DNA of 54,328 nt from Thermomicrobiaceae bacterium (lineage in GTDB: Bacteria > Chloroflexota > Chloroflexia > Thermomicrobiales > Thermomicrobiaceae), in the NCBI GenBank assembly GCA_014874455.1, contig JADBJL010000063.1:1-54328 (forward strand). The letters run 5' to 3'. Within the stretch, counting starts at the first letter, position 1; every line of letters begins with the position of its first letter. Below, one piece after another: positions 1 through 54,328 of the stretch. Under the pieces are notes generated by a model. The model was not told the DNA's origin. It worked only from the letters and a program-made list of their open reading frames with translations, and did no database searches. Both the position numbers and the translations under genes were made by a program.

Positions 1-74
1 GTGTGGAGTCCGGAGCTTGCCAGCCCGATCAGCAGGTCACCTTCCCGGATGGCCGAGCCGTCGATCACTCGGTC
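1..74 (-). pseudogene. purM: purM fragment (AIR synthetase)
   Basis: On the minus strand the outermost bases read [20 protein letters not shown] followed by SSGLH. This matches the conserved middle of phosphoribosylformylglycinamidine cyclo-ligase (PurM), where the usual form is close to 'DGS.i.[17 protein letters not shown]'. The upstream half is absent: instead the sequence passes directly into aconitase in another frame at about bases 68-77. The fragment leaves the window after about 24 codons. The family assignment rests on a short but very characteristic stretch. The join is most simply an assembly or rearrangement boundary. Confidence 0.7.
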
Positions 75-868
75 ACGCCGCCCGGTGGCTGGTTCACCAG
101 CCGGAGCCCAACGATCTCCGGCATCAAGAGGTAGATCGGCTGGCCCAGCAGCACTGCCTCGGCCTCGATGCCACCGACGCCCCAGCCCAGCACGCCCAGC
201 GCGTTGATCATCGTCGTGTGCGAGTCAGTGCCGACGAGCGTATCGGGGAACGCGACTGGCGTCTCCCCGATACCACGCACGGTTACCACTGAGGCCAGAT
301 ACTCCAAGTTGACCTGGTGGACGATGCCGGTACCCGGCGGCACGACCCGGAAGTTCTGGAAGGCCCGCTGGGCCCAGCGGAGTAGCGCGTAGCGCTCCCG
401 GTTGCGCTCGTATTCTCGCTCGACGTTGCGCCGGAAAGCGACATTCGTGCCGAAGACGTCGACCTGCACCGAATGGTCGATGACGAGATCGGCCGGCACG
501 AGCGGGTTCACCGTTGCCGGGTCACCGCCCATCCGGGCCATTGCCGCTCGCATCGCTGCCAGATCGACGACGGCCGGCACCCCGGTGAAGTCCTGGAGGA
601 CGACGCGAGCAGGAAGGAAGGGGAATTCACGCACTTGCTTCGGGCCAGGTTGCCAGGAGGCGACGAGTTCGACGTCCTCGCGTGTGAACGGCGGAGTCCC
701 GGCGTGGCGGAGCACGTTTTCGAGCAGTACTTTCACCGTGTAGGGAAGCCGTTCCAGCCCGAGGGGAATCTGATCGGCGATCGATGCAAGCCGATAGTAG
801 GCTACCGCTCCCTCGGGAGTGATCATCGTCGCTCGTGCTCCCAGCGGATCCCGCATCTGGTGCTCCAT
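65..868 (-). CDS. acnA: Aconitate hydratase, N-terminal part only
   Basis: This is the first ~267 residues of an aconitase, the TCA-cycle [4Fe-4S] enzyme that interconverts citrate and isocitrate. Family landmarks appear in order: [14 protein letters not shown] near the start, [16 protein letters not shown], the substrate-loop region [22 protein letters not shown], and [28 protein letters not shown] full AcnA is about 900 residues; here the frame ends at GGVTE-stop, exactly where the family continues 'GVTATDLVLTV', because the DNA switches to purM. ATG 868 is preferred over upstream ATGs because AGGAGG lies just ahead of it and the protein then starts in normal register ([14 protein letters not shown]). 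It is a truncated copy, caused either by an assembly join or by a real break. Confidence 0.85.
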
Positions 869-1095
869 CCCGCGCCTCCTACTCTTCCGCTCCTGCCCGG
901 CTGCCTCGTCGGCCAGCTCGTACGCGACCGACACGCAGGAGAGCCTGGCTTCCAATTCCATACTACCGTACCTACCCAGCGGGTGCCCGGCATCCACCCT
1001 GCTGGCCTCGCCGGTCTTTCGGTGTGCCCGCTCGGAGCGAGGGTTGAAGAAGTCGAACTTTTCCTGACAGACAGGCGTCACCGGTCAGCCTACAC

Positions 1096-1192
1096 TATCA
1101 CCCGTGACGGGATTGGCCAGACGACTTCGCGAGGTAGTCTTGGCTCGTTCCGAAGCTGCCGATCCATACCTATCCCCTCGGGGATTGGCAGA
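1096..1192. repeat. Pair of similar hairpins in the acnA upstream gap
   Basis: The 447-base gap between acnA and the xdhC-like gene (869-1315) holds no convincing gene. It contains two related inverted repeats: 1096-1121 (TATC, ACCC, GTGA, CGGG, ATTGGCCAGA) and 1171-1192 (TATCCCC, TC, GGGG, ATTGGCAGA). The second centres on the palindrome ATCCCCTCGGGGAT (1172-1185). They lie about 230-320 bases upstream of the acnA start and downstream of the xdhC stop on the minus strand. They could be a regulator site, or RNA hairpins ending the cox transcript; no run of T follows either. Confidence 0.4.
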
Positions 1193-1315
1193 GACAACCT
1201 CAAAACGCCTCTTGTTTCCCCTCTTCACCCCTGTGTCGGGACAGCGGTAATCACCCCGCTGTCTCGCCCCATTTGTCCACATCGTCGCGGTGCAGCTCGG
1301 AAGCGTGTCGGCGGG

Positions 1316-2353
1316 TCAAGCCTTCTGAATGCGGCTGAGGTACTCGGTAGGAGAGGCGAGGAACCGGCGGCGGCAGGCGGGACAGCAGAAGTAATAGCGG
1401 TGCCCTTCATATTCGGCAGCGTAACGACTGGTAGCAATCTCGACGGCCATCCCGCAGACAGGGTCGAGCGCAGTAGCCGACTCAGCAGGCTCGGCGGTCG
1501 GCTCGACCATGGCGGCGAGCGGCACAAGCGTCGATTTGTGGGCGATGATCTCGGCCAGGATGCTCACCGCGATCTCCTCCGGCTCGGTCGCACCGATATC
1601 CAGGCCAGCCGGGGCTTTGACCCGCGCGAGCAGGTCGGGCGAGAGCCCTGACGCCTCGAGCGCCGAGCGGACGACTTCGAAACGACGGCGGCTCGCGACG
1701 AGCGCGACGAACGCGGAACCAGCTCGGAGCGCCCGCTCGACCGCTTCCTCGTCGTATAGCCCCATCGTCGCGACGACTGCGACCGTCTGGCGCCCGTGGA
1801 GGAGACCATCGAGCTCGAGCGTCGCCAGCGTGACGTCCGCTCCCGGCACCGGCAGCCCGCTGGCACCGGGACGGACAGCGAGCACACGGTAGCCCATGGC
1901 CTGCCCGAGGCGGATGAGGGCCTCGGCTACCGGGCTCTCGCCGAAGACGACGAGCTGCAACGGTGGGAGGAACGGCTCGAGAAAGATCTCGAGCGCCCCG
2001 CCGCTGTGGCAGGTCATCGGAACGACGACGACATCGCGGCGGTCACCGGCTGGTTGGCCTTCTGGCTCGAGCCGGAGAATGCGCGGTCGCCCATCTTGCA
2101 GCGCTTTGAGCGCTTCCTGGACGACAGCCGGCTGCGCGCAGCTCCCTCCGACCCAACCGAACAGCGCGCCATCGGCCGTCACGATACCCTTAGCACCCGG
2201 CTTGGCCGAGGTCGGCCGCTGGCTCCAGACCACTGTTGCGAGCACGAATGGCTGGCCGGCCTGCTTCAGCGCCGCCGCCCGCTCGAAGATATCTTGCGAG
2301 AGCGCGGGCGCGCTCTCGGCGCGCAACCGGCTCGGCTGCTGGTCGCTGTCCAT
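1316..2353 (-). CDS. XdhC/CoxI-family maturation factor fused to YHS domain
   Basis: XdhC/CoxI proteins bind molybdenum cofactor and help sulfurate and insert it into xanthine/CO-dehydrogenase-type enzymes. The N-terminal XdhC_CoxI domain is seen in FVLATVVWSQRPTSAKPGAK and GWVGGSCAQPAVVQEALKAL. A Rossmann-like XdhC_C domain follows (LQLVVFGESPVAEALIRLG, then GLYDEEAVERAL and GLDIGATEPEEIAVSILAEI). The last ~45 residues add a separate module, DPVCGMAVE...YEGHRYYFCCPACRRRF, a YHS domain typical of metal-binding tails on copper ATPases and diiron enzymes. ATG 2353 has AGGAG ahead of it; the longer reading frame from 2422 lacks one. It is the last gene of the cox operon, 182 bases after coxL, so it is probably that enzyme's maturation factor. 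The YHS fusion is unusual for XdhC. Confidence 0.85.
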   Translation of the reverse strand: MDSDQQPSRLRAESAPALSQDIFERAAALKQAGQPFVLATVVWSQRPTSAKPGAKGIVTADGALFGWVGGSCAQPAVVQEALKALQDGRPRILRLEPEGQPAGDRRDVVVVPMTCHSGGALEIFLEPFLPPLQLVVFGESPVAEALIRLGQAMGYRVLAVRPGASGLPVPGADVTLATLELDGLLHGRQTVAVVATMGLYDEEAVERALRAGSAFVALVASRRRFEVVRSALEASGLSPDLLARVKAPAGLDIGATEPEEIAVSILAEIIAHKSTLVPLAAMVEPTAEPAESATALDPVCGMAVEIATSRYAAEYEGHRYYFCCPACRRRFLASPTEYLSRIQKA

Positions 2354-2535
2354 GGCAACCGTCTCCTGACACGAGCCAGGGAGATCTCGGTCGAGTTCCT
2401 GACACCAAGTATGCCAAGACACCTCGGCATACTTCTGTCCAGTGGCGTTGACCGAGTCTCCCTGGCCATGTCGCTCTCGGCTCTCGATCGAGCGGGCACG
2501 ACACGGGTGCTCGCATCGTGCCCAGCACCGTCCCC

Positions 2536-4881
<2,346 letters not shown>

Positions 4882-4883
4882 GT

Positions 4884-5393
4884 TTACTCTCCTCCCGCAA
4901 TGCCGACGGCGGCCGGTACCGTCTCGCGCATCTTGCGTGCCGCGTATTGGATCGCCTTCACGATGTTGACGTAGCCGGTGCAGCGACACAGGTTACCGGA
5001 GATGGCCTTGCGGATCTCCTCCTCGCTGGGATCTGCATTCTCCTGGAGCAGCGCCACGGCGGTCATCATCATGCCCGGCGTGCAGAAGCCGCACTGGAGG
5101 CCATGCTCTTCCCAAAAGCCCTCTTGTACCGGGTGGAGCTGGCCATCGCGCTCGAGCCCCTCGACTGTCAGGATCTCGCCGCCGTCGGCCTGGACGGCGA
5201 AGACGGTGCAGGACTTGACCGGCCGGCCGTTCCAGAGGACAGTACAGGCGCCGCAACTGGTCGTGTCGCAGCCGATATGGGTACCGGTGAGGTTGAGCAC
5301 GTCGCGGATACAGTGGACGAGCAGCATGCGCGGCTCGACTTCGACCTGGTAGGACTGGCCGTTCACCGTGAGCTGAATCGGGACTCGCTCCAT
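4884..5393 (-). CDS. coxS: CO dehydrogenase small [2Fe-2S] subunit
   Basis: The 169-residue electron-transfer subunit of the molybdenum hydroxylase. The plant-type N-terminal [2Fe-2S] ligands are Cys42, Cys47, Cys50 and Cys62 ([12 protein letters not shown]...SC). The second cluster uses Cys101, Cys104, Cys136 and Cys138 (CGFCTPGM ... GNLCRCTGY). All eight cysteines are intact and the length is normal for CoxS. The gene sits between coxM and coxL and is separated from coxL by two bases, so the subunits are almost certainly translated together. Electrons pass from CoxL's cofactor through these clusters to FAD in CoxM. Confidence 0.95.
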
Positions 5394-5417
5394 GAGATCC
5401 TCTCCCTTCGTGAGCAG

Positions 5418-6290
5418 CTAGGCCGCCTGCGCCCGGCTCAACGCTTTCTGGAGGGCCCGGAAGGTCATCGTTCGGGCGACCGCGCGCTTGTATTCAGCAG
5501 GCCCACGCAGGTCACTGGTCGGATCGGCAGCCTGGGCTGCCAGCTCGGCGGCCGCGCGGAACAGCTCGTCGGACGGAGCCTGGCCGAGCAGCGCGTTCTC
5601 GGCGGCCTCGGCGCGCAGCGGTTTGTAAGACACGTTGGTCAGCCCAATACCTGCACGGACGATCTTCCTGGCCTCGTCGAGCGCCAGGAAAGCAGCCGCA
5701 GCCGCGACCGCGTAGTCGCCGACCTTACGCTCGAACTTCATGTAGGCTCCGCCGGAGCGCGGTGGCGGAGCCGGAACGCGGATCTCGGTGAGGATCTCGT
5801 CCGGGGCCAGTGCGGTGGTGAAGGTATCGACGAAAAAGTCGTCGATCGAGATGACCCGCTCGCCGCTCGGGCCGCGCGCGACCACCTCGGCCCGGAGCGC
5901 CAGCATGGTCGCCGGGTGGTCGTTTGCCGGGTCACCGTGGGCGAGGTTGCCGCCCACCGTGGCGAGGTTCCGTACCAGTGGGTCGGCGATGACTTCAGCG
6001 GTGTCGGCGATGATCGGGTAACGCTGGCGGATGAGCGGTGAGCGCTCGAGCGTGGTTTCTCGCACGAGGCCGCCGATTGAGAGTAGGCCGTTGCGCTCCT
6101 CGATTGTGTCGAGACCAGGAACACGGTTGATGTCGACGATGACCGCGGGCTCGGCGAGGCGGAACTTCATCATCGGGATGAGGCTCTGGCCCCCGCTGAG
6201 TACCTTGGCATCACCGCCGTACTGCTGGAGTAAGGCGATGGCCTCCTCGATCGACGTCGCTCTGCGGTAGCTGAATGGCCCTGGTATCAT
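5418..6290 (-). CDS. coxM: CO dehydrogenase medium FAD subunit
   Basis: The 290-residue flavoprotein subunit. The FAD-binding N-terminal domain shows GGQSLIPMMKFRLAEP (about residues 33-48) and ATVGGNLAHGDPANDHPATMLAL, both typical of the CoxM/XdhB family. The C-terminal CO_deh_flav_C domain follows (RSGGAYMKFERKVGDYAVAAAAAFL). ATG 6290 is preceded by a strong AGGAGG. It is the first gene of the minus-strand cox operon, so the operon promoter should lie in the gap up to 6776. Confidence 0.95.
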   Translation of the reverse strand: MIPGPFSYRRATSIEEAIALLQQYGGDAKVLSGGQSLIPMMKFRLAEPAVIVDINRVPGLDTIEERNGLLSIGGLVRETTLERSPLIRQRYPIIADTAEVIADPLVRNLATVGGNLAHGDPANDHPATMLALRAEVVARGPSGERVISIDDFFVDTFTTALAPDEILTEIRVPAPPPRSGGAYMKFERKVGDYAVAAAAAFLALDEARKIVRAGIGLTNVSYKPLRAEAAENALLGQAPSDELFRAAAELAAQAADPTSDLRGPAEYKRAVARTMTFRALQKALSRAQAA

Positions 6291-6557
6291 GGTTCTGACC
6301 TCCTCTTCAGCCTGCCGGTGATCCTGAGAGAACCACCAGGGAACAGCGCGACGAGCGCCGCAGACGTCAACGATCCGGTCTCTTTAGCTCCAGTGTGTTT
6401 TTGCGCTACTCAGAAGTCTACTCGAATATGGACTGCGATAGAACCCTACCAGGGCGGGCATCCGTCCCACCTGAACGGAGGGGTTATTTCCCTCTATGGG
6501 GAGGGGGAAGCTCGTCAGTGGGATATACCCGGCGTGCGAGAACGTCTTTGAGATCGG
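6291..6557. other. Intergenic region upstream of coxMSL
   Basis: Part of the 486-base gap between coxM and the S9 peptidase, where the cox promoter should be. The segment is less GC-rich than its surroundings around 6375-6440. I see no confident -35/-10 pair and no clear palindromic operator on the minus strand. The remainder of the gap (6558-6749) holds a gene remnant on the opposite strand. Confidence 0.4.
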
Positions 6558-6749
6558 TTGCTGACCTGCTCTCTCCTCGCTCGCCTTCACGGCCAGGCGA
6601 TCGTCTGGGTTCAAAATCCGTTAGCGCTCGATGAGGACTCAGAGGCCAGGCCCGGCATCGCGTTGCCGCGCTTTCGCGAGGACTTCTACGCGCAGCGGTT
6701 GCCGGCGCCCGAGGACGTCCTGCTCCTCTCCTCACCGGTGCTTGCCTAG
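6558..6749 (+). pseudogene. Uma2-family (DUF820) remnant
   Basis: The plus strand encodes LLARLHGQAIVWVQNPLALD, then EDSEARPGIALPRFREDFYA and RLPAPEDVLLL. This matches the core of Uma2-family PD-(D/E)XK-like proteins (pattern 'aiV.vQnPirLde.SepqPDlall....fY....P.peDvLLvvEVadtS'). The N-terminal part is missing, the expected PDLALL is decayed to PGIALP, and the frame leaves the family after DVLLL and stops. It is therefore a degenerate piece, not a working gene. Uma2 genes are numerous in Chloroflexota and cyanobacteria. Confidence 0.6.
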
Positions 6750-6776
6750 TTGGCCTGGTGGTTTGCGAGAGCCACC

Positions 6777-8705
6777 TCACAGGTTGAGGTGTCGCTTGAA
6801 CCAGCCGAGGATGCGCTCGAGCAAGTCCCGCTGGTGGTTGTATTCCTCGATGGTGTGGCCTTCCCGCGGGTACGTGACGAGCTCACAGACCTTCCCCAGC
6901 GTCCGAAGCGCCTGGTACATCTGGATGCTCTCGCTCACGGCGACACGGCGGTCTTCCTCGCCGTGGACGATCAAGAGTGGGGTGCGGACGTTTTGCACGT
7001 AGCGGATCGGTGAGCGCTCCCAGTAAGGCTCTGGATCCTCGTACGGTGACCGCTCGAAGTAGGACAGGTTGGCGCTCGGGATGTCGCCCAGGCTGTTGTC
7101 GCTGATCAGGTTGCAGAGGCCAGCGCCCATCACGGCCGCCTTAAAGCGGTCAGTCTGGGTGACTGTCCAGGCGGTCATGTAGCCGCCCCAGCTCCAGCCA
7201 CACACCCCCAACCGCTCGGGATCCGCGATTCCCCTCGCGATCATGGCGTCGACGCCTGCCATCGTATCGCGGAACTCACCGCCAGCGACGTCGCCGAAAA
7301 TCGCGTTGGCCCACGTGGGGCCGCGCCCGGTGCTGCCGCGCGGGTTGGGGAGCAGCACGGCACATCCGAGGGCGGCGAGCGGCTGGGCCCAGTCGTGCCA
7401 GGAGCCGAGGAACTCGTTCGACCACAGGCTGGTTGGCCCACCGTGGATCTGGACGATGAGGGGCACGCGCTGCCCCTCTCGGTAAGCTGGTGGCAAGACA
7501 AGCAGGCCCTGAACGGCAACGCCAGGGTCGCTCTCCCACTCGACAGTGCAGGTGGTGGCGAGTCCGGTGGAGTAGCTCGTGGAAAGGCGTGTCAGCGCGC
7601 GGGGTGATGTGTCTTGGGATATGTCGTCAGCGAGCGACCAGCTCACCACCTCCAGCCCATGCCCCCCGTCCGACCACACCCCAGCCAGGCGATCCCCGCT
7701 GGCGCTCGCCACCACTGCGCCGTGGAACGTGCCGTGTGGCCCGTGCGGCAGCAGGCGCTCACGCCGCCCGTCCCACGCCAGGCGATAGACCATCGAGTCC
7801 AGCCCTTCGAACGCGGTAGCCACCAGTGCTCTGCCATCTCCCAGAGGCCGCAACGCCTCGACTGTTCCCTCATATCCCGGCGTCAGGCAGACCGGATCGC
7901 CTCCCTCGATCCGCCGGGCATAGACGTACTCCCCATGAACGACTCGCCCGGCCGGTGCCCGGTAAGCGAGCCACTCTCCGTCCGTCGACCAGGTGAGATC
8001 TTCCACTAACCCCTTGACCTGGAACAGCGGCCTCAACTCGCCACCATCGCGGGAAAGGATCGCGACCTCCGTCTCACGGAAGATGTCGTCTATCTTCGGC
8101 GTCGGGCTCGTATTTATCACGAGCCTGCTGCTGTCCGGCGACCACGCGTAGCCCCGCACCTGCCGATCCGGCGGCGAAATCGCCCGGCTCTGCCCGCTCT
8201 CGAGGTCGATGACCCACAGGCGCTGGTACTTGTAGTCGGTGTCCCAGACGTGGTGATCCTCCTTCGCCTCTCGCCGTCGCTTCTCTTCCTCCGTCTCCGG
8301 GTCAGTCATCAACACGGCGAGCGATCGCCCGTCCGGCGACCACGAGAGCATCGACAGCTCACCCTGCCGGTCGAAGATGCGCACGGCTTCGCCGCCGTCC
8401 CGTGGCATCACGAACACGCTCAGCTTGCCCCGCTCGGCGCGATCCGAGAGGAAAGCAAGGCGACTGCCGTCCGGCGACCAGCGCGGGGATTCGTCCTGCC
8501 ATAGCCCGCTGGTGAACTGCCGCGGCTCGCCTCCGCTCCACGGCACGATCCAGATCGCCGATTCCCAGTACTGGCCCCTCCGGCTCACCGGCCGGACGAC
8601 ATAGGCGATCAGTGCCCCGTCCGGCGAGAGCTGGACATCCGTAGGCCGCCGCTGGTCGACCCAGCGTTCGAGGTCAAAGGGTTGTCCGGTCGTCTCCGTG
8701 CTCAT
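6777..8705 (-). CDS. S9 family (prolyl oligopeptidase-like) peptidase
   Basis: A 642-residue serine peptidase with an N-terminal beta-propeller and a C-terminal alpha/beta-hydrolase domain, as in acylaminoacyl-peptidases and dipeptidyl peptidase IV. Repeated propeller elements of the type SPDG..LAF and SPDS..L appear in the first ~350 residues (LSPDGALIAYV, SPDGSRLAFLSD, SPDGRSLAVL, SPDSSRLVI). The catalytic triad is Ser505 in GWSWGGYM, Asp585 in HGEEDRRV and His617 in REGHTIEEYN. There is no signal peptide, so the enzyme is probably cytoplasmic. ATG 8705 has GGGAGG upstream. It sits between the cox genes and mocA on the same strand but with large gaps; a link to CO metabolism is not evident. 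Confidence 0.9.
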   Translation of the reverse strand: MSTETTGQPFDLERWVDQRRPTDVQLSPDGALIAYVVRPVSRRGQYWESAIWIVPWSGGEPRQFTSGLWQDESPRWSPDGSRLAFLSDRAERGKLSVFVMPRDGGEAVRIFDRQGELSMLSWSPDGRSLAVLMTDPETEEEKRRREAKEDHHVWDTDYKYQRLWVIDLESGQSRAISPPDRQVRGYAWSPDSSRLVINTSPTPKIDDIFRETEVAILSRDGGELRPLFQVKGLVEDLTWSTDGEWLAYRAPAGRVVHGEYVYARRIEGGDPVCLTPGYEGTVEALRPLGDGRALVATAFEGLDSMVYRLAWDGRRERLLPHGPHGTFHGAVVASASGDRLAGVWSDGGHGLEVVSWSLADDISQDTSPRALTRLSTSYSTGLATTCTVEWESDPGVAVQGLLVLPPAYREGQRVPLIVQIHGGPTSLWSNEFLGSWHDWAQPLAALGCAVLLPNPRGSTGRGPTWANAIFGDVAGGEFRDTMAGVDAMIARGIADPERLGVCGWSWGGYMTAWTVTQTDRFKAAVMGAGLCNLISDNSLGDIPSANLSYFERSPYEDPEPYWERSPIRYVQNVRTPLLIVHGEEDRRVAVSESIQMYQALRTLGKVCELVTYPREGHTIEEYNHQRDLLERILGWFKRHLNL

Positions 8706-8809
8706 GGTGCTCCCTCCCCGCAGTCAGGGGACAGCCGCCTATCGCCAGTGTCCAGGGGATAGAACCGATGACAGCAGCGTCGCACCCGAGGCATGAGCGC
8801 GCTGGCCCA

Positions 8810-9427
8810 TCAGCGCGTCTCCGTCGTGACATTGAGCAGGGCACGGTAGTCAGCCCAGGTGTCGATATCTCGAGGATATGGCGCATCCACGTCCACGAGT
8901 AGCGCCGCATCCAGTCGCCGGTCTACAAGCTTCCAGGCTGCCTTGTCTCCCCACAGGGCAGCCAACTCGCCGAACAGCTCCCGTCCGAACAAAATCGGAT
9001 GGCCCAGCTCACCCCGGTAACGCATGAGCGCCACCAGTGCCCGCTGTTTTCGCCAGGCGCTCACCAGCCGGTCGATCACCGCCGCCGAAATCCCCGGCTG
9101 ATCGCCGAGGACGACCACTACCGCCTCAGCCGTCGGAGACACCTGATCGAGCCCCGCTCGATAGGACGCGCTGCAGCCAGCGCTCGGCTCCGCAACGACG
9201 ACTGTTGCCGCCCGTCCCCAGTCACGCTCAGCGGCCCACTCTGCCAGCGCAGCATTGAGCACCACGACGACCTGATCAAGCAGGGTAGCCCGGCAGGTCT
9301 CCCGTACGACCCATTCGAGCACCGTTGCTCCTTGATAGGGGAGGAGTTGCTTGGGATAGCCCAAACGCTCCGACCGCCCCCCGGCCAGGACGAGCCCTGC
9401 GATCGATATCTGCCCTCCACGCTTCAC
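8810..9427 (-). CDS. mocA: MocA-type molybdenum cofactor nucleotidyltransferase
   Basis: A 205-residue nucleotidyltransferase of the MobA/MocA family. It has the nucleotide-binding motif LAGGRSERLGYPKQLLPY (residues 14-31), the metal-binding VVLGDQPGIS, and the late GHPILFGRELF. MocA adds CMP to molybdopterin to make the MCD cofactor used by CO and xanthine dehydrogenases. That fits the cox operon 2.5 kb downstream on the same strand and is the reason to prefer MocA over MobA. The start is GTG 9427, which overlaps the response-regulator stop by four bases (GTGA), so translation is coupled. This two-component/cofactor coupling is unusual. Confidence 0.85.
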   Translation of the reverse strand: MKRGGQISIAGLVLAGGRSERLGYPKQLLPYQGATVLEWVVRETCRATLLDQVVVVLNAALAEWAAERDWGRAATVVVAEPSAGCSASYRAGLDQVSPTAEAVVVVLGDQPGISAAVIDRLVSAWRKQRALVALMRYRGELGHPILFGRELFGELAALWGDKAAWKLVDRRLDAALLVDVDAPYPRDIDTWADYRALLNVTTETR

Positions 9428-10071
9428 AGCAAGCCCTCCCGGTTGGCGATCAGCACCGCCTCGAGCCGGTTCCGCGCACCCAGTCGCCGCAACACCTCTT
9501 GCACATAGCCCTTGACCGTGTTCTCACTCAGGAACAGCCGCTCAGCGATCTCCCGGTTCGAGAGGCCCTGCGCCATCAGCCGCAGCACCGAGAACTGGTG
9601 CGGCGTCAGCGGATGCTTCGGCGGCTGGTCACCCTTGCGGAGCCGCTCCAACACCACCGGTGCCACCCGCGGGTCGATCACCGCCTCGCCCCGGGCCACT
9701 GCCTTCAAGCTCTGCTTGAGGTCGAAGTGGACAATGTCCTTGAGCACGTAGCCGCGGGCCCCGGCCACCAGGCAGCGATAGACCAGCTCCTCCTCGCCGA
9801 AGGCACTCAGTACCAGCACCTTGACTTCAGGGGCCCGCTCGGCCAGCAGCCGGCAGACGTCGTCACCATGCATCGAGGGTAGTCGCACGTCGAGCAGTAC
9901 CACGTCTGGCCGCACGGCATCGACCATTGCGACCCCGCTCGGCCCGTCATCGGCCTCGCCCACCACCACGAAGTCCGGGTCACCGTCGAGAATGTGCTTC
10001 AACCCGGTACGGACGATCTCGTGGTCATCGATCATCGCTACGCGCAGGGGGGCGATGAGGGAGCGCACCAC
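9424..10071 (-). CDS. NarL/LuxR-type response regulator
   Basis: A 215-residue two-component regulator. The receiver domain has the acidic pair in MIDDHE (residues 13-18), the phosphoacceptor Asp61 in VVLLDVRLPSMHG, and a C-terminal Lys in GYVLKD. The output is a LuxR/NarL helix-turn-helix (LTPHQFSVLRLMAQGLSNRE, then IAERLFLSENTVKGYVQEVL). It starts with GTG 10071, three bases after the histidine kinase stop, and overlaps mocA by four bases. The kinase, this regulator and mocA therefore form one transcript. Its targets are unknown; the cox genes are a reasonable guess. Confidence 0.93.
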   Translation of the reverse strand: MVRSLIAPLRVAMIDDHEIVRTGLKHILDGDPDFVVVGEADDGPSGVAMVDAVRPDVVLLDVRLPSMHGDDVCRLLAERAPEVKVLVLSAFGEEELVYRCLVAGARGYVLKDIVHFDLKQSLKAVARGEAVIDPRVAPVVLERLRKGDQPPKHPLTPHQFSVLRLMAQGLSNREIAERLFLSENTVKGYVQEVLRRLGARNRLEAVLIANREGLL

Positions 10072-10074
10072 GGG

Positions 10075-11361
10075 TCACCTCCGAGGCTCGGCAGGGATCA
10101 CAACGCGGAGAACCAGGCCGCCGTCCTCACCGTTGTGCAGGTGAAGCTGCCCACCGAGCGTCACGACCCGGCGCTGCATCGAGCGCAGGCCGAAATGGCT
10201 CGGCTGCTGCAATGTCCACTCCAGCAGGCCTGGCGGAATCCCTCGGCCATTATCCTGCACCACGAGTGTCACCGCCTGTGGGCTGTACTGGAGGCTAACG
10301 ATAGCAAGATCCGCCCCCGCATGCCGGCGCACGTTGCTCAGCGCCTCAGCCACCACGCGCAGGATGGTCTCCTCGGCCTCGTGCGCCAGGCGTCGCGGCC
10401 GACCATCGACGACCAGGTCGACCTGGAGATCCGGCCCGTGGAACGACTCGACGAGCTCACGCAGCTCCTCCACCAGCTCTCGTCCCGCCAGCGGCTCGGC
10501 GGCCAGGTCATAGACCGCCCGGCGGATCTCGGCAGCGCCCCGTGCGGCAAGGTCGCGAATCCGAGCGAGTGAGCTCGCCAGCTCCGGCGAGATATCCGAC
10601 CGTCCCAGGCACCACGTCGCCTCGATGCCGATGCCGAAGATGATCTGAGCTACCCGGTCGTGGAGTTCCTCGGCGATCCGGTTCCGCTCCTGGTGGATCA
10701 GCGCCTCGACCTGAGCAGCGTTCAGGCGAGCGTGGAGCGCTTGCAGATCGGCGATCATCTGCCGCTGTTGCTCGTAAAGCCGCGCGTTGGCGATGGCGAC
10801 TGCAACTTGGTTTGCGAAGGTGCTGAGAAGCCGCTCGTGGTCGGCGTCGTAGCCGTTGGGCCGGTTCGCGACGCCGATCATCCCGATCGTCTCGTCGCGT
10901 ACTTTGAGGGGCACGCCCAGGAACGTCCTCACCGGCGGGTGGCCGCGCGGCGAGCCGACGTGCAGCGGATCGTTCAAGACGTCGTTCGAGAGGCTGGAAC
11001 GTCCCTCGAGGATGACGACTCCGAAGATCGTGCGGCGGATCGGGATCTTACGAAAGCGCTCGTAAAATCCGGGCCGATCCGGCACGAAGCCCCGGATGGC
11101 GGCGACGTCCATTGTGTCCGGCCCGTCTACCAGTCCGATGAAGCCGAAGGCCGAGGACGTGAGCGCCAAGCAATACTCGAGCGCTCGATCCATCACCTGG
11201 CTGAGCTCGCGCAACCCAGCGATCTCGACCGAGATGGCGTAGAGCGACTCGAGCTGGGCCTGCCAGCCATCGGCATCGGTAGGCGGTTGCGCGGAGACAA
11301 GCCAGGAACGATCCACCACCGGCGGTATCTCCTCCCGGACACGACGCACCCAGTCTAGCAC
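10075..11361 (-). CDS. GAF-domain sensor histidine kinase (HisKA_3 type)
   Basis: A 428-residue cytoplasmic sensor kinase without transmembrane segments. The N-terminal half is a GAF domain (about residues 45-195), including VRTFLGVPLKVRDETIGMIG and ANQVAVAIANARLYEQQR. The HisKA_3 dimerisation region contains the phosphoacceptor His234 in RIAEELHDRVAQ. A HATPase_c domain follows with ILRVVAEALSNVRRHA (N box) and VVQDNGRGIPPG (G1 box), and FGLRSMQRRV near the end. This is the NarX/DegS-like architecture that pairs with NarL regulators such as the one immediately downstream. The GTG start at 11361 is plausible (AAGG upstream); the GAF domain may sense a ligand or redox state. Confidence 0.93.
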   Translation of the reverse strand: MLDWVRRVREEIPPVVDRSWLVSAQPPTDADGWQAQLESLYAISVEIAGLRELSQVMDRALEYCLALTSSAFGFIGLVDGPDTMDVAAIRGFVPDRPGFYERFRKIPIRRTIFGVVILEGRSSLSNDVLNDPLHVGSPRGHPPVRTFLGVPLKVRDETIGMIGVANRPNGYDADHERLLSTFANQVAVAIANARLYEQQRQMIADLQALHARLNAAQVEALIHQERNRIAEELHDRVAQIIFGIGIEATWCLGRSDISPELASSLARIRDLAARGAAEIRRAVYDLAAEPLAGRELVEELRELVESFHGPDLQVDLVVDGRPRRLAHEAEETILRVVAEALSNVRRHAGADLAIVSLQYSPQAVTLVVQDNGRGIPPGLLEWTLQQPSHFGLRSMQRRVVTLGGQLHLHNGEDGGLVLRVVIPAEPRR

Positions 11362-11531
11362 CCACCACGCATCCTTCGCGAGGGCATGCGCTGCTCGCCC
11401 GTTGACCTCAGCGCCTCCATCGGGCGTCTTCTTCCAACGACAGGGTGACGATCGGGAAGACGCCGATCTTCGCAGCCCTGGCAGGGCATGCTACCCTACC
11501 ACGAGAAGTGGTTCGAGCGGGGGAGGATGCA
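11362..11531. promoter_or_regulatory. Divergent promoter region
   Basis: This 170-base gap separates the minus-strand kinase/regulator/mocA operon from the plus-strand glutamine-synthetase-like operon. It must carry promoters in both directions. I see no unambiguous -35/-10 pair. Only the ribosome-binding site GGGAGG (11521-11526) of the plus-strand gene is clear. Confidence 0.4.
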
Positions 11532-12863
11532 ATGGTGCTCGGTACGCTCGCTGACCGGCTGGTCGCCGAGGGCTACGCCCAGCTCTGGATCTGTTACACC
11601 GATTACAACGGCCGGTTGGCCGGTCGCAGCATCCCGCGCTCGCGCTTTGCCCACGTCGCGGAGCGGGGAACCAATTTCGCCAAGGCGAACTTCAACTTCA
11701 CCATCCTCGACCAGCAGGTGCCGGATCCACGCTTTACCGCCGACACCGGCGACGTCCTCGCCATCCCCGACCCAGAGGCCGTCTACCCCCTACCCTTTCA
11801 TCCTGCTTCTGCACTCTCCTTCGCGCTGCTGCACGAGGAAGACGGCTCGCTGTGGGCGGGCTGTCCCCGCGCCGCCCTCCAGCGCGCGACTGCCGCGCTC
11901 GCCGATGCCGGTCTGAGCGCCCTCGTAGGTCTGGAGCCGGAGTTCTACCTCTTCACTGACGAGGCACTGACTCCGGCCACACAGGCCGGGATGTACACCA
12001 TCGCTGGGCTGGATGCTCAGGCAGTCTTCATCGAGCAGCTCACCCAGCACCTCGTCGAGATGGACATCCCCCTGGAGCAGATCGGAAAGGAGTACGGGCC
12101 AGGCCAGTACGAGGCCACCGTCAGCCCCGCCGATCCGGTGACCGCGGTCGACCGCTACCTGCTCTTCCGGCTGACGGTACGCTCAGTCGCTCGCGCGCAC
12201 GGCCTGCTGGCGTCGTTTATGCCGAAGCCGGATGCCGCTCTGGCTGGCTGCGGCCTGCACGTGCACCTGAGCCTGCGCGACCTCGCCACCGGGGCCGACC
12301 GGACGTCCGACCCCGACCATCCGAGCGGGCTCTCGACAGAGGCTCGTGCCTTCCTGGCAGGCTGGCTCGCGCACGCCGAGGCCTTGACCGGCCTGGGCGC
12401 GCCCACTGCCAACTCGGCCAAGCGGCTGCAACCGGCCTCGTGGGCCCCGGCGCACATCTGCTGGGGCATCGGCAACCGGGCCGCGCTCGTGCGGGTGCCT
12501 GGTCTGGGAACCCGCGCCCGGCTGGAGTTCCGCTCCGGTGACAATACCTGTAACCCGTACCTCTACGTCGCCGGACTGATCTGGGCCGGGCTGGACGGGC
12601 TGCAGCGTGGCCTCGATCCCGGCCCGCCGGTCGAGGCCGATGTCGGCCGCCTACCGGCTAGCGAGCTGGCCGCCCGCGACATCCGGTTCCTGCCGCGCAG
12701 CACCGAGGCGGCCCTGGACGCCCTGGCTGAGGATACGGCGCTGGCCACGGGACTCGGCCCGCTCCTGCATCAGGAGTTCTTGCGCGTCAAGCGGGCCGAG
12801 CTGGCAAGCTACGGGCTCCAGGTTACTCCCTGGGAGCGCGCAGCCTACTTTGAAGCGCCTTAG
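11532..12863 (+). CDS. Glutamine synthetase-like gamma-glutamyl ligase
   Basis: A 443-residue member of the glutamine synthetase superfamily. Metal/substrate motifs are GLEPEFYLF (133-141), GKEYGPGQYEATVSP (185-199), the MPKP motif (230-233) and GCGLHVHLSL (239-248). An ATP-site region NSAKRLQPASWAPAHICWGI and RLEFRSGDNTCNPYLY follow. Sequence character is closer to GlnA3/PuuA/FluG-type ligases that glutamylate amines than to housekeeping GlnA. ATG 11532 is chosen over the reading-frame start at 11445 because GGGAGG lies five bases ahead. The gene heads a tight trio with a FluG-like amidohydrolase and an M24 peptidase, suggesting amine or amide catabolism through a gamma-glutamyl intermediate. 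The substrate is not predictable. Confidence 0.85.
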   Translation: MVLGTLADRLVAEGYAQLWICYTDYNGRLAGRSIPRSRFAHVAERGTNFAKANFNFTILDQQVPDPRFTADTGDVLAIPDPEAVYPLPFHPASALSFALLHEEDGSLWAGCPRAALQRATAALADAGLSALVGLEPEFYLFTDEALTPATQAGMYTIAGLDAQAVFIEQLTQHLVEMDIPLEQIGKEYGPGQYEATVSPADPVTAVDRYLLFRLTVRSVARAHGLLASFMPKPDAALAGCGLHVHLSLRDLATGADRTSDPDHPSGLSTEARAFLAGWLAHAEALTGLGAPTANSAKRLQPASWAPAHICWGIGNRAALVRVPGLGTRARLEFRSGDNTCNPYLYVAGLIWAGLDGLQRGLDPGPPVEADVGRLPASELAARDIRFLPRSTEAALDALAEDTALATGLGPLLHQEFLRVKRAELASYGLQVTPWERAAYFEAP

Positions 12864-12879
12864 CAAGAGGGAGAGTACC

Positions 12880-14043
12880 ATGCCCGCCTCCGAGAGGCTC
12901 GCGGAACACATCGCCGAGATGCCGCTCGTCGACCACCACTGTCACGCTCCGCAGCGCCTATCCCAGCAGATCAAGGCCGCGCACCTGCGACGGCCATTCA
13001 CCGAGTCGGTCGTATCCGACGTCATCGAGCTGGACGTCCCCCACACCGTCGCCTATCGGACGATGATCCGCTGGTTAGCAGGTCTGCTCGGCACCGACCC
13101 GACCGAGCGGGCAGTGCTGGAGGCGCGCGCCCAGTACGATCCGCCGAGCTACCACCGCTTGCTGGCAGACGACGCCAGGCTCGCAGCGTGTTACGACGAC
13201 TACTTGTACGACGAGGAACGATGCTACTCGCCCGGTGAGTGGGCTGAGTTAATCGGCCGACCGGTACGGCCAGTGGTGCGGATCGAGACCGTTGTCGAGC
13301 GCCTGTTGCCACACGCCGGGTCGTGGGATGACCTCAGGCAACGTTTCGCCCAGGAACTCGTCGCTGCTGCTGCCGGTGGTGCCGTTGCGCTCAAGAGCAT
13401 CGCAGCCTATCGCAGCGGCCTCGAGATCCAGCGCGTCGACGCAGCCACCGCCGATCAGGCGTTTCTCGAGGTAATCGCCGACATCGAGGCCGGCACCTTC
13501 TGGCGGCTCGAGCACAAGACGCTCGTCGACGCCCTGCTCTGGGAAGCGCTCGAGGTCGCGGCCGAACTCGGTCTCCCGCTCCAGCTCCACGTCGGGCTGG
13601 GCGACGATGACGTGTACCTGCCCACCAGTAACCCCACCTTGCTCCGTGCCGTGCTCCAGGAGGAGCGCTATCGCCACGTCCCGATCGTCCTGCTCCACTG
13701 CTATCCGTACCTGCGCGAGGCAGCCTACCTGGCCAGTGTCTATCCCAATGTCTACGTCGACCTGGGCCTGACGCTGCCCCTGGCTGCGGGCGAGGCAACG
13801 GACATCGTCCGAGCAGTGCTCGGCCTCGCCCCGGCCAATAAAGTGCTCGCCTCCACCGACGGGCACGCCTTACCCGAGTTCCAGTGGTTCGCCGCTCGGC
13901 TCTGGCGCGCCTCCTTGACGCGCGCACTCGGCATGCTCGTAGATGAGAACCTTCTCACTGACACGGAAGCCCTGGAGATCGCGGCGATGATCCTGGAGGC
14001 GAACGCCCAGCGGATCTACCCGGCAGAGAGGAGCACGTCATGA
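12880..14043 (+). CDS. FluG-like amidohydrolase
   Basis: A 387-residue amidohydrolase-superfamily TIM barrel. The N-terminal metal motif is VDHHCHAP (His20/His22). Further conserved positions are VALKSIAAYRSG (lysine), LPLQLHVGLGDDD (histidine), VLLHCYPYLREAAYLA, NVYVDLGLT and the late KVLASTDGH aspartate. This pattern matches the N-terminal domain of fungal FluG and bacterial NodFluG proteins. There the domain is fused to a glutamine synthetase domain; here the two halves are separate adjacent genes, 16 bases apart. It overlaps the following peptidase by four bases (ATGA). Likely reaction: hydrolysis of an amide such as a gamma-glutamyl or N-formyl derivative; the substrate is unknown. Confidence 0.8.
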   Translation: MPASERLAEHIAEMPLVDHHCHAPQRLSQQIKAAHLRRPFTESVVSDVIELDVPHTVAYRTMIRWLAGLLGTDPTERAVLEARAQYDPPSYHRLLADDARLAACYDDYLYDEERCYSPGEWAELIGRPVRPVVRIETVVERLLPHAGSWDDLRQRFAQELVAAAAGGAVALKSIAAYRSGLEIQRVDAATADQAFLEVIADIEAGTFWRLEHKTLVDALLWEALEVAAELGLPLQLHVGLGDDDVYLPTSNPTLLRAVLQEERYRHVPIVLLHCYPYLREAAYLASVYPNVYVDLGLTLPLAAGEATDIVRAVLGLAPANKVLASTDGHALPEFQWFAARLWRASLTRALGMLVDENLLTDTEALEIAAMILEANAQRIYPAERSTS

Positions 14044-15146
14044 CCTATCTCCCGCCGAACCCGCAGCGGCTCGAGCGCGCGCGGCAGCTCATGGCGTCTA
14101 CCGCAATCGACCTCATGCTGCTCGGCCCCTCGGCCGACTTCCGCTACTTCACCGGACGGCCAGGGCATCTGAGCGAGCGGCTGACCGCCCTGGTCATCGG
14201 ACGCGAGGGGCCTCCCGCGCTGGTTGTCCCGAAGCTGGAGGCACCGCTCTACGCCGACCTGGAGAGCTCCTTTCGGCTTATCGCCTGGGCGGACGGCGAA
14301 GACCCGATCGCACAGCTCGTCACCCTGGCCCAGACGACCGGCAGCCGCGCCATCGCCGTTAACGACCAGTTCTGGAGCGGTTTTCTGCTTCAGCTCCAGG
14401 ATCGCCTGCCCGAGCGTTCCTTCCGCCGCGCCAGCCCGCTGCTGCGCCGGCTGCGCATGACGAAGGACGCCGAAGAGATCGCGCTGCTGCACGAAGCCTC
14501 GCGGCGCACCGACGCCGCCTGGGAGTACTTCTGCGCACACGAGCGGCTGACCGGGCGTACCGAGCGCGAGGTAGCCGCCCGGCTGAGCGAGCTACTACTC
14601 GCCGAGGGGCTGCACGAGGTCGCCTTCTGCATCGTCGCGAGCGGGCCCAACGGCGCCTCGCCGCACCACGAGACGGGCGACCGGGTGATCCAGCCCGGCG
14701 ATCCGGTGGTGATCGACTTCGGCGGGAGCTACTACGGCTATTACTCCGATATCACGCGCACGCCGGTCGCTGGCGAACCGCCTTCGGGCTTCGCGGACGC
14801 GTACGAGGCCGTGCTCGAGGCGCAGCAGGCTGCCTTCGCTGCCATCCGTCCGGGTGTGCCCTGCCAGGACGTCGACCGCGCCGCACGCCAGGTGTTGGCG
14901 GAGCGCGGTTATGGGCCCTACTTCATTCACCGGTTGGGGCATGGTGTTGGACTGACCGTGCATGAGGATCCGTATCTCGTCGAGGGAAACGATGAACCAC
15001 TCGGGCCGGGGATGGTCGTCTCCGACGAGCCAGGCGTCTACATTCCCGGCCAGTGGGGTGTCAGGATCGAGGATCTGGTGGTGGTCACCGAGGACGGTGC
15101 CGAGCGCCTCAATCGGGTATCGCACGAACTGTTGCGCCTCCCCTGA
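14040..15146 (+). CDS. M24 family metallopeptidase (Xaa-Pro dipeptidase-like)
   Basis: A 368-residue protein with a creatinase-type N-terminal domain (about 1-135) and a pita-bread M24 catalytic domain. All five dinuclear metal ligands are in place: Asp226 (VIDFGG), Asp237 (YSDITR), His301 (LGHGVGL), Glu330 (SDEPGVYI) and Glu344 (RIEDL). Members cleave Xaa-Pro bonds or, in creatinase, C-N bonds of small molecules. The four-base overlap with the amidohydrolase places it in that operon, so a non-peptide amide substrate is possible. It ends 91 bases before the convergent diguanylate cyclase gene; no clear terminator is seen in between. Confidence 0.88.
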   Translation: MTYLPPNPQRLERARQLMASTAIDLMLLGPSADFRYFTGRPGHLSERLTALVIGREGPPALVVPKLEAPLYADLESSFRLIAWADGEDPIAQLVTLAQTTGSRAIAVNDQFWSGFLLQLQDRLPERSFRRASPLLRRLRMTKDAEEIALLHEASRRTDAAWEYFCAHERLTGRTEREVAARLSELLLAEGLHEVAFCIVASGPNGASPHHETGDRVIQPGDPVVIDFGGSYYGYYSDITRTPVAGEPPSGFADAYEAVLEAQQAAFAAIRPGVPCQDVDRAARQVLAERGYGPYFIHRLGHGVGLTVHEDPYLVEGNDEPLGPGMVVSDEPGVYIPGQWGVRIEDLVVVTEDGAERLNRVSHELLRLP

Positions 15147-15237
15147 TCGACGGCCTGTCTTTGTCCGTGGCCGATTCCTTCCCCGAACTGCTCTTCGCCC
15201 CCGCGACGAGGCCCACGGCGCATGCTGCTCTGCGACC

Positions 15238-17547
15238 TCAGGCGCCGCCGAGCGCTTCGCCATGCGAAGCCGGAGACGAGTCGTCACTGGCGAGCGCGAC
15301 CCGGTCGCCACCTTGCCGCTTGGCACGGTACATCGCGTCGTCAGCAACGCGGATCAGGTCGTCCGGCGTGGCGCCGTCATCAGGGTAGGCAGCGATGCCG
15401 ATCGAGATCGTCAAATTCACCGGTATGCCCTCGTGCACGAACGGCTCTCTGGACACTGCACGGCGCAGCCGCTCGGCGACCTCGGCAGCCTCACCGAGAT
15501 CGATGTCAGCGAGCACGACGGCGAACTCGTCGCCTGCATAGCGGGCAAGCAGGTCGTCAGGCCGGATGAGCTGGGTGAGGCGGTCCGCCACTTGCTGGAG
15601 CACGGCATCGCCGAAGAGATGGCCGCGCTCGTCGTTGAGCCGCTTGAAGTCGTCGAAGTCGATCAGCAGGACGGCCGCGCGGTCGATCCGACGATCGCGC
15701 ATCACCTGTTGGAGACGATCCATCAAGGCACGGCGGTTCGCCAGACCGGTCAACGGGTCGGTGAGCGCCTGTCGCGACAGCCGGTCGGTCAGTTCCACCT
15801 GTTCCATGAGCAGCTCGAGGTGGACGGCGACGTTCTCGGCGAGCCGCAGGTCTTCCTCGTCCAGGCGATGCCCGGGAGCGCTCTCGATGTTCAGCACCCC
15901 GATCGGTTCACCCCAGCGCCGGAGCAGCACGACGATCTCGCTCTCGGCGACGAATCCGGGAAGAGGCTCGAAGTAATCGGGATCAGCCCGGACATCGGTG
16001 ACGAGCTGCGAGCGGTTCTCCCGGAGCGCCCGGCCGGTCACACCGCGACTCGTGAGCCATTCGTTGAACGAGACCTCGCCCGGAGCTTTGATCGTCTGGC
16101 CAATGAAGCGCTGCCGATCCTGGCTGAGCACTGCCAGCCCGACCAGCGCGAAGCCGAAGTCCTGCTGCAACCGTTCCGCCACCATGCGAAAGGCCGCATC
16201 CAGATCCCGGTGGTCGGTAACCATCCGCGTGAGATCCTGCAGCAGCTCCAGCTCGAGTAGCCGCCGTCGCTCCAAGGTTACATCCTCCAGCAGGAACTGC
16301 AGGCTGGGGTGCCATTGCTCCCCAGCCGCGTCCGGCAGCTCGATCGCTTGGACGCGACATTCGAGCTCGCGGAGCCGACGGTCGATACTCGACACCTGGA
16401 CGATCAAAGTCTCCGCGACCATGCCGGGAGCGAGCTGGCGCCACCTGTCCCAGGGGAGTTCGCTACGGGCGCGAAACATCGCGGGTAGTGACGCTCCGAG
16501 CAATTGCGCATGCGGAGTACCGAGCATGTGCGCGGCTGCGTGGTTCGCGAGCCGCACCGTCCCGCCCATGTCGCTGACGATGACCCCCACCTGCAAGCCC
16601 GCGACCAGCTCGCTCAACATGCGTTGACTGGCGACGAGTTGGCGACGCGCGCGGGAGATCGCCAACGCGGTAGCGAGAATTCCCGCCACGGCGTCGTAGA
16701 CCGGAAGCTCCTCTTTATCGAACGGTTCTTGTTCGGAGAAGTAGAAACTGATGAACCCCCGTAACTGCCCTGCCTCCCGATAGGGCACCGCGACCGCCTG
16801 GCGCAAGCCGAGTTCCCGGCGCGCCTCCGCCGACGTGACGAGTCGCGGATCGGCCGACCCCGGGTGGAGCTCGATCGGGTGCAGCGGGCTCTCCAGGAGA
16901 GAGTCGGCGATCGCCTTGCCGCGCCCTACCGAACTCCGTTCGGCCTCCACCAGGTACTGCTCGGGCAGGCCGATCGCGCCGAGGCAGCGGAGCTGGTCTG
17001 CGGTCTCCACCAGCTCCCACAACGCCAGGGCCGGCAGGTCGACGAGGCGCCGAACCAATTCGAGTGCCCGAGTCAGCCAGTTCGAGGTTAGATCCGCGAG
17101 GGTGAGGATCTCGACCTCGAGCTGCCGTAGCGCTTCCGCTCGCCGTACTCGACGCCGTTCGGCATCGCTTGCGCGCCGCACGATCTCTTCGGCCAGCAGC
17201 AGTACCCGGTCGACCTCGACCCGCGTGAGCGGATCGTAGAGCACCGCCTGGAATCCCGCGGCCAGGTACTCGGTCGTCAACCGCTCCCCGGCCCGCGCGA
17301 TGACGACCTTCACCACCGACTGCGGCAGGTCGACCGGTAACCACGGGTTACCGCCAGGCACCGCCTGGCCGGCGAGCTCGCTTGCGACTATGACCACGTT
17401 CGGCGGTTCCGCCCTGACCAGCTCACCGACCTCCGGCCAGTCGGCCACCGCGTCGACCGGTACCTCCGCGAGTAATCGGACAAGCCACTCGCGACGACTC
17501 GGATCGGGATCCACAACCAGCGCTCGAACCCTGGGGCCGCCTTCCAT
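15238..17547 (-). CDS. Multi-sensor diguanylate cyclase (GAF-PAS-GAF-GGDEF)
   Basis: A 769-residue cytoplasmic signalling protein. The order is a receiver-like N-terminal domain (RVRALVVDPDPSRREWLVRL; no clean phosphoacceptor), a GAF domain, a PAS domain (ELVAGLQVGVIVSDMGGTVR), a second GAF domain (ERLQQDFGFALVGLAVLSQD) and a GGDEF domain starting at DPLTGLANRRALMDRL. The active-site loop is AGDEF (671-675) instead of GGDEF; alanine in the first place is tolerated in some active cyclases. The inhibitory I-site RPDD lies just upstream, so product feedback is likely. ATG 17547 is preferred because the GTG at 17616 has no ribosome-binding site. No EAL or HD-GYP domain is present. Confidence 0.9.
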   Translation of the reverse strand: MEGGPRVRALVVDPDPSRREWLVRLLAEVPVDAVADWPEVGELVRAEPPNVVIVASELAGQAVPGGNPWLPVDLPQSVVKVVIARAGERLTTEYLAAGFQAVLYDPLTRVEVDRVLLLAEEIVRRASDAERRRVRRAEALRQLEVEILTLADLTSNWLTRALELVRRLVDLPALALWELVETADQLRCLGAIGLPEQYLVEAERSSVGRGKAIADSLLESPLHPIELHPGSADPRLVTSAEARRELGLRQAVAVPYREAGQLRGFISFYFSEQEPFDKEELPVYDAVAGILATALAISRARRQLVASQRMLSELVAGLQVGVIVSDMGGTVRLANHAAAHMLGTPHAQLLGASLPAMFRARSELPWDRWRQLAPGMVAETLIVQVSSIDRRLRELECRVQAIELPDAAGEQWHPSLQFLLEDVTLERRRLLELELLQDLTRMVTDHRDLDAAFRMVAERLQQDFGFALVGLAVLSQDRQRFIGQTIKAPGEVSFNEWLTSRGVTGRALRENRSQLVTDVRADPDYFEPLPGFVAESEIVVLLRRWGEPIGVLNIESAPGHRLDEEDLRLAENVAVHLELLMEQVELTDRLSRQALTDPLTGLANRRALMDRLQQVMRDRRIDRAAVLLIDFDDFKRLNDERGHLFGDAVLQQVADRLTQLIRPDDLLARYAGDEFAVVLADIDLGEAAEVAERLRRAVSREPFVHEGIPVNLTISIGIAAYPDDGATPDDLIRVADDAMYRAKRQGGDRVALASDDSSPASHGEALGGA

Positions 17548-17881
17548 ATCGATATCAACTCCGCAAGTACAGAACTCAGTTGCCGACAGCGGCTGGCCCG
17601 CCCAGTCGTCCGGCACGAGTCGTCAGTGGCCGGGCCACACCGCAATGACCCACCAGTACGGGAGTCCACGAGAGGCGGATGACCTGGGTACCGTCACCCC
17701 GCTTACGTAGGTACCGCTACTGTATACAGCGACGCCAACGAGCGGTATAGTACTTTTAGATAGTACTTTAGTCCCACTCCGGTCTGGCTTCGGGAACCCG
17801 TGGACATCCGGCTGCCGATCGGGTCGCGCACGACCAGGAGACCCGTCCCGGTCAGGGCTCCTCGCGTGGCCCACCTGCCGG
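17548..17881. repeat. AT-rich intergenic region with direct repeat
   Basis: This 334-base gap lies between the diguanylate cyclase and the MFS gene, both on the minus strand. It contains an AT-rich block with two copies of TAGTACTTT 13 bases apart (17748-17756 and 17761-17769). Each copy holds the palindrome AGTACT. A further palindrome TGTATACA is at 17721-17728. They lie about 170-220 bases upstream of the cyclase start and could be an operator. I see no consensus promoter hexamers in fixed spacing. Confidence 0.4.
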
Positions 17882-19165
17882 CTAGTCGTCGCTACTCGGT
17901 TGAGGCATGACCTGCCCAGCGGCCGCACGATGCTGCTCCCGCAGCTCTTCGCCTCGATACAGCCAGAGGCCGGGCGCCCACCACCGAGAGCTGAGCGCAG
18001 TCACCACACAGGCGATACCCCCACCGACCATCGCCCACTGTGCGCCGATCAGGCTGGCGACCAGCCCGGCCTGGAACTGGCCGAGACGGGGGCCGCTCGT
18101 CGCGAACACCGAGGCGAGTGCTCCCACCCGACCGCGATAGGCATCCGGCGTGGCCAGTTGACGCACCGTATGGCGCATCGCCATGCTGACCGCATCGAGC
18201 GCGCCGGCCGCTGCCAACAGCGAGAGAGCCACAGGGAACCAGCGCGACAACCCGAAGAGTGCGAGCGACATGCCGTATCCGACGGTGACGAGCACCACGA
18301 CGTAGCCCGGCCGGCGGGGTGCTGGCAGGAAGGCGAACAGGAGTGAGCCGACGATCGCGCCAGCGCTCGGCGCCGCGAAGAGCAGCCCCAGACCGTTCGG
18401 GCCGACTCGCAGGATGTCCTTGGCAAACACCGGCAGCAGGCCGATCGAGGAGACGAGTAGGGTGGCAAAGAAGTCCAACAGCATGAGTTGCCAGAGGATC
18501 GGGCGCTCCCTGACGAACGCCAGCCCGTCGAGGAACGCTGCCCAGCCGCGCCTGAGCGGAGCCGGTGGCGCCACGCTCGCCCGCATCGACAACAAGACGA
18601 CGACCACGACCAGGTAGGTCGTTGCGTTGGCCCAGAACGCAGAGGCGGTACCGAACGCGCCGATGAGGACACCGCCGATGGCTGGCCCCAGCACCGCCGC
18701 CGTGTCGAACGCGAGCACGTTCAGGGTCAGCGCGTTGGTCAGCCGCTCGCGCGGCACGAGTGCTGGTATCAGGGCCTGGCGCGCCGGGCTATCGAACGCC
18801 GTCGCGCTCGATGTCGCCAGCGCGAAGCCGTACAAGAGCGGCATCGACGTCCAGCCGACCGACACCGCCACTGCCAGGAGCGTCAGCAGCACCGCTGCCA
18901 GGCTCTGGGTGACGATCAAGAGCCAGCGCCGGTCGACCTGGTCGGCGAGTGTCCCGCCGAACAGCGAGAGCGCGATCGTCGGTAGCGCTCGCGCCAGGGC
19001 GATGCCGCCGAGCTGCGCCGTCGAGCCAGTGAGATCGTAGACCAGCCAGCTCAAGGCCACGGTCTGCATCTGGACGCCCAGCATCGAGACGAACTGGCCG
19101 ATCCAGAGGAGCCGGTAGTCTCGATACCGGAGCGCGCCGAAGGCTTGCGGCCAGCGGAGGGGCAC
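17882..19165 (-). CDS. MFS transporter (EntS-like)
   Basis: A ~427-residue major facilitator with about 12 hydrophobic segments. The inter-helix 2/3 signature is GGTLADQVDRRWLL, followed by DSPARQALIPALVPRERL, typical of the MFS_3/EntS-type exporter group. The C-terminal half contains the equivalent loop and DAVSMAMRHTVRQLATPDAYRGRVGAL. GTG 19165 is preferred (GGAGGA nine bases upstream, then the conserved FGALRYRDYRLLWIGQF); the longer frame would need a TTG at 19192. It is a single gene with nothing nearby to suggest its cargo. Confidence 0.88.
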   Translation of the reverse strand: MPLRWPQAFGALRYRDYRLLWIGQFVSMLGVQMQTVALSWLVYDLTGSTAQLGGIALARALPTIALSLFGGTLADQVDRRWLLIVTQSLAAVLLTLLAVAVSVGWTSMPLLYGFALATSSATAFDSPARQALIPALVPRERLTNALTLNVLAFDTAAVLGPAIGGVLIGAFGTASAFWANATTYLVVVVVLLSMRASVAPPAPLRRGWAAFLDGLAFVRERPILWQLMLLDFFATLLVSSIGLLPVFAKDILRVGPNGLGLLFAAPSAGAIVGSLLFAFLPAPRRPGYVVVLVTVGYGMSLALFGLSRWFPVALSLLAAAGALDAVSMAMRHTVRQLATPDAYRGRVGALASVFATSGPRLGQFQAGLVASLIGAQWAMVGGGIACVVTALSSRWWAPGLWLYRGEELREQHRAAAGQVMPQPSSDD

Positions 19166-19563
19166 TCGAACCCATCCTCCACCAGAGACCAAAAAGCCGC
19201 TCTTCCGTCGAGGTGAGACGATACCATGCTGGCGCGGTACGCGGCATACCCCCTTGGAGTCGGGGCTGTCATCCGCGGTACCCTGCCCCGGAAAGGGCGG
19301 AACGCCGTCGCCTCGTCGGAAGCTTCCTCACCCCTTGCGGTTTCGCCTGCCCCATCCGCAACTCGATCGCGCTGCTCCCGTCGCTACGAGCGGCGCGCCA
19401 GCCTGCCTGCAGCCGCTCCTCTGTCTGCTCGGCCCCGAGCCACTCGCGTCGGCTGTCGTCCTTCGCCGACGGGCCCTCGGGGTGGCGGGGAGCTGGCCCA
19501 AGTAACCGCCTTCGGTCGATTCCGCCTCAATGGGCACAATCGACCTGCAGCGCGCTGCTCGAG
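19166..19563. other. Intergenic region, no gene seen
   Basis: About 400 bases between the MFS start and the tRNA promoter. Open frames here are arginine/proline/serine-rich with no recognisable domain and no good ribosome-binding site. The MFS promoter should be near the left end, but no clear hexamers are visible. Confidence 0.5.
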
Positions 19564-19592
19564 TTGCACGAGGACGAGAGTCCGGATATACT
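19564..19592 (+). promoter_or_regulatory. Sigma-70 promoter of tRNA-Lys
   Basis: TTGCAC (19564-19569) and TATACT (19587-19592) are separated by exactly 17 bases. Transcription would start about 20 bases before the mature tRNA 5' end, leaving a short leader. Confidence 0.75.
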
Positions 19593-19612
19593 TCCTGAAG
19601 TGAGCGACGCGC

Positions 19613-19685
<73 letters not shown>

Positions 19686-19704
19686 CCGCACGAAATCGAG
19701 GAAA

Positions 19705-19738
19705 TCGCCCCGGGAGTACTCCCGGGGCGACCGCGTTT
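19705..19738 (+). terminator. Terminator after tRNA-Lys
   Basis: A perfect 26-base palindrome (19705-19730) forms a stem of 11 GC-rich pairs around a TA loop (arm CGCCCCGGGAG), followed within eight bases by GTTTTC. It is 20 bases past the tRNA and is the strongest intrinsic terminator in the window. Confidence 0.75.
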
Positions 19739-19987
19739 TCACGACCACTCTACGACCCCCAGTACGGCGGCTCGCCACCTTCAGCAAGAGGCCTCACATC
19801 TCCCTCACGCCTGCGCGATGCCCGCTTCCGCGGAGCACGCTCATCACCGTGGAAGGGCAGAGTGCCGCTTCCTCGACCGCGACGCTATCGCTGGCTCGAC
19901 TGCCCCGCCTCGAGATCCAAGAGGCTTCGCCTCACGCATGGGGGAAAGGCGACAGGAAACGGTGTTTAACCAGAGGAGCATGAGGGA
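19739..19987. other. Intergenic region, no gene seen
   Basis: About 250 bases between the tRNA terminator and the promoter of the GntR gene. No convincing coding frame. No copy of the tRNA 3' end (a possible integration scar) was noticed on either side. Confidence 0.5.
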
Positions 19988-20016
19988 TTGACAGGCGGGC
20001 GCGCGCCCGCTAGAGT
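19988..20016 (+). promoter_or_regulatory. Promoter of the plus-strand murein operon
   Basis: Consensus TTGACA (19988-19993) and TAGAGT (20011-20016) are spaced by 17 bases. The spacer contains the GC palindrome GGGCGCGCGCCC. The start site would fall near 20023, inside the first operator copy. Confidence 0.8.
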
Positions 20017-20019
20017 GTA

Positions 20020-20047
20020 CATGTAAACATGCTCTCATGTAGACATG
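20020..20047 (+). promoter_or_regulatory. Double palindromic operator, CATGT-N2-ACATG
   Basis: Two near-identical palindromes, CATGTAAACATG (20020-20031) and CATGTAGACATG (20036-20047), start 16 bases apart directly after the -10 box. The GT-A-x-AC core resembles HutC-subfamily GntR sites. They lie 26 bases before the GntR gene and cover the predicted transcription start, so repression by that protein (autoregulation) is the natural reading. Confidence 0.75.
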
Positions 20048-20072
20048 AACACCCGGCCCGATCGGAAGAAGG

Positions 20073-20813
20073 ATGCATCCCGCGATGGCACTGTTGACCG
20101 AAAGCCCGGTCCCGCTCCACTACCAGCTCCGGGAGCTCCTGCGCGAGCAGATCGCCTCCGGCAAGTGGCGCCCCGGTGACCAGATCCCGACCATCCGCGA
20201 GCTCTGCGAGCGGTACGGAGTGAGCCGGACCACCGTCGTTCAGGCGCTGAGCGCGCTCGCCCAAGAGGGGCTGCTTATTCGCCGCCAGGGCAAGGGAATC
20301 TTCGTCGCCCAGCCCAAGATCGAGCACGGGCCGGTGCGGCTCCTCAGCTTCACCGAGGAGATCTCGCGCCGGGGCCAGACCACCTCCAATCGCACGCTGG
20401 CGCTGGCTGAGACGCCAGCGACGGCTGAGGTTGCGGCCCGGCTCAACTTGAGTCCGGGTGACCCGGTCGTGGTCCTCGAGCGTCTTCGCCTCGTCGATGG
20501 CGAGCCGATGGGGGTGCAGAAGGCCTTCTTGCCGGCGCGCCTCTTCCCCGGCCTGGCGATGACAGGCGGGCCAATAGAGTCGCTGTATCGCCTGCTGCAG
20601 GATCGCTATGGGGCTATCCCCACCAAGGCCATCGAGACCTACGAGCCGATCCGGCTGGATCGCAGCATGGCGGCCCTGCTCGGGGTCCGTCCCGGCGCGC
20701 CTGGATTCTCGGTGGAACGGATCACGCGCGACCAGCACGGGCGGCTGATCGAGTACGTCGTCTCGGTGCTGCGCGGGGATCGCTATCGCGTGGTGTTGGA
20801 ACTCGAGCGCTGA
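20073..20813 (+). CDS. GntR/HutC-family regulator (UTRA domain)
   Basis: A 246-residue regulator. The N-terminal winged helix-turn-helix reads LREQIASGKWRPGDQIPTIR, ELCERYGVSRTTVVQALSAL and GLLIRRQGKGIFVAQ. A UTRA ligand-binding domain follows (VVVLERLRLVDGEPMGVQKA, FSVERITRDQHGRLIEYVVSVLRGDRYRVVLEL). HutC-type relatives NagR/YvoA and DasR bind GlcN-6-P or GlcNAc-6-P, which fits the operon: such sugar phosphates are the pathway's products. ATG 20073 is used, with AAGAAGG immediately before it; ATG 20085 is an alternative. It heads the plus operon and sits directly behind two palindromic operators. The effector is inferred. Confidence 0.92.
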   Translation: MHPAMALLTESPVPLHYQLRELLREQIASGKWRPGDQIPTIRELCERYGVSRTTVVQALSALAQEGLLIRRQGKGIFVAQPKIEHGPVRLLSFTEEISRRGQTTSNRTLALAETPATAEVAARLNLSPGDPVVVLERLRLVDGEPMGVQKAFLPARLFPGLAMTGGPIESLYRLLQDRYGAIPTKAIETYEPIRLDRSMAALLGVRPGAPGFSVERITRDQHGRLIEYVVSVLRGDRYRVVLELER

Positions 20814-20848
20814 GCGGTACAGCGCTCGCAGAGAAAGGACGAGGTCTG

Positions 20849-21616
20849 GTGACGGCTGACCGGTATCTCGCGCAGGCAGGAGAGCTACTCCAGCGCATCC
20901 GCGACGAGCAAGGCGAGAACATCTGCCGGGCGGCGGCGCTGATGAGCGACGCGATCGCACGGGGCGGCGCGGTCTACGTCTTCGGCAGCGGGCACTCGGT
21001 AATCCCGGCCATGGACATCTTCCCGCGCTATGGTAGCTTCGTCGGCTTCCGCCCGCTTCTCGACCCGCGCCTGATGTGGTTCAACGTCCTCGGGCCCGGC
21101 GGGGTGCGCGAGCTGCTCTGGCTGGAGCGCACCGAGGGGTATGCTCGGGTCTTCCTCAGTAGCTATCCGCTGACCGCTCGCGATGTGATGCTGGTCTTCT
21201 CCCACGGCGGGCTGAACGCCGCCCCGCTGGAGGTAGCGCTGGAGGCCAAGTCGCGCGGGCTCCCCGTCGTCGCCGTCACCTCGCTGAGCAACGCCCGGAT
21301 CGCGAAGCCGACGCATTCGAGTGGCAAGCGGCTGGTCGACGTGGCCGACGTGGTGATCGATAACTGCTGCCCGCCAGAGGATGCCCTGATCGCGGTGGAT
21401 GGCGTCGCGGAGCCCCTCGCGGCCGGCTCGACCGTGGCTGCGGTCGCGATCGGGATGGCGCTGGTGGCCGAGGTGGGCTCGCGGCTCGCTGCGTGCGGGT
21501 ACCACTTAGATGTCTTCGTCTCGCCGAACGTGTCCGGGGTCGGTCCGGAGCACAACCTGGCCGTCTTCGCGGCCTACGAGCGCTTCCTGCGGCGGCTCGC
21601 CGCTGAGGGGTCATGA
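20849..21616 (+). CDS. SIS domain sugar-phosphate protein (UPF0309-like)
   Basis: A 255-residue protein consisting of one sugar isomerase (SIS) domain with no DNA-binding region. The phosphosugar loop is YVFGSGHSVIPAMDIFPRYG (about residues 49-68), followed by DVMLVFSHGGLNAAPLEVAL and GLPVVAVTSLSNARIA. It resembles the UPF0309 group, whose reaction is not firmly established; members are found with sugar kinases and transporters. It starts with GTG 20849 behind AGGACGAGG and overlaps the ROK kinase by four bases. A role as isomerase or etherase on a phosphorylated amino sugar produced by the adjacent kinase is likely but not proven. Confidence 0.8.
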   Translation: MTADRYLAQAGELLQRIRDEQGENICRAAALMSDAIARGGAVYVFGSGHSVIPAMDIFPRYGSFVGFRPLLDPRLMWFNVLGPGGVRELLWLERTEGYARVFLSSYPLTARDVMLVFSHGGLNAAPLEVALEAKSRGLPVVAVTSLSNARIAKPTHSSGKRLVDVADVVIDNCCPPEDALIAVDGVAEPLAAGSTVAAVAIGMALVAEVGSRLAACGYHLDVFVSPNVSGVGPEHNLAVFAAYERFLRRLAAEGS

Positions 21617-22554
21617 GTGAGCAGGGTCGTGTTGCCATCGCTCTCGATGTCGGCGGCACCAAGATCGCTGGCGCGCTGGTCACCGGGAACGGTCGGATCC
21701 GCCAGCGTGCACAGGTACCGCTGGACACGCGCGGCGGCAGCCGGGCCGTGCGGCAGGTGCTCGCGCTGGCGGAACGGCTCGCGGCGGAGGGCGACGCGCT
21801 CGGCGTCGGCGCTGCTGTGCCGGCGGTGATCGACCGCACCAGGCGCACGGTGGTCTGGGCTCCCAACATCCGTGGCTGGCGGCGGGTTCCGCTGGCCGAG
21901 CTGCTGGAGCGCTCGCTGGGGCTGCCAGCGCTCCTGGAGCAGGACGGCCACGCGGCCGCGCTCGGGGAACGCTGGCGTGGAGCAGCTCGCGGGGTTCGGA
22001 ACGTAGTGATGCTGGTCATCGGAACCGGGATCGGCGGCGGGATGATCCTGGACGGCCGACCGTACCGGGGCAGCGATGGGCTGGCCGGCGCGGTGGGGTG
22101 GTTCACTGCGGATGAGCCGCCCTGCCGAAGCGGATTGCGCCTGCCGGCACTGGAGAGCCTGGCCGCCGGCCCGGGGATCGCTCGCCGGGCTGGCCTGGCC
22201 TCGAATCGCAGCGAGGAGGTCTTCGCGGCCGCTGCAGCCGGCGACGAAGCAGCCGGGCGGGTCGTCGCGGAGACGGCCGAGATCCTCGGCCTGGCCATCG
22301 CCGATGTGGTCAGCCTGCTCAACCCCGATCTCGTCGTGCTCGGCGGTGGCGTCGGAGCCGGGGCCGCCAACCAGCTTCTGCCGCGCATTCGCCAGATGGT
22401 GCGGGCGTGCGCGCAGCCGGTTTCAGCCCGGCGAGTCCGCATCGTGCGCTCCCGGCTGGGGAGCGATGCCGGCCTGCTCGGGGTAGCCCACGAGGTCTTC
22501 CAGCGGTGCGGAAACGGCACTGAGTTCGAGGAGGAGAGGAGGCGCGACGGCTGA
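21613..22554 (+). CDS. ROK-family sugar kinase lacking the zinc motif
   Basis: A 313-residue ROK kinase. The phosphate-binding loop is ALDVGGTKIAGAL (residues 10-22). The catalytic Asp is in LLEQDGHAAALGE, where ROK sugar kinases have 'eNDanaAalgE'. GTGIGGGMILDG is the sugar/phosphate loop, and LNPDLVVLGGGVG is the adenosine region. The usual zinc site (GH...CxCGxxGCxE) is replaced by GAVGWFTADEPPCRSG and LRLPALESLAAGPG: the His is Trp and only one Cys remains. The gene overlaps the SIS gene, so the two probably act in sequence on one sugar. N-acetylhexosamine or glucose-type substrates are possible. Confidence 0.87.
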   Translation: MSEQGRVAIALDVGGTKIAGALVTGNGRIRQRAQVPLDTRGGSRAVRQVLALAERLAAEGDALGVGAAVPAVIDRTRRTVVWAPNIRGWRRVPLAELLERSLGLPALLEQDGHAAALGERWRGAARGVRNVVMLVIGTGIGGGMILDGRPYRGSDGLAGAVGWFTADEPPCRSGLRLPALESLAAGPGIARRAGLASNRSEEVFAAAAAGDEAAGRVVAETAEILGLAIADVVSLLNPDLVVLGGGVGAGAANQLLPRIRQMVRACAQPVSARRVRIVRSRLGSDAGLLGVAHEVFQRCGNGTEFEEERRRDG

Positions 22555-22627
22555 TCAAAACGCCCGTCTCGATCGAGGTTCGGTAAGCCGGCTACGAGCT
22601 GGCAGGAGGAGATGGGAGGTTCTGCAA

Positions 22628-23992
22628 ATGAGCGCTCGGACATCAATGATAGGCTCGCGACTCCTGGCTGAGCGGATGCCGCGGCGGAGTTTCCTCAAGG
22701 CGGCGGCCGTGCTCGGCGGAGCCGCAATGACCGGCACGCTGGCCACGGGGTGCCGGCGCCAGACCGCAGCGCCGACCAAGCTGGTCGTGCTCACGCACTG
22801 GGGCGCACAGCCGCAAAAGGACGTGCTGGAGCCGATCTTCAAGAAGTATCAGGAAGAGAATCCACGGGTCCAGATCGAGCACCAGACGGTGGAGTTCGGC
22901 GAGCTGCTGAACCGGATCACGACAGGCCGGCTGGGCGGCGTTGCGCCGGATATCTACCACTTCTACAACCTCTGGCTGCCGGAGTTCGTCGCCAGCGACC
23001 TGCTTCAGGTACCGCCGGACAACGTCATCAACGAGGTCCGGCAGGGCTATAGCGAGAGCACTGTCAAGGGCGTAACGTACCGTGACCAGATCTGGGGATT
23101 CCCGACCGAGGTCAACTCCTACCTGCTCCTCTCGAACCGGCAGTTGCTCCAGGAGGCCGGCGTGAAGGAGCCGCCGGCAACCTGGGATGAACTGCTCGAG
23201 GTCGCCCCCAAGCTGACCAAGAAGGACGCGAGCGGCAAGGCTACCCAGACTGGCTTCGCGTTCTCCCGGGGCTGGGATTCGGGCGTCGTTCATCCCTTTA
23301 CCTGCCTGCTCTGGTCCAACGGGGGCGAGTACGTTGCGGAGGACTACAGCAAAGTGCGCTTCAACGAGCCTCCTGGGGTCGAGACACTGGAGCTGGAGCT
23401 CGAGCTGATCCGAAGCGGCGGCGCCGACCTGGGATTCGCCGGCCCAGGCTCCAGCGGCGCGCAAGACGACTTTCTCGCCGGCCGGGTCGGGATGGTCATC
23501 ATGGCCAACTGGTACGGCGCCTCGCTGCGGGCCGGGCTGCCCGGCGGGATCGAGAACGTGATCGTCTCGCCGGTTCCGCACAGCGCGAAGGGCACCTCGA
23601 CGACGCTCCAGTACAACTGGCTCTGGGGCGTGGATAAGAACAGCATGAACGCCAAGGCTGCGTGGGAGTTCCTGACCTGGCTCAACACGCCCAAGGACGG
23701 TGGGTCTTCTCCCATGGGCGACTATCTCACCACGGGCCTCAACGCGATCCCGGCGCGGCTCTCGGATCAGGAGGCCCACGCCGACCTGCTCGGCGATGCC
23801 TTCGTCAAGCCGTTCGTCGAGTCGCTGCGGAGCAGCCGAACCGAGCCGATCATCCCGGGAGCGCAGGAGATCAAGACCTCGCTGCAGAAGCAGATCGAGG
23901 CGGCCTGGTTCGGCGAGAAGAGCGCTCAGGAGGCGTTGGACACCGCCGCTGCGGAGGCAAACCGTATCCTGGCGGAGAAGGCTAAGCCATAG
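22628..23992 (+). CDS. Sugar ABC transporter substrate-binding lipoprotein
   Basis: A 454-residue family 1 solute-binding protein. A twin-arginine signal (RRSFLK, residues 19-24) and lipobox LATGC (Cys42) indicate export folded through Tat and lipid anchoring outside the membrane. The mature part has standard features of CUT1 binding proteins: VVLTHWGAQPQKDVLEPIFK, VAPDIYHFYNLWLPEFV, WGFPTEVNSYLLLSNRQLLQ, AGVKEPPATWDELLEVAPKL and a C-terminal KAAWEFLTWLNTPK. GGGAGG precedes ATG 22628. It is followed by two permease genes and forms the importer of the plus operon; the likely cargo is an amino sugar or oligosaccharide. Confidence 0.92.
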   Translation: MSARTSMIGSRLLAERMPRRSFLKAAAVLGGAAMTGTLATGCRRQTAAPTKLVVLTHWGAQPQKDVLEPIFKKYQEENPRVQIEHQTVEFGELLNRITTGRLGGVAPDIYHFYNLWLPEFVASDLLQVPPDNVINEVRQGYSESTVKGVTYRDQIWGFPTEVNSYLLLSNRQLLQEAGVKEPPATWDELLEVAPKLTKKDASGKATQTGFAFSRGWDSGVVHPFTCLLWSNGGEYVAEDYSKVRFNEPPGVETLELELELIRSGGADLGFAGPGSSGAQDDFLAGRVGMVIMANWYGASLRAGLPGGIENVIVSPVPHSAKGTSTTLQYNWLWGVDKNSMNAKAAWEFLTWLNTPKDGGSSPMGDYLTTGLNAIPARLSDQEAHADLLGDAFVKPFVESLRSSRTEPIIPGAQEIKTSLQKQIEAAWFGEKSAQEALDTAAAEANRILAEKAKP

Positions 23993-24013
23993 CGTGGGTG
24001 GGGAGCGGCGTGC

Positions 24014-24979
24014 GTGAAGCAGACGGAGGCTGAGCGCGCGGGGATGGCGTTGAAGAGCGGGGCTGAGCGCGCTCTTCGAGCCGAGCGTGCTCCTGGCTTC
24101 GGCTGGTGGCTGCGGCGCCGATCCGCCGTCGGCTACGCCTTCGTCGCCCCGGCGCTCGCCTTCCTGCTGGTGTTCGCCTTCCTGCCCTTCGTCTTCACCA
24201 TCTACGTGAGCCTGCACGAGTGGAACATGCTCACGCCGGTGACCAGCATGCCCTTCCGCGGGCTGGAGAACTACCGCTACCTGCTGCTCGACGATCCGCT
24301 CTTCCGCCAGACCTTCGCCAACACGGTGACCTTCGCGGTCGGGAACGTGGCGCTCTCGACCCTGCTTGGCTTGATCGTCGCGCTGGTGCTGAATAGCAGG
24401 GTTCGCCTCCGGACGTTCTGGCGGGCCATCTACTTCCTGCCCTACGTCACCTCTTCGGTCGCCATCGCCATCGTGTGGGCCAACATCTACAACGCCAACT
24501 ACGGGCTCCTGAACGGCATACTGGAGACGCTCGGCCTCCCACCCCAGCGGTTCCTGGCCAGCGTGAGCCAGGCCATGCCCAGCGTGATCGCCGTGGCCGT
24601 CTGGCACAGCGTCGGGTACTTCATGATCCTCTTCCTGGCAGGGCTCCAGAACATCCCCGGCGAGCTGTACGACGCGGCCAAAGTGGATGGGGCCGGCGAC
24701 TGGCAGCGATTCCGCTTCATCACCTTGCCGCTGCTCAAGCCGACCATGCTCTTCGTGGTGGTCGTCAATACGTTGATCTCGCTCCAGGTGTTCGACTTAG
24801 TCTTCATCCTCACCAACGGCGGGCCAGTCAACGCTACCAATACGCTCGTGCTCTACATGTACCGGACTGCCTTCGAGTTCACCCGGATGGGCCGGGCGAC
24901 CGCGATGGCGATCCTGCTCTTCCTGATCACCTTCGCCATCACGCTTGTCCAGCTCCACCTGCTGAGGGAACGGAGGTGA
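24014..24979 (+). CDS. Sugar ABC permease, MalF type
   Basis: A 321-residue CUT1 inner-membrane permease with six hydrophobic segments. The N-terminal one is VGYAFVAPALAFLLVFAFLP. The EAA loop that contacts the ATPase is GELYDAAKVDGAGDWQRFRF (then ITLPLLKPT). FDLVFILTNGGPVNATNTLV and YRTAFEFTRMGRATAMA are typical of MalF/UgpA-like partners. It starts with GTG 24014, 21 bases after the binding protein, and pairs with the permease that follows after four bases. No ATP-binding subunit is encoded in this operon. Confidence 0.92.
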   Translation: MKQTEAERAGMALKSGAERALRAERAPGFGWWLRRRSAVGYAFVAPALAFLLVFAFLPFVFTIYVSLHEWNMLTPVTSMPFRGLENYRYLLLDDPLFRQTFANTVTFAVGNVALSTLLGLIVALVLNSRVRLRTFWRAIYFLPYVTSSVAIAIVWANIYNANYGLLNGILETLGLPPQRFLASVSQAMPSVIAVAVWHSVGYFMILFLAGLQNIPGELYDAAKVDGAGDWQRFRFITLPLLKPTMLFVVVVNTLISLQVFDLVFILTNGGPVNATNTLVLYMYRTAFEFTRMGRATAMAILLFLITFAITLVQLHLLRERR

Positions 24980-24983
24980 CCCC

Positions 24984-25832
24984 ATGAGCCGCCAGCAGCT
25001 CAGCGCGGCCGGATTCTTGCTCACGCTCCTCAAGTACGGAGCCTTGGGCGCGGGCGCCAGCGCAATGATGCTCCCCTTCATCTGGATGGTGCTCTCGTCG
25101 CTCATGGCGCCGCAGGAGATCATGGCGCGTCCGCTCGTCTGGTTTCCGGCCCGGCCACAGTTCGAGAACTACGCACGGCTGTCCGAAGTCGTCCCGCTCG
25201 CTCGCATGTACCTCAACAGCCTGCTCGTGACGCTCGCGATCACGGCAGGCGTACTCTTCACCAGCTCGCTGGCGGGTTACGGCTTCGCCAAGTTCCGCTT
25301 TCCCGGGCGCGATACGCTCTTCATCTCGGTGCTAGCGACCATGATGATCCCCTTCTTCGTGGTGCTGATCCCGGTCTTCTACCTGGTGAGCCGGCTGGGC
25401 TGGGTGGATAGTTACCTGGGTCTGATCGTGCCCAACCTCGTCACAGCCTTCGGTATCTTCTTCATGCGCCAGTACATCCTCAGCCTGCCGGACGAGCTGC
25501 TCGACGCTGCCCGCATCGACGGTGCTTCCGAGTTCGCAATCTACTGGCGCATCGTGCTGCCGCTCTGCGGGCCGGCGCTGGGCGCACTGGCGATCCTCGC
25601 CTTCGTCTATCACTGGAACAGCTTCCTCTGGCCGTTGATCGTCGTCCGCTCGCCGGAGCTCTGGACGATCCCGCTCGGCCTCAACAGCCTGCGGATTTAC
25701 GCGAGCAGCCCGGAGGTGATCAACCTGCAGATGGCCGGCGCCACGCTGGCGATCATCCCCGTCCTGATTGTGTTCGTGTTGTTGCAGCGCTGGTTCGTCC
25801 AGGGCATCAGCCTCACCGGCCTGAAGGGGTAA
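24984..25832 (+). CDS. Sugar ABC permease, MalG type
   Basis: A 282-residue CUT1 permease with six membrane segments, starting AGASAMMLPFIWMVLSSLMA. The EAA loop is DELLDAARIDGASEFAIYWR (then IVLPLCGPALGALAI), and the C-terminus ends in VQGISLTGLKG, the classical MalG-type tail. Together with the preceding gene it forms the heterodimeric channel. Since no ATPase lies nearby, energy must come from a shared MsmX-like ATPase encoded elsewhere, common for CUT1 systems. Confidence 0.93.
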   Translation: MSRQQLSAAGFLLTLLKYGALGAGASAMMLPFIWMVLSSLMAPQEIMARPLVWFPARPQFENYARLSEVVPLARMYLNSLLVTLAITAGVLFTSSLAGYGFAKFRFPGRDTLFISVLATMMIPFFVVLIPVFYLVSRLGWVDSYLGLIVPNLVTAFGIFFMRQYILSLPDELLDAARIDGASEFAIYWRIVLPLCGPALGALAILAFVYHWNSFLWPLIVVRSPELWTIPLGLNSLRIYASSPEVINLQMAGATLAIIPVLIVFVLLQRWFVQGISLTGLKG

Positions 25833-25839
25833 GTGAACC

Positions 25840-26796
25840 GTGGGAGCACGCGCTCTGCCGGCCGTCATCCGGCCCTATCGTCCAGAGGACGAGGCCGATG
25901 TGCTCGCAGTCTGGAATGCCGCGCTGGTGGCTGACCCGATCAACGCCGCGACCTGGCGCGCTAAAGTGCTGCTCGATCCGAACTTCCTGCCTGAGGGGTG
26001 CCTGGTCGCGGAGGTCGAGGAGGGGGTTCGTGGCTTCCTCCTCTCGATCACGCGGCAGGTGCCGTTCTACGGCGATGGCCTCCAGCCAGAGCAAGCCTGG
26101 ATCACCGCCTTCGGGGTGCATCCGGACTGGCAGGGGCGTGGGCTGGGCAGCGCGCTCCTCGACGCCGCGCTGGAGCGGCTGCGAGGGCTGGGCTGCAAGG
26201 TCGTCACTATCTCCCCGTACGTCCCGAACTACTTCACCCCCGGCGTGGATGTGAACGCCTACCCCCGGGCGATCGAGTTCCTGAGCCGGCGCGGCTTCGA
26301 GGTGGTATCGCGCCCGCTCAGCATGCGGGCCGAGCTGACCGGCTTTCAGGTGCCAGAACCGATCGCCGAGACGGCCGAGCGGCTGCGCCGGGAGGGGATC
26401 GACGTGCGCCTCGCCCAGCCGGGCGATACCCTGCCGGTGCTCACCCTCATCAGGCGGCACTTCTCCTGGGACTGGTACCGCGAGGCCAGCGAGGTCTTCC
26501 GCGATCTCTTCACCGCCGACCCGCGGCATGCCGGCATGCTGGTGGCGGTTCAGGGTGACGAGGTGCTCGGCTACGCCCAGCATCGGGGGGAACGGTTCGG
26601 GCCGTTCGGGGTCGACCCGGCGCGGCGTGGACAGGGGATCGGCCGGGTGCTGCTGGCGGCGACGTTGCTGGAGATGCTGAAGAAGAGCTATCACGCGGCC
26701 TGGTTCCTCTGGACCAGCGACGAGGCGGCCCGGCTCTACGCCACCTGCGGCTTCCGTGAAGTGCGCCGGTTCGCCGTGTTGCGGAGGGAGCTGTAA
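25840..26796 (+). CDS. Double GNAT-domain acetyltransferase
   Basis: A 318-residue protein made of two GNAT N-acetyltransferase folds. Each has an acetyl-CoA loop: HPDWQGRGLGSALL (from residue 94) and DPARRGQGIGRVLL (from residue 259). The N-terminal copy begins VIRPYRPEDEADVLAVWNAAL. The C-terminal copy ends YATCGFREVRRFAVLRREL. Start is GTG 25840, seven bases after the permease. It lies between an amino-sugar importer and a PIG-L deacetylase, so acetylation of an amino sugar (for example glucosamine from N-deacetylated peptidoglycan) is a reasonable inference. The acceptor cannot be read from sequence. Confidence 0.87.
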   Translation: MGARALPAVIRPYRPEDEADVLAVWNAALVADPINAATWRAKVLLDPNFLPEGCLVAEVEEGVRGFLLSITRQVPFYGDGLQPEQAWITAFGVHPDWQGRGLGSALLDAALERLRGLGCKVVTISPYVPNYFTPGVDVNAYPRAIEFLSRRGFEVVSRPLSMRAELTGFQVPEPIAETAERLRREGIDVRLAQPGDTLPVLTLIRRHFSWDWYREASEVFRDLFTADPRHAGMLVAVQGDEVLGYAQHRGERFGPFGVDPARRGQGIGRVLLAATLLEMLKKSYHAAWFLWTSDEAARLYATCGFREVRRFAVLRREL

Positions 26797-26866
26797 GGTC
26801 ACCCCTCGCCTATGCTGACCGTTTCGAGGCAGTAGGGAGTGGAAGGGTCCAGTGCCAGGAGGTGCG

Positions 26867-27580
26867 GTGTTGAGCGAGCAGAAGTGCATCATGGTGGTGG
26901 GAGCCCACGCGGCCGACGCCGAGATCATGGCTGGCGCGACGGTGCTCAAGCACGTGGCGGCCGGCTGGCGGGCGGTGCTGGTGCATCTCACCCTGGGCGA
27001 GAAAGGTCACCCGCGGATGTCTCCCGAGGAGTACGCCGAACTCAAACGGGAGGAGGCTTACGCGGCCGCGCGCGCTCTGGGCGCCGAGTGCGTGATCCTG
27101 CCCTACCTGGATGGAGAACTACCGGTGAGCGAAGTGGTCCAGTGGGCCATCGCCGACCTGATCCGGCAGCACCGGCCGACCGTGTTGATCACCCACTGGA
27201 AGGGCAGCATCCACCGCGACCATCGCAATGCCAACCTCAACGTGATGGAGTCGCTCTTCTTCGCCCGGCTGGGCACGTTCAAGCGTGCCTACCCGGCACA
27301 CGGGCCGGTCAGGGTCTACTTCGCCGAGAACTGGGAAGACCCGATCGAGTTCAAGCCCGAGATCTACCTGGATGTCACCGGCGTGTTCGACCGGTATCTG
27401 GAAGCCATCCGCTGCTACCCCCTCTTCCGCGGCGAGGTGGTGTCGTTCCCTTACGAGCAGTGGTACCGCGGCGCCAGTGAACTGCGCGGCGCCGAGGCCG
27501 GCGTGCCGCGCGCGGTGGCGCTCATGCTTCCGGAGGGCCTGCGGCGACGCTCGGTGAATCTACTCGATGAGCTGTCCTGA
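26867..27580 (+). CDS. PIG-L (LmbE)-family deacetylase, altered catalytic motif
   Basis: A ~237-residue member of the PIG-L/LmbE superfamily of zinc N-deacetylases acting on N-acetylglucosaminyl compounds. The zinc ligands are His14 and Asp17 in VVGAHAADAEIMAG and the distal histidines in HWKGSIHRDHRNAN (116-119). The canonical HPDD motif reads HAAD, so the Asp that acts as general base in MshB is Ala16. The product may use another base, or may have changed function. Starts are uncertain: AGGAGG (26857-26862) favours GTG 26867 or TTG 26870 over GTG 26852. It is followed by namZ after 16 bases and probably acts on a GlcNAc-containing murein fragment. Confidence 0.82.
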   Translation: MLSEQKCIMVVGAHAADAEIMAGATVLKHVAAGWRAVLVHLTLGEKGHPRMSPEEYAELKREEAYAAARALGAECVILPYLDGELPVSEVVQWAIADLIRQHRPTVLITHWKGSIHRDHRNANLNVMESLFFARLGTFKRAYPAHGPVRVYFAENWEDPIEFKPEIYLDVTGVFDRYLEAIRCYPLFRGEVVSFPYEQWYRGASELRGAEAGVPRAVALMLPEGLRRRSVNLLDELS

Positions 27581-27596
27581 TAGGAGGTCAGGGCCT

Positions 27597-28772
27597 GTGC
27601 ATGCTCCCCGTGTTCGGGTCGGCCTCGAAGTCTTCCTGGAGCGTGGCTGCCCGCCCCTCGAAGGCAAGCGCGCCGGGCTGATCACCAACCCGACCGGCAT
27701 CGACGGCCGGCTCCGCAGCACGATCGACCTCTTGCACACGAGCGGTCGCGTCCGGCTGGTGGCGCTGTTCGGCCCGGAGCACGGCATCCGCGGGGAGGCG
27801 CAGGCCGGCGAGCCGGTCGCCGACGCGCGCGATGCGCGGACCGGCCTGCCGGTCTACAGCCTGTACGGCCAGACGCGCTGGCCCCCGCCGGAGACGCTCC
27901 AGGGGCTCGACGCTCTGATGTTCGATCTCCAGGACATCGGGGTGCGCTACGGCACCTACCTCTCGACGATGGCCTACGCGCAAGAGGCGGCCGCCGAGGC
28001 GGGGCTGCTATTCGTCGTCTTCGACCGGCCAAACCCGCTCACCGGCTGCCGGGTCGAGGGGAACCTGCTCGACCCGGCGTTCGCGTCCTTCGTGGGGGTT
28101 CACCCGATTCCGATCCGTCACGGGCTGACGACCGGCGAGCTGGCGCGGCTGCTGGCCGCTGATCGCGGCTGGCCCGAGCCGGTCGTCGTGCCGATGCAAG
28201 GCTGGCGGCGGGGGTTGTGGTTCGACCAGACCGGCCTGCCCTGGATCCAGCCCTCGCCCAACTTGCCCACGCTCGACTCGCTGGCGCTCTACCCCGGAAC
28301 CTGTTTGGTCGAAGGGACCAACTGCTCCGAGGGGCGAGGCACGACCCGCCCGTTCGAGCTGGTCGGCGCGCCCTGGCTCGACCCGTTCCGGCTGGCTGAG
28401 GACCTGGAGGAGCGCCGGTTGCCGGGCGTCGCCTTCCGTCCTGCCTACTTCATCCCCACTTTCTCCAAGCATGCCGGCAAGCGCTGCGGCGGCGTGCAGA
28501 TCCACATTCTGGATCGCGAGGCGCTGCGGCCGGTCGAGCTGGGCATCCACCTGCTCGACGCGCTGCGCTGCCAGGATCCCTCGGCCTTCGCCTGGCGGGT
28601 CAACGCCGACGGCCGCTACGTCGTCGACCTGTTGCTGGGCAGCGACCAGCCGCGGGCAGCGCTCGAGGCGGGTGCCACACCGGCCGAGGTGCTCTCCGGC
28701 TGGGATGAGGACGCGCGGGCGTTTCGCGAGCGCTGCCGGCCCCTCTTGCTCTATGATGGGAGCTGCGGGTAG
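27597..28772 (+). CDS. namZ: Exo-beta-N-acetylmuramidase NamZ (DUF1343)
   Basis: A 391-residue DUF1343 protein. Bacillus subtilis NamZ (YbbC) of this family removes MurNAc from the non-reducing end of peptidoglycan chains. Family motifs seen: GLITNPTGID (28-37), LFGPEHGIRG (57-66), DLQDIGVRYGTYLSTM (110-125), FDRPNPL and the active-site block VEGTNCSEGRGTTRPFE (about 238-254, with Glu239). GTG 27597 is chosen because AGGAGG lies nine bases ahead; an ATG at 27567 would overlap the previous gene. Unlike the B. subtilis enzyme there is no signal peptide, so it should work on imported fragments in the cytoplasm. Its product, MurNAc, fits the murQ and kinase genes directly downstream. Confidence 0.92.
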   Translation: MHAPRVRVGLEVFLERGCPPLEGKRAGLITNPTGIDGRLRSTIDLLHTSGRVRLVALFGPEHGIRGEAQAGEPVADARDARTGLPVYSLYGQTRWPPPETLQGLDALMFDLQDIGVRYGTYLSTMAYAQEAAAEAGLLFVVFDRPNPLTGCRVEGNLLDPAFASFVGVHPIPIRHGLTTGELARLLAADRGWPEPVVVPMQGWRRGLWFDQTGLPWIQPSPNLPTLDSLALYPGTCLVEGTNCSEGRGTTRPFELVGAPWLDPFRLAEDLEERRLPGVAFRPAYFIPTFSKHAGKRCGGVQIHILDREALRPVELGIHLLDALRCQDPSAFAWRVNADGRYVVDLLLGSDQPRAALEAGATPAEVLSGWDEDARAFRERCRPLLLYDGSCG

Positions 28773-28839
28773 TACACACCGAGTGGCGAACGAGCCAGGG
28801 GGTAGCGGCAGTGAACCGAGAGAGGGGGCGGGCGAGTGT

Positions 28840-29778
28840 ATGAGCGGTGATGTGCCCGACCTCGCGGGCGCGGTGACCGAGGCGATCAACCTGCGGACGT
28901 GCGACATCGACACGCGCTCGGCCGAGGAGATCGTCGAGCTGATCCTCTCGGAAGACACAGGCGTGGTGCCGGCGGTCATGGCCGAGCGCGACGCGATCGC
29001 GCGGCTGGCGGAGGTCGCGGCCGAGCGGCTGCGGCGCGGCGGCCGGCTGATCTACGTCGGCGCTGGCACTTCCGGCCGGCTGGGGATGCTCGACGCTGTG
29101 GAGCTGCCGCCGACGTTCGGTATCGATCCGGGGCGGGTGGTGACGCTGGTGGCCGGCGGCCCGGCGGCGCTCACCGGCGCGGTAGAGCAGGCCGAGGACG
29201 ACGCGGCGGCCGGGGCCGCCGGCGTGGCCGCGATCGACGTCGGTCCGCGGGACGTGGTGCTGGGCATTACCGCCAGCGGCCGCACGCCCTACGTGCTGGG
29301 GGCGGTGGCCGAGGCCCGCGCCAGGGGAGCCTACGTGGCCGGGCTGGCTTGCAATCGCCCGTCGCCGCTGGAAACGATGGTCGATCTGATGATCGCGCCG
29401 GTCGTGGGGCCGGAGGTGATCGCTGGCTCGACGCGGATGAAGGCGGGAACCGCCCAGAAGCTGGTACTGAACGCGCTCAGCACGACTATCATGATCCGGC
29501 TGGGGAAGACCTTCGGCAACCTGATGGTGGACGTGCGGCCGAGCAACCAGAAGCTCTGGTGCCGGGCCGCCCGCATCGTGATGCAGGCGACAGGGCTCCA
29601 GGCCGATGAGGCTGAGCGACTCCTGAAAGCGGCCGGTGGGGAGCCGAAGACCGCCATCGTGATGGCGCTGGCCGAGGTCGACGCAGAGGAGGCGCGCCGT
29701 CGGCTGGCCGCCAGCGAAGGGCGGGTGCGCGACGCGATCGAGGGTGGGCGGGATGGCCAGGCTGCTGCTGGGCGTTGA
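28840..29778 (+). CDS. murQ: N-acetylmuramic acid 6-phosphate etherase
   Basis: A 312-residue MurQ, which removes the D-lactyl ether from MurNAc-6-P to give GlcNAc-6-P and lactate. The SIS-domain phosphate loop is YVGAGTSGRLGMLDA (72-86). Both catalytic glutamates are retained: Glu88 in VELPPTFG and Glu116 in AVEQAED. Also conserved are GITASGRTPYV, GSTRMKAGTAQKLVLNALST, GKTFGNLMVDV, and the C-terminal helical tail (ATGLQADEAERLLKAAGGEP, KTAIVMAL). The start ATG 28840 gives the normal family length. The 3' end overlaps the following kinase, as expected for consecutive steps. Confidence 0.96.
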   Translation: MSGDVPDLAGAVTEAINLRTCDIDTRSAEEIVELILSEDTGVVPAVMAERDAIARLAEVAAERLRRGGRLIYVGAGTSGRLGMLDAVELPPTFGIDPGRVVTLVAGGPAALTGAVEQAEDDAAAGAAGVAAIDVGPRDVVLGITASGRTPYVLGAVAEARARGAYVAGLACNRPSPLETMVDLMIAPVVGPEVIAGSTRMKAGTAQKLVLNALSTTIMIRLGKTFGNLMVDVRPSNQKLWCRAARIVMQATGLQADEAERLLKAAGGEPKTAIVMALAEVDAEEARRRLAASEGRVRDAIEGGRDGQAAAGR

Positions 29779-30679
29779 CGGCGGCGCGACCAAGACCAGG
29801 GCGGTGCTGGCGCAGTTCGGTGGCCCCGTCCTGGGGGCCGGCACCGCCGGGTCGAGCAACTACCAGTCAGTCGGGCTGGAGCGGGCAGTCGCCGCGATCG
29901 TCGAGGCGATCCGAGCGGCGTTCGCGGATGCTCGGCTCATGCCGGAGGAAAACGAGGTCGCGGCTGTCTGCTTCGGGCTGGCCGGCGTCGATCGGCCGGC
30001 TGACCGCGAGCGGCTGAGCGGACGGCTCGAGCGGGAGCGGCTGGCCAGGCGGTCGATCATCGTCAACGACTCCGAGCTGGTGCTCGCCGCCGGTTGCCCG
30101 GACGGCTGGGGAGTAGCCCTGATCAGCGGCACCGGCTCGATCTGCTTCGGCCGGGCGCCCGACGGCCGGACAGCGCGCGCTGGCGGCTGGGGTTACATCC
30201 TGGGCGACGAGGGCAGCGGCTTCGACATCGCCGTCCAGGCGCTCAGACTGGCGACGCGGACGGCCGACGGGCGGGCGAACGCGCCGGGCCTACTCCGGGC
30301 TGCCCTCGACTTCTGGGAGCTGGACACGCCGGAGCAGCTCATCGAGCTCGTCTACCAGCGAGAGGGGGGCGCGCCGGGAAGCGTGGCCAGGTTCGCCACC
30401 CGGGTGCTGGAGCTGGCCGAGGCGGGCGATCCAGATGCCCGGCAGGTGCTCGATCGCGCGGCCGACGACCTCGCGCTGCACGTGGCGACGGTGACCCGAC
30501 GGCTCGGGCTCGATCGCCCGCCGCTCGCCTTCGGCGGCGGCGTGCTGCGGGCCAGCGCCCTGCTGCGCGAGGCCGTGTACGAGCGCGCTGGGGTGCCGCT
30601 CGGCCCGGCGGCAGTGGTGGACGACCCGGCGCTGGGCGCGCTGGCCATTGCGCGGCGGCTGGCAGAGATTCCGGGGTGA
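29753..30679 (+). CDS. BadF/BadG-type N-acetylhexosamine kinase (MurK-like)
   Basis: A 308-residue ASKHA kinase of the BadF/BadG/BcrA/BcrD family. It has GVDGGATKTRAVL (7-19), GLAGVDRPADRERL, VNDSELVLAAG (catalytic Asp), LISGTGSICFG and GGWGYILGDEGSGFDIA. Relatives include mammalian GlcNAc kinase and Clostridium acetobutylicum MurK, which phosphorylates both MurNAc and GlcNAc and is encoded beside murQ. Its coding overlap with murQ (26 bases) makes the MurK role the best guess: it would feed MurNAc-6-P to MurQ and GlcNAc-6-P to NagA. ATG 29753 is preferred over GTG 29744. It is the last gene of the plus operon. Confidence 0.9.
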   Translation: MARLLLGVDGGATKTRAVLAQFGGPVLGAGTAGSSNYQSVGLERAVAAIVEAIRAAFADARLMPEENEVAAVCFGLAGVDRPADRERLSGRLERERLARRSIIVNDSELVLAAGCPDGWGVALISGTGSICFGRAPDGRTARAGGWGYILGDEGSGFDIAVQALRLATRTADGRANAPGLLRAALDFWELDTPEQLIELVYQREGGAPGSVARFATRVLELAEAGDPDARQVLDRAADDLALHVATVTRRLGLDRPPLAFGGGVLRASALLREAVYERAGVPLGPAAVVDDPALGALAIARRLAEIPG

Positions 30680-30699
30680 GCGGCACGACGGCCGCTCAC
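30676..30699. terminator. Hairpin between the convergent operons
   Basis: GTGAGCGGC (30676-30684) pairs perfectly with GCCGCTCAC (30691-30699) around a six-base loop, and the stem includes the stop codon of the kinase gene. No T run follows on either strand, so it is a candidate bidirectional end or transcript-stabilising hairpin rather than a classical terminator. Confidence 0.4.
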
Positions 30700-30760
30700 T
30701 CACGCTGCGCCCCCCGATGCGGGTCGGGCCGCTCCGGCTCGGGCAGGCTCGGCGCGAGCG

Positions 30761-32878
30761 TCAGATCAACCCCTCCCGCTCCAGGTACTGCCGAAGATCG
30801 GGCGGTAATTCCTCCTTCCCGATCAGGTCGGCCAGCCGCAGGATGCTCTGCAGCCCCTCTTCCCAGAGCGGGTAGTACGGGCCTGGATCGTAGCTCGTCG
30901 CCTCGGCGTCGACCGGCTGGCCGCTCGCGTAGCGGGCGCGCTGCTCGTCTAGCCAGGCGAGCGCCGCTTGGTAGCGCCGGTCGAGGGCTGCGAACCGGTC
31001 GAGCGTCAGGTGGATCTCGCTCCGCCGCGCGTGGCGCAGCCAGCACAGCTCGAACTCGCTGGCGAGGGCCGCGAGCTGGGAGCCAGAGGCGCGCAGCGCG
31101 GCGATCTCGGCGTCGAGCCGGGCCAGCCCTTCAGCGCGGGCGGAGTCGTCGACCGGGTCGGGGAGCGCGCGCAGCGTGCGGCGCAAGCGCTGGCTGAGAA
31201 GCACCTTGGAGGCGGCGAAGGCGATCAGACGAGCGACGAAGGTGTAGTCGTGACGCAGGGACGAGTTCGGCAGCTCGGCCCAGGCCTGGAGCGCGTCGCG
31301 CGCGGCCGCCTCCAGCTCGACGAGGGCCTCCGGGTCGGCCGCGGCGATCAGCTTGCCCGCGAGCGGGTCGTCGAAGAGCGCGTAGGCGCTGTTGGAGCGG
31401 TTGCGCAGGCCGAGCGTGGGAGCCGTCACCGCGCGGCCGAGCCGCCGGATGGCCTGGATACTCCGGTCACCGGCCGGCCGGCCGAGGAAGAGGGGAGCGA
31501 AGGCACGGTCGAACTCCTCCGGCGCGGTCTGGGCGCCGGTCCAGGCGGTGGCCGCGCCGTAGAGGTACGGGTACCAGGAGAGGGAGAGCGGCTGGTAGTG
31601 ACCGTAGTCGCCCCAGTCGGTCAGCAGCATGCCGGTGGCGCCGGCAGCCATCCCGTCGCGGACGAAGTTACGGATGTTGACGAGGGCGTTGTCCAGTCGC
31701 GGGAAGAGCGTGTTCCAGCTCGAGGTTCCGGGGCAGACCCAGAACTCGCGTCCCAGCGCGCCGAGCCGCTCGGCGCTCGGGTAGCGATCCTGGGCCTCGT
31801 ACCACCAGTCGAGCAGCAGCACGTCCGAGGGCAGCTCGCTCACCAGTTCGGGGTGGTAGAGCAGGATGTCGGCCCAGAGCATGATGCGCCGGCCGTACCT
31901 GGCCGCCAGCTCGCGCAGCCGCAGGATATGGCGCAGGTAGAGCCGGCCCTTGCCGATCTCCCGGGCCAGCGCGCTCGATTGCCCGGTACCGAGATCCCAG
32001 GTCTCGTCACAATCGACGTTGAACCAGCGGGAGCTGAAGGCGGGTAAGAACTCGGCGTACAGCTCGTCCAGTAGCTGGTACGTCTCCTCGCGGGCCGGCG
32101 TGAGGCTCCATTGCCAGCCGACCTCGTCCAGGTGGGCGTACTGTGGCAGCGAGAGCAGGCGCCGCTGGTGCCCGAACGATTGCAGGTTGGGTACGAGCTC
32201 GATGTGCCGCTCGCGGCAATAGTGGTCGAGCGCCAGGATGTCGTCGGCGGTGAGCGGGTCGGCGCCAGCGCTGATGGCCGGGTGGCTGGGGAAGTAGAAG
32301 GTGTGCTCGGTGTAGAGCTGGAGATGGTTGTACTTGTACTCCGCCAGGCCATCGACCAGCGCGAAGAGGGTCGGCAGCGTCGGCACCTTGCCGCGCGAGA
32401 CATCGAGCATCACGCCACGGTGGGCGAGGGCAGGCCAGTCCCGGATAGTGAGCGCCGGGATACGCCGGCCCTGGGTGCGCAGCAGTTGCCGCAGGGTCTG
32501 CACGCCGTAGAAGAGCCCCGCCTCCGTCTTGGCCGCGACGACGATCTGCTGCGGCGTCACCTCCAGCGTGTAGCCTTCCGGCCCCAGCTCGGCGAGCGTG
32601 TCCTGGGGGATACCCCCGTCCCGGTCGACCCTGAGCAGCGCCAGCCGGTCTGATCCCTCGAGCGGCGCATAGGCCCGGCGGAGCGCGAGCGTCAGGCCGG
32701 TCGCGTCCCGCACCGCGGCTTGCGCCTGCCTGGCCGCGAAGAGCGTTTCCTCACCGGCCTCCGGCCCGACGACGATCTCTGTCGTCGCGTCGATCAGGAA
32801 CGCTTCCGTTGCAGCTCTGTAGGCGAAGTGGCGAGGAGCCGGAATGAGCGGCGGCATGTCACGATGGTTCGAGGTCAT
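30761..32878 (-). CDS. GH20 beta-N-acetylhexosaminidase
   Basis: A 705-residue family 20 glycoside hydrolase, which removes terminal GlcNAc with retention using the substrate's own N-acetyl group. An N-terminal zincin-like GH20b domain (about 1-150; GYTLEVTPQQIVVAAKTEAG, LFYGVQTLRQLL) precedes the TIM barrel, which begins HRGVMLDVSRGKVPTLPTL. The catalytic Asp-Glu pair is Asp291-Glu292 in FNVDCDETWDLG. A helical C-terminal region of ~200 residues follows. There is no signal peptide. ATG 32878 has GGAGGGAT ahead and overlaps the anmK stop by 20 bases. In this locus it probably replaces the GH3 enzyme NagZ. It is the last gene of the minus operon. Confidence 0.9.
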   Translation of the reverse strand: MTSNHRDMPPLIPAPRHFAYRAATEAFLIDATTEIVVGPEAGEETLFAARQAQAAVRDATGLTLALRRAYAPLEGSDRLALLRVDRDGGIPQDTLAELGPEGYTLEVTPQQIVVAAKTEAGLFYGVQTLRQLLRTQGRRIPALTIRDWPALAHRGVMLDVSRGKVPTLPTLFALVDGLAEYKYNHLQLYTEHTFYFPSHPAISAGADPLTADDILALDHYCRERHIELVPNLQSFGHQRRLLSLPQYAHLDEVGWQWSLTPAREETYQLLDELYAEFLPAFSSRWFNVDCDETWDLGTGQSSALAREIGKGRLYLRHILRLRELAARYGRRIMLWADILLYHPELVSELPSDVLLLDWWYEAQDRYPSAERLGALGREFWVCPGTSSWNTLFPRLDNALVNIRNFVRDGMAAGATGMLLTDWGDYGHYQPLSLSWYPYLYGAATAWTGAQTAPEEFDRAFAPLFLGRPAGDRSIQAIRRLGRAVTAPTLGLRNRSNSAYALFDDPLAGKLIAAADPEALVELEAAARDALQAWAELPNSSLRHDYTFVARLIAFAASKVLLSQRLRRTLRALPDPVDDSARAEGLARLDAEIAALRASGSQLAALASEFELCWLRHARRSEIHLTLDRFAALDRRYQAALAWLDEQRARYASGQPVDAEATSYDPGPYYPLWEEGLQSILRLADLIGKEELPPDLRQYLEREGLI

Positions 32879-34139
32879 ACCTATCCCTCCGTTCCCAGAC
32901 TGCGGGGCGCGGTGCCCTCGGCGGCGTGAGCGTGCCGAGGACGACCCGGCGCCTGGCGCCGGTGGCGCCGGGGACATTGGTCGGCAGGCCGAGCAGGCCA
33001 TCGTGGGCCAGCAGGGCGAACGCCATCGCCTCCTTCGCCCTGCTGTCGAGGCCGTACGCCTCGAGGGTGACGACCGGGATCGGATCGAGGGCCGCCCGCA
33101 GCATCGAGAGCAGCGCCGGGTTACGGCTGCCTCCGCCGCTGACAATCACCTCGTGGATCGGAGGCAACCAGCGACGATAGGCCTCGGCGATCGAGCGCGC
33201 GGTGAAAGCGGTCGCCGTCGCGATCAAGTCGAGCGCGCGCTGCCGCAGCGGAGCCGGAGCCGCCGGGCTGGCCAGCACCCCTTCGGGCAGGCCGGTCTCC
33301 TCCAGCAACTGCCGGCAGAGCGGCAGGCCGTAGCGCTCGCGGCCGGTCGTCTTCGGCGGCGGGCGATCCAGGTAAGGGTCGGCCAGCAGCCGGGCGAGGA
33401 GCTCGGCATCGACACTCCCCTGGGCCGTGAGGCGCCCGTCCGCGTCGAGCGTCGCGGCGCCGCCGGTCAGCAGCGTCACCACGCCGTCGATCAGCGCGTT
33501 GCCCGGCCCGGTATCGAAGGCGCGCACATCCTCGATGTCACCGCCAGCCGGGAGGTAGGTCACGTTCGCGATGCCGCCGATATTCTGGACGGCCCGGCTC
33601 CGCTCGGGATGGCGCAGGGTGACCCAGTCGAAGTAGGGGACGAGCGGCGCGCCCTGGCCGCCAGCGGCGATGTCGGCAGCGCGGAAGTTCGCCATCACCC
33701 GGGCGCCGGTACGCTCGGCGATGACGGCTGGCTCGCCGATCTGGAGCGTCGAGGGAGCCGAGAGTGGCAACGTGGGGTCCCTCTCCGGCTGGTGCCAGAC
33801 CGTCTGCCCGTGGGAGCCGATGACGAAGACCTGATCGAGCGGCACGCCGGCCTGCCGGCAGGCGGCGAGGGCGGCCTCGGCGAAGAGCTCGCCCAGGACG
33901 ACGTTCAGCGAGCAGAGTCGCTCTACCGCGCGCTCCGCCTGCTCGAAGACGAGGAAGAGCTCCCGCCGGACCTCAGAAGGCAGGGGCAGCGTGCGGAAGC
34001 CGAGCAGCTCCAGGCGGGCAGTCGCGCCAGCGCCGGTGATACGCACGACCGCGGCGTCGATCGCATCGGCCGAGGTGCCGGACATCAGCCCGACGCAGAT
34101 ATCGCCTTCTCTCGCTGTCATGCCGGCCGAGCTAGCCAT
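32859..34139 (-). CDS. anmK: Anhydro-N-acetylmuramic acid kinase
   Basis: A 426-residue AnmK, which hydrolyses the 1,6-anhydro ring of anhMurNAc while phosphorylating it to MurNAc-6-P. Diagnostic motifs: GLMSGTSADAIDAAVV near the N-terminus, IGSHGQTVWH, LQIGEPAVIAERTGARVMAN, FRAADIAAGGQGAPLVPYFD (with the catalytic Asp), QNIGGIANVTYLP, AFDTGPGNALID and VSGGGSRNP. The length is slightly above the usual ~370. It overlaps the amidase gene (eight bases) and the GH20 gene. Its presence shows that products of lytic transglycosylases are also used; the product joins the pathway at MurQ. Confidence 0.96.
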   Translation of the reverse strand: MASSAGMTAREGDICVGLMSGTSADAIDAAVVRITGAGATARLELLGFRTLPLPSEVRRELFLVFEQAERAVERLCSLNVVLGELFAEAALAACRQAGVPLDQVFVIGSHGQTVWHQPERDPTLPLSAPSTLQIGEPAVIAERTGARVMANFRAADIAAGGQGAPLVPYFDWVTLRHPERSRAVQNIGGIANVTYLPAGGDIEDVRAFDTGPGNALIDGVVTLLTGGAATLDADGRLTAQGSVDAELLARLLADPYLDRPPPKTTGRERYGLPLCRQLLEETGLPEGVLASPAAPAPLRQRALDLIATATAFTARSIAEAYRRWLPPIHEVIVSGGGSRNPALLSMLRAALDPIPVVTLEAYGLDSRAKEAMAFALLAHDGLLGLPTNVPGATGARRRVVLGTLTPPRAPRPAVWERRDRYDLEPS

Positions 34140-35286
34140 CGCGAGATCTCCGGAATGCCGCAGCCACGCGCTCGTGGAAGGCCGGGCGGATAGCGGCGAT
34201 CTCGTCCCGAACCTCCGGGTGCACGCGGTTGGTGAGCAGGATGACGACCAACTCCAGCGCGGGGTCGATCCAGAGCGAGGTGCCGGTGAAACCGGTATGC
34301 CCGTAAGCGGACGGGCTGAGTCCGCGGGCGGGAAACATCTCGGGTTGGGGCCCTGGCCCGGCGAGCGCCCAGCCGAGACCTCGCCCTAGCGCCTGGGGCC
34401 GGATCGCCTCCGCGGCCAGCCACTCCGGCAGGAGCTGTACACCTCGCCAGGATCCGCGCTGCAGCCACATCTGGCCGTAGCGCACCAGGTCCGGCGCGGT
34501 ACTGAACAGCCCGGCGTGGCCGGCGACGCCGCCCAGGCCATAGAACGCATTCCCGTCGTGGACCTCGCCCCAGATCAGCTCGCGCCGCCAGTGAGGGAAG
34601 CTCGCGGCCCGCTCGCCGGCCTGCCTTCTTTCGTAGCCGTTGCTGCGCTCGGTCGCCGCGATGCGCGAGCGCAGCGCGGCCGGCGGCCGGAACAGGGTGT
34701 CGCGCATCCCGAGCGGGGTGAAGATCTCGGCTGCCGCGAAGCGCGCCACGTCCTGGCCGCTGACCCGCCGCACCACCTCGCCGAGGAGGATGAAGTTGAG
34801 GTCGCTGTAGATGACCTGCTGGCCCGGTGGAGCGACTGGCTGGAGGCGAGCGATGGCGGCGACGTACTCGTCGGGGCCGCGCGCCTCGAGGTAGAGCGGG
34901 AGCCAGGCCGGGAGACCGGTCGTGTGGCTCAAAAGCCGGCGGATCGTCACCGCGGTCTTCCAGCCGTCGAGCCCGAACCCCGGCAGCACGTGCCCGACCG
35001 CCCGATCCAGGTCGACCTGGCCGCGCGCGACCAGGCGGAGGATCGCGGGCAGCGTCGCGACCACCTTCGTCAGCGAGGCGAGATCGAAGATCGTCTCGGC
35101 CGTCATCGGAACCGGCTGTGGCTCGCGGCAGGCCCAGCCGGCCGCCCGGTGCAGGATGACCGCACCCCGGTGAGCGACGAGCGCCACCGCGCCACCGACG
35201 GCGCCGTGGCGCACGCCTTCGAGCACGACCTGCCAGGCCTCGTCGAGGCAGGCTACACGGAAACAGTCTGGCTCAGGCCAGCGCAT
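34132..35286 (-). CDS. AmiE-like N-acetylmuramoyl-L-alanine amidase (beta-lactamase fold)
   Basis: A 384-residue serine hydrolase of the class C beta-lactamase/penicillin-binding fold. The nucleophile motif is Ser71-Leu-Thr-Lys74 (FDLASLTKVVAT), the second motif YSDLN (160-164), and the third GHTGFTGTSLWIDP with His in place of Lys. GEVHDGNAFYGLGGVAGHAG and LFSTAPDL are typical of B. subtilis AmiE (YbbE) relatives, which cleave peptides from MurNAc. No signal peptide is present, so peptide removal would occur inside the cell. ATG 35286 is preferred over the upstream ATG at 35346. A true beta-lactamase or esterase is the alternative, but the murein context argues for amidase. Confidence 0.85.
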   Translation of the reverse strand: MRWPEPDCFRVACLDEAWQVVLEGVRHGAVGGAVALVAHRGAVILHRAAGWACREPQPVPMTAETIFDLASLTKVVATLPAILRLVARGQVDLDRAVGHVLPGFGLDGWKTAVTIRRLLSHTTGLPAWLPLYLEARGPDEYVAAIARLQPVAPPGQQVIYSDLNFILLGEVVRRVSGQDVARFAAAEIFTPLGMRDTLFRPPAALRSRIAATERSNGYERRQAGERAASFPHWRRELIWGEVHDGNAFYGLGGVAGHAGLFSTAPDLVRYGQMWLQRGSWRGVQLLPEWLAAEAIRPQALGRGLGWALAGPGPQPEMFPARGLSPSAYGHTGFTGTSLWIDPALELVVILLTNRVHPEVRDEIAAIRPAFHERVAAAFRRSRDG

Positions 35287-35373
35287 TCTCCTCTCCCCAG
35301 CTCCTGCACGGGCAGAAGGTGCACGTCTCGCCCACGCGATCCCCATGCTCTACGATCGCCCGCGGCGACGGCT

Positions 35374-36582
35374 TCAGCCCTCGCTCGCTGCCCCTTCGGG
35401 CATGAGGGCTGCGAGCCGCTCTCGCCAGTCGCCGCTGGCGTAGGCGACGCGGCCGCGGCAGATCGTGGCGTGCACGTGGAGATCCCGGCTCAGGATCACC
35501 AGATCCGCGTCGCAGCCAGGCCGGAGTCGTCCCTTGCGGGCCGCCACGCCAGCGACGCGCGCTGGATTGGCGGTCAGCATCGCTACCGCATCCTCGAGCG
35601 CGACGCCGACCTGCTCGACCAGGTTGCGCAGCGCCTGATCCATCGTCAGCACGCTGCCCGCGATCGTCCCGTCGCTCAGGCGTGCCACGCCGCTGGCGAC
35701 CCGTGCCGTGAGGCCGCCGAAGGAGAAAGTCGCCCCTTCGGGCAGGCCGGCCGCTGGCTGCGCGTCGGTGACGACCACCGTGCGGTCCGGACCCAGCGCC
35801 CGGATCAACACGCGCATCGCCGGTGGCAGCACGTGGATGCAGTCGCCGACCAGCTCGCCAGTCACGTCCTCGGACTCGACAATGGCCCCGAGCGGCCCGG
35901 GCGCGCGGTGCAGGAGCGGCGGCATCGCGTTGAAGCAGTGGGTAGCGTGGCGAATGCCGAGCTCGATGCCGCGCCGCGCCTGCTCGTACGTGGCGTCGGT
36001 GTGGCCGATGCTCACGGTGACACCCGCGTCGACGAGCTGGCGGATCAGCAGATCCGCACCCGGTAACTCAGGCGCCAGCGTGGCCAGCCGGAGCCACCCC
36101 CTGCTCAGCTCGAGCATCCGCTCCATCTCGGCCGGATCCGGCCGGCGCAACCAGGAAGGATGGTGCGCGCCGCGCCGCTTCGGGTTGAGATATGGCCCCT
36201 CGAGGTGGATGCCGACCGGTTGGGCTCCTCCTCTGTGCCTTTCGATCGCCTCGACGGCGGCGAGGAGCTGTTGTTCCGGCAGCCCGCCGGGCACACCGAC
36301 CACGGCCACCAGGAAGGCAGTCGTCCCGCTCCGTGGCGCCCAGCGGGCATAGCCTTCGATCTCGCTCGGGCTCTCGGTGTGGAGGGCGAACCCACCGCCG
36401 CCATGGGTGTGCACGTCGATGAAGCCTGGCACGACGAGCGCGTTGCGCGCGTCGATCACGGTACCAGCGGGAGCGACCTCGGGGCCGATCGCCTCGATCC
36501 AGTTGTCCTCTACCACCACCTGGCACTCGGGCCGGCGCTCCCGGCCATCGATGACGAGCGCGCCGGCCAGCGTGTAGCGCAT
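35374..36582 (-). CDS. nagA: N-acetylglucosamine-6-phosphate deacetylase
   Basis: A 402-residue NagA, which converts GlcNAc-6-P to glucosamine-6-P and acetate. Amidohydrolase features are GFIDVHTHGGGG (His58/His60), HLEGPYLNPKRRGAH (Glu128), SIGHTDATYEQA (His194), HCFNAMPPLLHRAPGPLGAI (His215) and the catalytic Asp273 in VVVTDAQPAAGL. NPARVAG and GRLRPGCDADLVIL near the end complete the family pattern. AGGGGG precedes ATG 36582; the gene is eight bases from the SIS deaminase, which performs the next step. Confidence 0.96.
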   Translation of the reverse strand: MRYTLAGALVIDGRERRPECQVVVEDNWIEAIGPEVAPAGTVIDARNALVVPGFIDVHTHGGGGFALHTESPSEIEGYARWAPRSGTTAFLVAVVGVPGGLPEQQLLAAVEAIERHRGGAQPVGIHLEGPYLNPKRRGAHHPSWLRRPDPAEMERMLELSRGWLRLATLAPELPGADLLIRQLVDAGVTVSIGHTDATYEQARRGIELGIRHATHCFNAMPPLLHRAPGPLGAIVESEDVTGELVGDCIHVLPPAMRVLIRALGPDRTVVVTDAQPAAGLPEGATFSFGGLTARVASGVARLSDGTIAGSVLTMDQALRNLVEQVGVALEDAVAMLTANPARVAGVAARKGRLRPGCDADLVILSRDLHVHATICRGRVAYASGDWRERLAALMPEGAASEG

Positions 36583-36590
36583 GCGTCCCC

Positions 36591-37628
36591 CTAGAGCGTC
36601 TCGGTGACCTTGCGCAGCCCGCGAGGGCGATCAGGATCGAGCCCGCGCGTGACCGCCAGCGCGTGCGCCCAGAGCTGGCCAGGAACCACGGCCGTGACCG
36701 GGGAGAGCCACTCCGGCACGTCGGCCGGCAGCGGCAGCGGCGCCCGGGCGCGGTCGAGCAGTTCCTGCCTGTCCGAAATGACGATCAGCTCGGCCCGCCG
36801 CTCGTCGAGCACGTCGACGAGCGAGGTCATGTCGGCCAGCACCTTGCCCGCAGGGGCGATGGCGACGACCGGGAAGCCCTCGTCGATCACCGCGATCGGC
36901 CCGTGGAGGAAGTCGGCCGACGAGTAAGGCTCGGCGATGACGTAGCTCGTCTCCTTCATCTTGAGCGCGACCTCGAAGGCGGTCGCGTAGTTGAACCCCC
37001 GCCCGATGACCGCGAAGTGCCTGGCGTAGCGGAACCGGTTGACCAGCTCGCGCACCGGGACGTTGAGCTCGATCGCCCGCTGCACTGCCCCGGGCACGGC
37101 CGCGAGCACCTCCCAGCGCGCCAGCTCGCCCTCGAGCGCGGCGCTGAGCATTGCGAGCGCCACCAGTTCGGCGGTGTAGGTCTTGGTGGCCGCGATGGCG
37201 CGCTCCTCTCCGGCATGGAGCGGGAAGACGTGCTCGGCCACCTGAGCCAGGGGCGATTCTACCGCGTTGGTGAGCGCGAGGGTCAGCGCGCCCTGGCGCC
37301 GGGCCTCGGCGATCACCGCGACGATGTCCGGCGAGCGGCCGGACTGGCTGATGCCGATGACGAGCTTGCCCACGAGCGACGGCGGGCTCTGGTAGAGCGT
37401 GAAGAGCGAGGGGGTTGCCAGTGCGACGACCAGCCGGTTGTGCGCGCCGAAGAGGTACTGCGCGTAGCGCGCGGCGTTGTCCGAGCTGCCGCGCGCGGCG
37501 ATCACGACGCCGCTGGGCGCGAAGCTCGCGATCCGGGCCGCTATGGCCTCGGCGAGCGGCCGGCCATGCTGGATCAGGCGGGCCAGCGCCTCCGGCTGCT
37601 CGTGGATCTCACGCTCGAGGATGGTCAT
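36591..37628 (-). CDS. Glucosamine-6-phosphate deaminase-type SIS protein (NagB-II/GlmS-like)
   Basis: A 345-residue protein with two tandem SIS domains, like the isomerase half of GlmS but lacking the glutaminase domain. It starts MTILEREIHEQPEALARLIQ, matching the GlmS isomerase start. The first SIS loop is IAARGSSDNAARYAQYLFG, then VIGISQSGRSPDIVAVIAEA and the ATKTYTAELVALAM segment. The second SIS has HFAVIGRGFNYATAFEVALK and EPYSSADFLHGPIAVID. The C-terminal GLDPDRPRGLRKVTETL is the GlmS-type tail closing the active site. NagB-II enzymes deaminate GlcN-6-P to fructose-6-P and ammonia; its place next to nagA supports that role. It overlaps the oxidoreductase gene by four bases. Confidence 0.88.
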   Translation of the reverse strand: MTILEREIHEQPEALARLIQHGRPLAEAIAARIASFAPSGVVIAARGSSDNAARYAQYLFGAHNRLVVALATPSLFTLYQSPPSLVGKLVIGISQSGRSPDIVAVIAEARRQGALTLALTNAVESPLAQVAEHVFPLHAGEERAIAATKTYTAELVALAMLSAALEGELARWEVLAAVPGAVQRAIELNVPVRELVNRFRYARHFAVIGRGFNYATAFEVALKMKETSYVIAEPYSSADFLHGPIAVIDEGFPVVAIAPAGKVLADMTSLVDVLDERRAELIVISDRQELLDRARAPLPLPADVPEWLSPVTAVVPGQLWAHALAVTRGLDPDRPRGLRKVTETL

Positions 37629-38896
37629 GCCGAGCTCCTACCCGGCACCGGCGAGTACTCCCGCATCTCGACCACCCGGCCGCTCAGGCGCGCCTCCTCG
37701 GCGGCGAAGGCGATCAGATGGCTCTCGACCGCCTGCCGCGCGGTCGTCAGCACCGAGGCCACCTCGCCACGGACGGCTCTGATGAAGGTGCGCAGCAGCC
37801 CCACGTCGCCGCCGCCGTGACCGCCGACCGGCTCGGGGAGGCGGATCAGCTCGGTCTCGCCGGTAAGGTGGTCGGCGACCAGCAGCTCGCGGCGCGACTC
37901 GTTCCCCAGGAGCGTCGCCCGCGTGCCGTCGATACGCAGGGTGCGCCCCTCCACGTGCGAGCAGCCCTGCATGGTGAGACTCACCCCCAGCTTCCCCTCG
38001 AACTCGAGCAAGACGACCTGGTGATCGACCGCAGTGTTGTCGCAGCGGTACACGCAGCGACCATAGGGGCCGGTGCGCAGGGCCTGCAAGATGGTCTCCG
38101 GGCTAGGATCGGGCGAGACCGCATGGCGCAGCGCGCTGTTGGGCGCGCGCTCCAGGTAGATGCGCGGCGCGTAGTAGGGGCAGTCGTCGGCGATGGGGCA
38201 GCCGTCGGTACAGCGCTCGGGGATCTCAGGCCCGGCCTTCTCAGAGGTGAAGTGCGTGAGCGAGCCGAAGGAGCTGACGCGCTCGCAGTGGCGGTCGAGG
38301 ATCCAGACGAGGAGATCCAGGTCGTGACAGCACTTCGTGAGGATCATCGGGCTGGCGCGCTCGGTATTGGCCCAGTTGCCGCGCACGAAGCTGTGGGCGA
38401 AGTGGAAATAGGACAGGTTCTCACGCCAGTCGACCGAGACGATCTCGCCGAGACGGCCCGAGCGAACCAGCTCGTAGACCTTGCGGAAGAACGGCGCGTA
38501 GCGGAGGACGTGAGCGATCTGCAAGATGCGCCCGCAGCGCTCGGCCGTCTGGGCCAGCGCGATGCAGTGCTCCGGGGTCGTCGCCATCGGCTTTTCGAGC
38601 AGGACGTGGTAGCCGGCCTCCAGGAAGGCGATGGTGCTGGGATAGTGCTGGCGATCCATAGTAGCATTGACCAGCGCCGGAGCGAGCGGCGGGCGCTCGG
38701 CAAGCTCTTCCCAGGAGCGGAACTGCCGCTCCGGTGGGATACCGTGTGCCTGGGCGAAGCGGCTCCGGCGCTCATCGTCGAGCTCAGCCACTGCGACGAA
38801 ACGGACGTCCTCCGGGAAATGCAGCGCATAGGCACCGTAGGCCAGGAAGCCGCGGTTGCCGGCCCCTACGAGCACTGCTTCGATCGGCTGGCTCAT
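37625..38896 (-). CDS. Gfo/Idh/MocA-family oxidoreductase with cysteine cluster
   Basis: A 423-residue NAD(P)-dependent sugar oxidoreductase-type protein. The Rossmann domain opens VLVGAGNRGFLAYGAYAL (8-25); the conserved EKP (101-103) and the TKCCHDLDLLVWIL segment (187-200) are in expected positions. A cysteine-rich insert, CTDGCPIADDCPYYAPR (229-245) with CVYRC at 281-285, may bind a metal and is not part of the core fold. Substrate unknown. The family includes GH109 NAD-dependent N-acetylhexosaminidases, so a redox-assisted cleavage or oxidation of an amino sugar is possible. ATG 38896 has GGAG upstream; it overlaps the SIS deaminase gene. Confidence 0.87.
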   Translation of the reverse strand: MSQPIEAVLVGAGNRGFLAYGAYALHFPEDVRFVAVAELDDERRSRFAQAHGIPPERQFRSWEELAERPPLAPALVNATMDRQHYPSTIAFLEAGYHVLLEKPMATTPEHCIALAQTAERCGRILQIAHVLRYAPFFRKVYELVRSGRLGEIVSVDWRENLSYFHFAHSFVRGNWANTERASPMILTKCCHDLDLLVWILDRHCERVSSFGSLTHFTSEKAGPEIPERCTDGCPIADDCPYYAPRIYLERAPNSALRHAVSPDPSPETILQALRTGPYGRCVYRCDNTAVDHQVVLLEFEGKLGVSLTMQGCSHVEGRTLRIDGTRATLLGNESRRELLVADHLTGETELIRLPEPVGGHGGGDVGLLRTFIRAVRGEVASVLTTARQAVESHLIAFAAEEARLSGRVVEMREYSPVPGRSSA

Positions 38897-39034
38897 CGCT
38901 CCACGCTCTCCTTTGCGCATTCCGACGGCAGAGTCCGGGTCTCCGCCCGGCGAAGCGGAGACCCGGAGATCGCTGTTCCTGACTCGCGACCCAGCACCGG
39001 CGCGTCCTCCCTCAGCGGGGGCGCGTAGTCCACG

Positions 39035-40921
39035 CTAGACCGGCTTGAGCCGACCCGTCCACAGCATCATGATGCAGAAGTTGTCGCCATACGGCGCGTT
39101 CAGGTAGATCGGGTCGTCGTCGGGTGGCCAGGGCTGGACGCGCACGCCCTCCAGCACCGGGTTGTTCCCGTAGCGTTCCCACAGCGGGATCATCGGAACC
39201 AGCTCGTTGAAGACTTGCGCGATCTTCGTGACATTCTGCCGCTGCGCCTCCTGGTCGAGCCCGAGGCCGGCGTCCACTACGAGCTGCTCGAGGTCGACCT
39301 CGCCCAGGACGTCGGTGGTCTGCTTCAGTTCGAAGGCCATCCCCTTACCGCCCTGGTTGGCAGCGATCGGGATATTGTGCGTGAACAAGTCCTGGACGAA
39401 GGCGAAGTGCGGGTGCGGGTTGGTGCTGGAGCCCCAAGCCTGGATGGCGAGCTGGAAGTTGCCCTTGTCCACCTCGATCGGCTGCTGCGAGTAGGTGACG
39501 CTGCGCGGAGCCACCTTGATGCCGAAGCGGGTCAGTTGCTCGGCCAGGTTCTGGGCAGCGGCCGACCAGTCGGCGAACTCGGCCGGGAACAGCAGCTCGT
39601 ACTCCGCGTTCTTGCCGTCCGGCGTCTGCCAGACGTCGCCGCTCTTCTTCCAGCCGGCCCCAGCCAGGAGCTGCTCCGCCCGGGCCGGGTCGAGGTCGTA
39701 GGTGTTGAGCTTCGACAGCTCGGACGCCGGGATCCAATCTGGCACCAGGATGTCGGAAAAGCCGGCCATGTACTTCACCGCCTTCCCCGACTCTCCCAGC
39801 GAGACGGTGCCGTTCTGCGCGCGGTCGATCGCGTAGGCGAGCGCCTGGCGCGCGCGCTTGTCCTTGAACTCCGGGAGCCGGTCGAGATTGAAGAGCAGCG
39901 CCGGGCCGGAGTAGACCGGCGGGCGGATGATCCGCAGCCCCTGCTCCTGGAAGGCCTTCTCGGTGGCCGGTGGGAAGCCGTGGGTGGCGTAGTCGACGTC
40001 CTTGGCCAGCACCACCGGGGTGACGTCCGGCGTCTCGCCGTTGAAGAGGACGATCCGGTCGAACAGCACCTGATCGGCCATGACCCCGTTCGGGTTCTTG
40101 ACCAGCGTAAGCTGGGCGTTGGTGATGCTGCCGTAGTCGAACTGGAACGGTCCGCTGGCCAGGATCTGCTCGGGGCGGAAGTTCTTGATCTCGTCCAGGA
40201 TTGCCTGGCCTTCGGGGGCGTTCATGTCCTTGCCCGCGGCGAAGAGATCCTGCACCTTCTTCGCCAGCTCGCCGTACTGCTTGTCGGAGACGATACGCAG
40301 CTTGAGCACGTAGCGCTCGACGACCGTCGACGGCGTGCTCATGTGGAAGCGGATTGTGGTCTCGTCCTCAGCCTTGACCGAGTCGATGTACCGCCAGATG
40401 ACGTTGCGCAGGGCACGCACCGCCCAGACGGTAGTGACCACGTCCTGCGAGGTCAACGGCGAGCCGTCGCTCCATTTCAGCCCGCTCTTGAGCGTGAGCA
40501 CGAACTCGTTGGACGCTTTCTCGAAGCCCCACTCCTTGGCCAGGAGCGGGAGCCACTTCTTCTCCTTCCAGTAGTACATGGCGCTGGGGGACAGGATGAA
40601 ATCGTGGTAGATCCCGGCGCCCAGGATCGACTGGGTGACGCCCTCCAGGAGGTTGAAGTGGCCCGTCGGCGGCACCTGGTACGGCCAGGCGCCGTGGAAC
40701 TCCTTGCCAGCGACCGCGACCGGCGTCGTCGGGGCCGCCGGAGTCGGGCTCACCCCCGGCGTCTGGCCCGGCTGCGGCGCGGTTGTGGGGGTCGCCGCCT
40801 CGCGGCGACAGGCGGCCAGTAGCGCGCTGGCGACGCCACCGCCGGCCAGCGCCAGGAACCGTCGCCGGCTCATCCTCCCCTGGTGCCACATGGCCTGCAG
40901 ATCGATGCGATTGCTCTGCAC
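39035..40921 (-). CDS. Peptide/oligosaccharide ABC substrate-binding lipoprotein (family 5)
   Basis: A 628-residue SBP_bac_5 protein of the DppA/OppA/MppA class. The Tat signal SRRRFLAL (18-25) and lipobox LLAAC (Cys38) show lipid-anchored export. A Pro/Thr-rich linker (about 42-70) precedes the binding domain, which has the family hallmarks FVLTLKSGLKWSDGSPLTSQ DVV, GPFQFDYG and RARQALAYAIDRA. Members bind peptides, and in some cases muropeptides or oligosaccharides; MppA binds murein tripeptide. Its operon implies capture of cell-wall fragments. GTG 40921 is preceded by GGAGGAG. Confidence 0.92.
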   Translation of the reverse strand: MQSNRIDLQAMWHQGRMSRRRFLALAGGGVASALLAACRREAATPTTAPQPGQTPGVSPTPAAPTTPVAVAGKEFHGAWPYQVPPTGHFNLLEGVTQSILGAGIYHDFILSPSAMYYWKEKKWLPLLAKEWGFEKASNEFVLTLKSGLKWSDGSPLTSQDVVTTVWAVRALRNVIWRYIDSVKAEDETTIRFHMSTPSTVVERYVLKLRIVSDKQYGELAKKVQDLFAAGKDMNAPEGQAILDEIKNFRPEQILASGPFQFDYGSITNAQLTLVKNPNGVMADQVLFDRIVLFNGETPDVTPVVLAKDVDYATHGFPPATEKAFQEQGLRIIRPPVYSGPALLFNLDRLPEFKDKRARQALAYAIDRAQNGTVSLGESGKAVKYMAGFSDILVPDWIPASELSKLNTYDLDPARAEQLLAGAGWKKSGDVWQTPDGKNAEYELLFPAEFADWSAAAQNLAEQLTRFGIKVAPRSVTYSQQPIEVDKGNFQLAIQAWGSSTNPHPHFAFVQDLFTHNIPIAANQGGKGMAFELKQTTDVLGEVDLEQLVVDAGLGLDQEAQRQNVTKIAQVFNELVPMIPLWERYGNNPVLEGVRVQPWPPDDDPIYLNAPYGDNFCIMMLWTGRLKPV

Positions 40922-40955
40922 GGCGTCTCCTCCTTCACGATTTGAAGTGACAGTC

Positions 40956-41138
40956 TCAACGGCCGATTACCCGCGCCATGACGACCACGAGGCCGAGGAA
41001 CGCCAGCCCGATCAGCAGGCTCACCACCGTGATCGCGAACTCCGGCGTGCCCTTCGGCAGCACGAGCAAGAGCCCGAGCGCTGTCACGATGATGAAGATC
41101 GCGATGCCGAAGGCCGCTCGGCCAACTTCCGGGCTCAT
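40956..41138 (-). CDS. Small two-helix membrane protein
   Basis: A 60-residue protein of unknown family. Two hydrophobic stretches, AAFGIAIFIIVTALGLLLVL and ITVVSLLIGLAFLGLVVVMA, are joined by a short PKGTPEF loop, predicting a helical hairpin in the membrane. ATG 41138 has GGGGAG ahead; the longer frame from 41213 would overlap the ATPase gene. It lies between the second ATPase and the binding protein of the importer, 34 bases from the latter, so an accessory role in the transporter is possible. Confidence 0.65.
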   Translation of the reverse strand: MSPEVGRAAFGIAIFIIVTALGLLLVLPKGTPEFAITVVSLLIGLAFLGLVVVMARVIGR

Positions 41139-41187
41139 CGCACTCCCCGCACCGCCTCGCCAGGCCGGACGAAGCTTCCACTCGCGC

Positions 41188-42267
41188 TCAGCTCGACTCC
41201 TTTCCGTACTCACCGAGATCGGCGCCGATCACCGGGTCTGAGGAGATGCCCACCGGGCTTGCCGCATGCTTGGCGATGGTGCCGGTGCGCTCCCGGGCAA
41301 CGACGTGGCAGGCCACTAGGCGCATCTCGTCGATCGGGACGAGATCCGGCCGCTGCACGTCGCAGAGACCTGCCTCGAACAGGGGGCAGCGCGGGTGGAA
41401 GCTGCAGCCTGGCGGGATGTGCAGCAAGCTCGGGATATCCAGGCTGCGGAGCTGGAGCTTCCCCTTGCGGCGGGTCAGGTCTGGGTCAGGCTCGGGGATG
41501 GCGGCCAGCAGCGCCCGGGTATAGGGATGCTGCGGGTCGTTGATGAGTGCGGGCGTCGGGCAGAATTCGACGATCCGGCCCAGGTACATCACGGCGATGC
41601 GGCCGTGCCAGGCGAAGTACTTGGCGATGGCCAAATCGTGGGTGATGAAGAGGAACCCGACGCCGAGCTCGTCGCGCAGCCGCTGCAGCGTGTTCAACAG
41701 GCTGACCCGGATGGAGACGTCGACCATCGAGGTCGCCTCGTCGGCCACGATCAGCTCCGGATTCACCGTCAGTGCTCGGGCGATCGAGACGCGCTGGCGC
41801 TGGCCACCGCTCAACTGGTGGGGGTACTTGAACAGGAAGCTCTCGGGCGGCGTGAGGTCGACCGTCTCCAGCAGCTCGAGGACGCGCCGAACCGCCTCGG
41901 CACGCCCGCGCACCATCCCGTGCCGCTGCAGCGGCGTCGCCAGGATCGTGAACACGGTGTGGATAGGGTTCAGCGAGGCATAGGGATCCTGGTGAACGAT
42001 CTGGACGGCGCGGCGATAGGCCTTGAACTGGGCCTTGTCCATCTGCCAGATATCCTGCCCGCGGAAGCGGACGGAACCGCTGCTCGGCTTGAGGAGGCCA
42101 GCGACGATCTTGCCGGTGGTGGTCTTGCCCGAGCCGCTCTCGCCGACCAGGCAGAGCACCTCGCCCGCCTCCAGGCTGAGCGACACGTCGTCCACCGCTC
42201 TGACCCCACCACGGCGGGTCTTAAAGACGAGCGAGACATGGTCGAGCGCGATCAGTGGCTCAGTCAC
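41188..42267 (-). CDS. Peptide ABC ATP-binding protein, DppF/OppF type
   Basis: A ~359-residue ATPase. The Walker A is GESGSGKTTTGK, the signature LSGGQRQRVSIARAL, and the Walker B LIVADEATSMVD, followed by the switch FITHDLAIAKY. The C-terminal oligopeptide-transporter extension PGCSFHPRCPLFEAGLCDVQ has the cysteine spacing seen in DppD/DppF. GTG 42267 is preferred (GGAG five bases ahead), which overlaps the upstream ATPase gene by eight bases. It should form the heterodimeric motor with that protein. Confidence 0.93.
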   Translation of the reverse strand: MTEPLIALDHVSLVFKTRRGGVRAVDDVSLSLEAGEVLCLVGESGSGKTTTGKIVAGLLKPSSGSVRFRGQDIWQMDKAQFKAYRRAVQIVHQDPYASLNPIHTVFTILATPLQRHGMVRGRAEAVRRVLELLETVDLTPPESFLFKYPHQLSGGQRQRVSIARALTVNPELIVADEATSMVDVSIRVSLLNTLQRLRDELGVGFLFITHDLAIAKYFAWHGRIAVMYLGRIVEFCPTPALINDPQHPYTRALLAAIPEPDPDLTRRKGKLQLRSLDIPSLLHIPPGCSFHPRCPLFEAGLCDVQRPDLVPIDEMRLVACHVVARERTGTIAKHAASPVGISSDPVIGADLGEYGKESS

Positions 42268-43312
42268 CGGTCTCCACCACCTGTCGCTCCAGCTTGACCT
42301 CTCGCCAGTAGTGGCAGGCACTGGTGTGCAGCGAGCCTACCTCGTACAGCGGCGGCGTCTCGCGCGCGCACCGCTCCCGCGCGTAGGGACAACGCGGATG
42401 GAAGCTGCAGCCGGCGGGCGGCTCGATCAGGTTAGGCGGCGTGCCAGGGATGGAGGAGATGTCGTACAGCTCGCCGACGATCGGCGGCACCGCCTTGATC
42501 AACCCGAGCGTGTAGGGGTGCCGCGGATTGTAGAAGATCTCCCGGACGTCGCCTACTTCGATGATCTTGCCGGCGTACATCGTCGCGACGCGATCGGCCA
42601 GCTCGGCCGCCAGCGGCAGGTCGTGCGAGATGAAGAGCATCGAGAAGTCGAGCTGCTCGCGCAGCGCGCGGAGCACCTCGATGATGGCGCGCTGGGTCAG
42701 GATATCGAGGGCGGTGGTCGGCTCGTCGTAGATGATGATCTGGGGATCGAGCAGCAGGCTCATCGCGATCATCACCCGCTGCCGCATGCCACCGCTCAGC
42801 TCGTGCGGGTAGGCGTTGAGCACGCGCTCCGGCTCGAGCTGCACCATGCGTAGGAGCCGCTCGCTGCGCTCGCGCACCTCGTCGCGGGAGAGCGCGGCGT
42901 GGGCGCGCGCCGTGTCGAGCATCTGGTCCCAGACGCGCAGCACCGGGTTGAGCGCGTTGAGCGCTCCCTGGAAGACCATGGCGCACTCCTGCCAGCGGAA
43001 GCGCCGGATCTCCTCCTCGTCGAGCTGCAGGACATCGATTACCTGGCCATCACGGCGGCGATACCGGATCTCGCCATCGACGATGCGCGCGCCCTTCGGG
43101 AGCAGGCGGAGCAGCGCCAGGCCGAGCGTCGTCTTGCCGCAGCCGCTCTCGCCGATCAGCGCGATGCTCTCGCTGGCGTGGAGGTCGAAGCTCACGTCGC
43201 GCACCGCCTGCACCGTGCCCGCCCGGGTGAAATAGCGCACCTCGAGGTTGCGCACCGAGAGGACGGGCACAGGGGCACCGTTCGACGCGGACGATCGCTG
43301 CCAGGCTGCCAT
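42260..43312 (-). CDS. Peptide ABC ATP-binding protein, DppD/OppD type
   Basis: A 350-residue ATPase. Walker A GESGCGKTTLG, Q-loop region ECAMVFQGALNALNPVLRV, signature LSGGMRQRVMIAMSLL, Walker B IIIYDEPTTALD and switch FISHDLPLAAELADRVATMY are intact. The C-terminal extension has CSFHPRCPYARERCARETPP. It begins immediately after the permease stop, without a spacer. It pairs with the following DppF-type subunit. Confidence 0.95.
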   Translation of the reverse strand: MAAWQRSSASNGAPVPVLSVRNLEVRYFTRAGTVQAVRDVSFDLHASESIALIGESGCGKTTLGLALLRLLPKGARIVDGEIRYRRRDGQVIDVLQLDEEEIRRFRWQECAMVFQGALNALNPVLRVWDQMLDTARAHAALSRDEVRERSERLLRMVQLEPERVLNAYPHELSGGMRQRVMIAMSLLLDPQIIIYDEPTTALDILTQRAIIEVLRALREQLDFSMLFISHDLPLAAELADRVATMYAGKIIEVGDVREIFYNPRHPYTLGLIKAVPPIVGELYDISSIPGTPPNLIEPPAGCSFHPRCPYARERCARETPPLYEVGSLHTSACHYWREVKLERQVVETGD

Positions 43313-44227
43313 CTAGCTCTCCCGCAGTCTCGGGTTGAACACATCTTCGAGCGAGCGGGACATGGTCACCATCGCAAGTTGCAGGAGCGAGATCGCCAGG
43401 ACCGGGGCCAGGATGTACATCAGGCTGTCCTTGTAGAAGATAGCGCCGCGCACCCAGGCGAGGTTCAGCATGATGCCCCAGTTCTCGCCGGCTAGCGGAG
43501 CGAGCCCGAGGAAGTAGAGGGCCACCTGAGCGTAGATAGCCGCGGTCATGCCGATGGTGAAGCTCATGACGATGTAGCTGGCCATGTTGGGCAAGATCTC
43601 GCCGAAGAGGATGCGCGTGGTGCCGAGATCGAGGGCGCGCGCCGCCTCGACGTATTCCCGCTCCTTGAGCGAGAGCACCTGTGCCCGCACGGCGCGCAGC
43701 AGGGTGGGCCAGGAGAGCAGCGCGATAAGCGTCGCCAGCAGCCAGGGGCGATCCAGCTTGACGAAGGCGGAGAGCACTACTAGGAGCGGGAACTGGGGGA
43801 TAGTCAGCACGACATCGGTCAGCATCATGATGATCGAGTCCAGCCAGCCGCCGGCATAGGCGGCCAGTGCCCCGAAGGTGATCGAGATCAACGTAGAGAG
43901 CGTGGCTGCGAGGACAGCCACCACGATGATGGCCCGCCCGCCGCGCAGCATTTGCTTCAAGACATCGCGCCCTTCGTAGTCGGTGCCCAGCGGGTGCTCC
44001 AGGCTGGGAGGCTGGTAGATCTTCGTCATGTCGGGCCGGCCGGCGTCGGGCACGATGATCGGGCCGGCGAGCGCGAGAACGACGAAGAAGAGCACGCCCA
44101 GGAAGCCGAGAAACCCCGCCTTGCTGTGAGCGAGGAGCCGGAAGAAGACCTTAACGGCGGTCGCGAGCCGTTGGCCGAGACCGGGAGGGGCGAGTTCGAG
44201 CTGTCCGGGCCGAACAGTCTGGGCCAT
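43313..44227 (-). CDS. Peptide ABC permease, DppC/OppC type
   Basis: A 304-residue inner-membrane permease. The N-terminal cytoplasmic segment leads to a first helix (GFLGFLGVLFFVVLALAGPI), followed by the DppC-type periplasmic signature HPLGTDYEGRDVLKQMLRGG and five further helices. The EAA-type loop is EYVEAARALDLGTTRILFGE (then ILPNMASYIVMSF). It lies four bases after the first permease and abuts the DppD-type gene. Confidence 0.93.
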   Translation of the reverse strand: MAQTVRPGQLELAPPGLGQRLATAVKVFFRLLAHSKAGFLGFLGVLFFVVLALAGPIIVPDAGRPDMTKIYQPPSLEHPLGTDYEGRDVLKQMLRGGRAIIVVAVLAATLSTLISITFGALAAYAGGWLDSIIMMLTDVVLTIPQFPLLVVLSAFVKLDRPWLLATLIALLSWPTLLRAVRAQVLSLKEREYVEAARALDLGTTRILFGEILPNMASYIVMSFTIGMTAAIYAQVALYFLGLAPLAGENWGIMLNLAWVRGAIFYKDSLMYILAPVLAISLLQLAMVTMSRSLEDVFNPRLRES

Positions 44228-44231
44228 GCTG

Positions 44232-45317
44232 CTACTCCCCTCCGCTGACGCGGATGCGCGGGTCGAGGCGGCTGTAGAGCAGGTCGGCCAGGAGGTTCGC
44301 CGCCACGACGGCGAAGGTGATGATCAGGAAGATCCCCTGCATGACCGGGTAGTCCCGGCGATTGATCGCGTCGAGCAGGATGAAGCCGATCCCCTGGTAG
44401 ACGAAGATCTTCTCGATGACGACCGAGCCGCCGACGACGAAGCCGGCTGAGATGGCCATCTGGGTGAAGAGCGGCAGGACGGCGTTGCGGCCCACGTACG
44501 AGCGCATGATGCGGCCATCGCGCAGCCCGCGAGCGCGGGCCACCGTGACGTAGTCCTCCTCGAGCGTGGAGAGGGTGGACGACTTCATCAGGAGCATCCA
44601 GGCGCCGATGGTGGTCAGCACGTAGGTCAGAATCGGAAGGGCAGCGTGGTAGAGCGCATCTTTGACGAAGGCAAGGTTCAGCCCCGGCTGCATCCCAGGC
44701 GAGTAGGCGCCGCGCATCTCGGTAATCGGCAGCCAACCGAGCTGGACCCCGAAGAAGACCACGATCACGATCGCTACCAGGTAGTTGGGGATCGACTGGA
44801 AGAACGAGCCGGCGGCAGTGAGGATGTGGTCGAGGACACCTTCGCGCTGGTAGGCCATGACCATGCCGAGCATGATGCCCAGCAGGAAGCTGATCAGCAG
44901 GCCGAGGCCGGCGCTGAACAGCGTCCAGGGCAGGTAGGTCATGATCACGCTCGTCACCGGGGTACCAGGCGAGACGAGCGACATACCGAAGTCACCGCGG
45001 GTGAGCGCTCTGAGGTAGGCCCAGTACTGGACGAGCAGCGGCTCGTTGGGGTTAAAGGCGAACAGCGCGGCGGCCTGGTTGGCAGCATCGTCGTAGGTGA
45101 AGCCGTACTGCGAGATCAGCGTGTGGATGTAGACGTCGACCGGGTTCCCGGGCATCAGCCGCACGATGAAGAACGTGAGGGTCGCCACCAGGTAGATCGT
45201 CAGCGCCGCCTTTAGAACCCGGCGAAGGGCGTAGCTACGGAAGACAACGCTGGCGAACCGGCGCGCGGCGAGTTGGGGAATCATCGGGGCCCGAGCGATC
45301 GGCGTGCTCTGCCTCAT
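44232..45317 (-). CDS. Peptide ABC permease, DppB/OppB type
   Basis: A 361-residue permease. Starts with a transmembrane helix leading to the DppB signature LTFFIVRLMPGNPVDVYI. The core domain contains TLFSAGLGLLISFLLGIMLG and the conserved EDYVTVARARGLRDGRIMRS EAA loop, with RNAVLPLFTQMAISAGFVVG next. It overlaps the GntR gene by four bases, which ties the regulator and transporter into one transcript. Confidence 0.94.
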   Translation of the reverse strand: MRQSTPIARAPMIPQLAARRFASVVFRSYALRRVLKAALTIYLVATLTFFIVRLMPGNPVDVYIHTLISQYGFTYDDAANQAAALFAFNPNEPLLVQYWAYLRALTRGDFGMSLVSPGTPVTSVIMTYLPWTLFSAGLGLLISFLLGIMLGMVMAYQREGVLDHILTAAGSFFQSIPNYLVAIVIVVFFGVQLGWLPITEMRGAYSPGMQPGLNLAFVKDALYHAALPILTYVLTTIGAWMLLMKSSTLSTLEEDYVTVARARGLRDGRIMRSYVGRNAVLPLFTQMAISAGFVVGGSVVIEKIFVYQGIGFILLDAINRRDYPVMQGIFLIITFAVVAANLLADLLYSRLDPRIRVSGGE

Positions 45318-46111
45318 CGGTCGCCCCTTCCAATCTCCCGGCGCCGTAGCGATGCGCCACTCAGAGGCACCCCCCGCGGCCGCTCGAGCCGGGCGTGGAG
45401 CTTGTACCGGTCGCCGCGGTAGAGGCTACGCACCAGCTCCACCGGCCGGCCGAACTGGTCGTAACTCACCCGCTCGAGCCGGAACGCCGGTATCCCCGGC
45501 GCGACCTCTAAGAGCCGTGCCTCCTCGGCGCCGAGGACGGTCGCCTCGATCGTCTGCGTCGCGTGCGTGAGCTCGACCCCGTGGCGCTCGGCGAGCCAGG
45601 CATAGAGCGAGCGGTTCGTCAGGTCGGTGTGCGCCAGGTCGGGGAAGCGGCTGGCCGGGAGATAGACCGTCTCGAGCGCCATCGGCTCCTCATCGGCCAA
45701 GCGCAGCCGCTGAAGCATCAAGACCGGTGCTCCTTCCGGCAGCCGGAGGTGCTGGGCGACCGATGAGCTAGCCGAGACGTGCTCGACACCGAGCGTCCGG
45801 CTTCCGGGACGCAGCCCGCGCTGGATCATGTCCTCGGTGAAGGAGGTGAGGGCCAGGACCTGCTCGAGCTTGGGCCGGGCGACGAACGTGCCGCGGCCCT
45901 GGATCCGCTCGAGCCGGCCGGCGAGGACGAGCTGCTGGAGCGCCTGGCGCACGGTGACCCGGCTGACCCCGTACTCGAGCTCGAGCTGGCGCTCGGGTGG
46001 GAGCGGGTCTCCCGGCTGGAGCCGGTCGATCAGCCCCTCGAGGACCTGCTGGAGCTGCCGGTACTTGGGGACACCGTTCCCGGGGTCGAACCAGGCCTGG
46101 CTGGCCGCCAC
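45314..46111 (-). CDS. GntR/HutC-family regulator (UTRA domain)
   Basis: A 265-residue paralogue of the GntR protein that heads the plus operon. The winged helix-turn-helix has LEGLIDRLQPGDPLPPERQL, EYGVSRVTVRQALQQLVLAG and ERIQGRGTFVARPKLEQ. The UTRA domain follows (VLMLQRLRLADEEPMALETV ... FRLERVSYDQFGRPVELVRS LYRGDRYKLHARLER). The GTG start 46111 has GGAGG ahead. It is the first gene of the minus operon, and its promoter carries an inverted repeat that it may bind. Its effector is probably a pathway intermediate such as GlcNAc-6-P or GlcN-6-P (inference from relatives). Confidence 0.92.
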   Translation of the reverse strand: MAASQAWFDPGNGVPKYRQLQQVLEGLIDRLQPGDPLPPERQLELEYGVSRVTVRQALQQLVLAGRLERIQGRGTFVARPKLEQVLALTSFTEDMIQRGLRPGSRTLGVEHVSASSSVAQHLRLPEGAPVLMLQRLRLADEEPMALETVYLPASRFPDLAHTDLTNRSLYAWLAERHGVELTHATQTIEATVLGAEEARLLEVAPGIPAFRLERVSYDQFGRPVELVRSLYRGDRYKLHARLERPRGVPLSGASLRRREIGRGDR

Positions 46112-46149
46112 CTTGCCTCCACACGATCCGGATGAGACTGCACGCTGCT

Positions 46150-46188
46150 ATTGGTTATGATGTTAGGACCAATCATCTCTCTTGTCAA
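46150..46188 (-). promoter_or_regulatory. Promoter with operator for the minus-strand murein operon
   Basis: On the minus strand TTGACA (46183-46188) and TAACAT (46160-46165) are spaced by 17 bases, giving a start near 46153 and a leader of about 40 bases. An inverted repeat, ATTGGT (46150-46155) facing ACCAAT (46168-46173), brackets the -10 box; a second one, ATGAT/ATCAT (46157-46176), overlaps it. Binding there would block transcription. Confidence 0.75.
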
Positions 46189-46557
46189 GACCCTCGCGCT
46201 CACCTCCTTCTCCTGCTCCCGCAAGCGCTGGCGTGGCCCTGGCCGGAGAGAAATGGTGAGAAAGCCGCGCTCCAGCGGGCTGGGGGCCTACCAGCCTGTA
46301 GCCTCTCTAATGTAGGGGCAAGTAATCCTTCTCACTCGCTCCTACCAGCATACAGGCGGGCGTCGCTCACCTCCCTTCTCCCTCCCCGAACCTTCAGGGG
46401 GACAATGCCTGCCATGCCGGTGACCAGACCTGCACCACCTCACGTGTGCCCAGGCAGGGCATGAGGGCAACCCGACCAGGGAAAGGAAACGAGGGGGTGA
46501 AAGCCGCAGGCGCCCGGACGGCCATACCCGTCAGCGAGACTCCTCCGGTATCTGTGC
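46189..46557. other. Intergenic region, no gene seen
   Basis: About 370 bases between the murein-operon promoter and the end of the carbonic-anhydrase-like gene. Frames are short and without recognisable domains. A small hairpin (CCCC GAACCTTCA GGGG) near 46386-46402 may end the neighbouring minus-strand transcript. Confidence 0.45.
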
Positions 46558-47079
46558 TCAAAGCGCATTCAGCGTGGAGCGATACGCCTCTGCCCGCTGG
46601 CGGTAGCGCTCCGCCGCCGCGCGGATCTCCGCCAGCTCCGCGTCGGTCACCGCCCGCACCACCCGGGCCGGCACGCCCATCACGAGCGAGCGCTCGGGGA
46701 TCTCCCGGCCCTCCGGGATCAGCGCCCCGGCGGCAACGATGCAGCCAGGGCCGAGGCGGGCACCGTTCAGCACGATCGCGCCCATCCCGATCAGGCAGTT
46801 GTCGCCGACCAGGCAGCCGTGGAGGATCGCTCCGTGGCCGACCACCACGCGGGCGCCGACGACGCACGGGTAGCCCGGATCGGCGTGCACGACCGCGCCG
46901 TCCTGGACGTTCGTAGCCTCGCCGATCACGATCCGCTCGGTATCGCCGCGGAGCACCGCGCCGAACCAGACGCTGGCGCCGGGGCCGAGCACCACATCGC
47001 CGATCACTCGGGCGCCGTCCGCGATGTAGGCGCTGGGATCCACCTGAGGCCGGCGCTCTCCGAGCCCATAGACAGCCAC
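46558..47079 (-). CDS. Gamma-carbonic anhydrase-like hexapeptide-repeat protein
   Basis: A 173-residue left-handed beta-helix protein. Hexapeptide repeats run from SAYIADGARVIGDVVLGPGA to LGPGCIVAAGALIPEGREIP. The three metal-ligand histidines of gamma carbonic anhydrases are present at His65 (AVVHAD), His82 and His87 (VVGHGAILHGC). The family (YrdA, PaaY, CaiE) includes CO2 hydratases and thioesterases. GTG 47079 with AAGGAGG seven bases ahead is preferred over the longer frame. It diverges from the CoA-transferase gene; either activity could fit CoA-thioester metabolism next door. Confidence 0.88.
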   Translation of the reverse strand: MAVYGLGERRPQVDPSAYIADGARVIGDVVLGPGASVWFGAVLRGDTERIVIGEATNVQDGAVVHADPGYPCVVGARVVVGHGAILHGCLVGDNCLIGMGAIVLNGARLGPGCIVAAGALIPEGREIPERSLVMGVPARVVRAVTDAELAEIRAAAERYRQRAEAYRSTLNAL

Positions 47080-47258
47080 CCTCCTACCTCCTTGCCCTAC
47101 TCCCGTGCGTGCCGCTCCCCTGCTTGAACTGGCGGTCACCGTGTCGCCTTGCGCGGCATGATAGCCGGCCGTGCGCGGCTGCTCCAGCGCGGGTGAGGAG
47201 CGGCGCGTCTGTTACACTGGGCGGCGATCGGAACAGGCCGGACGGGAGGGTCAACCCA

Positions 47259-48503
47259 GTGGGAGAGAGTTCGAAAGTGGAGCGCGCGCCACTCGCAGGG
47301 ATCCGGGTGCTCGACCTGGGCCGGCATCTCGCCGGGCCGACCTGCGCCATGTGGCTCGGCGACCTCGGCGCCGACGTGATCAAGATCGAGAAGCCGGGCG
47401 AGGGCGACGACGGCCGCGCGTCCGGGCCGCCCTTCTTCGACGGCCAGAGCGCCTTCTTCCTGGCGGCGAACCGCAACAAGCGCTCCATCGAGCTCGATAT
47501 CAAGCAGCCGGACGGCCAGGAGATCTTCCGCCGCCTCGCGGAGACCGCCGACGTGGTCGTCGAGAACTTCCGCCCCGGCGTGATGGACGCGCTGGGGATC
47601 GGCTACCGGGCGATGGCCGAGCGCAATCCGCGCATCATCTACTGCTCTATCTCCGGCTTCGGCGCCGACGGGCCCTACGCCGACCGCCCCGGCCTCGACC
47701 AGATCATCCAGGGCGTCTCGGGGTTGATGAGCATCACCGGCTTCGAGGGGGGCGAGCCGGTGCGCGTCGGCATCCCGATCGCCGACCTGCTCACCGGGTT
47801 GTTCGCGGCCTATGGCGTGCTGGCGGCGTTGCAGGCCCGGGAGCGCACCGGGCGCGGCCAGCACGTCCAGACCTCGCTGCTGGAGGGGATGGTCGGGATG
47901 CTGAGCTTCCAGGCCGTACGCTACTTGAACGGCGCCGGGGCACCGCCACCGGCGGGCAACCACCACCCGCTCAACGCGCCCTACGGCGTCTTTCGCGCCC
48001 GAGACGGGTACCTGACCATCGGCGCGACCGGCGCCAAGCGCTGGCGCAAGTTGTGCGAGGTGCTCGGGGCCGAGGAGTGGCTGGACGACCCGCGCTTCAA
48101 GACCAACGGCGACCGGTACCGCAACCGCGAGCTGCTGGCCGAGCTGATCAGCGAGCGCCTGCAGGCACATACCATCGACGAGTGGGAGCGTATCCTGAAC
48201 GGGGCCGGGATCCCCTGCGGGCCGATCTACCGCATCGACCAGGCGATGGAGCACCCGCAGGTACAGCACCGGCAGATGGTCGTCGAGCTTCCCCATCCGG
48301 CGATGGGAACCGTTCGTCTGCTGGGGCTACCGGTGAAGCTGAGCGAGACGCCGGGCGCGATCCGGCTCGCCCCGCCGCTCCTCGGCCAGCATACTGAAGA
48401 GGTGCTGCGGGAGATCGGCGTCAACGGCGACGAGCTGCGCCGGCTGCGCGAGCGCGGCGTGATCGGCAGTGGCCCTGCCGGCCAGGCGGAGGCGGCGGGC
48501 TGA
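47259..48503 (+). CDS. Class III (CaiB/BaiF) CoA-transferase
   Basis: A 414-residue family III CoA-transferase, which moves CoA between carboxylic acids. It begins LAGIRVLDLGRHLAGPTCAM followed by LGDLGADVIKIEKPGEGD. NKRSIELDIKQPDGQEIFRR and VVENFRPGVMDALGIGY are typical, and the catalytic Asp is in ADRPGLDQIIQGVSGLMSIT. The C-terminal part includes PLNAPYGVFRARDGYLTIG and IPCGPIYRIDQAMEHPQV. GTG 47259 is chosen for the GGGAGGG nine bases ahead. It is followed after 47 bases by an enoyl-CoA hydratase; the carnitine-like or other organic-acid substrate is unknown. Confidence 0.92.
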   Translation: MGESSKVERAPLAGIRVLDLGRHLAGPTCAMWLGDLGADVIKIEKPGEGDDGRASGPPFFDGQSAFFLAANRNKRSIELDIKQPDGQEIFRRLAETADVVVENFRPGVMDALGIGYRAMAERNPRIIYCSISGFGADGPYADRPGLDQIIQGVSGLMSITGFEGGEPVRVGIPIADLLTGLFAAYGVLAALQARERTGRGQHVQTSLLEGMVGMLSFQAVRYLNGAGAPPPAGNHHPLNAPYGVFRARDGYLTIGATGAKRWRKLCEVLGAEEWLDDPRFKTNGDRYRNRELLAELISERLQAHTIDEWERILNGAGIPCGPIYRIDQAMEHPQVQHRQMVVELPHPAMGTVRLLGLPVKLSETPGAIRLAPPLLGQHTEEVLREIGVNGDELRRLRERGVIGSGPAGQAEAAG

Positions 48504-48550
48504 GGGTTCGAGCGCGGGCCGAGGCGTGAGTGGAGCGAGACGGAGGAGCG

Positions 48551-49336
48551 ATGGAGATCGGCACCCCTGACCTGGTGTTCGAGCGTCGTGGACGCGTGGC
48601 TTGGCTCACCTTCAACCGGCCGCAGACGCGTAACGCGATGACGTTCGCCATGTACGACGGCCTGGCGCGCGTGTGTGAGCTGGTGGAGCAGGATCCGGAG
48701 ATTCGGGTGCTGGTGCTGACCGGCGCCGGAGACAAGGCGTTCGTGGCCGGCACCGACATCAGCCAGTTCCGGACCTTCACCGACCCGCAGCACGCGCTCG
48801 ACTACGAGGAGCGGATGGATCAGGTGATCGGCCGGCTGGAGGCCCTGCCCCGCCCGACCATCGCCGCTATCCGCGGCTATGCCGTGGGCGGTGGCGCGAG
48901 CATCGCCCTCGCCTGCGACCTCCGCATCTGCACCCCCGATGCCCGCTTCGGCATCCCGATCGCCCGCACGCTGGGCAATTGCCTCTCGATGGCCAACTAC
49001 GCCCGGCTAGTCGACCTGATCGGGCCGGCGCGCACCAAGGAGCTGCTCTTCACCGCGCGCATGATCGAGGCCGAGGAGGCCAGAGCCATCGGCCTGGTCA
49101 ACGAGATCGTGGAGCCGGAGGCGCTGGTTGATCGCACGCAGGAACTGGCCGAGCAAATCGCCGCCAACGCGCCCCTCACGATCCAGGCAACGAAGGAGGC
49201 CGTGCGCCGGGTGCTGGCCCACCGGCGGCCGCCGCGGGCTGAGGATCTGATCCTGACCTGCTACATGAGCGAGGACTTCCGCGAGGGAGTGAACGCCTTC
49301 CTCGAGAAGCGCAAGCCCCAGTGGAAGGGCCGGTGA
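48551..49336 (+). CDS. Enoyl-CoA hydratase/isomerase family protein
   Basis: A 261-residue crotonase-fold protein. It has WLTFNRPQTRNAMTFAMYDG, the oxyanion-hole segments AFVAGTDISQF and AIRGYAVGGGASIALACDLR, and the C-terminal helix region EARAIGLVNEIVEPEAL. At the usual catalytic glutamates (hydratase Glu144/Glu164) the sequence is RFGIPIARTLGNCLS, without an obvious Glu pair, so isomerase, hydrolase or ligase-type activity is possible. ATG 48551 with GGAGG just ahead. It probably forms a two-gene operon with the CoA-transferase. Confidence 0.9.
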   Translation: MEIGTPDLVFERRGRVAWLTFNRPQTRNAMTFAMYDGLARVCELVEQDPEIRVLVLTGAGDKAFVAGTDISQFRTFTDPQHALDYEERMDQVIGRLEALPRPTIAAIRGYAVGGGASIALACDLRICTPDARFGIPIARTLGNCLSMANYARLVDLIGPARTKELLFTARMIEAEEARAIGLVNEIVEPEALVDRTQELAEQIAANAPLTIQATKEAVRRVLAHRRPPRAEDLILTCYMSEDFREGVNAFLEKRKPQWKGR

Positions 49337-49641
49337 CACTCATAGCCATCTGTACGGCATAGCCGAAGCGCGGCCATTACTGCACACTGATCGAAGCTCC
49401 GCATCGACGGCGGGAAAGTCGGCTGGGAAAGAAGTATCCCCGCCGGGGACTGCCTCCGGTCTGCTTCGGCAGGCTTCCTTCAGATCGGCGGGGCTTTCGA
49501 GCACCTGACCGCACGCCACAGGCTCTCGTCTGCTCGACTTCAGACGCCGCGAAGAGAGATCGGCTCCGACTTCCCAACCGATCCTGTGTTGGGGTAAGCT
49601 GAGTTGCCTGCATCTCTTGCCTACCTTCCGGGGAGGTCGCT
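49337..49641. other. Intergenic region upstream of the helicase
   Basis: A 305-base gap with somewhat lower GC than its left neighbours. No coding frame with a recognisable domain. The helicase promoter should lie near the right end; no clear hexamers are seen. GGGGAGG (49631-49637) is the helicase ribosome-binding site. Confidence 0.45.
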
Positions 49642-52566
49642 ATGGATCCCCTGGAGTGCATGCTTGCCGCGCTCGACGACGAGATCGCCGCCACCAGGCG
49701 TAACGGACGCCGCGCGCTGCTCGAGCTGCGGGATGGTCAACGCATCGGGCAAGAAGGAACGATCTGGCTCTACCAGTTCACGCTCACTGGCGAGACCCCG
49801 CTCCGTGACGATACGCCGGTGCAGATCAGCGTGGGAAACCTGCGTGGGAGCGGTAGCGTCGTGTCGGTACGAGAGGGTCTCGTCGTCGTTGCGTTGGAGC
49901 AGGATCTGGGACCCTCGATCCCAGCGGCTCTGCTCGAAGCTGACGCGACGTTCTTGCTCGAGCGCCTGCGCGGGCGGCTGCGAGAGGTACAGAGTGGTGG
50001 GCGCCGGTTCGAGCGCTCGTCTGCGGAGCGAGCGCTCGGTCTCCAGCAGGCGAGAGTCGGGAAGGGCGACCCGGCTCCCGGCGTGCTCGACCGCTGCCTC
50101 AATAGCGACCAGCGAGAGGCGGTGCGCCAGGCGTTCGGGAGCGAGGCGACCTTCGTGTGGGGGCCTCCCGGCACCGGGAAGACCAAGACGATCGGGCACA
50201 TCGTCGAGGCCTTCTTCCGCGCTGGCCGAACGGTGCTCGTGGTGTCGAACACGAATATCGCTGTCGACACCGCCCTCGAGCGCGTGGCGAAGCGTTTAAA
50301 GAACACACCGGAGTTCGACCAGGGCAGCGTGATCCGGCTAGGTACGATCGTCAAGGAAGAGCTTCGCAACTGCTTCGGGGAGAAGGTCGCGCTGGAGCGC
50401 GTGGTCGCGCGGCTCAGCGACGAATTACAGCAGAAGAAGGACGCATGCCGCGCCGAGTTGAGCAACCTCGAAGGTGAGCGAGAGGTGCTGCTGACTCAGC
50501 AGGAGGCTCTCCGTCAGTACGAGCAGACATGCACACGCCTCGCCGAGAAGGAGCAGGAGCGAGACCGCCTCCAGAAAGAGCACCAGCGCGTGATTCGCGA
50601 GCGACAGGGCTACGAGACCCGCCTCCACCTGGTCACTAACGATCTCGCCCGCGCTCAATCCATGAACGTCCTGCGGAGGCTGATTTCCGGGCTCGACCCA
50701 CAGCGACTCCAGCGGCAGAAAGCGGAACTCGAGGAGGCGGTGACACGGGTGACCGCCGAGCAGGCGGGGCTCGAGGCCGCGATCGAGCAGCTCGAGCGCG
50801 AGATCGGCTCGCTCCAGCACGAGCTCGAGCGTCGATCTCAGGAGACGGCCCACCTTCCTTCGCTACCCGCAGTGATGGAGCGGCTGAACGCGATCGACGC
50901 CCAAGTTGATGAAATCCTGGAGCAGATCGCGGCGATTGAGCAAGAGATCGCGGAGCTGGCACAGCGGGTGCTGAACAACTGCCGGGTGCTCGCCACAACG
51001 GTGTATCAGACCTACCTGCCTCGGTTCCCCGAGCGGCAGTTCGACGTGGTTGTGATCGATGAAGCGTCGATGCTGATGCCGCCCTTGATCTACTACGTGG
51101 CAGGGCTTGCGACGCGCGCGATCGTCATCGCGGGAGACTTCCGGCAGCTTCCCCCTATCGTGCAGGCGGAGACCGAACTGGCCCAGCAGTGGCTCGCACG
51201 GGACGCCTTCGAGCTCGCGGGTATTCCCCCTCGAGTGGAGGCTGGGAATCTGCCGCCGAACCTCGTCCTCTTGCGGACTCAGCACCGGATGCATCCTGAC
51301 ATCTGCGCCCTCGTGAACGAGCTGTTCTACGGTGGTCGGCTGCTCTCTGACGACAGCGTGAAGAATCGCTCTTCCAAGGATCGCTCTTCCAAGAATGGCT
51401 CTTCGTCGTTTCCGTTCGGAGGCGCACCGATCATTCTCGTGGATACCGCTGCTCTCGAACCCTGGGCCGCCTATCGCGTGGGGACGTTTTCTCGGTACAA
51501 CATCCTGCACGCCGTACTCGTACGAAACCTGGTCCGTACATTGGTCGAGGCAGGATTTCTCTCGCTCACTGGCCAAAACCAAGATGCCCTCGGCATCGTC
51601 TCCCCCTACCACGCACAGGCCCGGCTCATCGAGACGCTGCTGATAGCCGATTACGGGTCGAGGGCGTCCGGCATCGCAGCCACTGTGCACCGCTTTCAGG
51701 GAAACGAGAAGACGGTAATGGTCATCGATCTCACCGATTCGCACCCGCTCAGGCTGGGCCGGTTTTTCCAGGCTCGCCATGTTCAGGAGCCAGGAGCGCG
51801 CCTTCTCAACGTCGCGATTAGCCGCGCAAAGGAGCATATCGTCCTCATTGGAAACCTAGCGTACTTGCAATCGAAGGTTGACGAGCATTTCGTCTTGCAC
51901 CGCTTGATCGATCGTCTGCTCGCCAAGAGCAGTCCACTAGACGCGACAAGTCTCTTGGAACCGAGCCTGTTCAGCCAGTCTGCTCGACTCCGTCGCGAGA
52001 CGAGACAGGCAGAACCGCGTGTAGCGACGAAAGTCGTGTTCGACCATGAGGGCTTCGTGCAGGGGTTCGCTCAGGACATTCAACACGCTCGGGAAAGCGT
52101 CGTCCTGCTGTCGCCATTCATCGCCCCCCAGGCGCTCCAGCGCTGGATCGAGCCGCTTACGGGGGCGGTGAGGCGGGGTGTTCAGATCCGCGTTATCACT
52201 CGAGCCGATCAATCGGGGAAGATCGGCGAGGAGATCCGTCAGCTTCGCGCTCTCGGCATCTCGGTCGATCTCTGGGAACGGATGCACGAGAAAGTCGTGA
52301 TCATCGATGACCAGATCGTGTGGTATGGCTCCATGAATGTGCTTCAGCACCGGTCGTCGACGGAGCTGATGATCCGCTCATCCGACCAGTCACTGTGCCG
52401 GGAGATCGTCTCCATGCTCGCCGGGGTCACAGGTGAGGCCAGGGCGTTCGACGCGCTCGCGAACCCTTCGTGCTCGGCGTGCGGGGGCCAGACAGTGCGT
52501 CGGAGCCAGAAACGGTCATACCTGTGTATGACACCAGGCTGCCCTGGCCCGCCAGGGCAGCGTTGA
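49642..52566 (+). CDS. SF1 helicase-phospholipase D fusion (Mokosh type II-like)
   Basis: A 974-residue fusion. The helicase is UPF1/DNA2-like (COG1112): Walker A GPPGTGKT (174-181), a long coiled-coil insert (about 250-445), Walker B VVVIDEASM (469-477), GDFRQLPP (498-505), RTQHRMHP (545-552), SPYHAQ (654-659), TVHRFQGNEKTV (681-692) and LNVAISRAKEH (722-732). A phospholipase-D nuclease domain follows (about 798-930) with the HKD motif HEKVVIIDDQIVWYGSMN (882-899). The end carries a Cys4 zinc motif (Cys944, 947, 962, 967). This matches the described single-protein type II Mokosh defence system (MkoC, helicase plus PLD). It stands alone, with a lower-GC 3' half. A repair or RNA-processing role is the alternative. 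Confidence 0.88.
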   Translation: MDPLECMLAALDDEIAATRRNGRRALLELRDGQRIGQEGTIWLYQFTLTGETPLRDDTPVQISVGNLRGSGSVVSVREGLVVVALEQDLGPSIPAALLEADATFLLERLRGRLREVQSGGRRFERSSAERALGLQQARVGKGDPAPGVLDRCLNSDQREAVRQAFGSEATFVWGPPGTGKTKTIGHIVEAFFRAGRTVLVVSNTNIAVDTALERVAKRLKNTPEFDQGSVIRLGTIVKEELRNCFGEKVALERVVARLSDELQQKKDACRAELSNLEGEREVLLTQQEALRQYEQTCTRLAEKEQERDRLQKEHQRVIRERQGYETRLHLVTNDLARAQSMNVLRRLISGLDPQRLQRQKAELEEAVTRVTAEQAGLEAAIEQLEREIGSLQHELERRSQETAHLPSLPAVMERLNAIDAQVDEILEQIAAIEQEIAELAQRVLNNCRVLATTVYQTYLPRFPERQFDVVVIDEASMLMPPLIYYVAGLATRAIVIAGDFRQLPPIVQAETELAQQWLARDAFELAGIPPRVEAGNLPPNLVLLRTQHRMHPDICALVNELFYGGRLLSDDSVKNRSSKDRSSKNGSSSFPFGGAPIILVDTAALEPWAAYRVGTFSRYNILHAVLVRNLVRTLVEAGFLSLTGQNQDALGIVSPYHAQARLIETLLIADYGSRASGIAATVHRFQGNEKTVMVIDLTDSHPLRLGRFFQARHVQEPGARLLNVAISRAKEHIVLIGNLAYLQSKVDEHFVLHRLIDRLLAKSSPLDATSLLEPSLFSQSARLRRETRQAEPRVATKVVFDHEGFVQGFAQDIQHARESVVLLSPFIAPQALQRWIEPLTGAVRRGVQIRVITRADQSGKIGEEIRQLRALGISVDLWERMHEKVVIIDDQIVWYGSMNVLQHRSSTELMIRSSDQSLCREIVSMLAGVTGEARAFDALANPSCSACGGQTVRRSQKRSYLCMTPGCPGPPGQR
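51364..51408 (+). repeat. Three-unit 15-base in-frame repeat in the helicase
   Basis: Units AATCGCTCTTCCAAG, GATCGCTCTTCCAAG and the diverged AATGGCTCTTCGTCG encode NRSSK-DRSSK-NGSSS (residues 575-589). The repeat lies between helicase motifs RTQHRMHP and SPYHAQ, in what should be a flexible loop. It could expand or contract without breaking the frame. Confidence 0.85.
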
Positions 52567-52663
52567 CCTCGCAAGTCGCGAGAGCCACGCGTCACACGCT
52601 TCAAACAGCTCGTGTTCCCTGGCTGCCGTAGTGATTGCCCGATCCCGTCGATAACCAACCAAA

Positions 52664-52692
52664 GCGGCTCCCCCGAGGCTCGAGGGAGCCGC
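52664..52692 (-). terminator. Terminator-like hairpin after the sugar-binding gene
   Basis: GCGGCTCCC (52664-52672) pairs with GGGAGCCGC (52684-52692). On the minus strand the stem is followed by TTTGGTTGG, a weak T tract. It lies 33 bases past the stop of the binding protein and may also end the convergent helicase transcript. Confidence 0.55.
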
Positions 52693-52724
52693 CCGTTGCT
52701 GGAAAATTCGATTTGCGCCGCGGT

Positions 52725-54164
52725 TCAGATGAGGCCGCGGTCGCGCCACTTCTTGAACACGTCGTTGATCTTCTGCTCGGCCTCGTTCAGCGCTGCCTGG
52801 GGCTCCGCCTGGCCGGTGGCGACCTTGGTGAACATGTCGTTGATGATCCAGAGGTCGAAGATCTCCGCCTCGGCGGCGTTCATATACCCCGGCCAGCCGA
52901 CGTTGACCGTCCACTCGGGGGCGGTGGCCAGCACGGCGTACTTGTCGGTGGGCTTGGCGTTGGGGTCGTTCTTGACCAGCTCCTGCCAGTCCGCGACCGC
53001 CTTCGGGAAGGAGGGGATGTCGTAGAACTTGCTCGCCAGGAACTTGTCGCGATAGTTCGCCACGAGATCCTTGAGGAACTGCTTCGCCAGATCGACGTTA
53101 GGCGAGAACTTCCAGATCACGAAGCAGTTGTACCAGTGGGCGCAGCCGCGGCGGTCGACCGGGCCGGCCGCGACCTTGGCCAGGCCGATGTTCGGCGCCA
53201 GGTCGGGATAGGTGCCTTCGATCGTCCGGCTGGCCGAGATCGCGTTCAGGATCAGCGAACCACGCCCGGAGGCCAGGAACCGGTTGTTCGATGCAGCGTC
53301 CCAGGCCAGCACCTCTTCCGTCTCAGCTTCCTGGAAGAGCTGGCGGGCATAGTTCAGCGCCTCGATGGTCTCCGGCTTGTTGATGACGATCTTCCCGTTC
53401 TCGTCCTGGATCGAAGTGCCGAAGCCCCACATGATGGCGCGCATCGCCATGCCCGTATCGATCTCCGGCGAAAAGCCAATGCCGATCGGATTGCCCATCT
53501 GCTTGAGCTGGCGCCCGGCCTCGAGGATCCCCTGCCAGGTATCAGGATTGCCGCCCACCTGCTGGAACAGATCGATGCGGTAGTTGATGGGATCGGCCGC
53601 CCAGAAGTCCATGAAGGCGAACCAGGTGTCGGTCTTGGGGTTGTAGCAGGAGCGCTCGAGCAGCGGGTAGGGGTCGCCGTACTCCTTCTTGAACTCGGCG
53701 ATGAGGTCGTTGAGCGGGACGACCTCAGGCTCGTACTGCGCCGGCGGGAAGCCAAAGGCGAAGAGGTCGTGGCCGCTCTGCGCCGAGACCTCGGCAGCAG
53801 CGCGAGCCGGGATGTCGGCGTAGTTGATGTGGTCGGAGATAACCGTGACGTTGTTGTCCTGTCCCCATTTCTGGACGAACGCGTCGAACCACTTGTCGCT
53901 GTCGGGGACGAAGTGACTCCACTGGAGGATCTTAAGCTCCTTGGGGCCTGCCGGTGTCGGCGAGGCCACGACTGTGGGCGACGCCGCGGCGGCAGGGCTC
54001 GGAGTCGCTGCCTTGGTGGGCGTCGGTGCAGCCGTGGTCGGGCTTGTTGCCGGTGCGGTCGCACCGCCTGGCGTTGCCTCTTGCTGTCTGCAGGCTGCCA
54101 GCAGCCCGGTGGCGGTGGAGACAGCGATCCACTGGAGCAGACCACGGCGGGTAAGTCGTCGCAT
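52725..54164 (-). CDS. Sugar ABC transporter substrate-binding lipoprotein
   Basis: A 479-residue family 1 solute-binding protein. The signal peptide has a twin-arginine-like start (RRLTRRGLLQW) and lipobox LLAAC (Cys25). A long Ala/Pro/Thr linker (about 28-72) follows, and then the binding domain starts KELKILQWSHFVPDSDKWFD. Other features are INYADIPARAAAEVSAQSGH, PDTWQGILEAGRQLKQMG and AKQFLKDLVANYRDKFLASK. ATG 54164 is preceded by GAGGAGG. A permease gene lies directly upstream, so this is a CUT1-type importer; the permease-before-binding-protein order is less common. No sugar specificity can be read. Confidence 0.9.
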   Translation of the reverse strand: MRRLTRRGLLQWIAVSTATGLLAACRQQEATPGGATAPATSPTTAAPTPTKAATPSPAAAASPTVVASPTPAGPKELKILQWSHFVPDSDKWFDAFVQKWGQDNNVTVISDHINYADIPARAAAEVSAQSGHDLFAFGFPPAQYEPEVVPLNDLIAEFKKEYGDPYPLLERSCYNPKTDTWFAFMDFWAADPINYRIDLFQQVGGNPDTWQGILEAGRQLKQMGNPIGIGFSPEIDTGMAMRAIMWGFGTSIQDENGKIVINKPETIEALNYARQLFQEAETEEVLAWDAASNNRFLASGRGSLILNAISASRTIEGTYPDLAPNIGLAKVAAGPVDRRGCAHWYNCFVIWKFSPNVDLAKQFLKDLVANYRDKFLASKFYDIPSFPKAVADWQELVKNDPNAKPTDKYAVLATAPEWTVNVGWPGYMNAAEAEIFDLWIINDMFTKVATGQAEPQAALNEAEQKINDVFKKWRDRGLI

Positions 54165-54223
54165 CGCTCTACCTCCTCACGACAGACACACCGGAACCAG
54201 CCGCTGATCGCCTCCTGTTCGAG

Positions 54224-54328
54224 CTAGCGAAGCGCTCCCGCAGTCAGGCCCTCCACGAAGCGGTCGAGGAAGGCGTTATAGAGGAGCGCGACCGGAAGGC
54301 TCACGACGAGAGCGGATCCCATGATGGC
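54224..54328 (-). CDS. Sugar ABC permease, C-terminal end (cut by window edge)
   Basis: The minus strand reads AIMGSALVVSLPVALLYNAF LDRFVEGLTAGALR-stop. This is the last helix and tail of a MalG-type CUT1 permease, where family members end close to 'aGs.l..lPv...f..fqr.fv.Gl.aGAvK'. The rest lies beyond the window. It is 60 bases upstream of the binding-protein gene and presumably in the same operon. Confidence 0.85.
   Translation of the reverse strand, partial: AIMGSALVVSLPVALLYNAFLDRFVEGLTAGALR

Follow-up and report, generated by a model that had tools for sequence, protein, structure and literature searches.

The window (the whole 54,328-nucleotide stretch of DNA analysed here) carries a Mokosh-like gene that was gained by transfer and belongs to a separate lineage, one whose members often lie in defence islands. 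Its product is probably an uncharacterised relative in kind of Mokosh and not a true MkoC. We consider it fairly likely that this product is a nuclease-helicase acquired by horizontal transfer and directed, as a single protein, against phages (or mobile elements). It would act in the manner of type II Mokosh but belongs to its own line of UPF1-like helicases.

The reading frame is open throughout (Table 1). Pfam detected AAA_11 at residues 153-508 (2.7e-33), AAA_12 at 540-738 (1e-28) and PLDc_2 at 811-922 (8.4e-13). When the C-terminal regions of nine proteins were aligned, the H, K and D residues, the GSxN motif and the following E were all invariant, as were the zinc cysteines at three of the four positions. 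The protein thus combines the SF1 motifs and UPF1-type fold of UPF1/IGHMBP2-like helicases with the HxKx4D and GSxN motifs of single-HKD nucleases in a PLD fold. A COG1112-type helicase, a long coiled coil, a PLD domain with intact HKD motif and a Cys4 zinc finger had been proposed from the sequence alone, and Pfam, motifs and AlphaFold2 confirmed all four. The second RecA-like domain has a loop in which three tandem 15-nt units (51361..51405, plus strand) encode KNRSS/KDRSS/KNGSS. This loop insertion is peculiar to the window copy, the aligned relatives being without it, and residues 577-587 within it are disordered in the model (pLDDT <50).

Table 1. Features of the inserted gene and its product, with positions in the window
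Feature	Position	Strand	Evidence
Single-gene insertion, 3,323 bp, in place of a 67-68 bp spacer	49337..52659		Sister genomes G012 and G010
Ribosome-binding site GGGGAGG	49630..49636	+	Sequence read; precedes ATG
Helicase-coiled coil-PLD-zinc ribbon protein, 974 aa	49642..52566	+	ORF reading, Pfam
Predicted N-terminal stalk helix and beta-barrel, aa 1-131	49642..50034	+	AlphaFold2 secondary structure; IGHMBP2/UPF1 match from residue 1
Walker A GPPGTGKT, aa 174-181	50161..50184	+	Motif read; nearly invariant in alignment A1
Coiled-coil insertion, motif Ia to motif II, aa 260-446	50419..50979	+	AlphaFold2 helices
Motif II DEAS, aa 473-476	51058..51069	+	D473, E474 and S476 invariant in alignment A1
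Second RecA-like domain, about aa 540-745	51259..51876	+	Pfam AAA_12 at 540-738
PLD nuclease domain, about aa 797-927	52030..52422	+	Pfam PLDc_2; NucT/SauUSI/Nuc fold matches
HKD and GSxN motif HEKVVIIDDQIVWYGSMN, aa 882-899	52285..52338	+	Motif read; alignment of nine relatives
Cys4 zinc ribbon, C944/C947/C962/C967	52471..52542	+	Alignment with relatives

The AlphaFold2 model, built from an input alignment of 13 sequences, had a mean pLDDT of 85 and showed an N-terminal barrel, two RecA-like domains, paired long helices between residues 260 and 446, a PLD domain and a small ribbon. The long helices (260-340, 353-402 and 408-446) were modelled with a pLDDT of mostly about 90. In structure searches, residues 1-775 matched IGHMBP2 (4b3g; Z 29.6), UPF1 (Z 27.6) and also DNA2, and residues 1-131 may accordingly be named a stalk and barrel of the UPF1/IGHMBP2 1B type. 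The C-terminal part folded alone matched NucT (Z 17.4), SauUSI (Z 16.8) and Nuc (Z 16.1), and also Zucchini and BfiI; its profile (A2) matched the topoisomerase I zinc ribbon. Absence from the Foldseek/VIA list was not taken to exclude members of the family.

The gene lies between an enoyl-CoA hydratase gene and a gene for an ABC substrate-binding protein. Two sister species encode the same flanking proteins (97% and 95% identity for the hydratase, 93% in both for the substrate-binding protein), and there the two genes are directly adjacent, 67-68 bp apart. Homology to the window stops at 49336 (G012) or 49334 (G010) and restarts at 52660. The third-position GC content of the gene is 0.77, against 0.875-0.918 in its neighbours, and a lower GC content in the 3' half, which had been taken as a sign of transfer, was real but mild (0.731 against 0.805 in the 5' half). 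The full-length gene was present in one of 158 genomes of the class, and full-length relatives occurred in only a handful of 400 genomes of the phylum. Together, the empty sites, the rarity and the GC offset show that the gene was gained by transfer. We conclude that it is a recent, horizontally acquired one-gene insertion. A housekeeping helicase conserved at this site across the class was looked for in the sister genomes and the 158 class genomes and was not found.

The insertion had no terminal or target-site repeats at its ends, and its 324 bp upstream part had no match when 20 further genomes of the family were searched. On these results, and because the insert holds one gene only, we rejected a mobile element equipped with recombination genes of its own. 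Rfam and tRNA scans of the window found a single tRNA-Lys at 19613, 30 kb away, and thus no tRNA integration site. A phage-borne origin was also rejected: no relatives were found on viral contigs, and the phage collection gave one weak match only. The plasmid search returned partial matches only.

Full-length relatives with 39-47% identity were found in Pirellulales, Acidobacteria, Planctomycetia and Dehalococcoidia metagenome-assembled genomes (MAGs), and also in one further genome from the window's phylum. Rokubacteria carry a partial copy, and copies in Pelagibacter are 30% identical to the window protein. Between the Pirellulales relative L022 and this same-phylum copy, L102, identity is 83% across 1,048 aa. 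Such closeness implies transfer between phyla, with the caution that both are MAGs. Most close relatives have a second, topoisomerase-type zinc ribbon (in L022, Zn_ribbon_Top1 at 1.5e-14), which by alignment is missing from the window copy and the Dehalococcoidia copy. Because the first ribbon is common to the relatives and most of them have two, the tail appears to be ancestral and shortened in the window copy. The suggestion that the zinc tail is a late addition therefore fails. In a single genus of the phylum, divergent copies (L191:8010-11090, plus strand; L192:9654-12593, minus strand) have kept the same neighbours, indicating vertical inheritance; they match neither the pattern GPxGTGK[ST] for Walker A nor that for HKD.

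Several relatives bear signs of defence. L189 has an N-terminal TIR_2 domain (8.7e-12) ahead of a helicase-PLD-ribbon body like that of the window protein, and a second relative, L106/L196, combines TIR (6.3e-15) with the helicase, PLD not being detected. L189:6613-10422 (minus strand) and L196:5694-8798 (plus strand) thus both belong to this clade of UPF1-like helicases and carry TIR at the N-terminus. The L024 gene is preceded by a DrmMI/type IIG-like methylase gene (5e-62), a gene for a 1,261-aa protein and a short AlbA-like gene. The 1,261-aa protein (L024:3660-7442, plus strand), whose gene stands between that of the methylase and the window gene's relative, matched no Pfam or PADLOC family and is possibly an uncharacterised defence component. 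Each of three Pelagibacter copies is followed downstream by Mrr_cat and TerB genes, and a WYL gene lies upstream or nearby; the domain matches were made on L027, and for WYL also on L028, the third genome showing look-alike ORFs only. In L027:7206-12693 (plus strand, Pelagibacteraceae), the cluster of WYL, helicase-PLD, Mrr_cat nuclease and TerB lies close to tuf and ribosomal genes. This location, with the same neighbours in three genomes, could reflect a stable cellular role of the Pelagibacter copies.

Defence genes also occur beside members of the sister clade. L198, of a sister subclade with a degenerate PLD lacking HKD, lies 25 bp from an HmaA gene (1664 bits). This helicase (L198:2344-8659, minus strand) has two zinc ribbons and ends 25 bp before HmaA, and the pair is possibly an extended Hma operon. 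A restriction-nuclease-like gene adjoins L197 of the sister subclade. On a plasmid of Aulosira (Nostocales), a sister-clade helicase gene (L186:152-4588, minus strand) is divergently paired with that of a 1,478-aa MkoA-like helicase (388 bits). These neighbourhoods are associations, not statistics.

Defence is the best reading of the window gene on the grounds of the TIR fusions and defence neighbours of its relatives. The domains and motifs, the fold matches, the empty site and the patchy distribution also point to it. Four observations count against it. One is the setting of the Pelagibacter copies near ribosomal genes, described above. The strongest neighbour link, that to HmaA, belongs to the HKD-less sister subclade. 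The window copy has no adjoining defence gene: it stands alone among metabolic genes, as the sequence-only reading had noted, and its five flanking ORFs gave zero PADLOC matches. The same holds for several close relatives, and on ORF reading L022, L025, L030, L187 and L188 had no recognised defence neighbours.

If the gene does act in defence, the helicase core would engage and translocate on abnormal single-stranded phage nucleic acid (DNA or RNA) arising from replication or transcription, and the zinc ribbon and 1B barrel may steady the bound strand. The coiled coil could mediate dimerisation or contact with a partner. The nuclease site would then be made up of the one HKD motif from each of two protomers, as it is in NucT and Nuc, and this PLD dimer would cut the bound strand, so that the phage is stopped or the cell killed. 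The domain order, motifs and folds that underlie this scheme come from the sequence and structure comparisons, and the substrate, the dimerisation and the immunity are what we infer from them. The TIR variants suggest a division of labour, with the helicase as sensor and the domain joined to it as effector. A broader reading is tentative and, in our judgement, somewhat short of an even chance: the clade would be an unnamed immune family independent of Mokosh, with a UPF1-like sensor, a coiled-coil arm and interchangeable effectors (a PLD nuclease, TIR, TIR plus PLD, or a degenerate PLD beside HmaA), and helicase-PLD immunity would have arisen at least twice.

A different role is suggested by the structural matches, which are led by IGHMBP2, UPF1 and DNA2, and by the vertical inheritance of the divergent L191/L192 copies: the window protein might be a cellular RNA- or DNA-surveillance helicase of the bacterial UPF1/DNA2 kind, unrelated to phages. 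This is unlikely, since the gene is missing from the sister species and from nearly the whole class, its insertion is recent, and relatives carry TIR fusions and defence neighbours. It is slightly less probable again that the gene is a stranded piece of a defence system of several genes, inactive or only partly active without its partners (an HmaA-like helicase, a methylase, a WYL regulator). The sister-clade gene next to HmaA, the methylase ahead of L024 and the loss of the second zinc ribbon would fit such a history, but the active-site residues of the window protein are intact, many relatives are solitary genes, and the neighbours vary among relatives, so that no fixed partner is seen.

In type II Mokosh, a COG1112 helicase is N-terminal and a PLD nuclease C-terminal (PMC11672841). 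The window protein fits this outline, as had been claimed: a single gene encodes an N-terminal COG1112/UPF1-like helicase and a C-terminal PLD with an intact active site. Membership of MkoC was examined with one MkoC profile and three MkoC sequences. Using the PADLOC profiles, the window protein scored 223 bits with MkoA (2.4e-66), 157 bits with MkoC (1.4e-46) and 52 bits with MkoB (1.9e-14). The MkoC match, lower than that to MkoA, was partial (best stretch 825-1111 of 1136), whereas the MkoC plasmid proteins of Agrobacterium and Hymenobacter, taken as a yardstick, scored 1244 and 929 bits over profile positions 5-1135. In a helicase tree of 50 proteins, the window protein grouped with L022-L025 and L102 (99/98), and a 98/96 branch parted its whole clade from MkoC and MkoA. 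AU tests rejected all three groupings of MkoC: that with the core rows (p 0.0078), that with the 14 rows of the family (1.4e-8) and that with the wider clade (0.0044).

Both proteins have the UPF1-like helicase followed by a PLD with one HKD, and both have a long insert from Walker A to motif II. They differ in sequence (about 28% identity across 866 aa aligned to one MkoC), in the length preceding Walker A (about 270 aa in MkoC, 173 in the window protein) and in the zinc-ribbon CxxC pair, which was not found in the three MkoC proteins examined. MkoC identity was thus rejected by profile coverage, helicase tree and AU tests. A genuine but diverged type II MkoC is highly improbable, for although the gross domain order (PMC11672841) and the significant profile match speak for it, the partial score, the better match to MkoA, the placement of MkoC among other UPF1-like helicases with its AU tests, and the CxxC difference speak against it. 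The profiles of type I likewise recognise a UPF1-like helicase core (MkoA) and a PLD-like region (MkoB), but the window protein has no N-terminal Ser/Thr kinase domain by Pfam, and the insert holds one gene, not two, with no separate PLD gene. A fusion of MkoA and MkoB was rejected, because the helicase tree places MkoA in its other half. The layout is that of type II Mokosh but the lineage is separate, so that the gene is Mokosh-like on paper and no member by descent. Of the proposal of a type II Mokosh anti-phage candidate, the architecture, the transfer and defence as the best reading held, and the MkoC assignment did not.

Other known systems share parts of this design. CnuH of type II/III CoCoNuT systems is a nuclease-coupled UPF1-like helicase in which Walker A is followed by a helical insertion that is in part a coiled coil (PMC11090510), and by this description it resembles the window protein. 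Unlike CoCoNuT, however, the one-gene insert has no McrB GTPase or McrC nearby, and its metabolic neighbours have no PADLOC matches. SauUSI joins a PLD nuclease domain of similar fold to an ATP-driven helicase motor. This ATP-dependent restriction endonuclease has an SF2 helicase, and its domain order is the reverse of that in the window protein, the PLD lying at residues 15-192 in the structure match. NucT, Nuc and Zucchini share the PLD fold and the HKD, GSxN and E residues but are stand-alone single-HKD nucleases with no helicase.

These findings imply that partial matches of helicase-PLD proteins to Mokosh profiles should not be called Mokosh unless they are full length or pass a tree test. 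To our knowledge, it is not known how phages are sensed by helicase-nucleases of the Mokosh type. A second, separate lineage built to this plan, in which TIR and PLD effectors sit on one helicase core, amounts to a set of natural domain swaps, by which the sensing part could be told from the killing part.
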